A DNA stretch of 64,000 nt from Multifurca ochricompacta (taxonomy: Eukaryota > Basidiomycota > Agaricomycetes > Russulales > Russulaceae). Positions 1 through 64,000 of this stretch are shown piece by piece; position 1 is the first letter of the stretch, and every line of letters begins with the position of its first letter. A program made the position numbers and the translations under genes. The notes beneath the pieces were generated by a model. That model saw nothing but the letters and a program-made list of their open reading frames with translations. It was not told where the DNA came from and did no database searches. Location: positions 88,322-152,321 of the forward strand of contig WTXG01000083.1 in the NCBI GenBank assembly GCA_022496185.1. The letters are read 5' to 3'.

Positions 1-2085
1 AACAAAAGATTCGGAGCGCGCTTCCTGTTTTATTTATTCATTTTATATTTAACAGTCTGAGCGCGCCCGACTACTTCCCCTCCCCTCCCCCCCCCTCCCT
101 CTCTCTCTCAATCCAATCGCAGACGACGCAGTCGTGAACAGACAAACCAGGGAAGGATGACTCCTTTTTATGTTTTTATTAATACTCTGGCAGTCCACTT
201 GCAAATATTTTTTTTTTTTTTCTCTTTTCGAAACTAGATGGGCTTCAAATCGAATAGCGGAGCAAGATACCCATGGATACTGTCGTCCAGGTCGTTATAC
301 TTGAAAAGTCATTCCATCTAAAGATCCTGTCATCACTTTCTCCTGTACGGTGCGAGGAAAAAAAAATAAATGAATTCTCCGCTTTCTCTTTCACCTCATA
401 CCTAAGGGAGATTGTAAAACTAATTTTCATTAGGTCACCAGTCAGCGCCGTGATAGTTCTGGAAGCAGAGGAGATCGTTTCATATATACCCCTGGGCTGA
501 AAACTACCGGGGGATCTATAAGGATCCTGACCAAGTAGCTTCGACCGCCGAAACAACTCCCTTTGGATGAGCACGTTCGTCGTTGAGTGGAAAGATAGAA
601 AACAAGTACCCCGGTTGATCGATCCAACTTGATAAAAAATAAAAAATAAAAGTGTCACTAGCGGGAGAAACTTTCGGGTTAGCGGGTTAGCTGGGCTCGA
701 GGGGGGGGAGGGGCAATGATTACTCTAACAGAGCGGGGGTGCGTTATAGGAACCTTTTTCCATCTTGTTGTGCGATTTAATTTATGGAGGCTGGAGGTTG
801 CTCTGGAATGATAATAATAATAATATAATAATAATAAACGGAAGACGGGATGGTGTGGGGTTCATAATCCCAACGGTAACCCTCCTTCATTATTGAATAA
901 ATCAGAGAATAGAAAAATGATGGTATGCGGTTCCAGCGCAGGGAATAAGTTAACGATCTATCGATAGCCTCAAAAAGGTCGTCACGAGAGAGCATGCATC
1001 CCTGAAGCGATCCAGAAAGGAATTAGCTCGTGATAATAGAACGATGTGTGGTGTGCCATATACAAGGGGTCGTTAGACAGGGCGGGGGAAAGTCCTGAGT
1101 GAATATTCATATGAGGTAGAGACGAGGACCCCCTCTATAGAAAAAAATAAAATAAACTAATTTATCGGATGAGGAAAGGTCGATGCCAGGCGGACAATGA
1201 CAATACAATGTGATTACAAAATGTGCAGTTGAATGTGATATTGCTAGTGTAGTAGCTATGAAAGTATAACAAGGAGTGTGTGTGTGTGTTTCAATTACCA
1301 TAAACATGCTGGCTTAAGTCGTCGTCCTCTGACCAGTAAGGGTCCCTGCAATTGGGACTTTGGGTCGTACCCGTGACTGCCCGTGACTGTAAGGGGCCAA
1401 AAAAAAAAGATCATCTACGGTCACGGTCACGATCACGGGCACCAGTTGACACACGCCACGTCTGAGGGTGAAGGGAAGGGAAGGGGAGAGAGAGGGGGAG
1501 AGGGGGGAAAGCTAGTGGTTAGTGATCAGTGGTCAGTAGTCAGTTACGCATTGTCATCGATCCTCCATCCCTTCCAAGTGGGTAAATAATTCAAGATCTC
1601 CAAGCCAGCCACTATCTTCTTCCTTGGTTCCTACCACTTTATTTTTATTTTTTTTGGGTTTGGTGCTTCGAGAGCGAGAACAAGTCCTACAAACTGCCAT
1701 CATTGCTCAGTGGGGTTGATGGTGGGGGGTCTGGGAGAATCAATTAATTAAAAGAAAGTGATATTTCAATTTTCTCCTTTGCAGAGACGGGACGGAGAGA
1801 TGACCAACTCGCCATCGCCTGACCGACAACCGACAAAAAGCGCAGCACAGCCAACCCACCCCACCCCATCTAACTATGATGGCTGGCGGTACCGTATGTA
1901 ACAATACAATATATATCCATCATATATTCATCACCTATCACTACATCTACATCATTATCGACGCGTCCGGGGGGCGAGTCATCAAAGATGATGATCACAA
2001 GTTGTAGAGACGATCAAATGATTCAAAACAATACAATACAATCCTCCCTCTCCCCCATCCATCTCCCGACCCGACCCACCTATGA

Positions 2086-2176
2086 GTGATGACGATGATG
2101 ATGATGATGATGAATGATGATGATGGTGGTGGTGATGATGGTGTGGTGATGGTGTTGGTGATGACGGTGATGATGC
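2086..2176. repeat. Imperfect GAT/GGT trinucleotide microsatellite
   Basis: A run of GAT units drifts into GGT and TGGTGA variants over about 90 bases. No coding context is seen around it. Confidence 0.8.
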
Positions 2177-2299
2177 GAGGTGCGGCTAATCTTCAGCTTT
2201 TCAGGGGATCATAAGAATGTTGTTGTTCTTTTCACCTACCCACCTACCCCCCATTATATCTAATCAGCAGAAGCTACCTATCGTGTTATATTATGTAGT

Positions 2300-2334
2300 T
2301 TAGGTTTAGGTTTAGGTGTGTGTGTGTGTGTGTG
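2300..2334. repeat. Three TTTAGG units followed by a GT microsatellite
   Basis: Three tandem TTTAGG hexamers run straight into a GT repeat. The array is too short and internal to be a telomere. Confidence 0.7.
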
Positions 2335-4037
2335 AGTTTCGAGAAGTGGGCTCAGCTCGATAGGTCTAGCCTAACTGTGTCACCCACCCCCCCCCTCTCC
2401 CCCTCCAATTTGAAAGTGGATCAACCGAGAATACCCCCTTGAGCTAGAGAGCTAGAAGCGAAGGTCTTTTGCGATGATGATGAGGGTGATGAGGGTGGGA
2501 GAGGGAAGAGGTTTTTTTTTTGGGGGAGGGGGGAGGGGAGTTCTCTTAATACTGTATCCCTTAAACCTGATTTTAGTGGCGCCTTCCAACCCTTCCAAAA
2601 ATAAAAGAAGATGCATGCAACGAACGCATACGTTTCGCTTATCATCATCTATTAGCACAGTCCGCTCGCTTCCAAAAAAAAAAAAAAGGGCTCCAGAACT
2701 GGTGAAGCCATTTCGTCACAACCTTCACCACAAATTGACCAGCCAGATCTGGAAGTTCATAAGAAAAAAAAAAAAAAAACAAAAACAAAAAACGTGTAGT
2801 AGTGTAGTAGTAGTGTAAGAGAATGAATGAGAGTGAGAGTGAATGCGATATATATATATATATAGTCCAGTTCGTTGTGGGGTATAGTCACTCTCCTTTC
2901 CTCTCCCCTTGCTTGCTTCCTTCGCACGAAAGAAAAAGGGAAAAAAAAAGGAAAAGTGGTGGCGGTGAAATGACCTGACCTGACTTAATTTAATTTGATC
3001 AGATGGTGTGGTGACAGGGGGCATCTAGCCCCCAGCTTAATCACATTTTCTTCGTGAAATCCACGCGCGCAGGGGGGTAAGGAGGGGAGAAGGAAGTGGA
3101 TCAAGATCAGGTGTAAGGGAAGACGACGACAGCATGGCAATTCAAGGCATTCAATAAGCTAAGCCCAAGACAGTGGGAGGGGGGGGGGGGATGGAGGGGC
3201 CCTAACTGTGAAAAAAACGATTCAGGCAAGTTGAATGGTTGGATTTAAGTGGAAGTGGGAATGCTTCAAGTTGCAGTTTTTAGAGAGGAGAGGAGGAGGG
3301 AGGCCCAGAGGCCCCACCGTGGCCCAACCAACCCAACCCAACCCGATAAAGAACCTCGGCTTAACTGACTTAGATCGGTCCGGTTGCCGCCCAAGATGAT
3401 GAATGATGATGATGAATGAAGATGATGATGATGATGATGAATGGATGGATGGACAGTATGCTTCTGTCAGAGTAAGCAGACAAGAATGCGAAGTAAATGA
3501 AAATGTTGGGGATGTCAATTATATACCAAGTACCCTAAAGAATTATGCATCGATAGCATGGTATTTTTTTTTGAAACAAAAACAAAACAAGGAAGAAAAA
3601 AAAGTCCTATCGAGTGCTCTGGGTCAAGTTAGAGACGTAAAGACGTCATGGGAACAGAGGGTGGGAAGATTAATCTATGTATGCATGAAGTGAAAAGGGC
3701 AAGCACATATGAAGAAGGACGTGAGTAATGGAACAGAAGGCGAAGACGAGAAGGAGAACTCGCAACAGAGTCCAAGGAAGGTTCAATCAGCTCAATCAGC
3801 CCCAGCAAAAGGAGCGGCAATGGCGCGCGCGGGGATAAAAATGGGGAAACTCAGAAGCTGCTTCTCCTCCGTTGCCTCCTTGCCGGTGCGTGCTTGGACT
3901 TTGGCGAAGCGCCGGAAAAGGAAGAACCCCAAGGTCCGAAGCTGGTAAACAAGCGCTTGAGCAGCGGCTGCGACCGTTTCGTTGGTGTCACCTGCTAACA
4001 GCCGAACAAAAACAAAAGAAAAAAGAAGCCGTCTCAG

Positions 4038-4704
4038 TCACGAACCGTACCATTCGGTAGAAAGAAAAACAAAACAAAAAACAAAAAAAAAGGAGTGCAA
4101 GATGCTCACAGGTGACTGCATTCGTAGTTGTTGGGGGCCACCGCCAGCAACGGGTGGTACGATGACGTATGTAGGAGCCCCACGCGGCGCGTCGTACGTA
4201 TGGTAGTACACGTTTTGTGACTGCGGAGGAAGTGTTCGTGAACGGCGCGGCGCTAGATGTGGATAGGGAATTGGCTGAGGTATGGGATGGGGGCAGGGGG
4301 CGGGTGTTGATTTAGCGCGTATGAGTATGTGCGCGAGTGGACCGGTTGCGGTATAGGGGTGGTGTACGACCGTGGGGGCGGAGGTCGCGAGCTCGTGTGT
4401 GAGTAAGAGCGTGGTCGGGTGGGTTCTTGGTGGTAGTGATGGTGACCGCGGGAAACCGAGTTGGACCGCGAATGGGAATGGTGTGGGAATGGGAATGGGA
4501 ATGAGAGGGTTGTGGTTGAGGTTGTGGTTGAGGGTAGATAGGACGAGAGCGGTATTGTTGGTGAAAATCAGAGGTATGGGGGTGGTAAGGAGATGGACTA
4601 GGCATTTGCATGCTCTGGGAGACGGAATCGATCCAGTTCGAAATCCGGGATTGAGTGGCCATATATCGTTCGTAGGCCTCAGGGGAATAGTCATATTCAG
4701 TCAT
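4038..4704 (-). CDS. Hypothetical low-complexity protein (three frames)
   Basis: The ATG at 4704 opens a well-formed N-terminus (MTEYDYSPEAYERYMATQ...) of a kind I associate with small agaricomycete proteins of unknown function. It is followed by Pro/Gln- and Ser/His-rich sequence. The natural-looking continuation moves through three frames: the start frame to about 4490, a second frame rich in His, Ser, Arg and Pro (about 4495-4262), then a third that ends with an ordered segment near 4190-4110 (NVYYHTYDAPRGAPTYVIVP). I see no canonical donor and acceptor pair that explains the changes, so they may be indels in repetitive sequence or assembly errors. The 3' end is uncertain because a GTGAGC donor lies near 4115. 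Function is unknown. Confidence 0.5.
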
Positions 4705-4795
4705 GGTTCTGTGTAGCGAATGGATGGGCGATTGATTGGGGGAAGAGGGGATGTCAAGTTGCGAGCGGCAAGCGAGGGGGGGGAAGGGGACCTTG

Positions 4796-4816
4796 CATAT
4801 ATATATTTATATATGT
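4796..4816 (-). promoter_or_regulatory. TATA-like box upstream of the gene at 4704
   Basis: An alternating TATA/ATAT stretch lies about 95-110 bases upstream of the ATG at 4704, a plausible distance for a fungal TATA element plus a short leader. This rests only on position and composition. Confidence 0.3.
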
Positions 4817-4819
4817 TGC

Positions 4820-6744
4820 GAGAAGGGGGGGGGGTGCACAGGTCTGCTTCAGGCCGGAGAGGATGGCGGGTATGAATCAGACCGAGATTACGGGCGGGTC
4901 CCGATAGTGCGGTTTTCACCGGATCGTCCACTGCTAGAAAAGAGATATTAATTCAACTTTCAAGTTTTAAAATAAAATGAGGTGAGTTTGTTGAAGGATC
5001 GCTCGTTGACAACGTCGGGAAAGAAAAATCGACAATCAACAACCAACAAATAAAATAAAATAAAATCAATAAAATAGAATAAAATAGAATAAAATAAATC
5101 AATAATAATCAATTAGATACCTAAAAAGGGAAACCTTATAGTAAAAATCCCTTATTACGTATCTCTTTCGGCTCACAAACGGATCGGATTAAGGCACTGG
5201 CACTACGAGAGTAGATCGTGGATCCGACTTGTGCAGGCTGTGGCAGTAGTTGCTGTCTCTCCCTCTCCCACTCACACACACACTTGTATCACCTCACAGC
5301 AAGAACACCTAACCCGCACTAACAAATCTCCTACTGGTGTACTCCCTCCACCATAAACTCCTTTGGAGATCCTGTTTAGGTGGTGTTTCATCCATGATAC
5401 TCTTTCAAGTAATTTCCGGTATCATCTCCCAGGATGAATGAATGTCTCACTTCTTGAATCACTCCGAGGAATCCATTTCTCCACTCCAAGAATCCGTTTG
5501 GGAATGACTCAGGATGTACTTGCGAGCCACCATCTCAATCGACCCTGGTCGAGGCATCCGATTGAACCCGATAAGGAATGTCTAGACCATGGTAGCATCA
5601 CCCCCTTGCCTTTAAGCTCCATCCCACTAAATAAGTGCCCAGAGACCCCCCCATATCGGTAGTAGTAGCACGGATGAACAATAGAACTGGGGTTTCCAGA
5701 AAACCTCCCCGAAATCTACTCCAGCGAAGAAGGCGGTGCATGTGTGTATGTGGCTATACGGTGATATGGCGGATGATTTTCCGCAATGCATGCATTCAAA
5801 TACTATTGCACGTACCCATGTGCTTGCAAGTATCTCAAGTGCGCCAGCACTTAGCCTTCACTTTCCTCTGAAGGTCCGGCCGAAGCGCGGGAAGAACTGC
5901 CTTCCACAGCAAAGGAATTATGAACGAAAGTTAAGTTTACAATCCACCGAACCTATCACAAGAAGTTGCGTGCATCCAGACCCCCAACGATATAACAGCG
6001 GATGATGCCGTCGATCTTCTCCTGTGTGAGCAAAGGTAGTGACCGCTCATAACTTCACTTCATTACATTTCAATAACAACTGGTGCGGCTCAGGGTTACC
6101 ATTCCGAGAACCAGCCCCATTCAGCGGCGTGAGTACGCCAATACCTTAAAAGAACCAAGTGAAAGATCTAGCCATGCGGTTAGCATGTTACCCCCTTGTT
6201 TGATTAAAAAGACCGCATGTAAGGGTGGTGCGCGAGTGCACGCCCTTGGTGCATGTCGTATCCTTGGGAGGCGATCCAAAACGATGGAGCACTGGGAAAG
6301 AGAGCTAGACGGAATGAAACCTCTCCCAAGAAAGGCAACGATAAAAGCAATGCTTTGCACATCCTGACTGCGTGTATGTCCGTCCGTGTTCTGCTTTGTT
6401 CTTCCATGACGGAGGCAGCGATACAACAGGACTACATGCGTTCCAGCTCGGGGGAAAACCGTGTTCATAAATTCGAAGATCAGGAAAATGTCTTTTTGCA
6501 TTCGCGCACGAGTGATCATTCAAAAGCCTCAAGGTCTTGCTTTCAGTGGACGACACTAGTCTTCCCAAGAGGCTGCTTTCTCACGACTACATGATGTTGC
6601 CTTGAGTTTGCTTGGCACGGATGGAGGAGGATGGTATACTCTAGTTTGAAATTTAACCTCTAGGGGATAGATGACTCATCGTCATTCCACGACGTGTAAC
6701 TCGATGCTAGAAGGTCCCCCAACCTTTGCGAAAACAAAATTCTG
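4820..6744. other. Intergenic, no recognisable gene
   Basis: An AATAAA-type A/T-rich microsatellite lies near 5048-5115. The remainder (5.2-6.7 kb) has ordinary composition and short open frames on both strands, none resembling a known protein. It separates two minus-strand genes. Confidence 0.45.
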
Positions 6745-8710
6745 TCAAAAAAGGAAGGGGAGGGGGATTGGCGTCCAACTCACCACTGGCACACTCACGA
6801 ACCCAATAAGGTGTTCCCCATCCGTCAAAATTTGGAGACAGGAGCTATGGAAATGATCCCTCGTCCTCGTCTCGAGATACGGCAATTCAGAAACGACGTC
6901 CTCCGCGAAATAAGCGTTCGAAAACCGGATAGACGTGCACCGGCCACCGCCACCAACGTACTCTTCGTCGTCCCAGTCCCAGCAGTTCGTGAGTCAGAGT
7001 CAGAGTCGGAGTCAGAGTCGGAGTCAAAATCAGAATGTCCGCAGTTGCCAACACCACCGCCTTCGGCTATTTCCGAGTGTGCGCGTCGGGCGCGGAAAGT
7101 GTTGAAATCCCGCATGACGAGTGTGGCCCTATCATCTTCTCGCCAAATCCAACGTTGTCCAGCGCACTTGACCTCACCCCGACCGAAAGGCTCCTCAAAG
7201 AGGTGCGCCGTCCGTGGGCCCCACTCGCGCCACGGTTGCACTACCACCCTCGAAGAAGTGTCGGCCGATAATAATGCAGTTGCTGCAGCTTGTGATAACG
7301 CCCTGCGGGAAAGTGCGAGGGAGTATCGGCATCCGTTGTAACCCTCCATGGAAGTTATGAAGAGGGTCAACCGGATGATGCCCTGCGCCGAGTCGTTCGA
7401 GAAGGGAAGGTGTGAATATCCAACGGGTAGTAATGACGTCCGAGAAGGACCCGAAGATCGTTCGTGACGGTCGCCGCCGTCAAAACGTGTCTGCGCGTAT
7501 CGCATATTGCTGCGTAGAGGTGGAAGTGCGAGTAGGCATATCGTCGACAACGCGGGCTCTGGATCTTCTAGTTGGGGTAGACGACACAGGGAGATCATGT
7601 CCCTCTGCAAGACCGCGATGACATCTGAAGATATGATGGCAAAGCTCGGCCTGTATGATTGATGGTGTCCACTATTGACCTATGGGGCCTCATTTAATTT
7701 CAATTCCGATCAAGCACTGTGCAACGTGCGCCATACTGCCACTCTTTTTTTTTTCTATTGGCAGCAGCAGCATACCACCCATACACACACAAACACTCAC
7801 GCGAATAACACGTCCGGTTTTCCATTCTACGAGGTACCACTGACAGAACGTGATATCCTGTGTGTTCCAATCTTGATTCACTTGGATGAGGATATTATCT
7901 CCGAGAACCTCGGCTTGCGCTTGCAAGCCAGTGTCAAAGATATCTTGCGTGATGATGGGCAGTTCGGGCTCGGCAGCGAGGGGATGCGCCTCGCCCGTGA
8001 AAAAGTCCAAGAGTCGTAGATGAACCATGGTCTCGCCAAGCGAACGACTTCATTTCAAGGAACCATCACTCAGTCACACGGACCCGACACGGCAATGTCC
8101 AGAAAACAAAAATAGAAATAGAAAAAAAAAACGCGACTTACTCGGGATACGACATGACCACGGTCATATTATATTCCATGGCAAAGACGACAACAAGTGG
8201 CGCGCCGTGCGATCGAAAGTCGACCCGGATCCAGTCACGGTCATGTTCGTCATCGCCCTGAGAGGGCAACAATGACGAAGGCGAAGGCGAAGGCGAGGAC
8301 GAAGACGACGAAGACGACGAAGCAGGGTCACAAATCCGACGATAGTAGTAGCCGGGAGTACGTGATTTGTCAACGCCAATTAGGAAGTTGTCGCAGATCG
8401 CGTAGCGCACTGACCGCTCGTCTCTCGGACCTGGCATCTCGCGTATGAGGGGGCGCATCTTCAGGCCCTCCCACGCGCGCTCCCATCGCCGCAGTGCCTC
8501 GAGACGATATTCGACAGACGCTTCCAGTGACGGAACATCCAGGACGCAGGAATTCGTTCGCGACATGATATATTGCAAGAGCAAGGATCCCTCGATCATG
8601 CGAGAAAGCCCCTTACATGTTTGTCTGCACGCGCGTATGTCGCGCGGGGGCAGGCAGAAAATGATCTCCAAGAGCAGCTCGACGCAGAGTTTTCGCAAAA
8701 GTAAGGACAT
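6745..8710 (-). CDS. F-box domain protein
   Basis: Likely an SCF ubiquitin-ligase substrate adaptor of the large agaricomycete F-box family. Exon 1 (8710-8142) starts MSLLLRKLCVELLLEIIFCLPPRDIRACRQ..., an N-terminal F-box with the expected L-P-x-E-L/L-P-P-R-D pattern. A GTAAGT intron leads to exon 2 (8047-7801), and a GTGAGT intron to exon 3 from about 7605. The middle and end carry features of the family: a PWREWGPRTAHLF segment near 7230, a WIWRE...RATLVMRDFN strand near 7120, and a late FAEDVVSELPYLETRTRD block near 6880. That last block is in a different frame from exon 3; the switch lies in an Asp-Ser hexamer repeat near 6990-7035. Either a roughly 95-nt intron with a weak donor covers the repeat or there is an indel. 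The stop is placed at 6745 by the open frame, so the 3' end is approximate. Confidence 0.75.
6992..7032. repeat. GAGTCA/GAGTCG hexamer repeat (Asp-Ser tract)
   Basis: About six copies of a GAGTCR hexamer encode alternating Asp-Ser on the minus strand within the F-box gene. It coincides with the point where the reading frame changes. Confidence 0.7.
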
Positions 8711-11700
8711 GGAAAATGGGTGACAGTGTTTCGTTCTGTTCTAGGTGTGAAGCGAGGAACTCATATCAAAAAGAAAAAGGAGAAAACAAATAAAAAAAAA
8801 ATTTGAAAAAAAAAAAAAAAGGAGAACGACTTTTTTATACTAGACTCGCATAGCGCCGAGGAAAAAGGAACCCCCCCTTGCAGGTTATCCGTGGGGTTTG
8901 GTGATTTATGTACGTATCGCGTATCGAAAGTCCTGCCGGGAACCGTGCGAGTTGGACAGTATCAGACAATAAGATCGCGTTATTGAGGCTATTAAGCGCC
9001 AGCCCACGAGTTCGACACGTGTCCCCAAGATAAGCGGATGAGGAGTCGGCGTTCAAGCACGGAGGCTGCCAACGCTATCGTCCCGCGCTTCGCGGAGAAT
9101 TGGGATAGAGTGAACTCCAAGGAGGGTTTTGCCAATCGCTGCCCAATGGAAGACACAAAAAAACTGATTCCGGTGTGACGCAAGTGGATTCTGTTCAAGA
9201 GGACTGCTCTGAAGCGTACATGAAGCAAAAGGGAGACCCCCATTCATTATGTAAGGCTGCGTGTCGTTTAGCAATCCAATAGGGTTCAAGGTTCAGAAGG
9301 CCAACCCCATGCAGCAGTACCGTCCTTCTCCTTTTGAAGACTTCTGACCAAGGCCAGGTCCCAGGAGTAAGGGATTAAGTACAAGAATGTATGGAGGTCT
9401 ACTATATTTGAAGGCTCCTAGCCGCATAGAGAACTTTGGGGTGCCAAGTGTAGCATAGCAAAAGTCCACTCAAGCCAGAAGGCGAAGGACAGTTTGCAAA
9501 TCTAGGTGTGAGATTTTTTTCATATGTAATCCCCTTCACAACTGGATGTTGTTTGCAGATAAGGAGAAGTTCCGTAATACCGTAAACGAGCCCGCTGACT
9601 ACGGGCAATGCTTACGGGGCGACCCGCACAAGCTGGGCGTCAATCAAGGCAGATATAGTCATCACGATACGGCAGGGGGTGAAAAAAAAAGCTTTCGCAG
9701 TTCGGGTTGTAGCTCCAGAGGCGGAATATTCCAATCACCTGACGGCCACAAGGCGAGAACACGAGGATTCCTGACCGAAGATAGGCCAGGCATTACTTTC
9801 AACGCCGCCAAATTAAACCGACTGCTGCCAATCGTGCTAGTATGATATTGTTTGCCCAGGAACGCGTGTTCAGCATTTCAGCATCTTACTTCGCTCTTAT
9901 CCCTGCACGGCCTACCCTTCGGCACTTCGGGTCGTATCTCTTTTTTTTTGCAATATGCCTTTTATTTGCGATACCACGTCCATGTTTCTGGTGCAGGACG
10001 TGTCTGAAAATGAGCTAACGATAGCTGCAAAGGATAAGTCGACAGGGCAGGTGATCCAGGAAAATATTAAATACAAAACCAATAATCAGTGACACCATTA
10101 CTCCGTCGAGCTACTGTATTCGCGTGTGAAATACAATTATAATGGAGCGGTATCAGGCTAGCAGATTGGCTATTGCCTCCGTTATAGGCGACACCTATGG
10201 GATAATTCCTGCAGCTCGACATGCGGGGTGGAACTCGGATCCTCTGCGCAGATAATTCTCGGACGTCGTAGATGAAAAGATGAGGTCATGCAACGCAAGG
10301 AGGAAAGCAGTTCCTCCTCTAATATCCCCCAAAAATCTCGGATTCGAGTGCATTGGTGAGCGTCCTGAGAAAATCGTGCCAGGTTTTCACTATTCTTCGG
10401 ACTAGAGACTCGTCGCCGATTAATATCTATAACGATAACTTTTCTTCTTCTATTCTAAACCAAATGAATCGATAAATTCCCCGCGAAGCTTTGTGCCATC
10501 AACGTTACTTGCTGGGAGAATTCCCGCGTGAGATCGTTAACTCGAAAGGTTCCTCAACGCCATCCAGTTTTTTGAAGACCCTCGGTTATAAAGACATGAT
10601 CGCCGACGACGGAATATAGATCGATAGTATGAAACTTGAGCAGCCCAGTCATGTCTATAAATCGCGAGAGGGTATATGTAGGTAAAGTACCATACGCACG
10701 TTTCTTCGAGTCCAAAGGTGCAAAATAAAAGGCACACAGTACAGGAAATATTCCACCCATTTTCATGAAGATTTCGAGTATGGCACCTGTGGGGGGAGAC
10801 TTCGCAGACAGCCCGGTACCTGAAGGCGAGAGGAATGCCTTTCAATCGTCTTCAAGAAGTAGTAATTGTAACCAGCCACGACAAGAGACAAGAATAGAGA
10901 TTGTTCAAGCATGTCTACCAGAGGTTTGCAGTTTTTTTCAACAAAGCGGTAGGCCTAAACGAAATGGGCGAGCAAGAGTGATGTGCATGCCCAGACTTTT
11001 TGACGCTTGTACCACCAATATTGGAAATGCCACTCGGGTTCATGCAAAATTAATTGGCATAAGGTGCATAGCGTCATAAAGCATGTTAATAGTAATGCCC
11101 GGTGTCACGGTGACGGTACTGTCATTGTCTTCTGTGGTAGGCCACCATAAGTCTAAGTCCTCGTCATCAGATGCATTTTCTGAGGGTAAGGCGGATATAA
11201 TTTGGAAAAGGTCGGATTTTTTACGGAAAGTTCAGGACTGCAGGACTGTCCTTTATGTCAGAAAAATTTTCTTGGAGCAAACCTCGGAGACGAAGACGGA
11301 AAGGGTCATACGGCGCGAGATTTGTCTTATGTAATCCAGTCTCGTACGAGTTGACTGCCTGGCCTGCGACGCTACGAGGATATTGAGGGGGGGATTTTTC
11401 CTCTAGTTTATCAATTAGCGCGAGTAGAGCGGCGAGGATATAGTACTAGGAGCTCGGCGCCATCAGGCCCGGCTTATCAAGCCGCATGCACCACCTCACA
11501 CGCCGACAGCCACCACTCTGGATGTTTGCCCCAGCGGTGTATAGCGCTAGTGCACTTCACGTGTGGCATCGTTAGTTCCCTTCCTCTGTACCCTCGTTTT
11601 CGTCCCTCGTCTCCGGATCCACTAATGATAGGTTCTGTGTGACTATTTCATTCACACGTCGTCTGCATCAGAACAGTTGCCTTAATTCCCTCCCTCTCGC

Positions 11701-14700
11701 CCTCGTGTGTGTTGTATGCCCCGAACATTTCAACAGAAATTACGAGATAGGAAACCTGTCTGTTCTTGACACCAGAGGCGGAATCAACGCTCTGTTCACA
11801 TTCACATTCTCTAGTAAGCCCTATAAATAAGCATGGAACTTCATGAGGGTACGCATTATGCACTTGCAACTGGACAGTAAGAGACATTGTCTAAGTGCAT
11901 TATTGTATTTAGGTTTGGAGTTTTGTTCTGGATGAATTACCCCTAAGCAACAGCGCCCCCAGCAACCCATTAATGTTGCTGTCTAAATTTACGAATGACG
12001 GGACGATTTCCTAAAAAAAAAACGTACTGTTCAAAGCAGGCAATAGGGCAGGAGGACTAGTGCTCATCTGCGCAGGCTGTCCAAGACCGAGGTCAAGTTG
12101 GAAGCGCGAACCTAACTACAGCGGTAGTATTGGAGTGTTGCATGACAAAAATGAGGGCCAAATGAGCCCAGAAATAAAGGGTCCTTCCTCACGATGATCA
12201 CCGCGCCGATGAGATTTTGGGGGAGCTCTGGCATGACGGCCGCTGATACGGTGGCACATTCCGAATCGCTCGGAGGAGACTCGATCATTCTTTACATCGT
12301 GCTGCCAATTCCTTGATTATAAGCGCCTTGCATAACCATTCCAGAAAAAACTTTCTCTCCCCGTTTGCGATTGCCTGCTGCAGCCATAGAACGTGCACAT
12401 GCCTGCGTCACACATGCTGGATGGACAAATAGGTGTCGACGGGTGATTGGAGTAGGAACGCCAAAAATATACGATTTGGGGAGACAAGCAAAGTCACAAA
12501 GTGTGTAGTTTCCCTCATGAGTAACGCGACGATACCACACCCCGAGCCGGTGCCGCTACGACGACGAGTACCAAGCACAATATTTACATGTGAGGAAAGC
12601 ACTGTGGTGAGTTCATAAGGGGGAGAAGGCCAGGGTGTGTGGGTGGACAGTAGCAGTAAACAAATGCTACGCCAAGGCGCCATTTGCTTCCCCTTCACCG
12701 TGTGGAGCGGAACCCAAGTAAATTGAGAAGCCCGCTCTGCGAGTGCTATTCAGCGAGGGTGAGGTTGTCTGCAAGCTATGACGGTAGAAATCTGGTGGCT
12801 CCGTGTCGTTAGCACCCCAGGTGGCGAAAGGCGGTCTCGCAGGGAGAGGGACAGGATAGACGCTCACAAAGGTGTACTATTGCTTTTTTGTGGGGGGGAG
12901 GGGGGGGGCACGCAGCGGCACGACTGATACACGGTGCTTACCTTCATCCTATGTTTTCCAGGCTTGTTAATGACAGGAAAGAGGGAATCGAATGGTGAGC
13001 CAGAGTGTGTGCAAGGGGTACGTTGTGTACGCGGATGAGGCGCAGATTGAAGCTTGAGGTAATGTATGAGGTGTCTTCGTCATGGGCAGACTGGGGCGCA
13101 AGAGCGAGAGCTAGTGCTATTCCAATGGCAGAGCAGGGCCCTTAGCTTTCATCCATGAAATCCTGGGCATGAAAAAAATATCATGGTCGTTTGGCATGCA
13201 TGTCAATGACTATGCGCTCTACTGTAGTGTCACATCGCGGGCATTCTCTTCAGAAACCTTGTAAGTCATCACGTTCAGAGTCGTGTGCCACGGCGCAACA
13301 CTAACCTCTGGCGCTCGGGCTAAGATTGAATTCCGAATTGGCAAGGCCTTCCATCGGGTACCGAGTAGACAAAGGCATGGTACCAAGTCTCAAGTGGCCA
13401 AGCAAGTCACGGGGAGGCGAAAATCAGAATTTTCTTGTATTTCCTTGCTTCTGGAACCTATTTTCAGGTCGTGACGGTGACTCCTGAGCTCTAGGACTAG
13501 ATTGATACACTAGCTTGGTGAGTACAGATAAGAGGCACAGAGGTGATCACCCTGACATGCCAGATAGTCTCGAACTTGCCAATGTATTGCTCGAGGCTCG
13601 AGGCCTAGACAGTTCAGTGGTTGAAAGTGACCGGCTATGACTTTGATGGGTTGTCTCTGGTGTGCCAGCAGCCTACTTTCATAATAACTTGTACTAGTAT
13701 AGTGTTAAATGATCTTAATTTGGGACAGACGGCGCCCTTGAGCTACCACCACGAGGCGATATTGTCTGTAATGTTGTTCACCTTACCTTAGATTCTGTAG
13801 CGGAGCGGCGGAGCTTAGGAACCAGCCAACAATGTCGGTTGCCAATTTCGGCTGACTGGCAGTCACGTATTATATTATTTTTATATTATAAAGGATTATA
13901 TGCTTACTCAGCTGTACTGTCACGTCACGGGTAGGCGGAACTCAAGTCCATAAGTCCATTAAACATAAGTTACTTTTGGCCTAAGTGCTCTCTCTTCTTC
14001 TTCTCACTAGCATGCCGACCGCTAGAACGTCTCCGGCTAATGCTTCTTGCAATCGGGTTGGGGTGTTGTCGTGTTCTTGTATTTTTTGGTTTGGAAAATT
14101 CTATCAGGCTTATGGATCAAATACCCATGTTTAGAATGGAATCCTGTGCCTGGCGTGCATATCACTTTTGCATCAAAATCTCAAATCTCAACGGAAACCA
14201 GCGCGGAAATACCGCATGAGGAAAGTTCCAAGAAATGACCCATTGTTAGGTCATTTGAGACACAAAATGTCGGCGGTGGGCCAACTGGAGGAGAACCACC
14301 TTTGAACCGGGGAGTTACTCGTCATGGATCACATTCAAAGCGGTCCTGACCACCTGATAGGTAGCTGGAGTGGTGCCGAATGCAATGCATGGCCCGAAAC
14401 TTTTGACCTTCAACATCAGCTGTGACACGCCATGCTGTGAACGGCGACTCTCCCGTCTGCGATATCCACTTCACAGCTGGCGCATGCATGGTGATCGATC
14501 CGTAAAACCGTTTTCGCACGTTCCAAAGCTCTAACCCATTCATGGCGTCCTCTCCAAACCAGTGAAGTTTCTTGATTCTATGTCATTGTATTGATGGTAT
14601 CCTGCCAGCGGATCCCGTAGACAAGACCATCTCTGGTATGGCACGTTTCAGACAACGAGGTAGCGCTTCAGACGCTCCTTCGGCTTTTTAACCCCTCGTA

Positions 14701-14734
14701 CGCCTCCTCTACCCCCTCAGTTCACCCCTTTACC
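8711..14734. other. Six kilobases without a recognisable gene
   Basis: Short open frames occur on both strands, for example 10554-10766 (-), which starts with ATG and reads coherently for 70 residues, and 14322-14543 (-), 73 residues starting MNGLELWNVRKRFYG. I cannot assign either. From about 9 kb the sequence becomes poor in homopolymers compared with 0-5 kb. It could hold decayed genes or old transposon remains, but no terminal repeats, transposase motifs or long open frames are visible. Confidence 0.4.
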
Positions 14735-15564
14735 ATGACTCCTTCAGTACAATCATCTCCAGAGCTGCCACCCCTTCCTGCGATAAAGTCAGGAACTACT
14801 CTGAGGCAGATCTTTACTCATCGCAGCCTGGCCAGGCGGTCAAAGCGCGCCTTTGAAGACTCACCAAATGACCCAAGTCCCGATAACGAACAGTAATTTT
14901 GTTGTCCTTCCATCTGCGAGAAACGATTAAAGTCTTCGGAAGGTTGATAAATTTGGGAGATCAAGTGTTTGGCCTTGTGGTGACCGACCTTATACGGGAC
15001 CTGTTTCCGTATCTATGCGTTGGTCCCTCCTCTGTTAGCACCAGTTCTCCTTTTCTTTGGCCTTGTCTCTCCCGCCTGATCACAACCTTTCAGAAACTGA
15101 GAGACCACCTCAAACATTATGTCACACTTGCGAACATGTATTGTTCTTTCTGGGTCGCTCCATTGTTGGTTGATGACCTTTCCCTAGTGCAGTCTTATAC
15201 GGGCTACACGAACGTCTTGTGGTTCAGGTCGCTCAAGCTGACAAGGTCAAGGGGTCGCCAAACGCCCAAGGTATGTACCACCCATCCAGCAGCCTACCCA
15301 TCCGATTCTGACTTCTTCGTGCTGTTAAAAGCTGAGGTCTTCAAGGTATTAATAATACGTCCAACTGTAGTATTCTTACTTGAAAATTATGCGCAGGCCT
15401 ATGTGGGCGGGTTGTATCGTGAACAAGGCCTAGACACCGTGAGCAAGTGGCTCTGTTCGTTCCTCCAAGTTTACGCCCAGGATGCGTATGAGAATATACG
15501 CAGGGAACACCTTTTGCCACCTGTTCAAACCCCGGCCCCACAGGCGCTATCGTCTGACCAATAA
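14735..15564 (+). CDS. RNase III-like protein, copy A
   Basis: Six exons (14735-14892, 14943-15033, 15094-15137, 15188-15270, 15332-15345, 15397-15564) add to 558 nt, giving 185 residues. All introns are GT-AG, 49-62 nt. The product follows the RNase III fold order: IFTHRSL near residue 26, NEQLINLGDQVFGLVVTDLI near 50, then AEVFK/AYVGGLYREQGLDTV near 130. In the signature E-x-L-E-x-L-G-D the second Glu is Ile here. The later D-x-x-E pair reads E-V-F-K. Gly-Asp is kept. I infer weak or absent cleavage activity and a structural or RNA-binding role. No double-stranded RNA-binding domain follows; the protein ends soon after the RNase III-like domain. The 14-nt exon 5 and the lengths of exons 2-5 are identical in copy C at 18.9 kb. 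Confidence 0.72.
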
Positions 15565-16624
15565 TGTGGCCCAGTTTCGAAGCGCCACTGACCAAGAATT
15601 GCGATGTGTGGGTTTCTATGCTAACACATTGTCCTCGCATGAACGGCTACTCATTCTTCCATTTGACTTGCTGCGTTAGATATCCTGTACAATTTGAATT
15701 CCCTGACCCGAGCGAGACAGATGTTGGGCTAGCGTGAAGATAACAACGCAACTGGCCCGGATGCGGAAGCAGCGAGGTCTTGTAATCATTTGTATCACCC
15801 GAGAACAAGTAGGATTAGTACCGCTTTCGCTTTTATGAACGTGATTTGACACAATATTGCTAATTGGGATATTTGGATGAATTTATCAAGTGATTGTAGC
15901 ACGCGGTGCCGACCACTGCAGACATGTGACGGCGGGCGGGCGAGATTAGAGGGCCAGAGAACGAAAGGATAGCCAAGGACAGACAGCCAAAATCACTTGT
16001 GGCACCCCTGACATGGCGGCACTTTGATGAAACCGAACGGCCTTTAGAGACCCACGCCGACTGTAGGCCGCCCGGTCCTGCTGCGGAGTTTCGTCATCAT
16101 TTTATGGGTGTTGACAAGTATGTTAATCCCTTTACTTGAATTTTTCCTTGTGAGGTGCAAATGAGAAAGCCCGGAAGAGCAACGTTCCGGAGGGTGTATA
16201 GCCTTCCTGAGAATGTTTCAGAATACAAGGATGTCAGGTGGGGGATGATGGAAGAGGAGGAGCACAAAGACTAGCAGAATAGCAAAGCATTCTGTGTAGC
16301 GAAAGCGAAAGATGGGTACGGGTCTTTTTTCCGATGGGCTATCTAATCGGCTTTGGCAAGGGAGCCAGCAGGAATTGTTTGTTTTTGTTTGATCGCTCGA
16401 TGTTGTCTTGACACCGCCCCCACTGAGAATGCCGAGGCGTGGGAACCTTCGGCTTGTGGACTCATAGACTATTGCAAGAGCGCCCAGCAAGTTTTAACTC
16501 GCTTTCCCAAACCTTTCTGAGTTCGAGTTCGAGTAAATGAAGCTAAAAAAGGACTGGATTGATGATAGGGAGGGCGCTCATGGGTACCGACCTTATGCTC
16601 ACCACTTGAATTGCCTTCCCGAAG
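15565..16624. other. Intergenic between RNase III-like copies A and B
   Basis: No recognisable coding sequence. The first exon expected for copy B (an IFTHRSL-type segment) is not found here. Confidence 0.45.
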
Positions 16625-17100
16625 ATTGGTGCATACCGGGGATCAAGAAATTGGCTTAGTCATCACAGAGCTTATCCAAGGCCATCATTCATTGCCATGT
16701 TGGCCCTTCCCTGGACCGACGATGCAACATGCGCCTTGGTTTTTATCTCTTATCGTGGTTGCCCAGAAAGTGAGGATTCGCATAAAAGCACAATAACACG
16801 CTTGCGAGAATGGAAGGCGGAAAGCAATATCTTCAAGGTACCAGTTATTTCATTGCAAAGTCGAGAAACCCCGCTTACTGATGAACACCTAGTCTGCAAA
16901 AGATGCAGGGCCTCCAGGCCATCAAAGCGTGGCTTTCCCTCATTCCTCGCGCCGGACATGGAGGATGCGTACCAAGCTATGCATGAAAATTATCACTTTC
17001 CCCTTGTTTCTGAGAGTGCTCAACCCTCCATGGTTTGTAAAAAAAACTCTGGTGATAGGACATCTAGAAGGCCAAATTTCCAAAGTCCAGAATATTGTGG
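16625..17100 (+). pseudogene. RNase III-like copy B, degenerate
   Basis: Pieces match copies A and C in order. An exon-2-like segment from 16625 reads LVHTGDQEIGLVITELIQ after an AAG acceptor. An exon-3-like KVRIRIK follows a CCCAG acceptor near 16768. A SNIFK segment with a GTACCAG donor is near 16836. A shortened last exon (GLQAIKAWLSLI) starts near 16907 and lacks the AYVGGLYREQ part. The frame then breaks near 16945, after which DMEDAYQAMHENY appears in another frame. Exon 1 and most of exon 4 are missing. Together these show a dead copy of the neighbouring genes. Confidence 0.68.
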
Positions 17101-17159
17101 AGAGTGTGTCGGAGTGCCACGGCCCAGGGGGTCCACCTTGTATTTCTCGTACATGTGAA

Positions 17160-18912
17160 GGAATATACGTGAAGAACGAGAAGAAGCGTTTCCCAATTGT
17201 GGAGGATGGACTACTCCGAGGCGCACAGGCTATGTCTTCACGTTTCAGTGAAGTACAAGGAAACCGCTGGACTCGGTGGTCGTGAAGGAAGCAGAGTAAA
17301 ACGGAGAGGGACGAGCTAGTCGACAACGTACGCAGTCAACTGGATGTCCACATTCTCAGAGACCGCAATGACCGCAATGACCGGGAGTGTAAATCTAAAA
17401 AGGTCAATGGAAATCGAATTGGCAATAGGGTGTTCGACGCCTTCACTTCCCTAGTGTGGCGGTGGTTGACGAGCCAACTCACTCTTGGACTGGGAAGGGT
17501 TCCCACAGGTGCAGCAGCAGCAGTTAACATTCAGGTCTAGGCTTACCCAGCATTAACATGTTGATATTGACGTTACTGTTCGACCCACTGACACAAGACC
17601 CGAATCCCTTCGATGATGATTGTTAATGCATGGACAACACACGCCTCCCGCTTAATTTGGGCCCGCGCACTCATGTACGAGTAACGTGACCGTATTGGAT
17701 TAGATGTGGTTTAAACTGAGTCAGTCACAGTAACAGTCACAAGTCACAGTGGAGGTTCAGACAGGTCCAGATCATTTTTTTTCCTACCTCGAGTCTCGGC
17801 CAGGCCATCTTCTTTTGGGGTCCTCATAAGGCGCGTAGTATGTTTGGAAAGCTAGTTCCCTCGCCAAGTTCCCTCAGTACAAGTGAGTAATTTGTTTCCA
17901 ATTATTATTTTTTTTTCAGTATATCATTATACGGAAATCTCGGACCGAACTGTTTAGTTCTTGTCCATATCGCTCGTCCAATAATAGATAGACGTTCCGA
18001 CGCATTCGGGTCCATGTCATGCATATCTGAAATCCCAAATCCTCTTGTAAGGCTGCATCTGGTGCGTACACGAGGCCACATCCATTTTTAAGTCACCATA
18101 TAGATTACTGCACTTGAGCAAGTATGGAAACTCGCATGGAAGGTGTCAAAAGTACGTGAGGTGCGCACGGTTCTACTATATCATTTCATAATTGATCCAA
18201 CGGAAACCCTTCAAGGTTCCACAATCAGATCTTAGCACATAATAATAGACTTCAATTTCCTGGCGACACAAAGCACTCTTTCCTATGTCCTCCCATCCTA
18301 AACCTGTCTCGGTATTGAGGTCCATCAGAGAATAATGTATACGGACAAGTTCTGGAAAAGTGTCAACGACTGACTCGGCTATTTCGGCACTACGTGTACG
18401 TGCGCAGGCCGATGAAATCACCCCCGTCCAGAAACAGCGGCTGGGGAAAATGGATAAGACAGGACGGTACGACTCAGAAGCACATGACCTCACCTGCGAG
18501 TCAATGAACGAACGGCGCAAACCCTGAGACGGAATTGACACCGCGCTCAATACAACCCTTTTTGCTGTACCTTCGGTGATCACGCTGAGACAAGCAGCTG
18601 TTGTTTGGCATGCTTCGATGCGTACCGACGATAAGCGCTTCTATTCTTGATCCTGTAAATCCATTTAGTATGCTTCTGAATGTTCGTCTTCCACGCTGTC
18701 ACGATCTAACGATGCGACTATGCTTTCCTTAGATATAAATGCACCCTCCTGCCGTCGAGGGTGTCCGATTGCCCGTGGCCATTGAGAGTTGGCCTAACCC
18801 TGGTACGGCATGTTCCAGAAGGCAAAATCCATGAGGCGGCGCTTTATCTCATGCCTTTATACTGTGCTCCCCTGTCTCTACCCCTCCTCACCACACTCTT
18901 GCCATATCTTCC
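17160..18912. other. Intergenic between RNase III-like copies B and C
   Basis: A 135-codon open frame on the minus strand (18583-18176) has no ATG at its start and no recognisable motif. Upstream of copy C lie a TATAAA at 18734 and a pyrimidine-rich leader just before the ATG at 18913. Confidence 0.4.
18734..18739 (+). promoter_or_regulatory. TATAAA upstream of RNase III-like copy C
   Basis: A TATAAA hexamer lies about 175 bases before the ATG at 18913. A C/T-rich run (18865-18912) typical of fungal transcription start regions lies between them. Inferred from position only. Confidence 0.3.
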
Positions 18913-20101
18913 ATGGAGCCCTACTCACCCCCTTCTACTCCCCCTCACGGTGTCGTCATATTCAACTCATTTCCCCCACTTCCTGAGATACACTCGAGAG
19001 AGCTGTATACAAGGATCTTTACCCACAGCAGCTTGACCTCAGGGCCGAGGGATGACTTCGAAGTGATTCCAGATGATCCAAACCCCGATAATGAAGAGTA
19101 AGCGACCCCATTCGCCCACTTGTGGCACACATCTTAAGGTCCCCGCAAGATTCAGCCACATCGGGGATCAGGTTGTCAGCCTAGCGGTTACTGATCTCAT
19201 CCAAGACCTTTATCCAAATTTACACGTTGGCCCCTGCTCGGTCCGCCGTTATGTTTCAATTCATCGTTGTTGCGTGGTCTCTCATCTGGATCATACAGAA
19301 ACTAAGGGATCGCCTCAAGCACGGAGGCACACTCGCGGAAATGTAACATGTTGACTACCACATAGGCAGCACCTAATCAGATCGTTACAGTGCCGCGATG
19401 TACGGCCTACCCGAGTATCTTGATCTTCCGGCAGCTCAAGCTCGCCACTTGAGAACCTCGCAGAGCGTGAAAGGTACGGTCCTTATCCCTGTTCCTCGAT
19501 CGAATCTCTTATCTACTTCCCTGTTTAAAGTGGATGTTTTCAAAGTACCAGTGTCCTTTCTCCCATTACCGGGAGACCCGTCTTCTGAAGCTGAGGATAT
19601 GTATAGGCCTATGTTGGCGGGCTGTACAGGGAGCAGGGTATTCAGGTCGTGAAGAAGTGGCTCATCCCGCTCTTCACACCTCGCGTAGAACATGCGTACC
19701 AGTCTCTGCGTGCGGATTATCTCCTGCCGCCCGACGCCACCCCGCGGACCACACCACGTCCGGGTTCTCAACCGCCTTCTCCTTCCCCTTCATCCGATCC
19801 GCCGCAGAGCCCCCCGCTGTTTCGATCCGGGGGTTTTATGGGAGAGGGAGACCGTCGCCAAGGTGGCCAACGAGGGCAATCCCAATCGACCACGACACGA
19901 AGGGGATCAGAACAAGGGTTCATGGTCGTGTGTGCTCGTTCCCAGGCGAACGATGGTTCTGGAAGCAGGCATAGACGACAAGGAGCCAGTTCGAGAGACG
20001 GGAAGATCAGGGATGCCGGTAAGGCCAGCCTTGGACATCATCGTTCGGGCCTTGTTTCCCTGAACCTATACTATATTGTGCGCGGCGGCGGCGACTTCTA
20101 G
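18913..20101 (+). CDS. RNase III-like protein, copy C
   Basis: Six exons (18913-19097, 19150-19240, 19299-19342, 19391-19473, 19531-19544, 19607-20101) give 912 nt, 303 residues. Exons 2-5 have the same lengths as copy A (91, 44, 83, 14 nt). Motifs in order: LYTRIFTHSSL near residue 28, NEEFSHIGDQVVSLAVTDLI near 60, AAMYGLPEYLDLPAAQA near 115, and VDVFKAYVGGLYREQG near 140. The RNase III signature keeps Gly-Asp and the later Asp, but the signature Glu is Ser and the last acidic residue is Lys. A Pro/Ser-rich linker follows, then about 100 residues of unclear nature to the stop at 20101. Another frame in the tail (WSCVLVP...) hints that the true 3' end could be spliced differently. Probably a catalytically impaired RNase III-fold protein; function unknown. 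Confidence 0.72.
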
Positions 20102-21640
20102 GTCCGCCCAACTCTCCCCGCGTAGAAGGTACATTGCAGAGACGACGCCCACCAATGAGTCCAACAGCGAACGAAAAGGGTGCAAGAAAGCGAAGGCGAT
20201 GGTCAGACAAGGCGGCTGAGGTATGATTTATATAAATGTTTCAGTCTGGCGCCTACCGCTTACCGTATCTGGGGTGCTTCATCACTACTGCTAAACCGCA
20301 GGAAGCGCAATAGAAACTGGAAAGAGAAGACAGGCTTCGGAAGAAACATAATGGGAAGGAGGAAGGAAGATCCCCAACGAGCAGCTCAGTCTAAATTGTA
20401 TTCTCGCTCGTCAACTATTTATACAAAACATGGATAACAAGGACGGGATCAAAACAAGACAAAACAAACAACAGAGTTGTCCTTGCATTTTAGCGCACAG
20501 CGTCTCTTGACGAGAATGGTTAAATTCCCACCTGTCAGGCTATGTAATGGGAGGGAGGGGAGATTTCCGAATCCCAAGTTACTAGTATAAGTACAAGTAC
20601 TACTATGATCGGGTCAGGGTGGCGTTGTACCCATGCGGCATGGCAGGCCAGGCGTCAGCTGCGATTGGTCGGTGTCATATTTCATTCCACTCCATTCCTT
20701 CGTTCCAATATCTGGGTCCTGTGACAGCGCATTGTGAGGTTTTTGGGTGGGGCGGTTGCCTTTTCTAACCAGCATTAAAAGTGTATTGTGTGTGGTGTGG
20801 TACTGATGGTATCTGTCAGTCATGCGGTGCGTTCGATGTGTTAGTCCTTCGGCGCAAATGAGGTGTCACGCCGCACGATAGAGTGTCTGAGGCAGGAACT
20901 GCAAAGCGTTGATTCTGCGGACCTCGGATGGTACAACGCGGTTCTTGTAGTTGCTTCGGTACGGGAATAGACAGGCCCCTTTATCCTACTGCATCATGAT
21001 GCCGCGTTGTGTAAACGATAGATATGATCCCTTTCCTTCGCGTCGCGTATATACAAATGTACAGATTACATAATCAACCGTCCCCGAAATTGCTTGGCCT
21101 CGGCCACGTGGATGTGGATGCATCACAGATCATTTCAAAGAGATCATTTCAAAGGCATCATTTCTTTCTTACACTCACATATAGCAAATCGTCATCCCTC
21201 TCGAAATGAAACAGTCCGGTTGAGTGTCGCGGCGATTCCGGTCGTGGCCAAGACCTCGAGCACGTGCAGCAGGGGTCACTTGCGACTCGGACGTCTCGGC
21301 TGCTTCTGAAAGAAAAAACCTTCGACAATTTCGGAAAAGGTACCAATTGTTTTGATGGAAAATTATGCTGTCTTATGAGCAAAGTTTTCAACTAATGATG
21401 TATATTGAAACAAACAAAATAGAAGCCATCGACGTTATTAATGATATTATTGGCGTGTTCTGACGCGATTCAGGAAACTTTCGAACTTCGAACGATGGCT
21501 ATTTAACTGTATCGCATGCCTACACAAAAGATAAGAACCAAGACCAAGGGAGGAAGCCTCACTTTCGCTTGCGCTAGCCTTATCCGCCGCTTCCCTTCCC
21601 CCCCTTCTTCTCTTACCAGAACTCCCCCGAGTCTGCTGGC
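20102..21640. other. Intergenic, no recognisable gene
   Basis: A short ATG frame near 20155 (MSPTANEKGARKRRRWSDKA) ends at a GTATGA donor-like site, but no matching second exon was found. Otherwise no feature is seen. Permease copy 1 begins after a C/T-rich leader near 21585-21640. Confidence 0.4.
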
Positions 21641-24317
21641 ATGTTCTCCTTCCTCCGCTCCCCTCAAGCTGGCCGCTCCAGTGGTTCCGCAGATACTGCG
21701 GAGTATTATAACGAGAAGGAACCAGGCGTTGTGGGAGAGAAAGCCGACACAGCGCTAGACTCAGACTTGGCCTCAGATGTCAACGCTGGCGATCTCACCT
21801 TTGAGGAGGGTAAGTCACCTTCGAGCCCACTCTCCCAGACGACTTCCCTCACCCCATCTGTCTTACTAATAGCTACCGCTGGTGGAATGGGTCGCCACTT
21901 GGGCGTCTTTAGTTGCACTTTGATGATGTATGTATCCCATCTCGATATTCACTCTCCTTCTCACCAACTTGGTATCCAGTATCGGTCGTATCATCGGAAC
22001 CGGCATATTCTCAACTCCATCAAGCATCCTTGGCTCCGTCGGATCTGTCGGCGCGTCTCTAATGCTTTGGGTAGCCGGTCTCTTCCTGTCATTTTGTGGG
22101 CTCTTTGTCTGGCTAGAGCTTGGTACCATGTTCCCGCGTTCCGGAGGTGAAAAGGTGTACCTCGAGGCCATATATCGTCGGCCAAAGTATCTCGCGACCG
22201 TTATCTTCGCCGCAAATGCTATCATCCTTGGTTTTTCAGCAGGCAACTGTATCGTAAGTGCATTTCCTATTCCTAATAGGTCTGTAGTCTGAGCGACTCA
22301 TCACGTGATTTGGTTCCAGGTCTTCGCCCAGAAGTATGTGAAAATTAGAGGCTTTTCATTTATCACAACATCTGACAAGCCCATAAAGCATACTCGTCAC
22401 TGCAGGACATCACCCTGAACGTTGGGTGGTTCGCGGAATAGCTATTGGAGGTGCGTGATCTCGTTGTCCCTAGAACCCTATCTGAGATGCGTTCAGTGAT
22501 TGTCTTCACGACCATTCTACATGGTTTTACCCCGCGATTGGGCGTGTACGTCATGAATGTGGGGTCTTTTCTTTCATACATAAAAACGAAAGTACGCTCA
22601 CACTTGAATCAGGGGTTAACCCTCATCAAAACATTTATCCTTACATTTATCGTCGTTACTGGTAAGCTATCAACTTGAGGAACCATGACTGTGGTGCTAT
22701 TTAGGACTCCGACAGGCTGGGTTGTCCTTGCGGTAAAACCCGTATCAAAGATCCGCACCTGAATTTCCACCATGCATTTGCTGGCAGCTCTCATAGTAGC
22801 AATGACGTTCGCACTTTCCGCCCCTACTCAATATCTTTTACCGACGTCCCTGTAGTATGCAACAGCGATGTTCAAAGTCATTTTCACCTATGCCGGGTGG
22901 AACGGGGTAAATTATGTCCTTAATGATGTCAAGAATCCAGTGCGCACTCTTAAGATTGCGGGACCCCTCGGACTTGGCATCACATCAGCATTGTACATTT
23001 TCGCGAACATCGCATACTTTGCGTAAGTACACCTTCAGCAAAGAAAATCACTGGGCCATGACATCTCTGCATGCAGCGCGGTTTCGAAAAAGGATATTCT
23101 GAAGTCTGGGACAACAGTTGCTTCACTGTTTTTCAGGAATGTGTTTGGCACTCAGGCTCAAAAGGCGCTCACGGCTTTTGTGGCTTTAAGGTACGTACTC
23201 GGTTTCCACTTGACTCTCCCAGTCAGAAATTAATTAGGAAGTGCGTGGCAGTGCTTTAGGGTGAGTGATCGTGATATTCGCGCGATGGTCAGTTTAATAA
23301 TGTCGCCGATAACCATCAATGGGTCACAGGGTGAGCATCTAGTTGGAGAACCTGATAACGCCCGCTGATGACAGATGCAGAACATCATCACGGTGGTACT
23401 TCTATAATTTCTGGCTCACCTTACATGAGTTTAAAGAGCACTTTAGACCTACCATGCTGCACGTGTGAACCAAGAGCTCGCGAAGGGGGGTGTACCACTG
23501 CCATTTGGTAACCGTCTGTGGGCGTCAAACTGGCCCACCCAGAAAGCTCCATTACCTGGGTTAATTATTCATCTCATTCCTTCTGTAAGTTTCCAGGTCT
23601 TCCTTTGACGACCGTACCCTTCATTCACGTCGTTCAGGTGATCGTCATCATCGCACCTCCACCACAGGTTGCGTATCCTTTCATCTTGGACGTTGCAGGG
23701 TACCCAGAGCAGATCATTAATTTATTCATCATTCTTGTACGCGCGCCTTCGCTTGAGCCGTCCTTGCACCTTCTCTGACCGAATGCGAAACAGGGTCTAT
23801 TCTATCTCCGGTGGGCTAAACCCAATTTGCAACGTCCATTTAAAGGCACTTCTCGTCGATCGTGTCTTAGCTTCATTTCACAACTGACTAAAACGGATAT
23901 AGTGTGGCTACCCTTTGCATTCTTCTTCCTCGCAGTCGACGCCTTCCGTACGTCTCTACGCGTTTTATACCCACAGTTTTCTTCTCATATTTTCCAACGC
24001 TGATCATGGGGATGGCAGTACTCATTGCTCCATTTGTACGCCCTGCCAATAAGGTCGGCGATACCCCGCCGCTCCCGTATTATCTCTACTGCCTGATCGG
24101 AATCGCGGTCATGGTAGTTGGGGTACTTTACTGGGCCGTCTGGCAACTGGTGCTGCCACACGTGTTCAAATTCAGGCTGGTTCCGAGGAAGGAGACCCTC
24201 GGGGACGGAACTGTGGTCACTGTGGTGAGTGGACTCTGCGGCAGGCTGTGCTCTACAGGTGATAAACCGGGACTGACGATAATTTTAATTCAGTTTTCGA
24301 AAGAGAAGGTAGAATGA
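21641..24317 (+). pseudogene. MUP1-type permease copy 1, one-base frameshift
   Basis: An APC-superfamily transporter of the kind annotated as high-affinity methionine permease in fungi. Nineteen exons can be laid out, matching copy 2 (30960-33605) in length for 17 of them. Key segments are IIGTGIFSTPSSILGSVGSVGASLMLW (membrane helix 1 region, near 21990), FPRSGGEKVYLEA, YATAMFKVIFTYAGW and APPPQVAYPFILDV. The last exon ends FSKEKVE at 24317. Exon 8 (22716-22806) is 91 nt where copy 2 has 92. The deletion falls where copy 2 has TCGGGTAAAA and this copy has GCGGTAAAA (near 22733). It leads within ten codons to TGA, in the middle of the transporter. All splice sites look functional, so the loss is either very recent or a base-calling error. 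The intron after exon 16 starts with GC. Confidence 0.75.
23252..23395 (+). other. Micro-exon cluster (9, 1 and 15 nt), permease copy 1
   Basis: Exon 11 is 23252-23260 (T-GCT-TTA-GG). A GTGAGT intron ends in TCACAG at 23329, the single base G at 23330 is exon 12, and a GTGAGC intron ends in TGCAG at 23380. Exon 13 is 23381-23395 (Asn-Ile-Ile-Thr-Val). The single base completes a Gly codon. Reading past the first donor gives TGA in frame, so splicing is required. The same arrangement occurs in copy 2. Confidence 0.65.
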
Positions 24318-26654
24318 AAAGGACGGAGGGGTAGCGTTCATTCCAAAAGAGATTTCATGATATTCATGATACTGATGAGAGATGAAGTTTTACAATTAGT
24401 TTGGGAGGGCGATGACGTCACTACGGTTTTTTTTTTTCGCTTCGCGAGTGAAACAAAAACATATTCTTATTCTGGGCTCCTCGAGAACTGTGACCCAGCC
24501 AAGATAAAATTTGACTGAACTTCAGGTGGACATTACTGTGGCTGAGACTTGAAAGCATCTGTGAAGAGTGTCTGTTTACAGTCCACCAACGGCACTTAGG
24601 TCTGCTCTGCCGTTAAGACGGCCTTCTATCTTCTAATTCTATCTTCTAAACTCAAAATGACAGTCATGGTGCAAACTCGCGCAAAAAAAAGGACAGGTAG
24701 CTTATCTCTTGATCTTTCAGACACCTGATCATCCCGGGCCCGGCTCATTCATCCATTGTTACGTCGAGTAATTCCTCTTCTTTTTTTGTCCCCCGAGTTT
24801 CTTTGTTAAGTGTATGATTTACTACCCGGAAAAAGGTGCAGAGTCTTCTCATGGCCCACACACTTGGACTGAAGAGGAAATGGTTGATCTGATAGATGAG
24901 ATTGGCTCACTGGCTTTGCTGTTATGGTCAGTGGGCCATATTGTATGTGAGATTTGAGGTCATAGTTTAGAAGCTCTGAAGGAGGTATGAGCAGTCTAGG
25001 CATTTGAAGTTGTTCACAGGACAACCCAGAGAAGTGTTGTGCCGAGAATGGATTAGGGACTGTTCCAACCATTAATTTGTCCTTTCAGACTGCTCATCTG
25101 TCTGCAAAGCACCCTCACATCTCTATGGTTGTGACTATGGCTATGGCTATTAGGTATAGTTCCGTCGTCTTAGAGACGTCTCTGAGATGGAGCTGTCCAA
25201 AGTCGATGAGAAAAACTTGTCGAAGTGGACTGATTTGAAACAATGGCCTGGTCTTGGGACCTGCGATCAGCCCTCTCGACAGCATGGGAAATGAGGCAAT
25301 CCTACATGGGCAGTAGAGATATAATGCAGTGAGCAGACCTGCTAAACACTACACACTACCCAGATCTGGAGCTAGCTGGGAGGTCGACCAGAACCAAAGG
25401 TACTAGCACTGCGGATGGCAAAGCATTGGCATCGAAAGGGACTCGACGGCGCGTGAGCAAGTGGCAAGTAAAAACACGCGGAAGTTTGGGTGCAGCTGCC
25501 TCCCAAGCGAAGTAAATAACAAGGGAGGTTGGAGCATAGAGGTACCTGCGACAATATTATATACACATTTGTGACTGGCTCCCACGTTGCATAATCATCA
25601 TCTCATCGCGATGCGTCGGGAGGTGTGAATGTTTGCCATTGGACAACTCATCGCACGAATATCAAGTGGACCCTGGAAAGTGGAAGAGCAGTGGGCCTCT
25701 GCACGTCTGTCAACCAACTTAAGGCCAATAGATAAATTTGCGCTGCGATAAATCAGAGACACTCCCATGCCCTCACTGAGTAGGGATTTGATAAGGACGG
25801 CCGGTAGCAGAATTGGGGATGGCGAGGAATGATGTCAGTGATCTCGTAGCAAGGCAATGGAAACGGACAACGAACGACTGAACAACAAAGTCTAGCTGAG
25901 TGGAAGAGCGGAGGATGAATATTACTATCTTATTTAATATTATTTACACCTGTTTGCAAACCGGACCCCACTAGTACTGCACTTCGGCTTCAGATCATTC
26001 AACATTCAACAAAGGTAGGGCTAACGGGTATTGAGCACCCAGACAAGGTGCAACAATTGTCATGACAGATCTCCATGTCAGCTGCAGTAAAGCAATGAGC
26101 CAATCATTGGCGTTGGCGTCAGGCGTAAACCTCGGTTTTGTATTCAATTGGTGGCGAGAGAGAGGTCCGCTTCATTCAAGTTGCAATTTCGGCATTCGCC
26201 ACTCTTAATGAGATGGCTCGTTCCGGATTTTGCACTGTCCTTTTATCGCACTAATGCTAATGCATTATTATTATTATATGGTGAGATTGAAACGTGCTAC
26301 GAAGAGCGCTGCGCTAGGACTTGAGAGGGCCAGGACCACATCATGTCGACTTCTAGACTTATCAGCGCCCTTCCCAGAAGCTGCCAGGGAATGCCAACTA
26401 TAAGATTGACGCGACTCACGTCTCTGGTGCCCTAGAGTTGGAATTCCTCATCCCTTCCTACTTCCACTCCCACTCCCACCCCCACTACCACCTCTTTTCC
26501 CGGACCTCATCCCCCATACCATATATCCCCACCGGTCTGAGTCAGTCGTATTACTATCGGATCTATCGCTAGCAAGTGAATTAGCTCCAGCAGAAGTTGC
26601 TCCTTATCTTTATATACCCTGGTCTTCTTCCAGCTTCGCATCCCCGTAATCTCC
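24318..26654. other. Intergenic, no recognisable gene
   Basis: Short open frames include an 88-residue one on the minus strand (25072-24806) that reads smoothly but matches nothing I know. No repeats of note. A C/T-rich stretch near 26450-26520 precedes the next gene. Confidence 0.4.
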
Positions 26655-27482
26655 ATGTCCAAGATCTCCCCCAAGCCTTTCCAAGCCTGTTGCTCAGATA
26701 CCCGTCTCACAGCCCCGTACTCAGGTTCACGCTCCTCTCTCCACTACCACAGCCGCAACCGCCGCTATGGTGCCACCCCACAGTCCCTCGCACAGTAGCC
26801 CCCCATCACCGCTCCTCACAGCGACCGTGAACCCACCTGGCTTACTGGAGTAGCGGCCAAGGCCGTCAACGAACACACCTTTGCGACCCAGAGCGCAAAG
26901 AAGGCCTCCGACCGCGCAAAGGGCAAGGCACCCAGCCAGTCCTTCGGCTCTTCCTCTCCCTCTTTTCTTCCCTCTTCCATGTCCCCGGCTCGCGGGGCGG
27001 TCATGGCGAGCACCTGGGCGGAGGTATGGGACGCTCGGAAGAATTTCTCTTCTGGGGATGATGGGATTGGCCTGAATGCCCACACCACCTCTGCCGTCGG
27101 CCTTGACACTGTCTCAACGGAACCCCTCCGAGTACGCGCTACGCTCATCGGAGGCTCGCGAGGTGCCCCTCTCGTCGTTTATGTGCCCTGTAAAGATGCG
27201 CGGAACCAAGGCGAAGGGTATGTAACGTTCTCTCCCATCAATCTATGATGGCTGAAATGACTGATCGTTTCTCCCTCCACTCCCTCTCTCTCTCTATCTT
27301 TCTTCCCTCGTAACACAGAGAGGGAGTTTGAGTTTTTGCCGCCAGTGAAGAACGACATTACTCTTGACGACGCTGAGAGCAACGTACCCGACGAGCCATG
27401 GGAGTACATCTCGAGCGTGGGTGATGATGACGAAGCTCGCAAGATTTCCTCGTACGCTGAGATCGTCTCCAAGTCAGCTTAG
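26655..27482 (+). CDS. Conserved fungal hypothetical protein
   Basis: The ATG at 26655 starts MSKISPKPFQA. From about 26815 a clear frame reads DREPTWLTGVAAKAVNEHT..., then SAKKASDRAKGKAPSQSFGSS, then TWAEVWDARKNFSSGDDG and VRATLIGGSRGAPLVVYVPC. Exon end at 27217 with GTATGT; the next exon begins near 27323 and reads EFEFLPPVKNDITLDDAESN, with an acidic tail ending SYAEIVSKSA and TAG at 27482. Between about 26690 and 26810 the start frame contains a stop, while another frame gives a Pro/Thr/Ser-rich linker; this could be an indel pair or an unseen intron. No catalytic motif is visible. The pattern is that of a soluble, partly disordered protein. The gene sits between the two permease copies in the same orientation. 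Confidence 0.6.
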
Positions 27483-27536
27483 AGATATGTTTTTATTTTT
27501 TTATTTTTTCCCCTGTATATCGAACTTCGAAGATGA

Positions 27537-27886
27537 TCAGTTTTTGGCTTGGAGCAATTCTTTATGCTTTTGTTTTTTTTGTTTTACACTGCTCTTCTTC
27601 TCCCTCTCCCTCTCCCTCTCACTCTCACTCTTCTCAACCAGGCCGAGCCGCTCGTGCCGCTTTCGTTCCGCCTTGTCCGCCCGCTTCTGTTTGATCAACT
27701 CGAGCATCGCGTCCCATCCCTCGAATTCGGCACTGTTAATAAGTCCAGGGAGGGGAACCAATGCCACTCAGCACCACGGCCGTTCGTCCTCTTCGAGATA
27801 TCTGGTCACGAATGACCGCAGGATCTGCTTCTCGGTGTATTCTCCAAGTGCCACTCTCTGGTCCTTGCCTTCTGCGGTCACTCCCT
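27537..27886 (-). pseudogene. 3' fragment of a charged, helical protein gene
   Basis: One minus-strand frame reads GVTAEGKDQRVALGEYTEKQ..., then ILRSFVTRYLEEDERPWC, then an in-frame TGA at 27770-27768. It continues directly as LPGLINSAEFEGWDAMLELI followed by a Lys/Arg/Glu-rich helix and a Glu-Arg repeat. The frame is well formed on both sides of the TGA, which suggests one nonsense change in a real exon. No start exon is found upstream on this strand. See the plus-strand remnant at 28904-30196, which lacks its 3' end. Confidence 0.5.
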
Positions 27887-28903
27887 AACCTAGTCCAAGT
27901 CAAACGTCCCACACCCTCAGCGCTCTGTACATATCAAGAGACGGATACGCACGGATCACTGTATTACGTGCAGTGTTGTAGTGTAAACTGGTGTTATCAG
28001 TGAAACAGTGGGGTGGGACAGAGGGACGCCATCATCTTCGGAAACCGGGGAAAGTGCAGTTCGGTCACGATGGCCCCCTCATCCTTCGGGTGTCTGATTC
28101 CTGTCTAGAGCGGTGGCGTGCCGTGACACACCATACCGCTGGGTGTTGCCCCCCCTCCCCGGGTGTGTTGTAGCTGCGCGGAAACGGAAAGATTCAAGGA
28201 TGGAATTGGAAGAGGTTTAGTGTGAACACCGCGAGTATAATCATTGCGACCACTTCATACATCCTGCACTATCGTGGTCAGAACACCGTGTAGATATTGC
28301 TGAAACCAGAAAGAGGAGCCACTTCGGTTGAGGATACTTTTACCCTTCCCCCTGTTTGCCATTCCGCAGATGCATCTGAGAGCCACTATGGCTTATCGAC
28401 AAACATACCGGATGAGGGTGATTCGCCTCTTAACTTGGCGGTCAATTACTTGAAGGACATGTTGGTCAACGTCTTCTCCGGTAGGAACGTTTTGTGTCGT
28501 GCCAGTCCAGGAAAGATAGTCAAAAATAGAATAAGTACCTACACATAGTTTTTTTGTAGCAACCGGGCGCGATAGAAGGCTACCGTAACCCAGAATGCAG
28601 GCTAATGAGGCAGAACGAGATAGATAGTCCAGTGCTCGATAAAGTGTAGATTGCACAGACGGAAAGCTCGAGCAGCGAGTAATTCGTTGACGTGAATAAC
28701 AATAACTGTTAGTTGCTTGGAGAAAATGCAATGCATCAACACAGGGCTGTACGGGTAAGTGGACGACAGCCTCGCTCAATCAGGACGACTGCTGGAAGGC
28801 GCCGGCCTGGCAGCCCTCTCCATTGCCTTTGTCCTCTGTAGTATCTAGCCTCTTGCATGCAGAGATGGGTGCATCAGTATCAGGTACTATCACCTCGATC
28901 GCC
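27887..28903. other. Region between opposing gene remnants
   Basis: Open frames at 28297-28548 (+) and 28779-28393 (-) overlap each other antisense and neither has recognisable motifs. This interval would lie inside the proposed inversion. Confidence 0.35.
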
Positions 28904-30196
28904 ATGTAGCGGAGCTCATCTCATGAAGCCAAGAAGAAGGCAGAACAGTATGGCCAACAGGGCATCCGCGCATATCTTCCCCAGTTCGTTCATCGTCCTT
29001 TTGTTTAATGGGCATGCCCTGATGAATTACTGGTGGTACGATACAGACCAGAGAGCAACGTGCCAAAGGCGAACAAGCGTTTCCTTTATCCATTATTCGC
29101 AATACAGACGACCATAATAAGAGTGTTCTTCGTGCGCAGGCACTCTCTGGCGCAGAAATACGCATAGAGCGCGAGGCACAAGTGCGTGCGGACCGTCGAG
29201 CACGGGCGGAATCGGCCGCAGCGGCGGAACGTGCAAGGCGATCGATGCGTGGCCGGGATGACTCCTGGGACTACGACCGCAGACACACGGAGCGGAGCAG
29301 GGAGTTGCTTGAATCAGACGAAAAGGAGGATCGGTGGCAGCCGTCAAAGAGACGACAGGGACGATGGTCCCGGCGTGGCGAGGACGGCTCATCATCCAGG
29401 CGTCGCAAACATCGTTCTCCCTCTCCTTCGGACGAAGAGGAGAGCTTCCACTGGCGGCGATGATGCACACGCACATCGAGGGTGGGAGTCCTGAGGGTGC
29501 CAGCGAGCGAAAATCACGCGGCGATGGCGAAGCGTCTTCCAAGCGGCCCCGCTCGCCTTCTCCCTCGGACTTTGACTATGACAATGAAGACCGACTTTTA
29601 CGATTACACCGTCGACGGCGGAGCTCTAGAAGTCCCAGCGTAGACGATTATCATGAAGGGGGAGCTGCCTAAGAGATAAACGACGCCGGCACCGATCGCG
29701 TTCGTGCTCGCGCACCCCTGAAAAGGCATCTCGCTCTGAAACGTTGTCAGAGGGATTAGGTACTCGGAATTGGACGTCCAGCTCAAGAGTCCACAGTCGG
29801 TCCCCATTGACAGAAGACCGCGCAGGCGATCTCACTCAGCGCGAGTCGGATCTACGTCGCAAAGGAAAAGGAAAAGGGAAGGCTTCTCTAGAAACTACAT
29901 CGCAGCATAAGCATTCGCGTTCGCTCGCCCCCATCTCGGATGCTCGACCAGCATCACACGATACATCGCTTGATCATCCGCGTCCTCCTTCCTCTGGACC
30001 TCGTCCGCCACCAGGTCTGCCACCACCCCTTCCCCCGTCTGCAGACTTCTCTCCCAGTGGTATTCGCGCCGACCTACCTTCCAAAATGGACAAGTATTTT
30101 GAAGCGTCCTATGATCCGCGCTTAGATGTTGCACCGTTAAATGTGCCTAATAATCCACTTTTTTTGTACTCTTGTGAATTATTTACATCCGCTTGA
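28904..30196 (+). pseudogene. Decayed Arg/Ser-rich protein gene, 3' truncated
   Basis: Coherent protein pieces occur in order but in changing frames. ATG at 28904 is followed at once by TAG, then SSSHEAKKKAEQYGQQGIRA...LPQF. Near 29080 KRFL shifts to SIIRNTDDHNKSVLRAQALS by what looks like a one-base loss. Then come an Arg/Ala/Glu helix, an SR-type stretch with RRRKHRSPSPSDEEE near 29400, SPSPSDFDYDNEDRLL near 29555, RRRHRSRSCSRTPEKASRS near 29685, and MDKYFEASYDPRLDVAPLNV near 30085. The frame changes near 29463 and 29660. After LNVP (about 30145) the similarity to a structured protein stops. The composition is that of a nuclear RS-domain protein linked to RNA processing, but the family is not certain. 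Confidence 0.6.
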
Positions 30197-30959
30197 ATCA
30201 TCTGAGTGGTATGGTCACGTGGAGGTGGAGGGTATCACATCCACCCACAACACAATCACACAACAATTCAGTCGCAAATGTGAATAAACGTGGCGAATTC
30301 CGAAAACGACTTGTCGAGGGCCTCAAGCAATGATTTGTGTCGCAATTTGGGAGTCCTATTCGGAGCGAACCACTTCTCTTGGTCCGAGACTTTCGCAGCT
30401 CTTCCGCTAGACACGATTATCCTTATCCTTAAACTGAGCTTCCTTCAGGTTGAGGGATTCTCCTTCCAGGTACATCCAAGCTATCCAAGTATGGTCAACA
30501 ATCCTTAGAGATTGCTCCAAAATTTCTATCTTGTAATTTCCCATACACGATACTCTTAGCCAATTCTTTCGGCTATCATTTGGGTCTAGTGTTGCAAGGA
30601 CTGGCGCTAAAATAGGCATGTGCTAGTACGATTGCAGCATGATCATGCTGCTCTCCAGTCAGACACAAACCCTAAACAATCTCCAAATACTCGATGAGAA
30701 ACTTTGCTATGGGATTATCATGATATCACCGGGATTTACAGCAATTTGAGCTCTAGCGTTATCTGGTCCACCATTAGAACTGTCCTTGCGCCTTCTGACG
30801 CAATTTGACGCTTCGTGATGGCGGCTTTTGGCAGGAGGAAGCTCCACAATGGGCCAAAACGCGCCGGCTTACTAGTAGCTCCGCTATCTGCCGTGGGCCC
30901 ACACGAGTCGTTCTAACTTCTACTAGTTTTCCACTTCTCCCCAGAGCTCATCCGTCAGG
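30197..30959. other. Intergenic upstream of permease copy 2
   Basis: A short plus-strand frame (30290-30508) contains FAALPLDTIILILKLSFL, which faintly resembles an F-box core but is too short to call. Nothing else is supported. Confidence 0.35.
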
Positions 30960-33605
30960 ATGTCCACCACCCTCAACACTTTCCTCCGTTCCAGAAATCC
31001 TGTCGATCCCGGTGATTCTGATAGCAAGAAAGATTTAGGTTTTGTGGTGGAAAATACGGATGTCGGCTTTGATTCAGACTTGGCATCGGATATCAACCCT
31101 GGTGAACTCACATTTGATGAGGGTAAGTCATCGATGCTCTCTGCCTTCGTGCGGTTCGATTGAGATGTTAACTAGACACCGCCGGTGGAATGGGGCGCCA
31201 TTTGGGTGTCTTCAGCTGCACAATGCTCATGTACTGCTCTTATTTCCATTCTATATCATGCCTTTCTTACCTTGCGGGCAGCGTCGGTTCTATCATCGGT
31301 ACTGGCATATTCTCTACACCATCGTCCATCCTCGGATCAGTCGGTTCCGTCGGCGCATCCCTAATGCTTTGGGTAGCTGGCCTCTTGCTTTCATTCTGTG
31401 GGCTCTTTGTTTGGCTAGAATTTGGTACTATGTTCCCACGCTCTGGAGGGGAGAAGGTTTACCTTGAGGCTGTATACCGCCGTCCGAAACATCTCGCTAC
31501 CGTTGTCTTTGCGGCAAATGCAATCATCCTTAATTTCTCATCCAGTAACTGTATCGTAAGTCACTTCCCTGAGATACCTTCGGTACCTGCTACACGATTC
31601 ACCCCAGGTCTTTGCTGAGAAGTTTGTATCCGGTATATATACTCATACAATGAGAGCATCTGACGTCCCCGAAAAGTATACTTCTTTCCGCAGGGCGTAC
31701 CGCCGATCTTTGGGCTGTGCGGGGGATAGCCATCGGAGGTAAATGGCTTCCTAGTTTGTCAGCACGCCAACTCAGTCCCATCCAGTCATCGTCTTCACGG
31801 TCTCTCTTCATGGATTCGCCCCGAGATTAGGCGTATATGTCATGAATGCTAGTAGAAATCCCTCTATCCCCTCGATGAGAAATTCTGACATACCCGCCAG
31901 GTGTTGACGCTCTTCAAAATAATTATACTCCTATTCATCGTGGTCACTGGTAAAGTATATCCTCTTGAAGGCGCTACTTGTGATCTCATCCGAGGCTAAG
32001 GCTGGGTCGTCCTCTCGGGTAAAACTAGTGTTGAGGATCCGCACGCGAATTTCCGCCATGCCTTTGCAGGTAGCTCGAATAATAGTAACGACGTTAGTGA
32101 TACTTAACCTTGTCTCAGCATGATCCATTGATGTCGCACTAGTACGCAACCGCAATGTTTAAAGTCCTTTTCTCTTATGCTGGATGGCAAGACGCGAATT
32201 ACGTTCTCAATGAAGTCAAGGATCCAGTGCGCACAATCAAGATTGCAGGACCTCTTGGACTTGGAATCACCTCTGCTCTGTACATTTTCGCTAACATCGC
32301 ATACTTCGCGTACGTGCTAGTCTATAACGCGCTTTGGTCAGTGACTTGTTCACGAACGGGATCTACGCAGCGCATCCTCCAAGGCAGATATCTTGAAGTC
32401 TGGCACAACAGTTGCTTCATTGTTTTTCGGGAACGTTTTTGGAACCAACGCACAGAAGGCATTGACGGTCTTCGTAGCTCTGAGGTATGTTCTTGGTGCT
32501 GCTGTGGTGTCATGGATTGTGAACTGAACTGCCCAACAGTGCTTTAGGGTGAGTAAATGTGAAGCTCCTGCGTCATGATATGATATTCATTACTCTTCTG
32601 CTCGGCAATTCCTATAGGGTGAGTATCCAGTTTCAGATGTTGAAAAGATGTGTCTAATGACAACTTCAGAGCGTTCTCACTATGGTGCACTTTGCAACGC
32701 CCTGCTTCAGCTTACGTGCGCTGATATGCCATCCCAGGCTTACAGTGCCGCTCGTGTGAACCAAGAGCTCGCGAAGGAGGGTATACCGCTGCCATTTGGT
32801 AACCGCATTTGGGCCTCGAACTGGCCAACACAAAACGCGCCGTTTCCAGGACTTATTGTACACCTAATTAGCACAGTAAGTAAGCAGTTGTCTCTCTAAC
32901 GAACCTATCCAACTCGTTCACAAGGTCATTGTCATCATCGCCCCCCCACCGCAAGTTGCCTATCCCTTTATCTTAGATGTCTCAGGGTATCCAGAGCAGA
33001 TCATCGACCTCTTTGTCATTCTCGTACGTGTGCGCTTTGAACTGGGACTTCCTTCCGCCACTTCTTCTAACTAATTTCAAAATATAGGGTCTATTCTATC
33101 TCCGCTGGGCCAAGCCCCGCTTGCCCCGGCCGTTCAAAGGCACTTTCGCTTTAAACTCATCTCGATATATCAATCCAATGGCTAATACGAAATTACGCAG
33201 TGTGGCTCCCTCTGGCATTTTTATTCCTAGTAGCCGAAGCATTCTGTGCGACTTTATAGACACACCATCCTCACCTTTCAAGGAGTTGACATAACTTGTC
33301 TAACAGTGCTTGTGGCGCCGTTCATACGCCCGCCCGATGGAATCGGCGACACACCGCCACTGCCTTACTACCTGTACTGCCTCATCGGAATCGCCGTCAT
33401 GGTGGTCGGAATGCTTTATTGGGCCGTTTGGAAATTAGCATTTCCATACATCTTTGGCTTTTGCCTCGTTCCCAGGAAGGAAACACTGCCAGACGGGACT
33501 GTGGTCACCCTGGCGAGTCTGCTTTTTCTGTGATATAGATTATGTGTTTTTCTGAAGCTGACTGAACTCTTGTAATTCAAGTTCTCCCGCGAAAAGGTGA
33601 AATGA
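30960..33605 (+). CDS. MUP1-type (methionine) amino-acid permease, copy 2
   Basis: An APC-superfamily plasma-membrane amino-acid transporter, best compared with fungal high-affinity methionine permeases. Nineteen exons (30960-31122, 31176-31230, 31282-31555, 31608-31621, 31677-31738, 31786-31847, 31901-31949, 32001-32092, 32143-32309, 32371-32484, 32540-32548, 32618, 32670-32684, 32738-32875, 32925-33023, 33088-33139, 33201-33245, 33307-33512, 33582-33605) total 1641 nt, 546 residues with no internal stop. The N-terminal 60 residues are hydrophilic. The first helix carries the unwound-helix motif GSIIGTGIFSTPS. FPRSGGEKVYLEA, FSYAGWQDANYVLNEVKDP, VNQELAKEG and APPPQVAYPFILDV follow, with about 12 hydrophobic segments. 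Three introns start with GC instead of GT (31848, 33140, 33513). Substrate is inferred from family resemblance only. Paralog of 21641-24317. Confidence 0.85.
32540..32684 (+). other. Micro-exon cluster (9, 1 and 15 nt), permease copy 2
   Basis: Exon 11 is 32540-32548 (T-GCT-TTA-GG). A 69-nt GTGAGT intron ends in CTATAG, the single base G at 32618 is exon 12, a 51-nt GTGAGT intron follows, and exon 13 is 32670-32684 (Ser-Val-Leu-Thr-Met). With the single base the whole gene is an exact codon multiple; without it the frame fails, unless the next acceptor is moved two bases to CAGAG, which drops one residue. Confidence 0.65.
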
Positions 33606-34424
33606 AAAAAAAAAAAAAAAAAAAACCTGATGGATACACACACCTGGAGATCATACGGGAAGTAAATGGCCGGGGCGCAAGTCCAAAGTGATGATGCTGT
33701 GTTAATTTCCTTTGATGACTTGAACATCAACATCATCGGGCTTCCCGACGGCCTAACAACAACTCGGGAGTATGTGGGTTATTGCGAACCTGCGGATACC
33801 CGCTGCTGCGGTTAATTCAATTTCGAGTTCGAGCGTACAAACAATTTTTTAATCGCCAATACTGTATCCTGTTATCTCCCCTCTCCTCACGATCATCCTC
33901 AGATGTTTCATGGACTGAACTTTTAAAAAATAAAATAAAATAAAAGATATTCTCGAATTCCCTTTACTGTCATCTCTTGCACCCACACTTTATGACTTTT
34001 CCTATCATTCTGATTACGTGACATGGCGCAAGTTCCTTCCACCACCCCTAGCGGCAGAGTAGTGACCGGCAGCCAGACAGAGAGTTTTGTTCCCCTCAGT
34101 GTCTGAGGAGGTACCTGTACCTTTTATAGATACTACTACCGATACGACCAGCCACGCGTTGGAATCAACAGCAGGACTTCTGATAGTTCCATAAGGCATC
34201 TGTATCTGAGAAAAAGGGAAATTTTTTTTATTGGTGATGATGATGTACCATGTACCAACCAACTGGGTCGCGTTATCGGAGAGCTTACATTTGGTTACCC
34301 ACTACGTAAGCTACCAAATGAACTACCCAAACCATATAAAGGAGGAGGAACAGGGGGCGGAATTCATTTGTCCGAGGATATCCAAACGTCTTTGTCTTCG
34401 TGGCGTTACGTCGTTATGTAACCG

Positions 34425-34465
<41 letters not shown>

Positions 34466-35698
34466 GATCCAATTTTTCAAAAAAAAAAGGCAAACGGATT
34501 ATCATCGATAAAGAGGTCGGGTGATGTGACAATAGTTCCCAATTTTTAATCTTTGAGCCCCAAAATGAACCCCCCCCCCCCCCCGGTTAATCGCGCGGGT
34601 CATTCAGAAGTATCAGGTGTGCAACACGAAACAATAGATAGGCGATAAAATTGATAATGATAATGATGATTAACGACACAGAGATAGATGTGAATGATAT
34701 GATTGATTACCAACGCCCAACCCCCCCATGTCATATGTGTCAACAACGGGATTGCCTAATGCAGGCAGGTAGGTAGCTTCTGAAGATACACCCCCAGTCA
34801 ATAAGGAGTACCGCACACCACACAGCTTCGATAGGAGAAAGAGCGGGGGATCTTTATGTGGAAAGAAGGGTAAGCGGGCGGTAGATAGGCTTTACTGCGG
34901 TTTGTGGTTAGTAGTAGTAGTACGGCCGTACGGGCCATGACACGATACAATGACCGAATATCAAAACCCAAGGCATGGCCTAGCTTCCTTTCTTTTTTTT
35001 TTCATCTGCACGTGCATACAATTGGCTCCTAGTGTACGATATAGATATATATATCATCTATAATGATCATGATAATATATCTCCTGAAAGAGCCAAAGGG
35101 GGGGGGAGGGGTCGTGTCATCGTACAAAAGGGAAGGCAAAAGGCTAAAACTAAGGAAGGAAGATGGGAACGCGACCGGTGATCAGGACGTTACATTACAT
35201 TACAACAACAAAAAGGAACTCTCATGTTTTGTTTTGTTTTTCGTTTTCGTTTTTTTTTTCTTGTTTTTTGGGGGTTTTACTTTCTTCGAGAGAGGATAAT
35301 AGAGAAGGTGGTCATAAAGAGGACGGAGGGAAAGGAAGAGAAGAGAAGAGATACAGACAGTGTCGACATAGGCGCTGGAGAGGAGAAATACATATCCTTG
35401 AGATAAAGAAAAATGAGAAGACTGGTAAGCATAAGTCAAAACAAATCGAGGGTCAGTCAACATATAGGGAAACTTTTGGACCAAGGCCGAGACAGAAACC
35501 GAACCTGAAGGAATCATGAGATGAGTTTATCGTCACAACGACACAGGAGATGGGAGTGAATCACACCACCACAATCGCCATCACCACCACCACCACCCCA
35601 CCCCTAAAATAAGTCCTTTTTTTTTTCTAGCCCTCATTCACGAGAAAGTCGTCGTTGAGGAAAGATGATGCGCGGGACCCAAACGAATGGAAAACCCC
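33606..35698. other. Non-coding, homopolymer-rich
   Basis: A 20-base A run follows the permease stop directly. Other runs include C15 near 34569, a TAC repeat near 34425-34464 and T tracts near 35250. No protein-like frame is seen. Confidence 0.45.
34425..34464. repeat. TAC trinucleotide microsatellite
   Basis: About 13 uninterrupted TAC (ACT) units outside any recognised gene. Confidence 0.85.
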
Positions 35699-37669
35699 TC
35701 ACGCGTAGGGACCGGCGGTGACGACTCTCGCACCAGCCCAACTCGAAGCGTCTTCGAGCCCGCCAAATAGCGGGCGAGTGATCAGCTCCAAGACGTTATC
35801 GCTATCATTGTTATTCCACGGGTCTACCGCAGTCGCCGCCGCAACGGCGGGCAAGCACGAGAACGGGTAGTGATGGTCGGTGATATCTCCGTAAGCGAGG
35901 GCATCTTTGCACCATAGTTATCGGTGGCTGTCGCCGCGGCGGTAACGGTGAGAGTATCGGCGCCTGCCCAGTCGCAAAGCGACGAATAACTCGAGACCGA
36001 GAAGAAGTGGTTTAGGGTCGACGGATCTGTCGCCGGTCCGGCCGGACCTACAATACTGAGGAGCGGGTTTATCGGACCGAGGGTCACGAGGTCGTGGTTC
36101 TGGTTCTGGTTGTTGTTGTTGTTGTCCATAATGGAACTGCAGGGACTGTCTGGCGGAGAGAAGGGTACGAAGTCGAACATGGCAGGAAACTGAAAGATCC
36201 ACAACCACCAGCGCATCGCCACCGCCACCCAAAAAAAGAGATCCAAAAGGAGAAGTGTCAGAAGTGTTTTTTTTATTTCGGAAGGGAAGGGAAAGGGGAG
36301 AGAAGCAAAAAAAAAAGGACACCTACGCTTGTATTGTCACTGTCAGGGAAGGACACTTCGCTCTCATAAGAAATGGAGGAAGCGGGAGAGAGTGGCGGTG
36401 GGTAAAAGTTGGGAACGACTCCGCCGACGGAATCCTGCGTATGATCCGGCGCCCAGATGGTGACGGCGGTGGCGTTCTGCACAGCGATTTCGTGATCCGG
36501 GACAAGAGCAAGAGGCACAGAAGAGGCACGACGGAACATGGAGGTGAGCGGGACGTTGAAACGTGCCTGTTGCGCGATAGACGCGGAGCGTGTTTTCGTT
36601 GTCGTCGTTGTTGTCGCCGTCGTCGTCACCTCTGTGTCTTTGGCGCGCCACATTTCCTTGCGGCCTCTTGCATCGTTCTGCGCGATACGGGGACTCTGGG
36701 AGTCAACAACCCCGCCTTCTTCCGCGACGAACATCCCATCGGATACCGTACCAACACCGCTTTCCTTGTCCCACGCTTGCACGGCACTACTGAGCGCAAC
36801 GCCCTTTACGCCGCGAGCAAGAAGCTCCGCTATCTGCGCACACCGGCGTTCCTGCATGAGTCCGCCGGTTTTACTTTTACACCTCCCGCCCCCACCACCG
36901 GTCACAGTGACTTTGTCGCGGGGGCAGTGGGATTCCGTCGGCGTCGCTCGGGAGGGGGACGATCCTTATTCTTATCTTTAGTTTTCCGTTTCGCAATGGC
37001 ATCGACGTTCGTGCCAGGTCGGAAACGCCAGTCTGGGTATCGCGTACGATGCTCGGCCTGAGCTTGTACGGCGCGCTTCTCCCAGAGTTCACGTTCAGCG
37101 GGCGGGAGGGTCTTCCAGACGATCCCTGCAATCGAAGACGGGGGGGACAGTCAATACATGATATCGTAGACACCGCCGTTTGGGCTTTATATGTATATGT
37201 GAAGGGGGAGAACGAGAAACGCACCAATGATTTTGGAGAGGGTGCTATGGTTGCCCTCGATGTTTCCCGGCACGCTCTCAGATTTGATAAAGGAGGAACG
37301 GAAGAGTATGAACGCATTGGGCGGGCGTGGGATGTGACCCGCATCGCGTTTCTTCGCGTGAGAAGGTCGCGTAGCGGAGATTCGCGGGACTTCTTCTTCG
37401 GATACGAGCTCGAAGCGTAAGACGGACTCGGGAGACAAATCGACAACACTTGGGGAGTCCGGATTGTACGGGATAGGCGTCAACTCGGCATCGAACGAAT
37501 AGGTCATCATTCCCATCGCCGGGGGTAGGCGGTCGACAAGCGGGGGCATGTCGTCTGGAAGTGAGGCCGTTTACAAGTGAGAGGGTGCTCAGTAAGTTTC
37601 CGAAAGGATGAAGCAAAGCGTACCGTCATCGGGGATATCAATGATAGCGTCAAGCTCGAATTCTGACAT
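35699..37669 (-). CDS. HMG-box transcription factor (gene 1)
   Basis: Exon 1 (37669-37624) encodes MSEFELDAIIDIPDD. Exon 2 (37554-37225) ends inside the HMG box with IPRPPNAFILFRSSFIKSES...STLSKIIG. Exon 3 starts at 37125 and completes the box: IVWKTLPPAERE, then HRTRYPDWRFRPGTN, followed by a basic tail. This is the MATA-HMG type found in fungal regulators of mating and development. Exon 3 runs to 36327 (GTAGGT donor), with RRCAQIAELLARGVKG near 36850, and exon 4 runs from 36189 to the stop at 35699, ending DASSWAGARVVTAGPYA. Two frame breaks occur: near 36906 (TCACT before GTGACC) and near 35907 (GGTGCAAAG before ATGCCC). Each is repaired in principle by one base and no introns fit, so they are either assembly errors or real damage downstream of an intact DNA-binding domain. 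Nuclear, sequence-specific DNA binding is expected. Confidence 0.75.
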
Positions 37670-40600
37670 ATTTCAGACACGTTTAAAGTAATGGATTGCA
37701 ATCAAGGTGGAGGGAAAAAAAAAGGGAGGACAGTGTGGGGAGGGAGGGCGTTAAAAGGGAGGTTAAGCGGTCGTGTTGTTTTGGGGGTGAGCGCACGAGG
37801 AGAAGGCGTTGGGTGTTCTTATTCTGTTAAAGGCAAGTGAGCAGAGTCACCACCACGTTTTTAGATTCCCAGGACAGGCGCCAAGGTTATTGCACACCCA
37901 GGACGAGCTGATTGACGAGAGATATAAGTTGGTAGTCGTGGACGATGACGAGGATGAGGATTCGGTGGCAAATAGGCCACCGTTGTTGACACGGGCACAG
38001 AATTTTTTTAATTCTCAGTCAAAAGCACAAAGCACCAAGGTCACACCGACGGATGTGAAACGAGTTGATTGATAAATAAAAAAAGTAAAAGGTAACAACA
38101 AACTATTTCACTCTTGAAATGGGAATATTGGTCCGACAGTAAGGATCAGGACCGTCCGTCGATCTGGACATGGGATTGAGATGGGGAGATGGGGAGATGT
38201 GAATGCTGTATCCAATCTCTTCTCTCCCGCTCCCGACACCGACATCTACTTCCGCTACATCATCATCTACAATCTACAAATCTACAAATCTACTTTCCTC
38301 TTTCCTTTCCTCCTCCCGGGCCTATCCCCTTCCCCATCCTATCCCCCACTATGAGCTCACATGAAAAAAAAACATAGAACCCGTCACTCTCGTAAATACC
38401 TGCTCTTTTGTGACTCACCACTCCTGGATCCGCGGTTGCCAACAGGAAGTTGCCAGGAAGGAGGAAGCAATACCGGCCACCGCCGTAAAAAGTTGTCATT
38501 TATTATTCATTTCCAAATAAGGTTAGTCACTGATTCGGCCTCGGATGTTTGATAACGGCGGCGGCATTTCCCTCCACATCTCACAGTACACACACGTTCC
38601 CTTACCTCACTCGCCAATCTCTCTCTCTCTCTCTTCTCCTCTTATCTCCTCTCTTCACTCTAAGTCATCCCTTACAGTGATTGCGGTACCGTAAGGCAGT
38701 ACAGTGTACCACTGACGAAGTATACACGCGTGCCCCGTCTCCCCAAACCCATCCCCACCCGGATCACGCGTCCGTTCCAATGGGGGGGAGGGGGACACTC
38801 TTTGACACCCTTTCGGAGCTCGTCCATGCGAAACTCACGGGTCATTCGTACGTTAACGGCAACGGCGGGCGTCATGAACTCAACCTCAGTTGCCTTAATT
38901 TACACCATCCGTCAAATTGACAGCGTCTACGATAAGTGGAGTGATGCGTGGAAAGGGCGGGTGGAGGGATGTGATGACCTTTATATTATTATTATTATTA
39001 TTTTATTTCCACTTCTTCCGCCTTCAAAGGTATCATCAAGCTTGTATGGGTTCTTGTCATGCGCGCTTTAACTGTTTATGATGGGTATCCGGTGACTCAC
39101 CGAGGGGTAGGGGGGAAGGGAACAAAGGTTCCGAAAAACGGATCTGTTGAATTGTTGAATGATGATGATGTCACCCATTGCAAGTTCATGGATCTGATCA
39201 TGTCCTTGTCTCTGTCTTGTTTGTTGTTTGTGTCTTGTGTCTTGTGTCTTGTGTCTTGTCTTGTCAGGGCATCACTCGGATATGTGCTCTTAAATTACGG
39301 GCCTTGAGAAGGGCCGGTTCCAATTCGCGTACGTTAGTGATATCGGCAGGATAAGCGTTTTTACTACGTTCCCCGTGATTTCTCCCCCCCCCTCCCCCTC
39401 TCACTCACTTCACCCCACCTCCTTCCCCCCTCTATCCCCTTCACGCCGCTTTGACATGTTTTTGAGCGCGAGTTACAAACCAGCTGACGTCGTGCTGTGC
39501 GGATTGACACAGCCCTCTCTACCCGTGTCTATTTCAATTTAATTTCGGATTTCGGCACAAAAAAAGGCGTCGGAAATTTCGGCTTCGAGCTCCGAGCTTG
39601 TCAATCATAAGCCCGTCGCCCCGTTCCAAGCAAAAGCAAATCCTTCCATCCCTTCCATCCCATGAGTGAGCCCCATGATCACACTTCCTGCGTTCGGTTC
39701 CTTTTGACAGCGTCTCTGTCTCCTAATGACTACTAATTACAACCACTACATGTACAGTTCACTTTTCATCAGTTGTTAGTCGGATCTCGTGCGACTCGTG
39801 GGCTTTGTACCTTCCTAACCTGAATGAGTGAGGGCCTGAGGCGCATTCCATAACACAACCATCATCATAACTTCACACCGGATCATGCAACGGCGTAATA
39901 TGTGCGGTACCAATACTCTGAGTACGTATTAACACATATACATCCAACCACTCACCCATATCACAATGCAACGGTTTCTCGAAGGAGCACAAAACCGTAG
40001 ACAGAAATGGAGGGGTCGTGGGATGTGGCCGCATCGGCGTTCTAGACAATTCCACCATTGCACCGCTACGCCACAAATTTAACTTAATCAATAGCTCACT
40101 CACTCACTGCACTTGGTATAGCACTACTACTCTATGTGTCTATGTCCATCCATGTGAACAGTTGACAACCAATAAGACAATGGACCCTCATTTTTTTTTT
40201 CTTTTTTTTCAAGTCCCCGGAACTTCCTCTCCCCTCTAGATCTTCCATTTCGTTCCCTAGATCATGGGATATGTATTTCTTTCCCTGGGCGCGTTACCCA
40301 TACATTATTTTTTATTTTTGTGCGCCCGTCTGTCATTTTGTCTACAACTTTTGACCTTTGGATTCGCGACGTGTGATGGATTCCACGCCACGGCCGCGGA
40401 AAAAAAGAAAAAAAAAAAAGCATCCGTTTTTATTTATTTCGGGACGCGGAGGGAGTGAAGGGGTTATACCACGCGGATGGATCTATATCCTTCCATGTGT
40501 GTGGAGAACTGGACATGTGGATCAGGATCACCGGGCGTTTAGCCCCCCCCCGTTCCTCCCTCCTCCCCCACCCCTGCGGTTGACGGTTGACGTTTTGTAA

Positions 40601-41118
40601 TGATACCTTATTTCCATCCGCATCCGTCCCTTCTAAATGTCTTCCTCGTGTCCCTACTTGGTGCATTTGGTCCGAAAAGACGGTGGGGGGGGGGGATGAT
40701 AAGGTATTTTCTTTCTTTTACTTTCTTTCCCCCCCCCTCCCCCCCCTTTCTTCGACGTCGATCGTACCACACACCAGAAGAAGAAGTAGCATTGGCACAT
40801 CCATAGATAGTAAAAATCGCGTTTATTTATTTCGTTTCCCTCTGTCATCGTCATCGTCATCGTCATCGTCATCATTGTTGTTCATAGCAGCACCAGCCAG
40901 TAGTAGGGTTTAAATGCTTGGTTTGGTTTGTATTCAAAGGTAAATAGTACTAAACTGCCTGAACTGTCAAGTAAGGTGAGGGGGTGGGTGGAGGGGGGGA
41001 AAGGGTGCTGAGTACACACAATACCCCCCAACTCCCCTTCCGCGTCGGACTCTCTCCCTCCGACCGACCACGCAACCCGGTCCGGGACCTCTATCTTCCA
41101 TTTCAAACCCCCATTCTG

Positions 41119-41162
<44 letters not shown>

Positions 41163-42425
41163 CTAAAACTTACCATAGTTCTACGTTTCTAAGAAGATTC
41201 GATGTTTTTATTATTTTTGGCTTGGGCATGGTGTTTGGCAAGTTTAAGAGATCCGAAGATCCGAAGAAATGGGGGGTTTTTTTTTTTTTTTTTCATGTCA
41301 TCCAACAACAAACAACCAACTTTTGAAAGAACCTTGGTCTGGTCTGGCCTGGCCATCCTGGGGGAGGGGAGGGGAGGGTGGGGGGGAAGCGCTTCTAGCC
41401 AAAATAGCACACAATCGTACTAGTACTCGTGGTTTTCGATTATTTGGGGGGGGGGGGGGTTTGACATTGAACCAGCCCGAACAGGTTTTCTAACTCCACC
41501 TTCAAAGTGTAGTTTCCCGGGTGTTAGGTGGGTCAATCCCCCCCCCCCTTCCCCCCGTACCCTGGTCTCTTTTTGATTTGTGGCGAACGAGTGACCTCTC
41601 TCTCCCCCCCACTCGGGGCCCTTCTCTTTTCCTTTGAATGTCATGTGCAACTTGCGATAGTTATACTGAATTCTATCGCTAGGGGTAAGGTAGTATAGAG
41701 TACTTATACTTCATCCACCCCCCCCCCCTTCCATCCATCCATATATATATGTGGTTTCATACCAATAGAATAATACCTTATTCATGAAAGTCGTGGAGTG
41801 ATAACATGACGGAGAGAGAGAAAAGGAATTAAAGAGAAAGAGAGAGAGGGAGAGCAAGAGGGAGAGCAAGAACAATGATAACAAGACAAGGACAAGGCGA
41901 TGATGTTGCGCAGAATCATCCCCCCCCCCAAACTACAAAAACAAAACAGTAAAGCGTCGAAGAAAAGTAGTAGTAGTAGTTATGACCAGGCAGAATGCGA
42001 ATGTGAAAAAAAAAAAAAAATAAGCAAAGTGCTGGAGCCAAAAAAAAAAATGCACACAACTGAAAAAAACGATAACGAGAGAATGGGAAAGCGATATGCC
42101 AAATGCCCGATGCCCGATGAAAAAACGTTAAAGTATATATATATAAGCCAAAGCCAAAGCCAAAGCCAAAAAAAAAAATGCAATATCCAAAAAATGCAAA
42201 AAAGAAGAAAATAAAAAAAAAGCGACGCTCTGATGAGATTGATTAAAGAGCAGCAAGCAGCAGCAGCAGCAATGAGCAGGGAGCGCTTATTTAAGGCGCC
42301 CCTACAAACATGGTCCACTCTCCCGCACTCGGACCAGGTTCAAGCCCATGAAACTGGGTATAACCCAACAAACAATCCACACGACGAATACCATCTAATG
42401 GCCTCCTCGTGGCCGTCGCCATAAA
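37670..42425. other. Non-coding, microsatellite-rich
   Basis: Almost 5 kb with abundant A, T, C and G tracts and short repeats (TCTTG units near 39220-39260, ATC/CATCGT near 40846-40872, CT/CA near 41117-41160, TAG near 41968-41980, AAGCCA near 42147-42170). The open frames are repeat shadows. Part must be the promoter of the HMG gene starting at 37669. Confidence 0.45.
41117..41160. repeat. CT then CA dinucleotide microsatellite
   Basis: A CT run passes directly into about 14 CA units. Confidence 0.85.
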
Positions 42426-44333
42426 TCAGCCCAGACCGACAGCAGCAGCAGCAACCCGCGCAGTACAAGCGGCCACAATCACGACCACCCGTTCAGGTGG
42501 CATATCACCCAATTCCTCAGACCTAACAAACTCTCCCAAATTCGCCACCAAAGCCCTAAACACATCTCCACAACGAACTCCAGCCGAATTTCGTACTTCC
42601 ACAGGCCAAAGCCATCGTGTATGACCCCCGATCGCACCAATCCGTAAAGCACCACAGGGTGGCCAGGTAGCTGGTTGTGCGTAATCAGATGGGGCCATTG
42701 GTACAGCCGCCGCCGGTGGTAGTGGTAAGGATACAAATCCAAATCCCGGTGCCGGTGTTGGTGTTGGTGTTGGTGTTCCTGCTGGTCTTGCTTCGCTTGT
42801 TGGTCCGGAGGAGGAGGAAGAAGAGGAAGAGGATGGGAAGAATATTGAGCGAGCTGAGGTACGGAGGTCCCATGAGAGCGGTGGTATGCCTACGGGCCTA
42901 TGAACCAGAAAAGGATTCAAGGCGCTCGTTCGCGCGTCCGTGCGCATCAGAGGTGGAGATGGAACGGGAAGATGGGAAAGGTGAGGCGGGAGAGGAGGTA
43001 GGGAATGTTCATATGAACTTGAGCTCGCTTCGAGCTCAATGGGCAGTAGAGACATTGTTTCTCCCATTACCGCTGCGGATGGGATTGACGGGCGGACGTC
43101 ACGGTAATCATCTATCACCAAAAAAAAAAAAGATGAGGTGTGAGCGGTTGAGGAAAGGGACGGACTTCGTGAGCAGAAACGAAGGGGAATAAAAAAAAAC
43201 GCTACATACCAAAAACTTCCCCCCAACGATTATCAGTCGTACGGTGGGCCCACTGGGCAAGGTCCCGCCAGTCACTCGCAGTGGGTTGTGGCGGCCCAAT
43301 CAGTACTGATGGTGGGACGTCTGTGGCGGGGGTGGGGGCGGGGAGAGGAGCCGCCGGACCGGAATTCCGTCCTGCACAACCACCACACACACCCAAAAAA
43401 AAACAAAAAAAAACAAAAGCAATCAGCACAAACAAGTAAACGTGAGATCCTATAAAAGTATTACTACAACCCACCAGATCTTCTGCGAAAGACGGATGAG
43501 ACAACAGACCAGCTATTACTACGCGCACGTCTGCCAGATGATCCCTCCTGCGTAGGCTGAGAAGCCCTGTCACGATCGAGAAGTAGCTTTCCTTTCGCTT
43601 TGTCACGCTTACGCGAGCATGTAGGCGTGGCTGACCCTGAAGGGGTTGGCGTCGCACTGACAACGGTGTCCGCTGGTACGATTGCGCCAGGCGGTGCAAA
43701 TGTAAAGCGGGGTGGTCGCGCGAGCTCCGAATTGGGCGGGACGATGGCGCTCGGGCTCGGAATACCAGCAACGGGTGGCGCGGCACCGCCAAGCGTCAGT
43801 GATAGAAAGGATGTACCGTGGGATAAGGGAGGGTAAATGGGGGTAGCGTTTATTATTGGTGGCGGGGGGCGGGGCGGCACAGTTCTAGCCGGAGGAATGT
43901 AGTGTTGTGGAGGAAGACTCTCTGCGGGGGCATAACCGTCTGAAAATAAAACGGGTCCCTGCGGAGGTGGGGTTTGGGGTCTGTGAAACCAGGACGGATG
44001 TGGCGAAAGAGGATTCGGATTCGGTAAAGATATGTCGTGTGGATGATCAGAGTGAGTGATCGTGCGTAGGGGACCTGAAGACGCCGCCAGGGGTCTATGG
44101 ATCCCAGTCGTAACGAATGTGAGGGATGATGGGTCGAGTGGGGCTACTTGGCTCTCAACAGGGGGGGAATGAAGTCTTTGCCGATCGGGCTGCGGGTTTG
44201 TGTATGGGTGTAGTTGGCGGTGGGACATTGGGGGCGCAAGCAGCGAAGAGTGACCGATTGAACTAAGTTCGTCTTGATGATCATCGTCAGCTACGGAGGA
44301 TTCTGGAGAGGGTTCATGGTGGTCGGAAAGCAT
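42426..44333 (-). CDS. DUF6699 domain protein
   Basis: Three exons (44333-43475, 43371-43210, 43111-42426) total 1707 nt, 568 residues, all in phase. The first 300 residues are Pro/Ser-rich and probably disordered, with a basic stretch (CSRKRDKAKGKLLLDRDRAS) near 255. The C-terminal domain, about residues 405-560, has the order seen in basidiomycete DUF6699 proteins: NPFLVHRPVGIPPLSWDLR, a poly-Ser insertion, then PATWPPCGALRIGA, WLWPVEVRNSAGVRCGDVF and a final helix to VAAAAVGLG. Domain function is not known. Poly-Ser and Thr-Pro tracts in the middle of the domain reflect microsatellite growth in coding DNA. It is a single-gene island in repeat-rich sequence. Confidence 0.75.
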
Positions 44334-47300
44334 GTTGGGTATTTTTCTGCGTTACAGACCAAAAGGCCAAAAGAGAAGGGCCATTGAGGCCAACAATCAC
44401 GTAATACATATTATCACGTACTAGTAGTCAGACACTGGCTTGCACTGCCCCTCATGCAGGATCGGTGGAACGGATTCTGGAGAGAGCTTGGCCAAGATGT
44501 TTGACCATTGCATAAAAGAGCGATGGTCTCTCGGGATGTCGTTTCGTACGGGAGAATGGCAGAGGGATTGAAATATCAAAAAATGATCAGTGGTCGGTCG
44601 GGTGTAAGACGAATGGGTTGTCGATCGAGCCGAAGAGTGGGAGTTACAGGCTGTGAACGCAGTTGAAAGTGGGACCCCAAAAGCGAGTGGATAGCTTTTT
44701 CGAAGAGGTGAACAGGATATGCACAGCGCACGACAACCTATGAGGAGGAATATGTCCAGAGCGAGGAGGAGGAAGATGACGGTAGCGCTAGAGAATCAAG
44801 TGGGCGCATGCTGATAGCCACACGTCCGAAGTGCCTGATCATGATCAGACGAAAGCCAAGGCGCACGTGAAGGGCAGAGCAAACGAACGATTATTTCTCT
44901 TCGGTTTTTCACTCAAGAAGACGTCCTAGCCGCAAAGGGGGCGGAAAAGTAGATGATTGTGTTCAATGAGCTGGCCGAATATGATGCCGAAAACTCATAT
45001 CAGGATTCGAATTAAGGGTCCCAATACAACCAATACAGGTTGGCCATTCCTTGCGTCAAATGGCTGTTTTTTATTTTTATTTTGTAGGGATTTTAGTTGG
45101 AGCTTTGGACTTGAGGCAGGGATAGGGAGACAAGAGGCAGTGATGAAGGATAAGCCAGTACTAAGGGCAATATCTATTGAAAAGCCCCAATTTACTCGTT
45201 CACGGTTCACGGTCATTGCCGTCTTTGTCATGTTGACCCGATCAATGAATGGGTTACGACGGTTACGACATTCCATGCCAGTTGGGGGGACAAATCGCCA
45301 AAGTTGCCCTGATCTTGCCCTTTGCCCTGAGGCGGTGACTGGTAGAGAAGAGGAGGAGGAGGAAGAGGAGGAGGGGGAGATTTTCTCTAGCACTATTGAG
45401 AGGTTGGGGTGTTTGAGGGTGGGGAGTAGTGAAACAATGAATGAATGACCCGTCACTAATTCGCCACGTAGGTAACGCACAGCCACGCACAGGGAACGGC
45501 AGCTGCGGAAGTCCGATGAACGAGGGAGAGAGGGAAGAGGATGGAGGTTCCTAGAGAGATTCGGCATTATTGAACGACCAATTGAAAGGAAGCCGGACGA
45601 AAAAAAAAAAAGAGAGAGAGAGAAACAAAAACAAAAGCGAAGAGATGAATACTTACCGCGATAACCTCATAATCAAAGTTAAATGTTTTGCATTGCGTCA
45701 AACGAAACTTTCGTTATCTCCACCTGATCTCACCACCAAACACTATCCCCTTCCCCTCCTCCCCCTCGGTCGGTCAGTCGGTCGTGCGCACAATGGGCCG
45801 CGGAGAAAACTCAATCATCCATCACCTTTTTTTTATTTTTTTTATTTTTACCGAGTGTTTTCAATACATCACCGTCCCCCCCCCCCGCCCGAACTGGGGA
45901 CAGTGATTTATTCTTTTTCCTTTTGTTGTCGCTATTATCCCTTCGTCCGAGTCCTAAAGCAATAAGCCGTTCTCAATCCGACGTTCCGGGCCTTCCTTTG
46001 ATCACAATTAGTTGTGCCTTTTTTTATTTATTTTTTCTGTCATTTTTTTGGGTCCTGGACATGAGAAAGTTGGGGGGAGGAGGGCCCAAGTGAAAGTTTG
46101 CACCGACAGACGGACAGACAGACAGACAGGTAACTAGCTCGGAGCGCACGACTCGGAGCGCCGGTCTATCCCAAAAAATCGCAGGCACCCTTGGGCTACC
46201 CATTACATGTAACAAGAAAGTTGTCTGTTCATCGGCGGCGGCGGCGGAAAGAAATCGTCTCGGACGATATACTGAACTACACAGTTGAGGGGAGGGGAGG
46301 AGAGGAAATACTCCAACGAGCAGTCAATCGGGGCAATCGCAGACCGTTCGCGAGTTCGCGCCAGAGGAGATCGGAGTCGGAAGTTGCCGGCCACGTGCCC
46401 AGTTATTCCGCCCACACCCGCACCCGCACCCACACCCACACCCACACCCACGCCCCAACTCAACTCAACTCTCATGGAATCATGACTCGTCTGTGAAAGC
46501 TTTCAGAAACAACAACTCGCCGCTTTAATAAACACTTTGTTCGCTCATCTCCGCTTGACGTTTTGTACGCAAAACGTTTCATTTGACAGTAGCGTACTCT
46601 TTTTTCAGCTTTTTAAATAGGGCGGCGTTGGCGGCGGTCGGCACATAATCTGCTTGCACACACGGTCCCGCAACCTATCTGGTTGATTGATTCGCGATTT
46701 GCGGGTTTCACTTCATCTCATCTCGGTACAGGGAGTGAAAGAAGTCATTATCTTGCTTTCTGCTGCGTAAAGAGAGTGAATATAACGTGAAATGTTATGT
46801 CACAACACAACACAATGCCTGTACCCATTTGGTGTTATTGCGAAGTACCTCGAATGTTGAAATTAGATACCCCAATAAAGGAATTAAAAAAATTAGCGAT
46901 GTGCAAAACTCTAGCATTTGTTTGGCGAAGAAAGGACAGACAATAGGGCGTACGAACCCCCCCCCTCCCCCAAAAAGAAAACCTATGGAAGCAAAAACTT
47001 TGGCGGACGACTGGGAATGCCCAACCTAGTAGTTTTTTTTTTTTCTTTCATGATTGGATGAGGTCACACAAAGAAAAAAGCCGAGGAGTGAGGTGTCCTT
47101 CCAAGAAGAGGGGTAGAAGAAAAGAAAAGAAAGAAAGAAAAAAAAAAAAAGGGAGGGGAGAAATGAGGAAATACGATTGGGAGAGAAGGGAGAGCGAAGA
47201 AGGGTGAGTGAAATTTTTTAAGTTGGTCTTGGAACTCGTGGGGTTAATGTACATATGTACATCATCATATCATATCATAGTCGGTCGGTATTATAGTACG

Positions 47301-48333
47301 TATTGATCACGGGCACGTGGCCGCCACGCGGCTTACGCGGATCACGTACAAGCCCCAACCCGTTTTTTGCTTTTTGTTTTTTTTTCTTGTTTTTGGGTCA
47401 GCTTATTGCAATTTTTTTTACCATTTTGCCCTGGCCTGACCTGACCTGTCTGTCCTAACCCCTGCCCTGCCCTGCCTGTCTGCCTGTCTGGCTCCATAAT
47501 CATCCGGAATTTCCGCGGAATAGGAAGGAAGAAAGGGGATGAGAATGGGGAGGGGGGGGGAGGGGGAAGCTCAGGTTGATGGTTCGTTCCCGGAACCGCG
47601 CGCCATCACGTGCACACACACTCACGACGAGAAAAAAATAAATAAATTTAATAGATAGATAAGATAACGAATTTTTAATTCTTGTAGCCTTGTGCCCCTC
47701 CTCCCAATAAGTAAAAGTAAAAGGAAAACAGAATAAAATAAAATATGTCTTATGTCCGCCCTTCTCCGCCCGCTCTGTCTGCGGTTCTGGTGTTCCGTTC
47801 CTTGAGAAGCGCCATACGCACGCACGAAATAGGTAATTAATGGGTATGGTTCCAATCTATCCATCAGTTAACTCATCGACTGGGTGTCCCCCCCCCTCCC
47901 AGATATGTCCATCCTTGTTCTCTCAAAAATGGATATCTCTCTTCTCTCCGCTTTTTTTTTTCTTTTTTTTTTTTCTTTTTTTCTTTCACCACCGTGACCT
48001 CCCCTCCCTGATACATGAATGCATGTAAGTGTGCAGTGCAGTGCAGAGCAGAGAGAGAAAGAGTTCCTGCACATTCAATTCACAATCAATAACATACTAC
48101 ACACTAAACACCCGCGGGCTCGCTGCTTTCGGCCGAAAAAACCCCATCACCGTTTCGTTTTTTTTTCATTGTTTGTTCTCTTTTTTTTGTTTTTGTTTTG
48201 CTCTTTTGGCTGCTTGCTTTTTTTTTTTTTGCATTGTTTGGTAAATAAATCCCGTAATAATAATAAAAATGTGTTTTAATTGATAATGGTATAGGTGTGA
48301 GAATTATCACGAGTTCTTCTTGGTTTCTTTTCA

Positions 48334-48366
48334 GATTCGGATTCAGATTCGGATTCGGATTCGGAG
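48334..48366. repeat. GATTCG/GATTCA hexamer repeat
   Basis: Five to six units; on the minus strand they would encode alternating Ser-Glu, but no surrounding gene is supported. Confidence 0.7.
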
Positions 48367-50629
48367 TTTAGGTTCCGCACCCACGCGCATGACTCGGCGG
48401 CGCCTTTTTTTCTTCTCCCCTTCCTCCCCTCCCTTCTCCTTCGCTCCCCGCCACCCCGGTTTACGTCCGCGACGGGGCTTCCACCCACCCACCCTGGCTG
48501 GTTGGTCCCGCAAGAGTACAAAACACACACACACACACGCACACATCCAAAAGTGGTGAAGACGCACCAAAAATGATCACTTTTGGTGCTTAGGACATGG
48601 GAAAATCTTTTTTTTTCTTTGACTGTGTGTGTAGAAGAGAGAGAGGGATCAAGGATCACAAACAACGTAAGGATCATTCCGCACTCCCGCACACCCCCCC
48701 CCCCCCCAAACTGCACAAGCACACACTCTCGCTTGGAATCGCATCTTAATAGGCCCCGTTTGTCAACCAGTCATCATCATCGCCGCCGCCATCACCACCA
48801 CTCGCGAGTCGTCACATCATATGTACTCCCGAACCTCGCCCGATTTCCTGCTTCCTGACTGACTCACCATCATCCTTCCTCTCCTCCTCCTCCCCCCCCT
48901 TGTTCCCACAAGGCCCCGGGGGTTCATATCAAATTTTGGGGTAGCAAAAAAAAAAAAAAAGAGGTGTGTGTATTGTTCGCTGTTTCGGGACTCTCGGGGC
49001 CAACCACCTGGGGGGGGCCCCAAAGGCTGGGATGGGGGAAGGAGAGAGGGGGGGGAAGTAAACCCGGGATCTCAGTCCCTTGATAAGATCAGATCTCTGC
49101 CTAAGATTTCCGGATCACAACTCCGCTTGCCCCTTCCTCCCCACACACACACACTATCTGTCAGCTGGCCGAGCGGGGATTGTAAAAAAAACCTTTTTGA
49201 CCCGTTTCCCAGGGACCTAAGTAGCTCTGCTCTGGCCCTCTCCAGCTGATGAGTGTACTGCCCTGTCCACTTTTTTAATCTTATCTTTGAGAAAACAGGT
49301 AGAACGAGGACACGAATTGATCGATTTGAGTGTGTGTGTGTGCTCAATCAATCCCCCTCCCTCCCGGGAATCCTGAAATTTGGGCCTATAAGACAAGACA
49401 TGAATGAGCGAATTATTACGGCGGCCCGCAGATTGCGAAGAGCGCGCATGCTTCGTCATCTTCCAGAAAAAACCCATCCATCTTGAGTAGCCTTGATACA
49501 AGGGACCTGATACGCCACCTTGGGTCATTTGAGGAGGAGCCAGTGAGAGGAGGTAGCATATGTAAGCAATAAAACAAGAACAAAAACCAAAAAAAAAAAA
49601 AGGCCCAGAGGCTGTAACACCACTATTCGAGGTGTAGCCGTTACTCGTCGAGACTAGGCCACTTTCGAGGGCGTTCCACGTGTAACGACGTTGGCGACAA
49701 GAAAAAAACAAGAGCAACGATGACAGACATGATCAGAAACCCGCCGAGCTATACATCAAAATGTGATTTGTGAGAGGGTTGACTAGGGTGTTTTCGGTAC
49801 CAGGCCGCCACCGCACGCGAGATAGACTAGTTTTAGATGGGATGTTGTGACGAGGAGAGAAGAGAGGGGAGGGGGGTGACTTGTGGGGTGCGAGAAAGGG
49901 GGTTTTTTTGATTTTGATTTTGATTTTATTTTTATTTTCCAAATCTACCCCAAAAAATGTAGAGAGACTGAGACCGGAGACAGATGATGGAGAAGCCAAA
50001 CTAGCGATCCGGAAACTCGTTTTTTTTTGGTTGTCAAGCAAAAAATAAGGTAAAAAGAAACAACAAGTTTTATGGGCGCAGGGGACAGGTCAGGCCTTGG
50101 TTTCTTTTTTTTTTTTCGGTGGGGGGTTGCGTTGAGTGACTACTAGAGAAACAAACAAACAAACAAAAAAAAAAAAAAGATTCAAAATTGTGTCAACCCA
50201 ACAAACAAGCATCATCGCCACACCAAAAAAACCTCCGTTCCTGGGATGTGTGAAAGGGGTGGGCCGGGCTGTGCAGTGCAGTTGCAGCGTTATGTATGTG
50301 TGGAGTGCGGAAACGGAGCAACGTGGAGAAGAAGAATAGGAGGAGCGACGACGTAGTCAGGGCGACTGACGCGAACCCGTTCCACGTTCCACGGTTCCTG
50401 CAAGAGGTTGGGGAGGAGAAGGGGGGGGCCGCGGGATGTTTTAGCAACAGCCGCAACATGAAACCAAAAAAAGCTTGTGCGATGGAGATGGCCCTTCAGG
50501 GACCCGACCCGAGGCCCAAGCAGTAAAAATAAAAAATAAAAATAAAAATAACACAATAAGACCCCCATTCTTGCTGGGGTGCAGATGGGAGTGGACGACG
50601 AAGCCATCCACTTTTTCGGAGCAAGAAAA

Positions 50630-50637
<8 letters not shown>

Positions 50638-50672
<35 letters not shown>
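50638..50672. repeat. GA dinucleotide microsatellite
   Basis: A run of GA units follows an A homopolymer. Confidence 0.8.
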
Positions 50673-52477
50673 GCGATTTGTGAATGATGAATGAATTAAT
50701 GTGATCGTAGAGCTTTTTACCACCAAATCAATAAATCTCTCCCCTCCCCTCCGGCTCAGAAGGCCAAATTGTGTTCCCGGGCGGAGCTGAACGAAAGGGA
50801 GGGGAGGGGACGGGGGGAGAGAGACCTTGACAAGGGCAAAGGGTTCTTCTTTCCTTTTGGTGCTAACTAGGATCCGGAAATAAAAAATAACATATTTTCA
50901 TCACGTTCTCCTCTCCTCTGGTCTTGTCATCATCATCAATGATCCATATTATCCCATATCATCTCTCTAATGGATCGAATTCCTGTCAAAAAAAAAAAAA
51001 AGTCTGTTGTGGTGGTGATTTTGTGGAGATTATATAGAGATGGATGTGGATGGATTGGGTATGGGTTGGTTGGGTTGGTTGGTTTTTGGCGTAGTCGTCG
51101 GGTAGTCCGGATGTTATAGTAGTAATAACGGATTTTTTTTTTCACTGCCTCCCATCCTTTATGTTGGTCACATGTGGTCACGAGCAGCGCGCACCTTTTA
51201 AAATCCGGGAATTTATGAAAAGCGGGCGGTGGGCGTTGTTGCGTCAGTTCAGTTTGTTTCAAGGTTCTGTTCATGTGAGTGGGGGATGTGGTGGTGGGAA
51301 GGTGGCTTGTGCGGCGAGACGCTGAGCGCGCACACACGCTCGGGGAACAACGTAAACTAGAGATGGGAAAAGTGGATCCGAAATAAATAAAAAATAAAAA
51401 AAAACGAAACGGTTTTCTCCTTTTGTAATTTTTAATTTTTAATTTCATTTCATTTCAAGAGAGAGAGACAAAGAGAGAGAGAGAGAGAAAGATGATTATC
51501 ATTTTTGTGAGCCTCGAGGCCCCGACATCACGGTAGTGGAAATGAGATACACAGAATGGAGCATCAAGGAAGAAGTAAGATTTGTATATCCACGGGGGGT
51601 AAGGGAAAGGGAAAGGGTAGAGAGGGGAGGGGGGGGGGTCGTGATCATCGCAAGGGGCACTCCAACCGGTTTTTCGGTAAGTGAAGTGGCGCTTGAGGAA
51701 CCAGGTGAGCATCGAAGAGAGGACATGCATGTAAAGTTAGGCGCGTAAGGTAAGGAGCGGGCTTATAGGATTGGGATAGGATAAGGATAGACAGATGACG
51801 CAGGGGCGCGCGCGCGCGTATGAAGGGGAGGGGGAAGGGGGAGAGGGGAAGAGGGATATTTTCGAGAGGAGATATTGTCTCTTTTTCTTTCGATTATATT
51901 GCCGGATGGAGTCTACAACCCCAGATGGGAAAGTTGATTAGCATAATGCCGAGGTTTTTATTTTTTATTTTTTATTTCTTATTTGTTAATGATAATGAGT
52001 TTGAGAGTTGGGTGGACATTGTGGCAAGGGAGTGGAGTGACCCCACCCCTCCTAGACATCATCTACATACTGATCGCTCACGACTCATGGTTCACGGATG
52101 TGGTTTTGGGACAGCGGATGTAAGGAATGGACGGGACGGGTCAAAGTTGCCAATTCAGGACGGACAATGGTTTAGGCCGGGAGATAGGCCCCACGGATTG
52201 AGGACTGACTCACCTCGGGAATGTTGTATTGTATTGTAACCGGTACGGTACGGTACTTGTGATGGCTTGGGTGGTTTATGACTAGCCTGTAAATCTTGGG
52301 GGGGGTGGGTACGGAGAAAATTAGGCGAAAGGAGGGAAGAGGGGGATGAAATGGAAGAGTCAAGGAAGGAAGGAGATAAGTTGGAATATTCATTAGGGAA
52401 AGGGAAAAAAAAAGAGAAAACACAAAAGACAATAAAGCAAAGGCGGCAAGTGGCTGACATTTATTTACAATTATTTG

Positions 52478-52861
52478 TCAATAAAATGGATGTTCAAGAT
52501 TACCTTTTTCGTAGTCTGTCCCTCGACGATCCGGATCGGGCAAAGTCCCAAGCGCTCTGTTCAGTTGTCTTGTCGCTCTATTACGGCTCTCTTCGGGGGA
52601 GACGGGGGGACGGGGTAAAGGATAACTATAAAGACCTAGCAGCCTGCTAATTGTCTTCGGTTGCCGCCGCTCACAATTGTTTTTTACGCTCGTCCCGACA
52701 AGACAAAAAGACCAACGATTGATCCTCCAGACGTTTTTTCTCTTGAGCAACTTACCCATTTCTCCCTCCTGCAGCTTCAAGCGGGAGTATTGTTGAGCGT
52801 TTCTTTTTCTTTTGGCCTGAACCTCATTCAAAGCGAGAGCGAGCTTGTCTTGCCTTGCCAT
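52478..52861 (-). CDS. Possible small basic protein, divergent to HMG gene 2
   Basis: The ATG at 52861 opens MARQDKLALALNEVQAKRKR..., a charged, helix-favouring N-terminus. A GTAAGT sits after GEM near 52756, so the true second exon may lie elsewhere and the 127-residue unspliced frame may be wrong. It would share a 160-bp divergent promoter with the HMG-box gene starting at 53021. No family recognised. Confidence 0.3.
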   Translation of the reverse strand: MARQDKLALALNEVQAKRKRNAQQYSRLKLQEGEMGKLLKRKNVWRINRWSFCLVGTSVKNNCERRQPKTISRLLGLYSYPLPRPPVSPEESRNRATRQLNRALGTLPDPDRRGTDYEKGNLEHPFY

Positions 52862-53020
52862 TTGTCCTTTTTATCTCTCATAACACAATCATCATAACAA
52901 TATCTTCTCTCCTCCTTCTCCTTCCACCCCCCCCCCTTCACCCATCCTATTCTCTTTCATTTCTCGCGTGCGTGAAAAGAATAAAGAAATTAAGAAATTA
53001 AAACAACAATCAAACAAACC

Positions 53021-54761
53021 ATGCCAGCAATCCGTACGCGTGACACTCCCACACAATGTGAGTCGACCACTCAATCTACCCATCCCCCCACCCCCCACCA
53101 CCACCACCACCCATTACGATCGATCTCTTACCTCTCTCTTTTCAAGCCCTCGAAGTGTCCGTGGCTGAGCCCGACACAAATGCACCCATCCTAAACATCA
53201 TCTCTCCGACGCCGCGCGCCTTCACGTTTCCTATGAACCCCCACACTCCTTCGCCTTCCCCGTCCAACTCACCGTTTGAGCCTGATCTCAGACCGCTCAC
53301 GTTCTCTACCCCTCCTCCTTTCAACAAGACCCACACCCCATCCTCTTCCATCTCCTCAAATCATTCCCTCTCTTTGACTACCTCTACCACCCTCTCCCCA
53401 GAAGCTCCCGCCACCCCATCGAGCTCTCATCGTCGTAGGCGTTCCACAGTGTCCGATATCAGCGAACGCCGACCAAAGAAGGGTGACGAGGATTATATCA
53501 AGCGGCCCGAAAACGCTTTCATCTTGTTCCGCCGTAAATGCTGCGAGGACCGTAATCTGGCGCAGGGCGCTGGAGATGCGGGCGGCGAGGGCGGCGATGG
53601 GCCTGCAGCCCCTACTAAGAAGCAACGTCAGGCAGATCTATCAAAGACAATCAGCCAACAGTGGAAAAGTCTCTCAACTGAGGAACGTCAGTACTGGGAG
53701 GATCTCGCAAAGGAAAAGAAGGTACGTTTCTATATTTATTTATGCATTGTGCATTGTGCATTGTGCATGCATGCATGCATGGCTCCTTCCTGAAACTCAT
53801 CACGTGACCATAGAAAGAGCATGAAGTATTATATCCCAACTATGTTTACCGTCCTCAGCGTGTTAAGGGCAAGAAGGTTGCTGCCAATGGCAAGGGAAAG
53901 GCACGTGGTGGTGGTGAAGAGCCAGAGACAGATACCGAAGGCCTCTCGTTTGTGATGCCTGTCCCTGCTGCACCCCAGCGTGTCGGCCGACGGGCTATCT
54001 CCGCACCGACACCTCCACCCGCATACCAACAGACGATCCGCATCCCAAAGATGTACATGCCCTCGACGCCGACCACGCCCTCGATGATGCCCATATCAAT
54101 CGCACGCACCTGCTCGTCACCTCAAGCCTCCACACAACTCTCTCCTGGTGGCATGGGCTACGATTACGTCCCACCCAACGGTGCTCTCCTGCCATCCTTC
54201 AATCAGCCACAGGGTTGGAATCCTGACGGTGTGACATGCGGGGACGCATACGTGAACGTGTTTGACATGCCGCCTCTCGACCCGCTTACGATCCCACCCG
54301 TCGTATCAACCGACTCGTTGTTCAAGTCGCCCTCGCCTGGCTCATACTCAACCTCTTCGGGGCCATCATCGCCACATATGTCCCCTTACACGCCGACGAC
54401 ACTTGAGACGCTTCACATTACGAATGACGCATGGCAGGCGCAGACGACGCTTCCGATGTTCGACGTGCATTTGGAGTCCCAGCTACCTCTCTCTCTCGAG
54501 TATCAGCCCTACTCATGGTCGACAGCACCTGATTTGTGGGTGAATGGAAGTGCGCCGATGTTTAACGAGGACTTTGATATTTCCATGATCCCGCCCATTT
54601 CGATTGAAGTTCCCAAGTTTGATGGCGTGATGCACATCGGGGACCACACGTGTGGGCAAGACTTCCTTAGTCCACAATCGGGTGAGCAAGATGGAGATGG
54701 GTACGCACCTGTGTTCACTTTCAACGATGTACCCGAAATCCCACTCGTGGACGGCTTCTGA
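53021..54761 (+). CDS. HMG-box transcription factor (gene 2)
   Basis: Three exons (53021-53057, 53147-53721, 53814-54761) total 1560 nt, 519 residues, in phase. It starts MPAIRTRDTPTQ in a 37-nt first exon. A Pro/Ser/Thr-rich region leads to an HMG box from about residue 115: DYIKRPENAFILFRRKCCED, an Ala/Gly-rich insertion of about 25 residues, then KQRQADLSKTISQQWKSLS, YWEDLAKEKKKEHEVLYPNY and VYRPQR. This is the MATA/ROX1-like type found in basidiomycete developmental and mating regulators (Prf1, Pcc1 and Rfg1/Rox1 relatives); exact orthology cannot be decided here. The remaining 300 residues are Pro/Ser-rich and acidic, fitting an activation or repression domain. Intron 2 falls within the box, after EKK. 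Unlike HMG gene 1 there is no frame break. Confidence 0.88.
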
Positions 54762-55887
54762 GTCACTTCCTCCTCTACGCACGGCCCAGGCGGCCATACG
54801 TAGAACTGACGCCAACCCTTACGCAACTATACGACAGTTCCCTCCATCCCGTTTTTCCAACGCTGTAACGGATATTTCCTTTTCTTTGTCTTTTTTTTTG
54901 TTGTATTATCGCACCTGGAAGCCTTCCACACCCCTGTACTTTTCTTTTTTCTTTACCCCCCTCTTTTTTCCTCTCCCCCGCCCCCCGTTATCTCTTTTTT
55001 TCCCCCGGGTTGCGTCGTCTTCAGGACACTTGGTCTTTCTGTTGTATATTGATTGGTTGTATTTTTTTTTTTTTCCTTTTGTCATGCGCGAGGTTCAGTC
55101 CCGCTGTATCCACCACTAACATCATCCCTCACACTCCCCCTTTTTCTTTTTACCCTCCTTCCCCTATCCCCTTGGTTTATGCGCTATACCTTCACTTGTT
55201 GTACTCACCTTAAACCCCTGAGCTACCTCTTTACCACCTCACATGCGCCCACCTCTTTGGATACCCTGGAATGACCGATACGTATGACGCTTGCACTCCT
55301 TTTCATCCAACCACCCCTCCCTCTCTCTAACCTTGTTTTATCATTCACATAACTTTCCCCATATCTCGTTACCGTCGTATTCATATTGGAGAGGTTCAGT
55401 TTTTTTTTTGGCGATGAAAAATAAAAACCTGATTGAACACCCGGAAATGACTTGTTCGAGTAAAGAGAGAGATACAGAGATAGTGTGTGTGTGTGTAAGA
55501 GTGAGTGAGTGGGTGGTTAGAGGGTTCAACCCCCACTGGCGGGTGACCCACCCCGACCCACGTGCACGTGCTCCGTCCTCGAGAAGTCCTTTCATCCTCA
55601 TCCTCATCATCCTCATCCCACTCCTGCTCCCGCCTGAAACTTGTCTGAAAACGTTTTCGCTGTCAATTTATTTTATATCTTTTCATTGGAAATTGGAAAC
55701 GCGGATATCATCAGGCATCACTCACCACGCAACTACTCCGTACTGCCTCGAGAGTGCCTCGAGGACTCGGACCTTGTTTGTGGAATCAGGGTATCAATCA
55801 CCTTAGTCGCATGTACTTGACTTGCATGCATATCCTCTTTCCCATCCTTACCACAATTCCACCACTACCACTACTACTACCACTACC
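54762..55887. other. 3' region of HMG gene 2 and promoter of the F-box-like gene
   Basis: Very T/C-rich (54880-55360), as expected for untranslated and promoter DNA. Open frames are pyrimidine-tract artefacts. A GT run sits near 55482-55496. Confidence 0.45.
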
Positions 55888-57074
55888 ATGATCTCCATCG
55901 ACTGGTTCACCTCTGCGCATCGCGAAACATCACCTTCATCCTCCTCTCAAGCTGAAAGAGTAGCAGCAGTAGTAGTAACAGCGGCAGCAGTAGCAGTAGC
56001 AGCAGGACCTACACCTCGCTCTTTAACTTGGCAACCTGCCCCTTCACCCTTGAGGCAGGTGTCGTCCCCCGTACAACAACAACAATCAGATCCACCTCTT
56101 CTACTTTCTTCACCTTCTCAGCTCTCTCCGTCCATGTGGTCGAACCTCCCCATCGAATTAGTCACACAGATCCTCCTTTATGCGGCTTTTGATTCTCGCG
56201 CGGACGCTTATGCTTTTTGCCTCGTTTCTTCTGCTGTGCGCCGAGCGGTTCTACCGGCCCTGTATCATAACGTACTCCTCCGCTACGCGGGACAAGTTCC
56301 CCACTTCGTCTCACCGTTCAGAGCCCGAAACAGATCACCCTACAACCATCTTTCCGCCTCTGCCTCTACCTGCGCTGCCTCTTCGTCTTCATCTTTATCT
56401 TCACCTTCACCTTCATCTTCATCTTCATCATTACTGCATAATAGCAGCAGCAACTCCAAGTTACTTGTGCATATACCCATCCATTCACTCGCCCTCGCGC
56501 TACCCACCAAACGTCCCTCTCTTGAAGTGGCACTAGCACTAGCCGCTCCCGCTCTCACTTCTTTACAACATCTAGCATTGACAGCTCCGCTCTTGGGAGC
56601 CCACGCACACTGGCTGCGCGCTGCTCCTCATATCCGTCCACGCACGTTGATGTTATACCACCTCGGCCGACCAGTACCGGTCCACTTTGGTGAACCATTC
56701 CTCAAGGACGTGACCCATCTGTACACCTCGACACTCTCTGGTTTTCGAGATACTTCACCGGCCTCGTTACCCTCACTAACGCACATAGCACTCTCAACGC
56801 GAGCGGGACAGTCGCAGGCCGTCATCGATGAGGTGCTCATGTCGGCACGGAGGGTACTTAGCGCTTGTCCGAGCCTTGTGATGCTCGTGCTGATGCTCGA
56901 TGGCGCGCATGGGACTTTGCCTGTGGGCTGGCGAGCCGCTCTGTTACGTCAACGCGATCCACGCCTGCATGTCTTACCATTCGCACTACGCGCTCGTCTC
57001 GCATGGCAAGATGCCATCTCCAGCCCTTTTTCTTCCCCAGAGCTTTCCTTTTTCCATTCCTCCTTCCCATCATC

Positions 57075-57119
<45 letters not shown>

Positions 57120-57474
57120 GTCGTCGTCTTTCGATTCATGGACAGGTGCAAATGATATATTCAGTTGCGCACAAGCTTGGCGAGAAGCTGAAGCTCGCGA
57201 CGCGATGCAGGTCATGTTGCGCATCACGGCTGAAGTTGCGACTCGGAATGCGTCGTTGGAATCTTGGAAGGAGGAAGAGTGGGATTTGGATTTGATGACT
57301 GCACCTGGGTACGTTCATGGTCGGTCTGCTGACGAGGGTGAGACAGATACACGTGAGTGGTTTGGTTCCCGTTTTTTTTCTTTCCTTTTTTTTTTTTTTC
57401 AGGTTGGAGTTTTGGTTGAGCTGATTTCCATTTCTCATAACTCTCGGTTTTCCGCAGCTGCCGTACAATGGTGA
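55888..57474 (+). CDS. F-box-like protein with Ser-rich tracts
   Basis: The ATG at 55888 (MISIDWFTSAHRE) opens a single long frame. A variable N-terminal 75 residues lead to MWSNLPIELVTQILLYAAFD near residue 82, then AYAFCLVSSAVRRAVLPALYHN, the F-box/start-of-repeat pattern common in agaricomycete F-box proteins that lack long leucine-rich repeats. Later landmarks are SLQHLALTAPLLGAHAHWLR, HFGEPFLKDVTHLYTS and a C-terminal AWREAEARDAMQ helix. Two poly-Ser stretches come from TCA/TCT microsatellites (56370-56435 and 57068-57130). A GTGAGT donor at 57353 and an acceptor at 57457 define a possible 105-nt intron, a multiple of three, so spliced (493 aa) and unspliced (528 aa) forms end at the same TGA. 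Probable SCF adaptor; substrate unknown. Confidence 0.75.
57068..57130. repeat. TCA/TCG trinucleotide microsatellite within coding sequence
   Basis: About 20 units encode poly-Ser in the F-box-like gene frame. Confidence 0.8.
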
Positions 57475-59905
57475 TTGCCTTTTTTTTTTTTTCCCCTTTT
57501 GGTTCGCGGGGATGGATACCTAGTCATACTATTCATTGTCATACCCCTTCGCTTTACTACCCTTTTCCCTTTCCCTTTACCCACACCCACACAAACTCCT
57601 CGGCAACAACCTCATTCATTCATTCATATCATTAGTTCCAACATCCACTTCAATATGAATTTTCTACATATGGCCGATTATTCAAGTAACAAGTAGTACG
57701 CCCCCCCGCTCGTCCATCAAAGAAAGACCGTCGGGGGCTATTCTCGGCCCCTTCACATTCGTTCTACACATTCACGTAACACGTACACACAATACCTCCC
57801 CAAATGGCGTTTTCTCCTTCCCCCTCTCCCCCCCCCTTTCTGTATTATAAACCTGTATGTGTACACAATGTATATGTACAGAATGATGCAATGATTTGAT
57901 TATCCTACCACGTACTCCTTTCACATTTTGTATGTGACATGCTTCCTTCACCACAGTTTGCGTGACATGTTATATGTTTGTGGTGTGTGTCTGACTACAA
58001 AGAAAGATATCCTCCCCACCTTCCCCGCCCCTTCCATCATCGGGAATGGATGGATGAATCGAAATACACACGGATTCCGTCAATCAAACGACGTCCCAAC
58101 ATCATTATCAACCCATTATTCATTATTTTTGTGCGCTTTAGAAAAAACCACATAATCAACAATAAAATCGACTATATACCCATTCAAAAGTTTTCTTCTT
58201 TTCCTAAATTTCCCATGTGACATGACTGACTCCCCACCCCCCCCTTTTTCCCCGTCAGAACACTCTCTCTCTCTCTTTTTTGTTTTGTTTCTTTGTTTTT
58301 GTCTACTAGTTTATCCTTTTGCGGGGGGCGTGGGCGATGATGATAGAGATGGATGGCTGACCTGACCCAGAAACAAAAGCAGACGGCGCGTCCCCTCCCG
58401 ATCTCCAGATCTATATATATATTATCAATTATACCCCGCTCATCGCTCATCGTTCAAACGTTCATGAAAGTCCTTGACTCGACTCTGTCTGTTTCGAGTA
58501 GTTTCCCCCCCCCCTCGCTCTCTCTCTTATCTCATTTCTTAACGGAACTATTACGCTATCAATTATATTATACATCTCTAATGATATCATGATACGCCCG
58601 TAAGAGTACTAGTATCAAAGCCCATGTATGACTTGTTTAACCTTACCTTGTTTGTTCATGTAGGGCGGCAAACTCTTCTTGCAAAGCTCCTCCGATTCAA
58701 GAGCGCGATGGGAAACTTGTTTGTTGACTCGCGTGTGTATATGTCTTTTTTTTTTTTTCTTTTCTTTTCTTTGGGTAATTTGATCTGTATGAATGATCCA
58801 TAATAGAGATAGATATATAGACACCGAACAAACTCCCTTTCTAGCACAACTATTAAAGGGGGGGGGAAACTGTTCATGCGCACACTCATAGCACAGATTA
58901 ACCATGTACCCGGGCCCACAAAACACACACACACGCAACTCAGGCTTGTAACGCGGAAGAAATTGGGATTGGGAAAGAAGGAGAAGCAATTGATTCGGCG
59001 CTCTGTGCCGTGCCTACCACTCCACTTCTTGATCACCCGTCACCTCTTTCACCAGTCTCCACATCTGAGTCTCTGCTCCCCCCCCAGCTATGTTCTTATG
59101 AGGGTCCCCACAGAACCTCCGGAGGTCAACCTTTAGCTAAAAATAAATAAATAAATGGTGGATTGTGTCTAACTCGTTATTTTGTTTGACTGCATCATTA
59201 GGGAAGGGGGGGAGGGTATACTGTGTGTATATATATGTGTGTGTGGTGTAGGTTTATCGTGTGGGTTTATCATTGTCTTTGCTTCCTGATGCAGCATTGT
59301 GATAGCGCTCCCCCCAAAAAAAAAAACTAGTTAGGGTTCAAATTGCATTCTATGTGCTTGGATGACTCGAATGTGAATATACAGTTCAGTTTAGCAAACT
59401 AACTTGAGTACATAAAATCCCCACTCACACTTATATGTTTATGAAGACACAGACATAGGTTGCGATAAGTCGGCAAGATCAACTACTACACCCGCCCTTA
59501 TGATAGGTAGTCATGAGGTGGGGCTGGGTTAGGTATAGACAATGAAACCCATTTGATGTAACACAAAATTCATGGAATTCTTCTGTCAGTCACCAATAGG
59601 AGTGGGGGAAAGACATGCACGTTTCCCTGGCCACACGTTTAGTAGAAGAGGGGAGAGGAAGAGATAATAATTGTCATCATCTGATCTGATAGTTCATTCG
59701 AAAATGGGTTGGATTTGCTGAGGTATATATAACGCACTCACATGGTACACATAAGGTATTAATGACGAATGGTGACTCACTTTTATTTCATGTGGTAGAG
59801 GTATGGGGTGCAGTGCAGCTTGAGATTGAGATTGAGAAATTAAGAATTGGAATTGAGAAATTACAATATCGGCGCCCGCCGGGCCGGGGACAAGCCAACC
59901 CCGGA
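57475..59905. other. Intergenic, no recognisable gene
   Basis: T/C tracts after the F-box-like gene, then mixed sequence with TA and GT microsatellites near 59227-59245. No supported coding sequence. Confidence 0.45.
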
Positions 59906-59929
59906 TGCTAGAGTATTGCTTGGCTTTCT

Positions 59930-60225
59930 CCAAAACTCACCCACGTAGTCTTTAAACCAATATATTCTCCCCCTCTACAGACTCTCGTTCCATACCTTTG
60001 TAATTCTTGCTCAACCAGTGACATCAATTGAATGTAGGGATCAACTACAACATCTAGCCCCACGCCTAGTACACTGTAATACAAATCATAATTTTCCAAA
60101 AAAAAAAAAGAGGCAATGTTCCCTTGATTTGGATGCATTCAGCTGTCACTGCACACTCACGTACCCTGGATAGAAGTGGGCAAGCACACTCCAGTGAAAT
60201 TGTGTAGGTGCGATGGCTAAACAAC
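59930..60225 (-). other. Unidentified spliced coding segment
   Basis: Two exon-like pieces on the minus strand have good splice signals. One reads QFHWSVLAHFYPG and ends at a GTACGTGAGT donor near 60165. The second begins after GTATTACAG near 60075, reads VLGVGLDVVVDPYIQLMSLV then EQELQRYGTRVCRGGEYIGL, and ends KTTW at a GTGAGT donor near 59943. The junction is in phase. I do not recognise the protein and cannot find convincing flanking exons. It may be part of a transposon-derived or lineage-specific gene. Confidence 0.35.
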
Positions 60226-61776
60226 AATTATCCTTTTATTATGGTGCCAGAAACGATGAACATAAATCCTGTGTACATTAGTGTTACAGTGTACAATTGA
60301 TTTGTTGTTATGTGATCTTGTACAATACAGATAGTCTCTATATCCTTTTTCTTTTCATTCACTTCGTCATTGTCTAGTCTTGCCTCAATCCTCAGGCAGT
60401 TTCATCAACACCCCAATCATCACATTGATGCCATACCAGGAGAGTCTTCAAGGAGGTTCTACAGTATACTCTATCTGTCTACTTAACTAGCTTTCTACAA
60501 GTCATGTTTTCCCCCAGTTTCAAGCTCTTGTTGTATCTAGTACTTGCTTACTCAGAAATTCATTGCCTTTTTGCTGTCTTGTCCTGCATATAAGACAGTT
60601 GCCTTCATCATCAGAACTTGTTGGAATACCTGATCTCTTGTCAATTGTGCAGAATGGCAGCAGCCGTTACAATTAGAGTACAATGTGAGAAGAGAAGAGG
60701 CAGCATTGGACATTCACCCACTTTCATTATCTGTTCTTGCACTCCCTACTGCTACATATGCAGCAGTGGCTGTGAACTACCACAAAATTCAATGAACTTA
60801 AACTCGACTATTGAGTGCACTGACCACAGTGAATCATGTAGTGACAAGGCCTGATGCTGTGAGCCTCTGCAATGTACTTGGAATGGCTTTTCCAATGTAC
60901 ATGTCTAGGTGTGTCCACTCTGTCTCTGTTTCACACTGTACAGATCCAATCCATGCTGAGTGTGAGGCAAAGTGTTCCCAAAAAAATAGAGGTAGAGGAG
61001 TGTTAGAAGAGGGGGCCCCTGCAATAACTAAGACTTTAAAAGAGGGTGTATTGTGCTTGTACTTGTGAATACACTACTTGCTGGTTCTATTTGACCTTGT
61101 GCTCTGATGAGACAGGCTGGTAGCGACCAGATAGTTTAGGACTGGACAGCCAGACACCTGGGTGGACTCAATCTATAGATCATGATAAGATTATAAATTG
61201 CATCCATTACCTGATTCAGATTCCACTTTGCACACACAACATATTCCTTCATATCTTGTCACAACTAAGTAGTTATGACCATAATAACTGAACTTATCCA
61301 CTACCTAAATAGGTGGCTAAAAACCCATTTTTACAGCTGCATTCATCAGAATGCTATCTTGATATTCAAATATAATGGGCCACTGGTATTTTTGAGGGAT
61401 GACCTGGCGATGCAGTCTTTTCCCCTCTTCTCTTAACATCGATAGCATGGGTCAGTTTGACAAAGTTCCATTATTTTTTCCTTTTACCCATTCGGCTTCA
61501 GTTGTAGCCCACCTATTTTTCCATCTAAGTTGATAGTATCTCCAACTAGCCATTTATTAGTTTCGGGAGAGCAATAACTAAAATAAAGTAAAATTTTGCT
61601 AGTATTCAGTGACGACGACAGGAACCAAGAAACATAGATAGTGGGGTCCCGCGATACGTCTTTAATGATATCAAGAAAGGGAGTAAGAATAAGTTATCAC
61701 ACAAAGAACGGTGGGTGGCGACTCCAACTCAGGTTGAACTTGTCGAGATCGATTCAAAGAAAAGCAAGAAGGGATA
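60226..61776. other. Intergenic 3' of the laccase gene
   Basis: A/T-rich sequence with few homopolymers. Plus-strand frames 60618-60854 and 60811-61068 overlap and lack known motifs. Contains the 3' untranslated region of the laccase gene. Confidence 0.4.
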
Positions 61777-64000
61777 TTAGGCTTGGTTGATGAATGCATC
61801 ATAGGCCGGGCAAAGGTCGAACCAATCAGCTAAGATTAAAGGAGATGTTCCGGTAAGCCTTCAGTCAAAATCAGGTATTTGGGCCTCGTTCGAACTTACG
61901 GGGCGGGAAAACATGGGATGGCACCCTAGGAACGTCCTCCGCAAACACCACGGCAAAGCCCCTAATACACGCCGGATATCAACCACATGAGACGTCGGAC
62001 AAGGACACTGAATGACTCACTTTGTCGAGTGCCAGTTAACGTGGCAATTAAGAATCCACGGGCCGAAGTTGTCCGTGGAAAACCGAATTGTGACGTTATC
62101 GCCCCTACTGCCCATGCTCACGACATCGCGAATCACAGGGTTCTTATAGTTGTACGTGGAACTTCCTGCGCTACGAACGACATGGAACGAGTGACCGTGT
62201 AAGTGGATGGGGTGCTATAAAATAACAGCAAAACAAAGAGCATATATCAGGGAACCACAGTTTACAGACTAGAAGGTTGCGTGCAGAAGACTCACAGGGC
62301 CGCCAACACCGGCAGGAAGAGTTATCTCGACGCTCTTGTTGGCTTCGAGCCCGTAGATGCTGCCAGCAGGAACGAGTTCCGATGCGTTTGCACCGTTCAG
62401 GATCTGAAGCAGGACAGGAACATCTGGGGATTCAAAGGAAGCGCCATTAACGAGGAACTTTTTGGAGTCACTGCTCTAGAGTTTTTTTTTTTGGAGTCGA
62501 TCCTGAAGTGCATTGCAATAGAGAGAGCGGTTGCTTACGAGTGTGGCCTTCAAATTTATGTTGATGTCAGCCCCGCCAGGGATGGGCTTTCCGGGCTGAT
62601 TTATCCCATTTCAGTTTTTCTAAGTTACTATAACACATACGTCTGAAAGATCAATATACTCACAACAGGTGCAGAATAGAGTGGCTGGGAATGTTAAACG
62701 TAAGCTGCATAAATGAAGATAGTCATATGGGACCTACGTGGAGATTTGTCTCGACGAGTGGAAGAAAACTTCTCGGGATGTTCACATTAGGATCAGATGA
62801 TGGATTTTGGGGAATGGCTCCAACATATCGAAGGATGGCTACGTTAGTGAAGCCGGCATAACCCTTGTTCGATAAATTGGGTAGGGCACGGATCCCTGCG
62901 CGCATTGGAATTAAATTACCAAGTATAACACAGGAAAAATCCTTACAGTAATTATCAATCTCCTGATTTGCGATGAGCTGTTAAACGAAAACAATACAAA
63001 GGTGAGGCAATTCTTCTATCAACAAGATCAACAAAATCGCCTTACGACAACCGAGTATCGTTGACCTGTTCATCAAGCGTTAGTCAATATACTGACAATT
63101 TACATTGGCTTTGCTTACCAGCAAATATCTGGAGCGAATCAACGGCCAGAGGCTGAACGCTGTTACCATCGACCTCGATGATGGTCAGTTGATGGCTGTC
63201 AATCGAGAAAGTGAAATTGGGATCGCAAGAGATGGATACAAGGCGGAGTCGGTAGCTGTTATGGCGCGACGCGTTAACTTTTGGTCTAATTTTTATAGAC
63301 AAGCGGAAGACTAACCGCTGGCCTTTTAATATGTTCACGACAGCAAGATCAACGTCAGGGCCGCCGGGATAACGACCTTGGCCGTTAATCAGGGTAGAGT
63401 TGAATTTCCTTCAAGATTCTCAGCTTTGGCAGGCTACCAAGGGGTAAAACACTTACGGAACTAATGGCGCCTCCTTCGAGACGAAGTGGTACCAATCCGC
63501 AAGGGTAATAATAGTGCTCTCTGAAAGTAAGAGGTCTAACGAGAGACCATTTAGAATCTGGTATTCATCTCACCGTCGTCAACGTCATACAGATTAGCTT
63601 GGGGGTCATCCGGATCATAAATGACCAAAGGTCCACGCAAACCATCACAGTATTGAGCATTGAAGTGGCTATGGTACCAGTATGTGCCCTGAAATAGTAG
63701 TAAAAGTAGTTAGAAGATATCTTGAGATTAGAGTACGATACAATACCGCTTGGTCCTCCCCCTTGAATTCATAGATAAAATTCTTGGATGGTGCAATTGG
63801 GCACTGAGTAATGAAGGCAGAACCGTCGGCGTAGTTGGTAGTACTCTGAAAGATACCGTGCCAATGCTACAGAATATCAACGTTTAACCTTGCACACGAG
63901 CCGAAAAGATAATGCATTCCCCACAATAGAAGTCACCAGGTCCATGGAGGTATCGCTCAACTGATTAATGACGTTGATTGAAAAACTATCGCCCTAGAGA
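61777..64000 (-). CDS. Laccase-type multicopper oxidase, 5' end beyond the window
   Basis: Fifteen exons are visible (63993-63925, 63866-63747, 63688-63574, 63520-63457, 63408-63316, 63255-63119, 63065-63046, 62977-62947, 62895-62738, 62684-62664, 62595-62539, 62475-62296, 62214-62021, 61961-61900, 61829-61777), 1374 nt or 457 residues plus stop, all in phase. Laccases are usually secreted and oxidise phenols with reduction of oxygen to water; the signal peptide exon lies outside the window. Copper motifs: L1 [15 protein letters not shown] (63866), L2 [18 protein letters not shown] (63678), L3 [10 protein letters not shown] (62214). L4 reads [16 protein letters not shown] instead of a His-Cys-His motif: the first His is Asn (AAT, 62047-62049). 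That position binds type-3 copper, so oxygen reduction may be impaired although the frame is intact. C-terminus [16 protein letters not shown] is typical. Micro-exons of 20 and 21 nt are present. Confidence 0.9.

Follow-up and report, generated by a model that had tools for sequence, protein, structure and literature searches.

A predicted single-nucleotide exon within a 9-1-15 micro-exon row in two paralogous MUP1-like permease genes of the mushroom Multifurca ochricompacta

Exons of a single nucleotide have been found for few nuclear genes in the open-licence literature, in which mitochondrial cases also appear. According to the accessible portions of the reports, they occur in APC11 of land plants, Arabidopsis included (Guo and Liu 2015, PMC4674806; PMC8831610), in VPS55 (PMC8831610) and in CYP621A of Fusarium (PMC12940212), the latter being presented by Nelson and Syed (2026) as the first in a fungal gene (PMC12940212). 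In the same literature, judged by titles and the beginnings of abstracts, no single-nucleotide exon of a basidiomycete was found.

Here we describe a locus of the mushroom Multifurca ochricompacta (Russulales, Russulaceae), in which base G32618 of a MUP1-like permease gene (copy 2) very likely represents a constitutive exon of one nucleotide, forming the third base of a conserved Gly codon within a transmembrane segment. As in APC11, one base is placed between AG and GT, is essential for the frame, was missed by annotation and has long been conserved; APC11 differs in being a plant gene in which the base is an A preceded by an intron of 333 nt and is proven by cDNA and mutation, and the accessible part of the report describes no micro-exon row comparable to the 9-1-15 row of copy 2 (PMC4674806). 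VPS55, as far as its report is accessible, shares with copy 2 the single-nucleotide exon, the misannotation, a GTRAGT donor and its nature as a membrane protein gene, but is a plant gene with RNA-seq and RT-PCR support that produces isoforms with and without the exon (PMC8831610). CYP621A is likewise a fungal nuclear gene with wrong annotation, in which a G in AGGGT context contributes to the Gly codon of a conserved motif and the introns are short (139 nt in total in F. graminearum); unlike copy 2, it is a P450 gene of Ascomycota, the base is the central one of the Gly codon and SRA reads confirm it, and no adjacent 9- and 15-nt exons are reported in the accessible text (PMC12940212). The description of such exons as very rare in any eukaryote, given in an earlier reading of the sequence alone (the sequence-only reading), is fair as to rarity, while the kind itself is already in print, at least in the accessible parts of the three reports. 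We regard copy 2 as a well-supported predicted case that extends this known rare kind to a new gene and, within the literature searched, to a new phylum, the unusual aspects being its apparent conservation in paralogs and its position between predicted exons of 9 and 15 nt.

The gene is located in a window of 64 kb, the whole stretch of DNA that was analysed (bases 88,322-152,321 of the 152,321-base contig C588; assembly of 53.8 Mb). Neither Rfam nor ARAGORN gave a match within this window. Among ten open frames submitted to Pfam, the sole match was an HMG box (PF00505) in the open frame 53062-53790. The features of copy 2 are as follows (window coordinates).

30960..33605, + strand: copy 2, MUP1-like amino-acid permease gene, 19 exons, CDS 1641 nt (546 aa)
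32371..32484, + strand: exon 10 (114 nt), 3' end ..GCTCTGAG (spliced model)
32485..32539, + strand: intron 10 (55 nt), donor score 9.1, acceptor 9.2
32540..32548, + strand: exon 11, 9-nt micro-exon TGCTTTAGG, identical in copy 1
32549..32617, + strand: intron 11 (69 nt), gtgagt...ctatag, donor 7.5, acceptor 5.3
32618..32618, + strand: exon 12, predicted 1-nt exon G, third base of Gly codon GG^G (sequence, model and parse enumeration; same in copy 1)
32619..32669, + strand: intron 12 (51 nt), gtgagt...cttcag, branch-like CTAAT near the 3' end, donor 7.5, acceptor 2.8
32670..32684, + strand: exon 13, 15-nt micro-exon AGCGTTCTCACTATG (spliced model)
32685..32737, + strand: intron 13 (53 nt; spliced model)
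32738..32875, + strand: exon 14 (138 nt), starting AYSAARVNQELAKEG... (spliced model)

In the spliced model, exons 1-10 measure 163, 55, 274, 14, 62, 62, 49, 92, 167 and 114 nt and exons 11-19 measure 9, 1, 15, 138, 99, 52, 45, 206 and 24 nt, adding up to 1641 nt, or 546 codons plus stop in a single open frame, over a genomic span of 2646 bases. This independent model reproduces both the 19 exons of 1641 nt and the 9-1-15 row with its G between CTATAG and GTGAGT put forward in the sequence-only reading. Joined, the cluster reads CTG AG^T GCT TTA GG^G^AGC GTT CTC ACT ATG (exon junctions marked by ^), so that, as had been proposed, S A L G S V L T M follows L; introns 11 and 12 are situated one base apart, at GG^G and GGG^AGC, and the predicted joined tag across the cluster is ..GCTCTGAG-TGCTTTAGG-G-AGCGTTCTC... 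The flanking introns of 69 and 51 nt are of ordinary size; the other 32 introns of the two copies range from 46 to 71 nt. By its Pfam match (PF13520 AA_permease_2, E 2.1e-86, 291 bits against a cut-off of 27), copy 2 belongs to the MUP1-like amino-acid permeases (AA_permease_2, APC superfamily), and many relatives found in the protein search bear the name "high affinity methionine permease"; the Pfam test, the search query and the family alignment were based on a 543-aa draft and not on the final 546-aa model. The search with this draft also assigned the public M. ochricompacta records P0001 (92% identity) to copy 2 and P0056 (72%) to copy 1.

Copy 1 is a tandem paralog on the same strand about 9 kb upstream of copy 2, with the following features.

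21641..24317, + strand: copy 1, tandem paralog sharing the 19-exon layout of copy 2, exon 8 being 91 nt vs 92
23252..23260, + strand: 9-nt exon TGCTTTAGG (spliced model)
23330..23330, + strand: predicted 1-nt exon G, cacag^G^gtgagc (spliced model)
23381..23395, + strand: 15-nt exon AACATCATCACGGTG (spliced model)

The 9-1-15 layout (23252-23395) occurs at the same codon in copy 1, where the G is flanked by introns of 69 and 50 nt, compared to 69 and 51 nt in copy 2, and the joined cluster encodes SALGNIITV. Between the copies, dS is 1.41 and dN 0.117, giving a dN/dS of 0.083 (461 codons from all exons except 1 and 8, which differ in length); synonymous sites are therefore near saturation and the protein is retained under purifying selection. 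Intron 11 of copy 1 aligned to that of copy 2 no better than shuffled sequence (score 4.0; mean of 50 shuffles 2.65, maximum 9.5). Introns 12, 14 and 15 of the 18, in contrast, beat all 50 shuffles (intron 12 with 14.0 vs a maximum of 9.0), so some intron sequence is still alike, and that intron 12 adjoins the G counts against our reading. Nevertheless, the presence of AG-G-GTGAG at one codon in both copies is hard to ascribe to recency alone.

The arrangement also stands out by its motifs. YAGGGTGAG occurs four times in the 64-kb window, each time at a splice site of one of the two clusters, compared to 0.92 occurrences expected in the window, and only one of 100 shuffles reached four. The composite pattern AGGGTGAGT-N45-75-AGGGTGAG was found twice in the 53.8-Mb genome, in copies 1 and 2, compared to about 0.19 expected at equal base frequencies, and the reversed-pattern control gave no hit in the same 53.8 Mb.

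G32618 has three of the properties by which a single-nucleotide exon may be recognised: it is one base between the AG and the GT of two acceptable introns, it is conserved between the homologous copies 1 and 2, and it is needed for the frame and for conserved protein length, as indicated by length markers and the family. Skipping it, which fuses both introns into one of 121 nt, leads to a frameshift and an early stop, and stops also result from retaining intron 11 or intron 12; the fused intron would be longer than any of the other 32 in the two copies. We enumerated the possible parses of the region, admitting at most five introns per chain, all of the GT-AG type, 40-300 nt long and with splice sites scoring above -2, based on splice-site matrices built from these 32 introns. 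With a protein profile of 95 relatives (both Multifurca records excluded) that were picked for an S[AC][LIV]G[NSG]-like motif, so that the profile favours this motif, the 9-1-15 parse ranked first in both copies: at 169.4 (next 159.1) among 1120 in-frame, stop-free peptides from 17404 chains in copy 2, and at 172.5 (next 165.9) among 647 such peptides from 11640 chains in copy 1. The runner-up also contains a 1-nt exon in both copies, and among the best 14 parses shown, 9-1-15 has the highest summed splice score in each. Parses without a 1-nt exon never reached the profile score of 9-1-15 within the stated limits, the best for copy 1 being 161.7 among the best 14 rows. The intron 12 acceptors are modest (2.8 in copy 2, 2.2 in copy 1), which counts against the 9-1-15 parse.

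The best parse found for copy 2 without a 1-nt exon uses the acceptor at 32671, which is below the enumeration threshold and was scored separately. It assumes a single 123-nt intron (32549-32671) ending in a CAGAG acceptor inside the exon, the 32548-32672 junction that the sequence-only reading had named as alternative, and yields SALG-VLTM, one residue shorter, in frame and stop-free with a profile score of 162.3. We consider this parse improbable: the acceptor scores -3.7 vs 2.8 for 32669, the profile score is about 7 bits lower (162.3 vs 169.4), copy 1 has AAC without AG at the matching position, and the intron lies beyond the 46-71 nt range of the 32 others. Homologous permeases agree with the 9-1-15 parse at this site: the paralog has the same layout, and regular relatives keep the residue that would be dropped through 32671.

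Support for the length of the motif comes also from proteins beyond the two copies. A third, diverged MUP-like permease of the same genome (C584:468000-473000, L021) is intronless at the motif and carries it as uninterrupted GTCGCTCTGAGTTGTGTAGGAAACATTGTC (VALSCVGNIV), with VALSCVGNIVS read in one frame. Solved b0,+AT chains (animal) align without gaps at VALSALGSVL (VAFSTIGAAN) in all three alignments printed, the query being the first 537 residues of the 543-aa draft. In an alignment of 120 relatives, insertions of at least 2 residues in at least 4 sequences outside the N-terminus occur only at SALG^N (9 of 120), and columns missing in at least 9 sequences are confined to the N-terminal region and a single site close to the C-terminus.

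We further compared 147 relatives, taken from the best 120 of each of two protein searches, comprising 128 genome-derived models and 19 short-contig relatives, which come solely from lgn or jgi and lie on contigs 1.8-4.7 kb long. All 19 short-contig relatives exhibit the expected motif compared to 85 of the 128 genome-derived models (Fisher p 0.001; as the species are related, the rows are not independent). Conversely, the SALG^N junction is irregular in a third of the genome-derived Agaricomycetes models (43 of 128) and in none of the 19 short-contig relatives; a motif regular expression had flagged 45 models, of which P0086 and P0112 carry the motif on inspection, and P0133, P0135, P0144 and P0146, checked separately, are irregular. 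Thirteen short-contig relatives have contigs that do not exceed 2.5 kb and fall short of the 2646-base span of copy 2; these are probably cDNA, whereas the six others (2.8-4.7 kb) could be genomic. P0006, P0007 and P0009 are examples of probable cDNAs. With only the 13 shortest-contig relatives, the Fisher p is 0.01, again for related species whose rows are not independent. The public protein records of both Multifurca copies lack all three micro-exons (..VALRYVLGAAVLTCADMPSQAYS.. and ..VALRYTYHAAR..). Searches for fungal DNA of other species yielded 36 pattern matches in viral contigs, none of which was confirmed, and 12 loci in genome contigs, all in bacterial records and set aside. As to which of the two introns the relatives possess, patterns such as Q-N or R-N preceding the Asn codon in their faulty models are suggestive but point both ways. 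Taken together, the paralog, the uninterrupted paralog, the family length, the splice parsing and the short-contig relatives support the sequence-only reading in its view of a real 1-nt exon.

A second way to read the cluster keeps the G and skips the 9-nt exon, either always or in a regulated isoform, so that exon 10 is followed by the G and the 15-nt exon and VALR-SVLTM results. The skipped 9 nt correspond to three codons, so the product is in frame and stop-free, and database models of three relatives (P0020, P0077, P0105) show VALR-NVIT. This is very improbable given a profile score of 151.9 vs 169.4, the need for a 133-nt intron and the full motif in all 19 short-contig relatives, and it would still require the 1-nt exon.

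We hold it to be just as improbable that copy 2 is a decaying pseudogene with a fortuitous fit. In favour of decay, three of the 18 introns of copy 2 are of the GC-AG type (at 31848, 33140 and 33513), all required by the 19-exon model, a point that is absent from the sequence-only reading and counts against the 1-nt exon. Copy 1 has one GC-AG intron of 18 (at 23846), the one after FK (33140/23846, gcactt) being common to both copies, while 31848 and 33513 are GT in copy 1. In addition, exon 8 of copy 1 (22716-22806) is one base shorter than that of copy 2, an apparent frameshift that may reflect a recent pseudogene or an assembly error; the public record P0056 omits the start of this exon. Copy 1 may now be dead, which counts against the 1-nt exon as best explanation. 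Against decay of copy 2, however, stand its frame, open over 19 exons, the dN/dS of 0.083 between the copies and the layout common to both. Least probable of all is a stwintron (spliceosomal twin intron), in which intron 11 would interrupt the donor of a larger intron and G32618 would be intronic: in the accessible literature, fungal stwintrons resemble copy 2 in having adjacent introns that are necessarily removed one after the other, but their internal intron splits a signal of the outer one, and a [D1,2] split would require a T right after the internal AG, whereas removal of intron 11 (32549-32617) gives TGCTTTAGG-GGTGAGT, whose sole donor GT at 32619 leaves G32618 in the mRNA between two complete introns, so that the sequence already contradicts a donor-type stwintron.

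How would a single-nucleotide exon at G32618 be spliced? We infer that the two introns are probably removed in succession, each by intron definition. In AG-G-GTGAGT, the acceptor site of intron 11 overlaps with the donor site of intron 12, and joint occupancy would hardly be possible. U2AF and U2 bind the acceptor and U1 binds the donor; with both sites one base apart, these factors should not fit at the same time, rendering exon definition implausible, while introns of 51 and 69 nt are suited to intron definition. One intron would be removed first and leave a normal splice site for the other, and either order would work: removal of intron 11 would give TTTAGGG^GTGAGT, that of intron 12 ctatag^GAGC. 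Intron 12 carries CTAAT or CTGAT near its 3' end in both copies; a CTRAY-type branch motif is absent from intron 11 of copy 2, and intron 11 of copy 1 has only TTAAT, well upstream, a point against the 1-nt exon. The difference between the two introns mildly suggests, as a weak indication, that intron 12 may be removed before intron 11. For APC11, Guo and Liu likewise suggest intron definition with successive removal and find exon definition implausible, according to the accessible part of their report (PMC4674806).

A tree of 28 proteins places copy 2 in a group of 11 rows (support 100/99) together with five proteins from Lactarius, one copy from Lactifluus, one from Russula ochroleuca and three short-contig proteins, and copy 1 branches outside this group; the input was the corrected 546-aa copy 2, the public P0056 for copy 1 and, for the remainder, public records that include faulty models. 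Provided that this tree is correct, the duplication and the exon are older than the separation of these genera. The 9-1-15 arrangement most likely arose before the duplication of copies 1 and 2 and before Lactarius, Lactifluus, Russula and Multifurca separated, and the 1-nt exon probably predates the genera Lactarius, Lactifluus and Russula. More tentatively, and with slightly less than an even chance in our estimate, the common ancestor of the Russulaceae copies already had the exon, and the orthologs of Russula, Lactarius and Lactifluus have kept it, which would help to explain why 9 of 12 Russulaceae genome-derived models, both Multifurca copies counted in, are faulty at precisely this motif. 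The other three (P0002, P0003 and P0008) show the normal motif; as a gene finder unable to place a 1-nt exon should fail there, their regularity counts against the exon in these genes. Several relatives' models moreover read ..R-N.., as though no intron separated the G from the Asn codon (G-AAC) and the genes had one intron fewer; both observations argue against universal retention.

If retention in these orthologs is true, few single-base exons of fungi would be as old or as widely retained as this one, which lies within a 9-1-15 row whose central base would have to be spliced sequentially. At one motif of this transporter family, annotation errors recur (43 of 128 genome-derived models vs none of 19 short-contig relatives). 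For the row of micro-exons, intron definition with successive splicing is a plausible route. If real, this mushroom case in two paralogs with synonymous sites near saturation would mean that single-nucleotide exons can be stable and can sit among other micro-exons.
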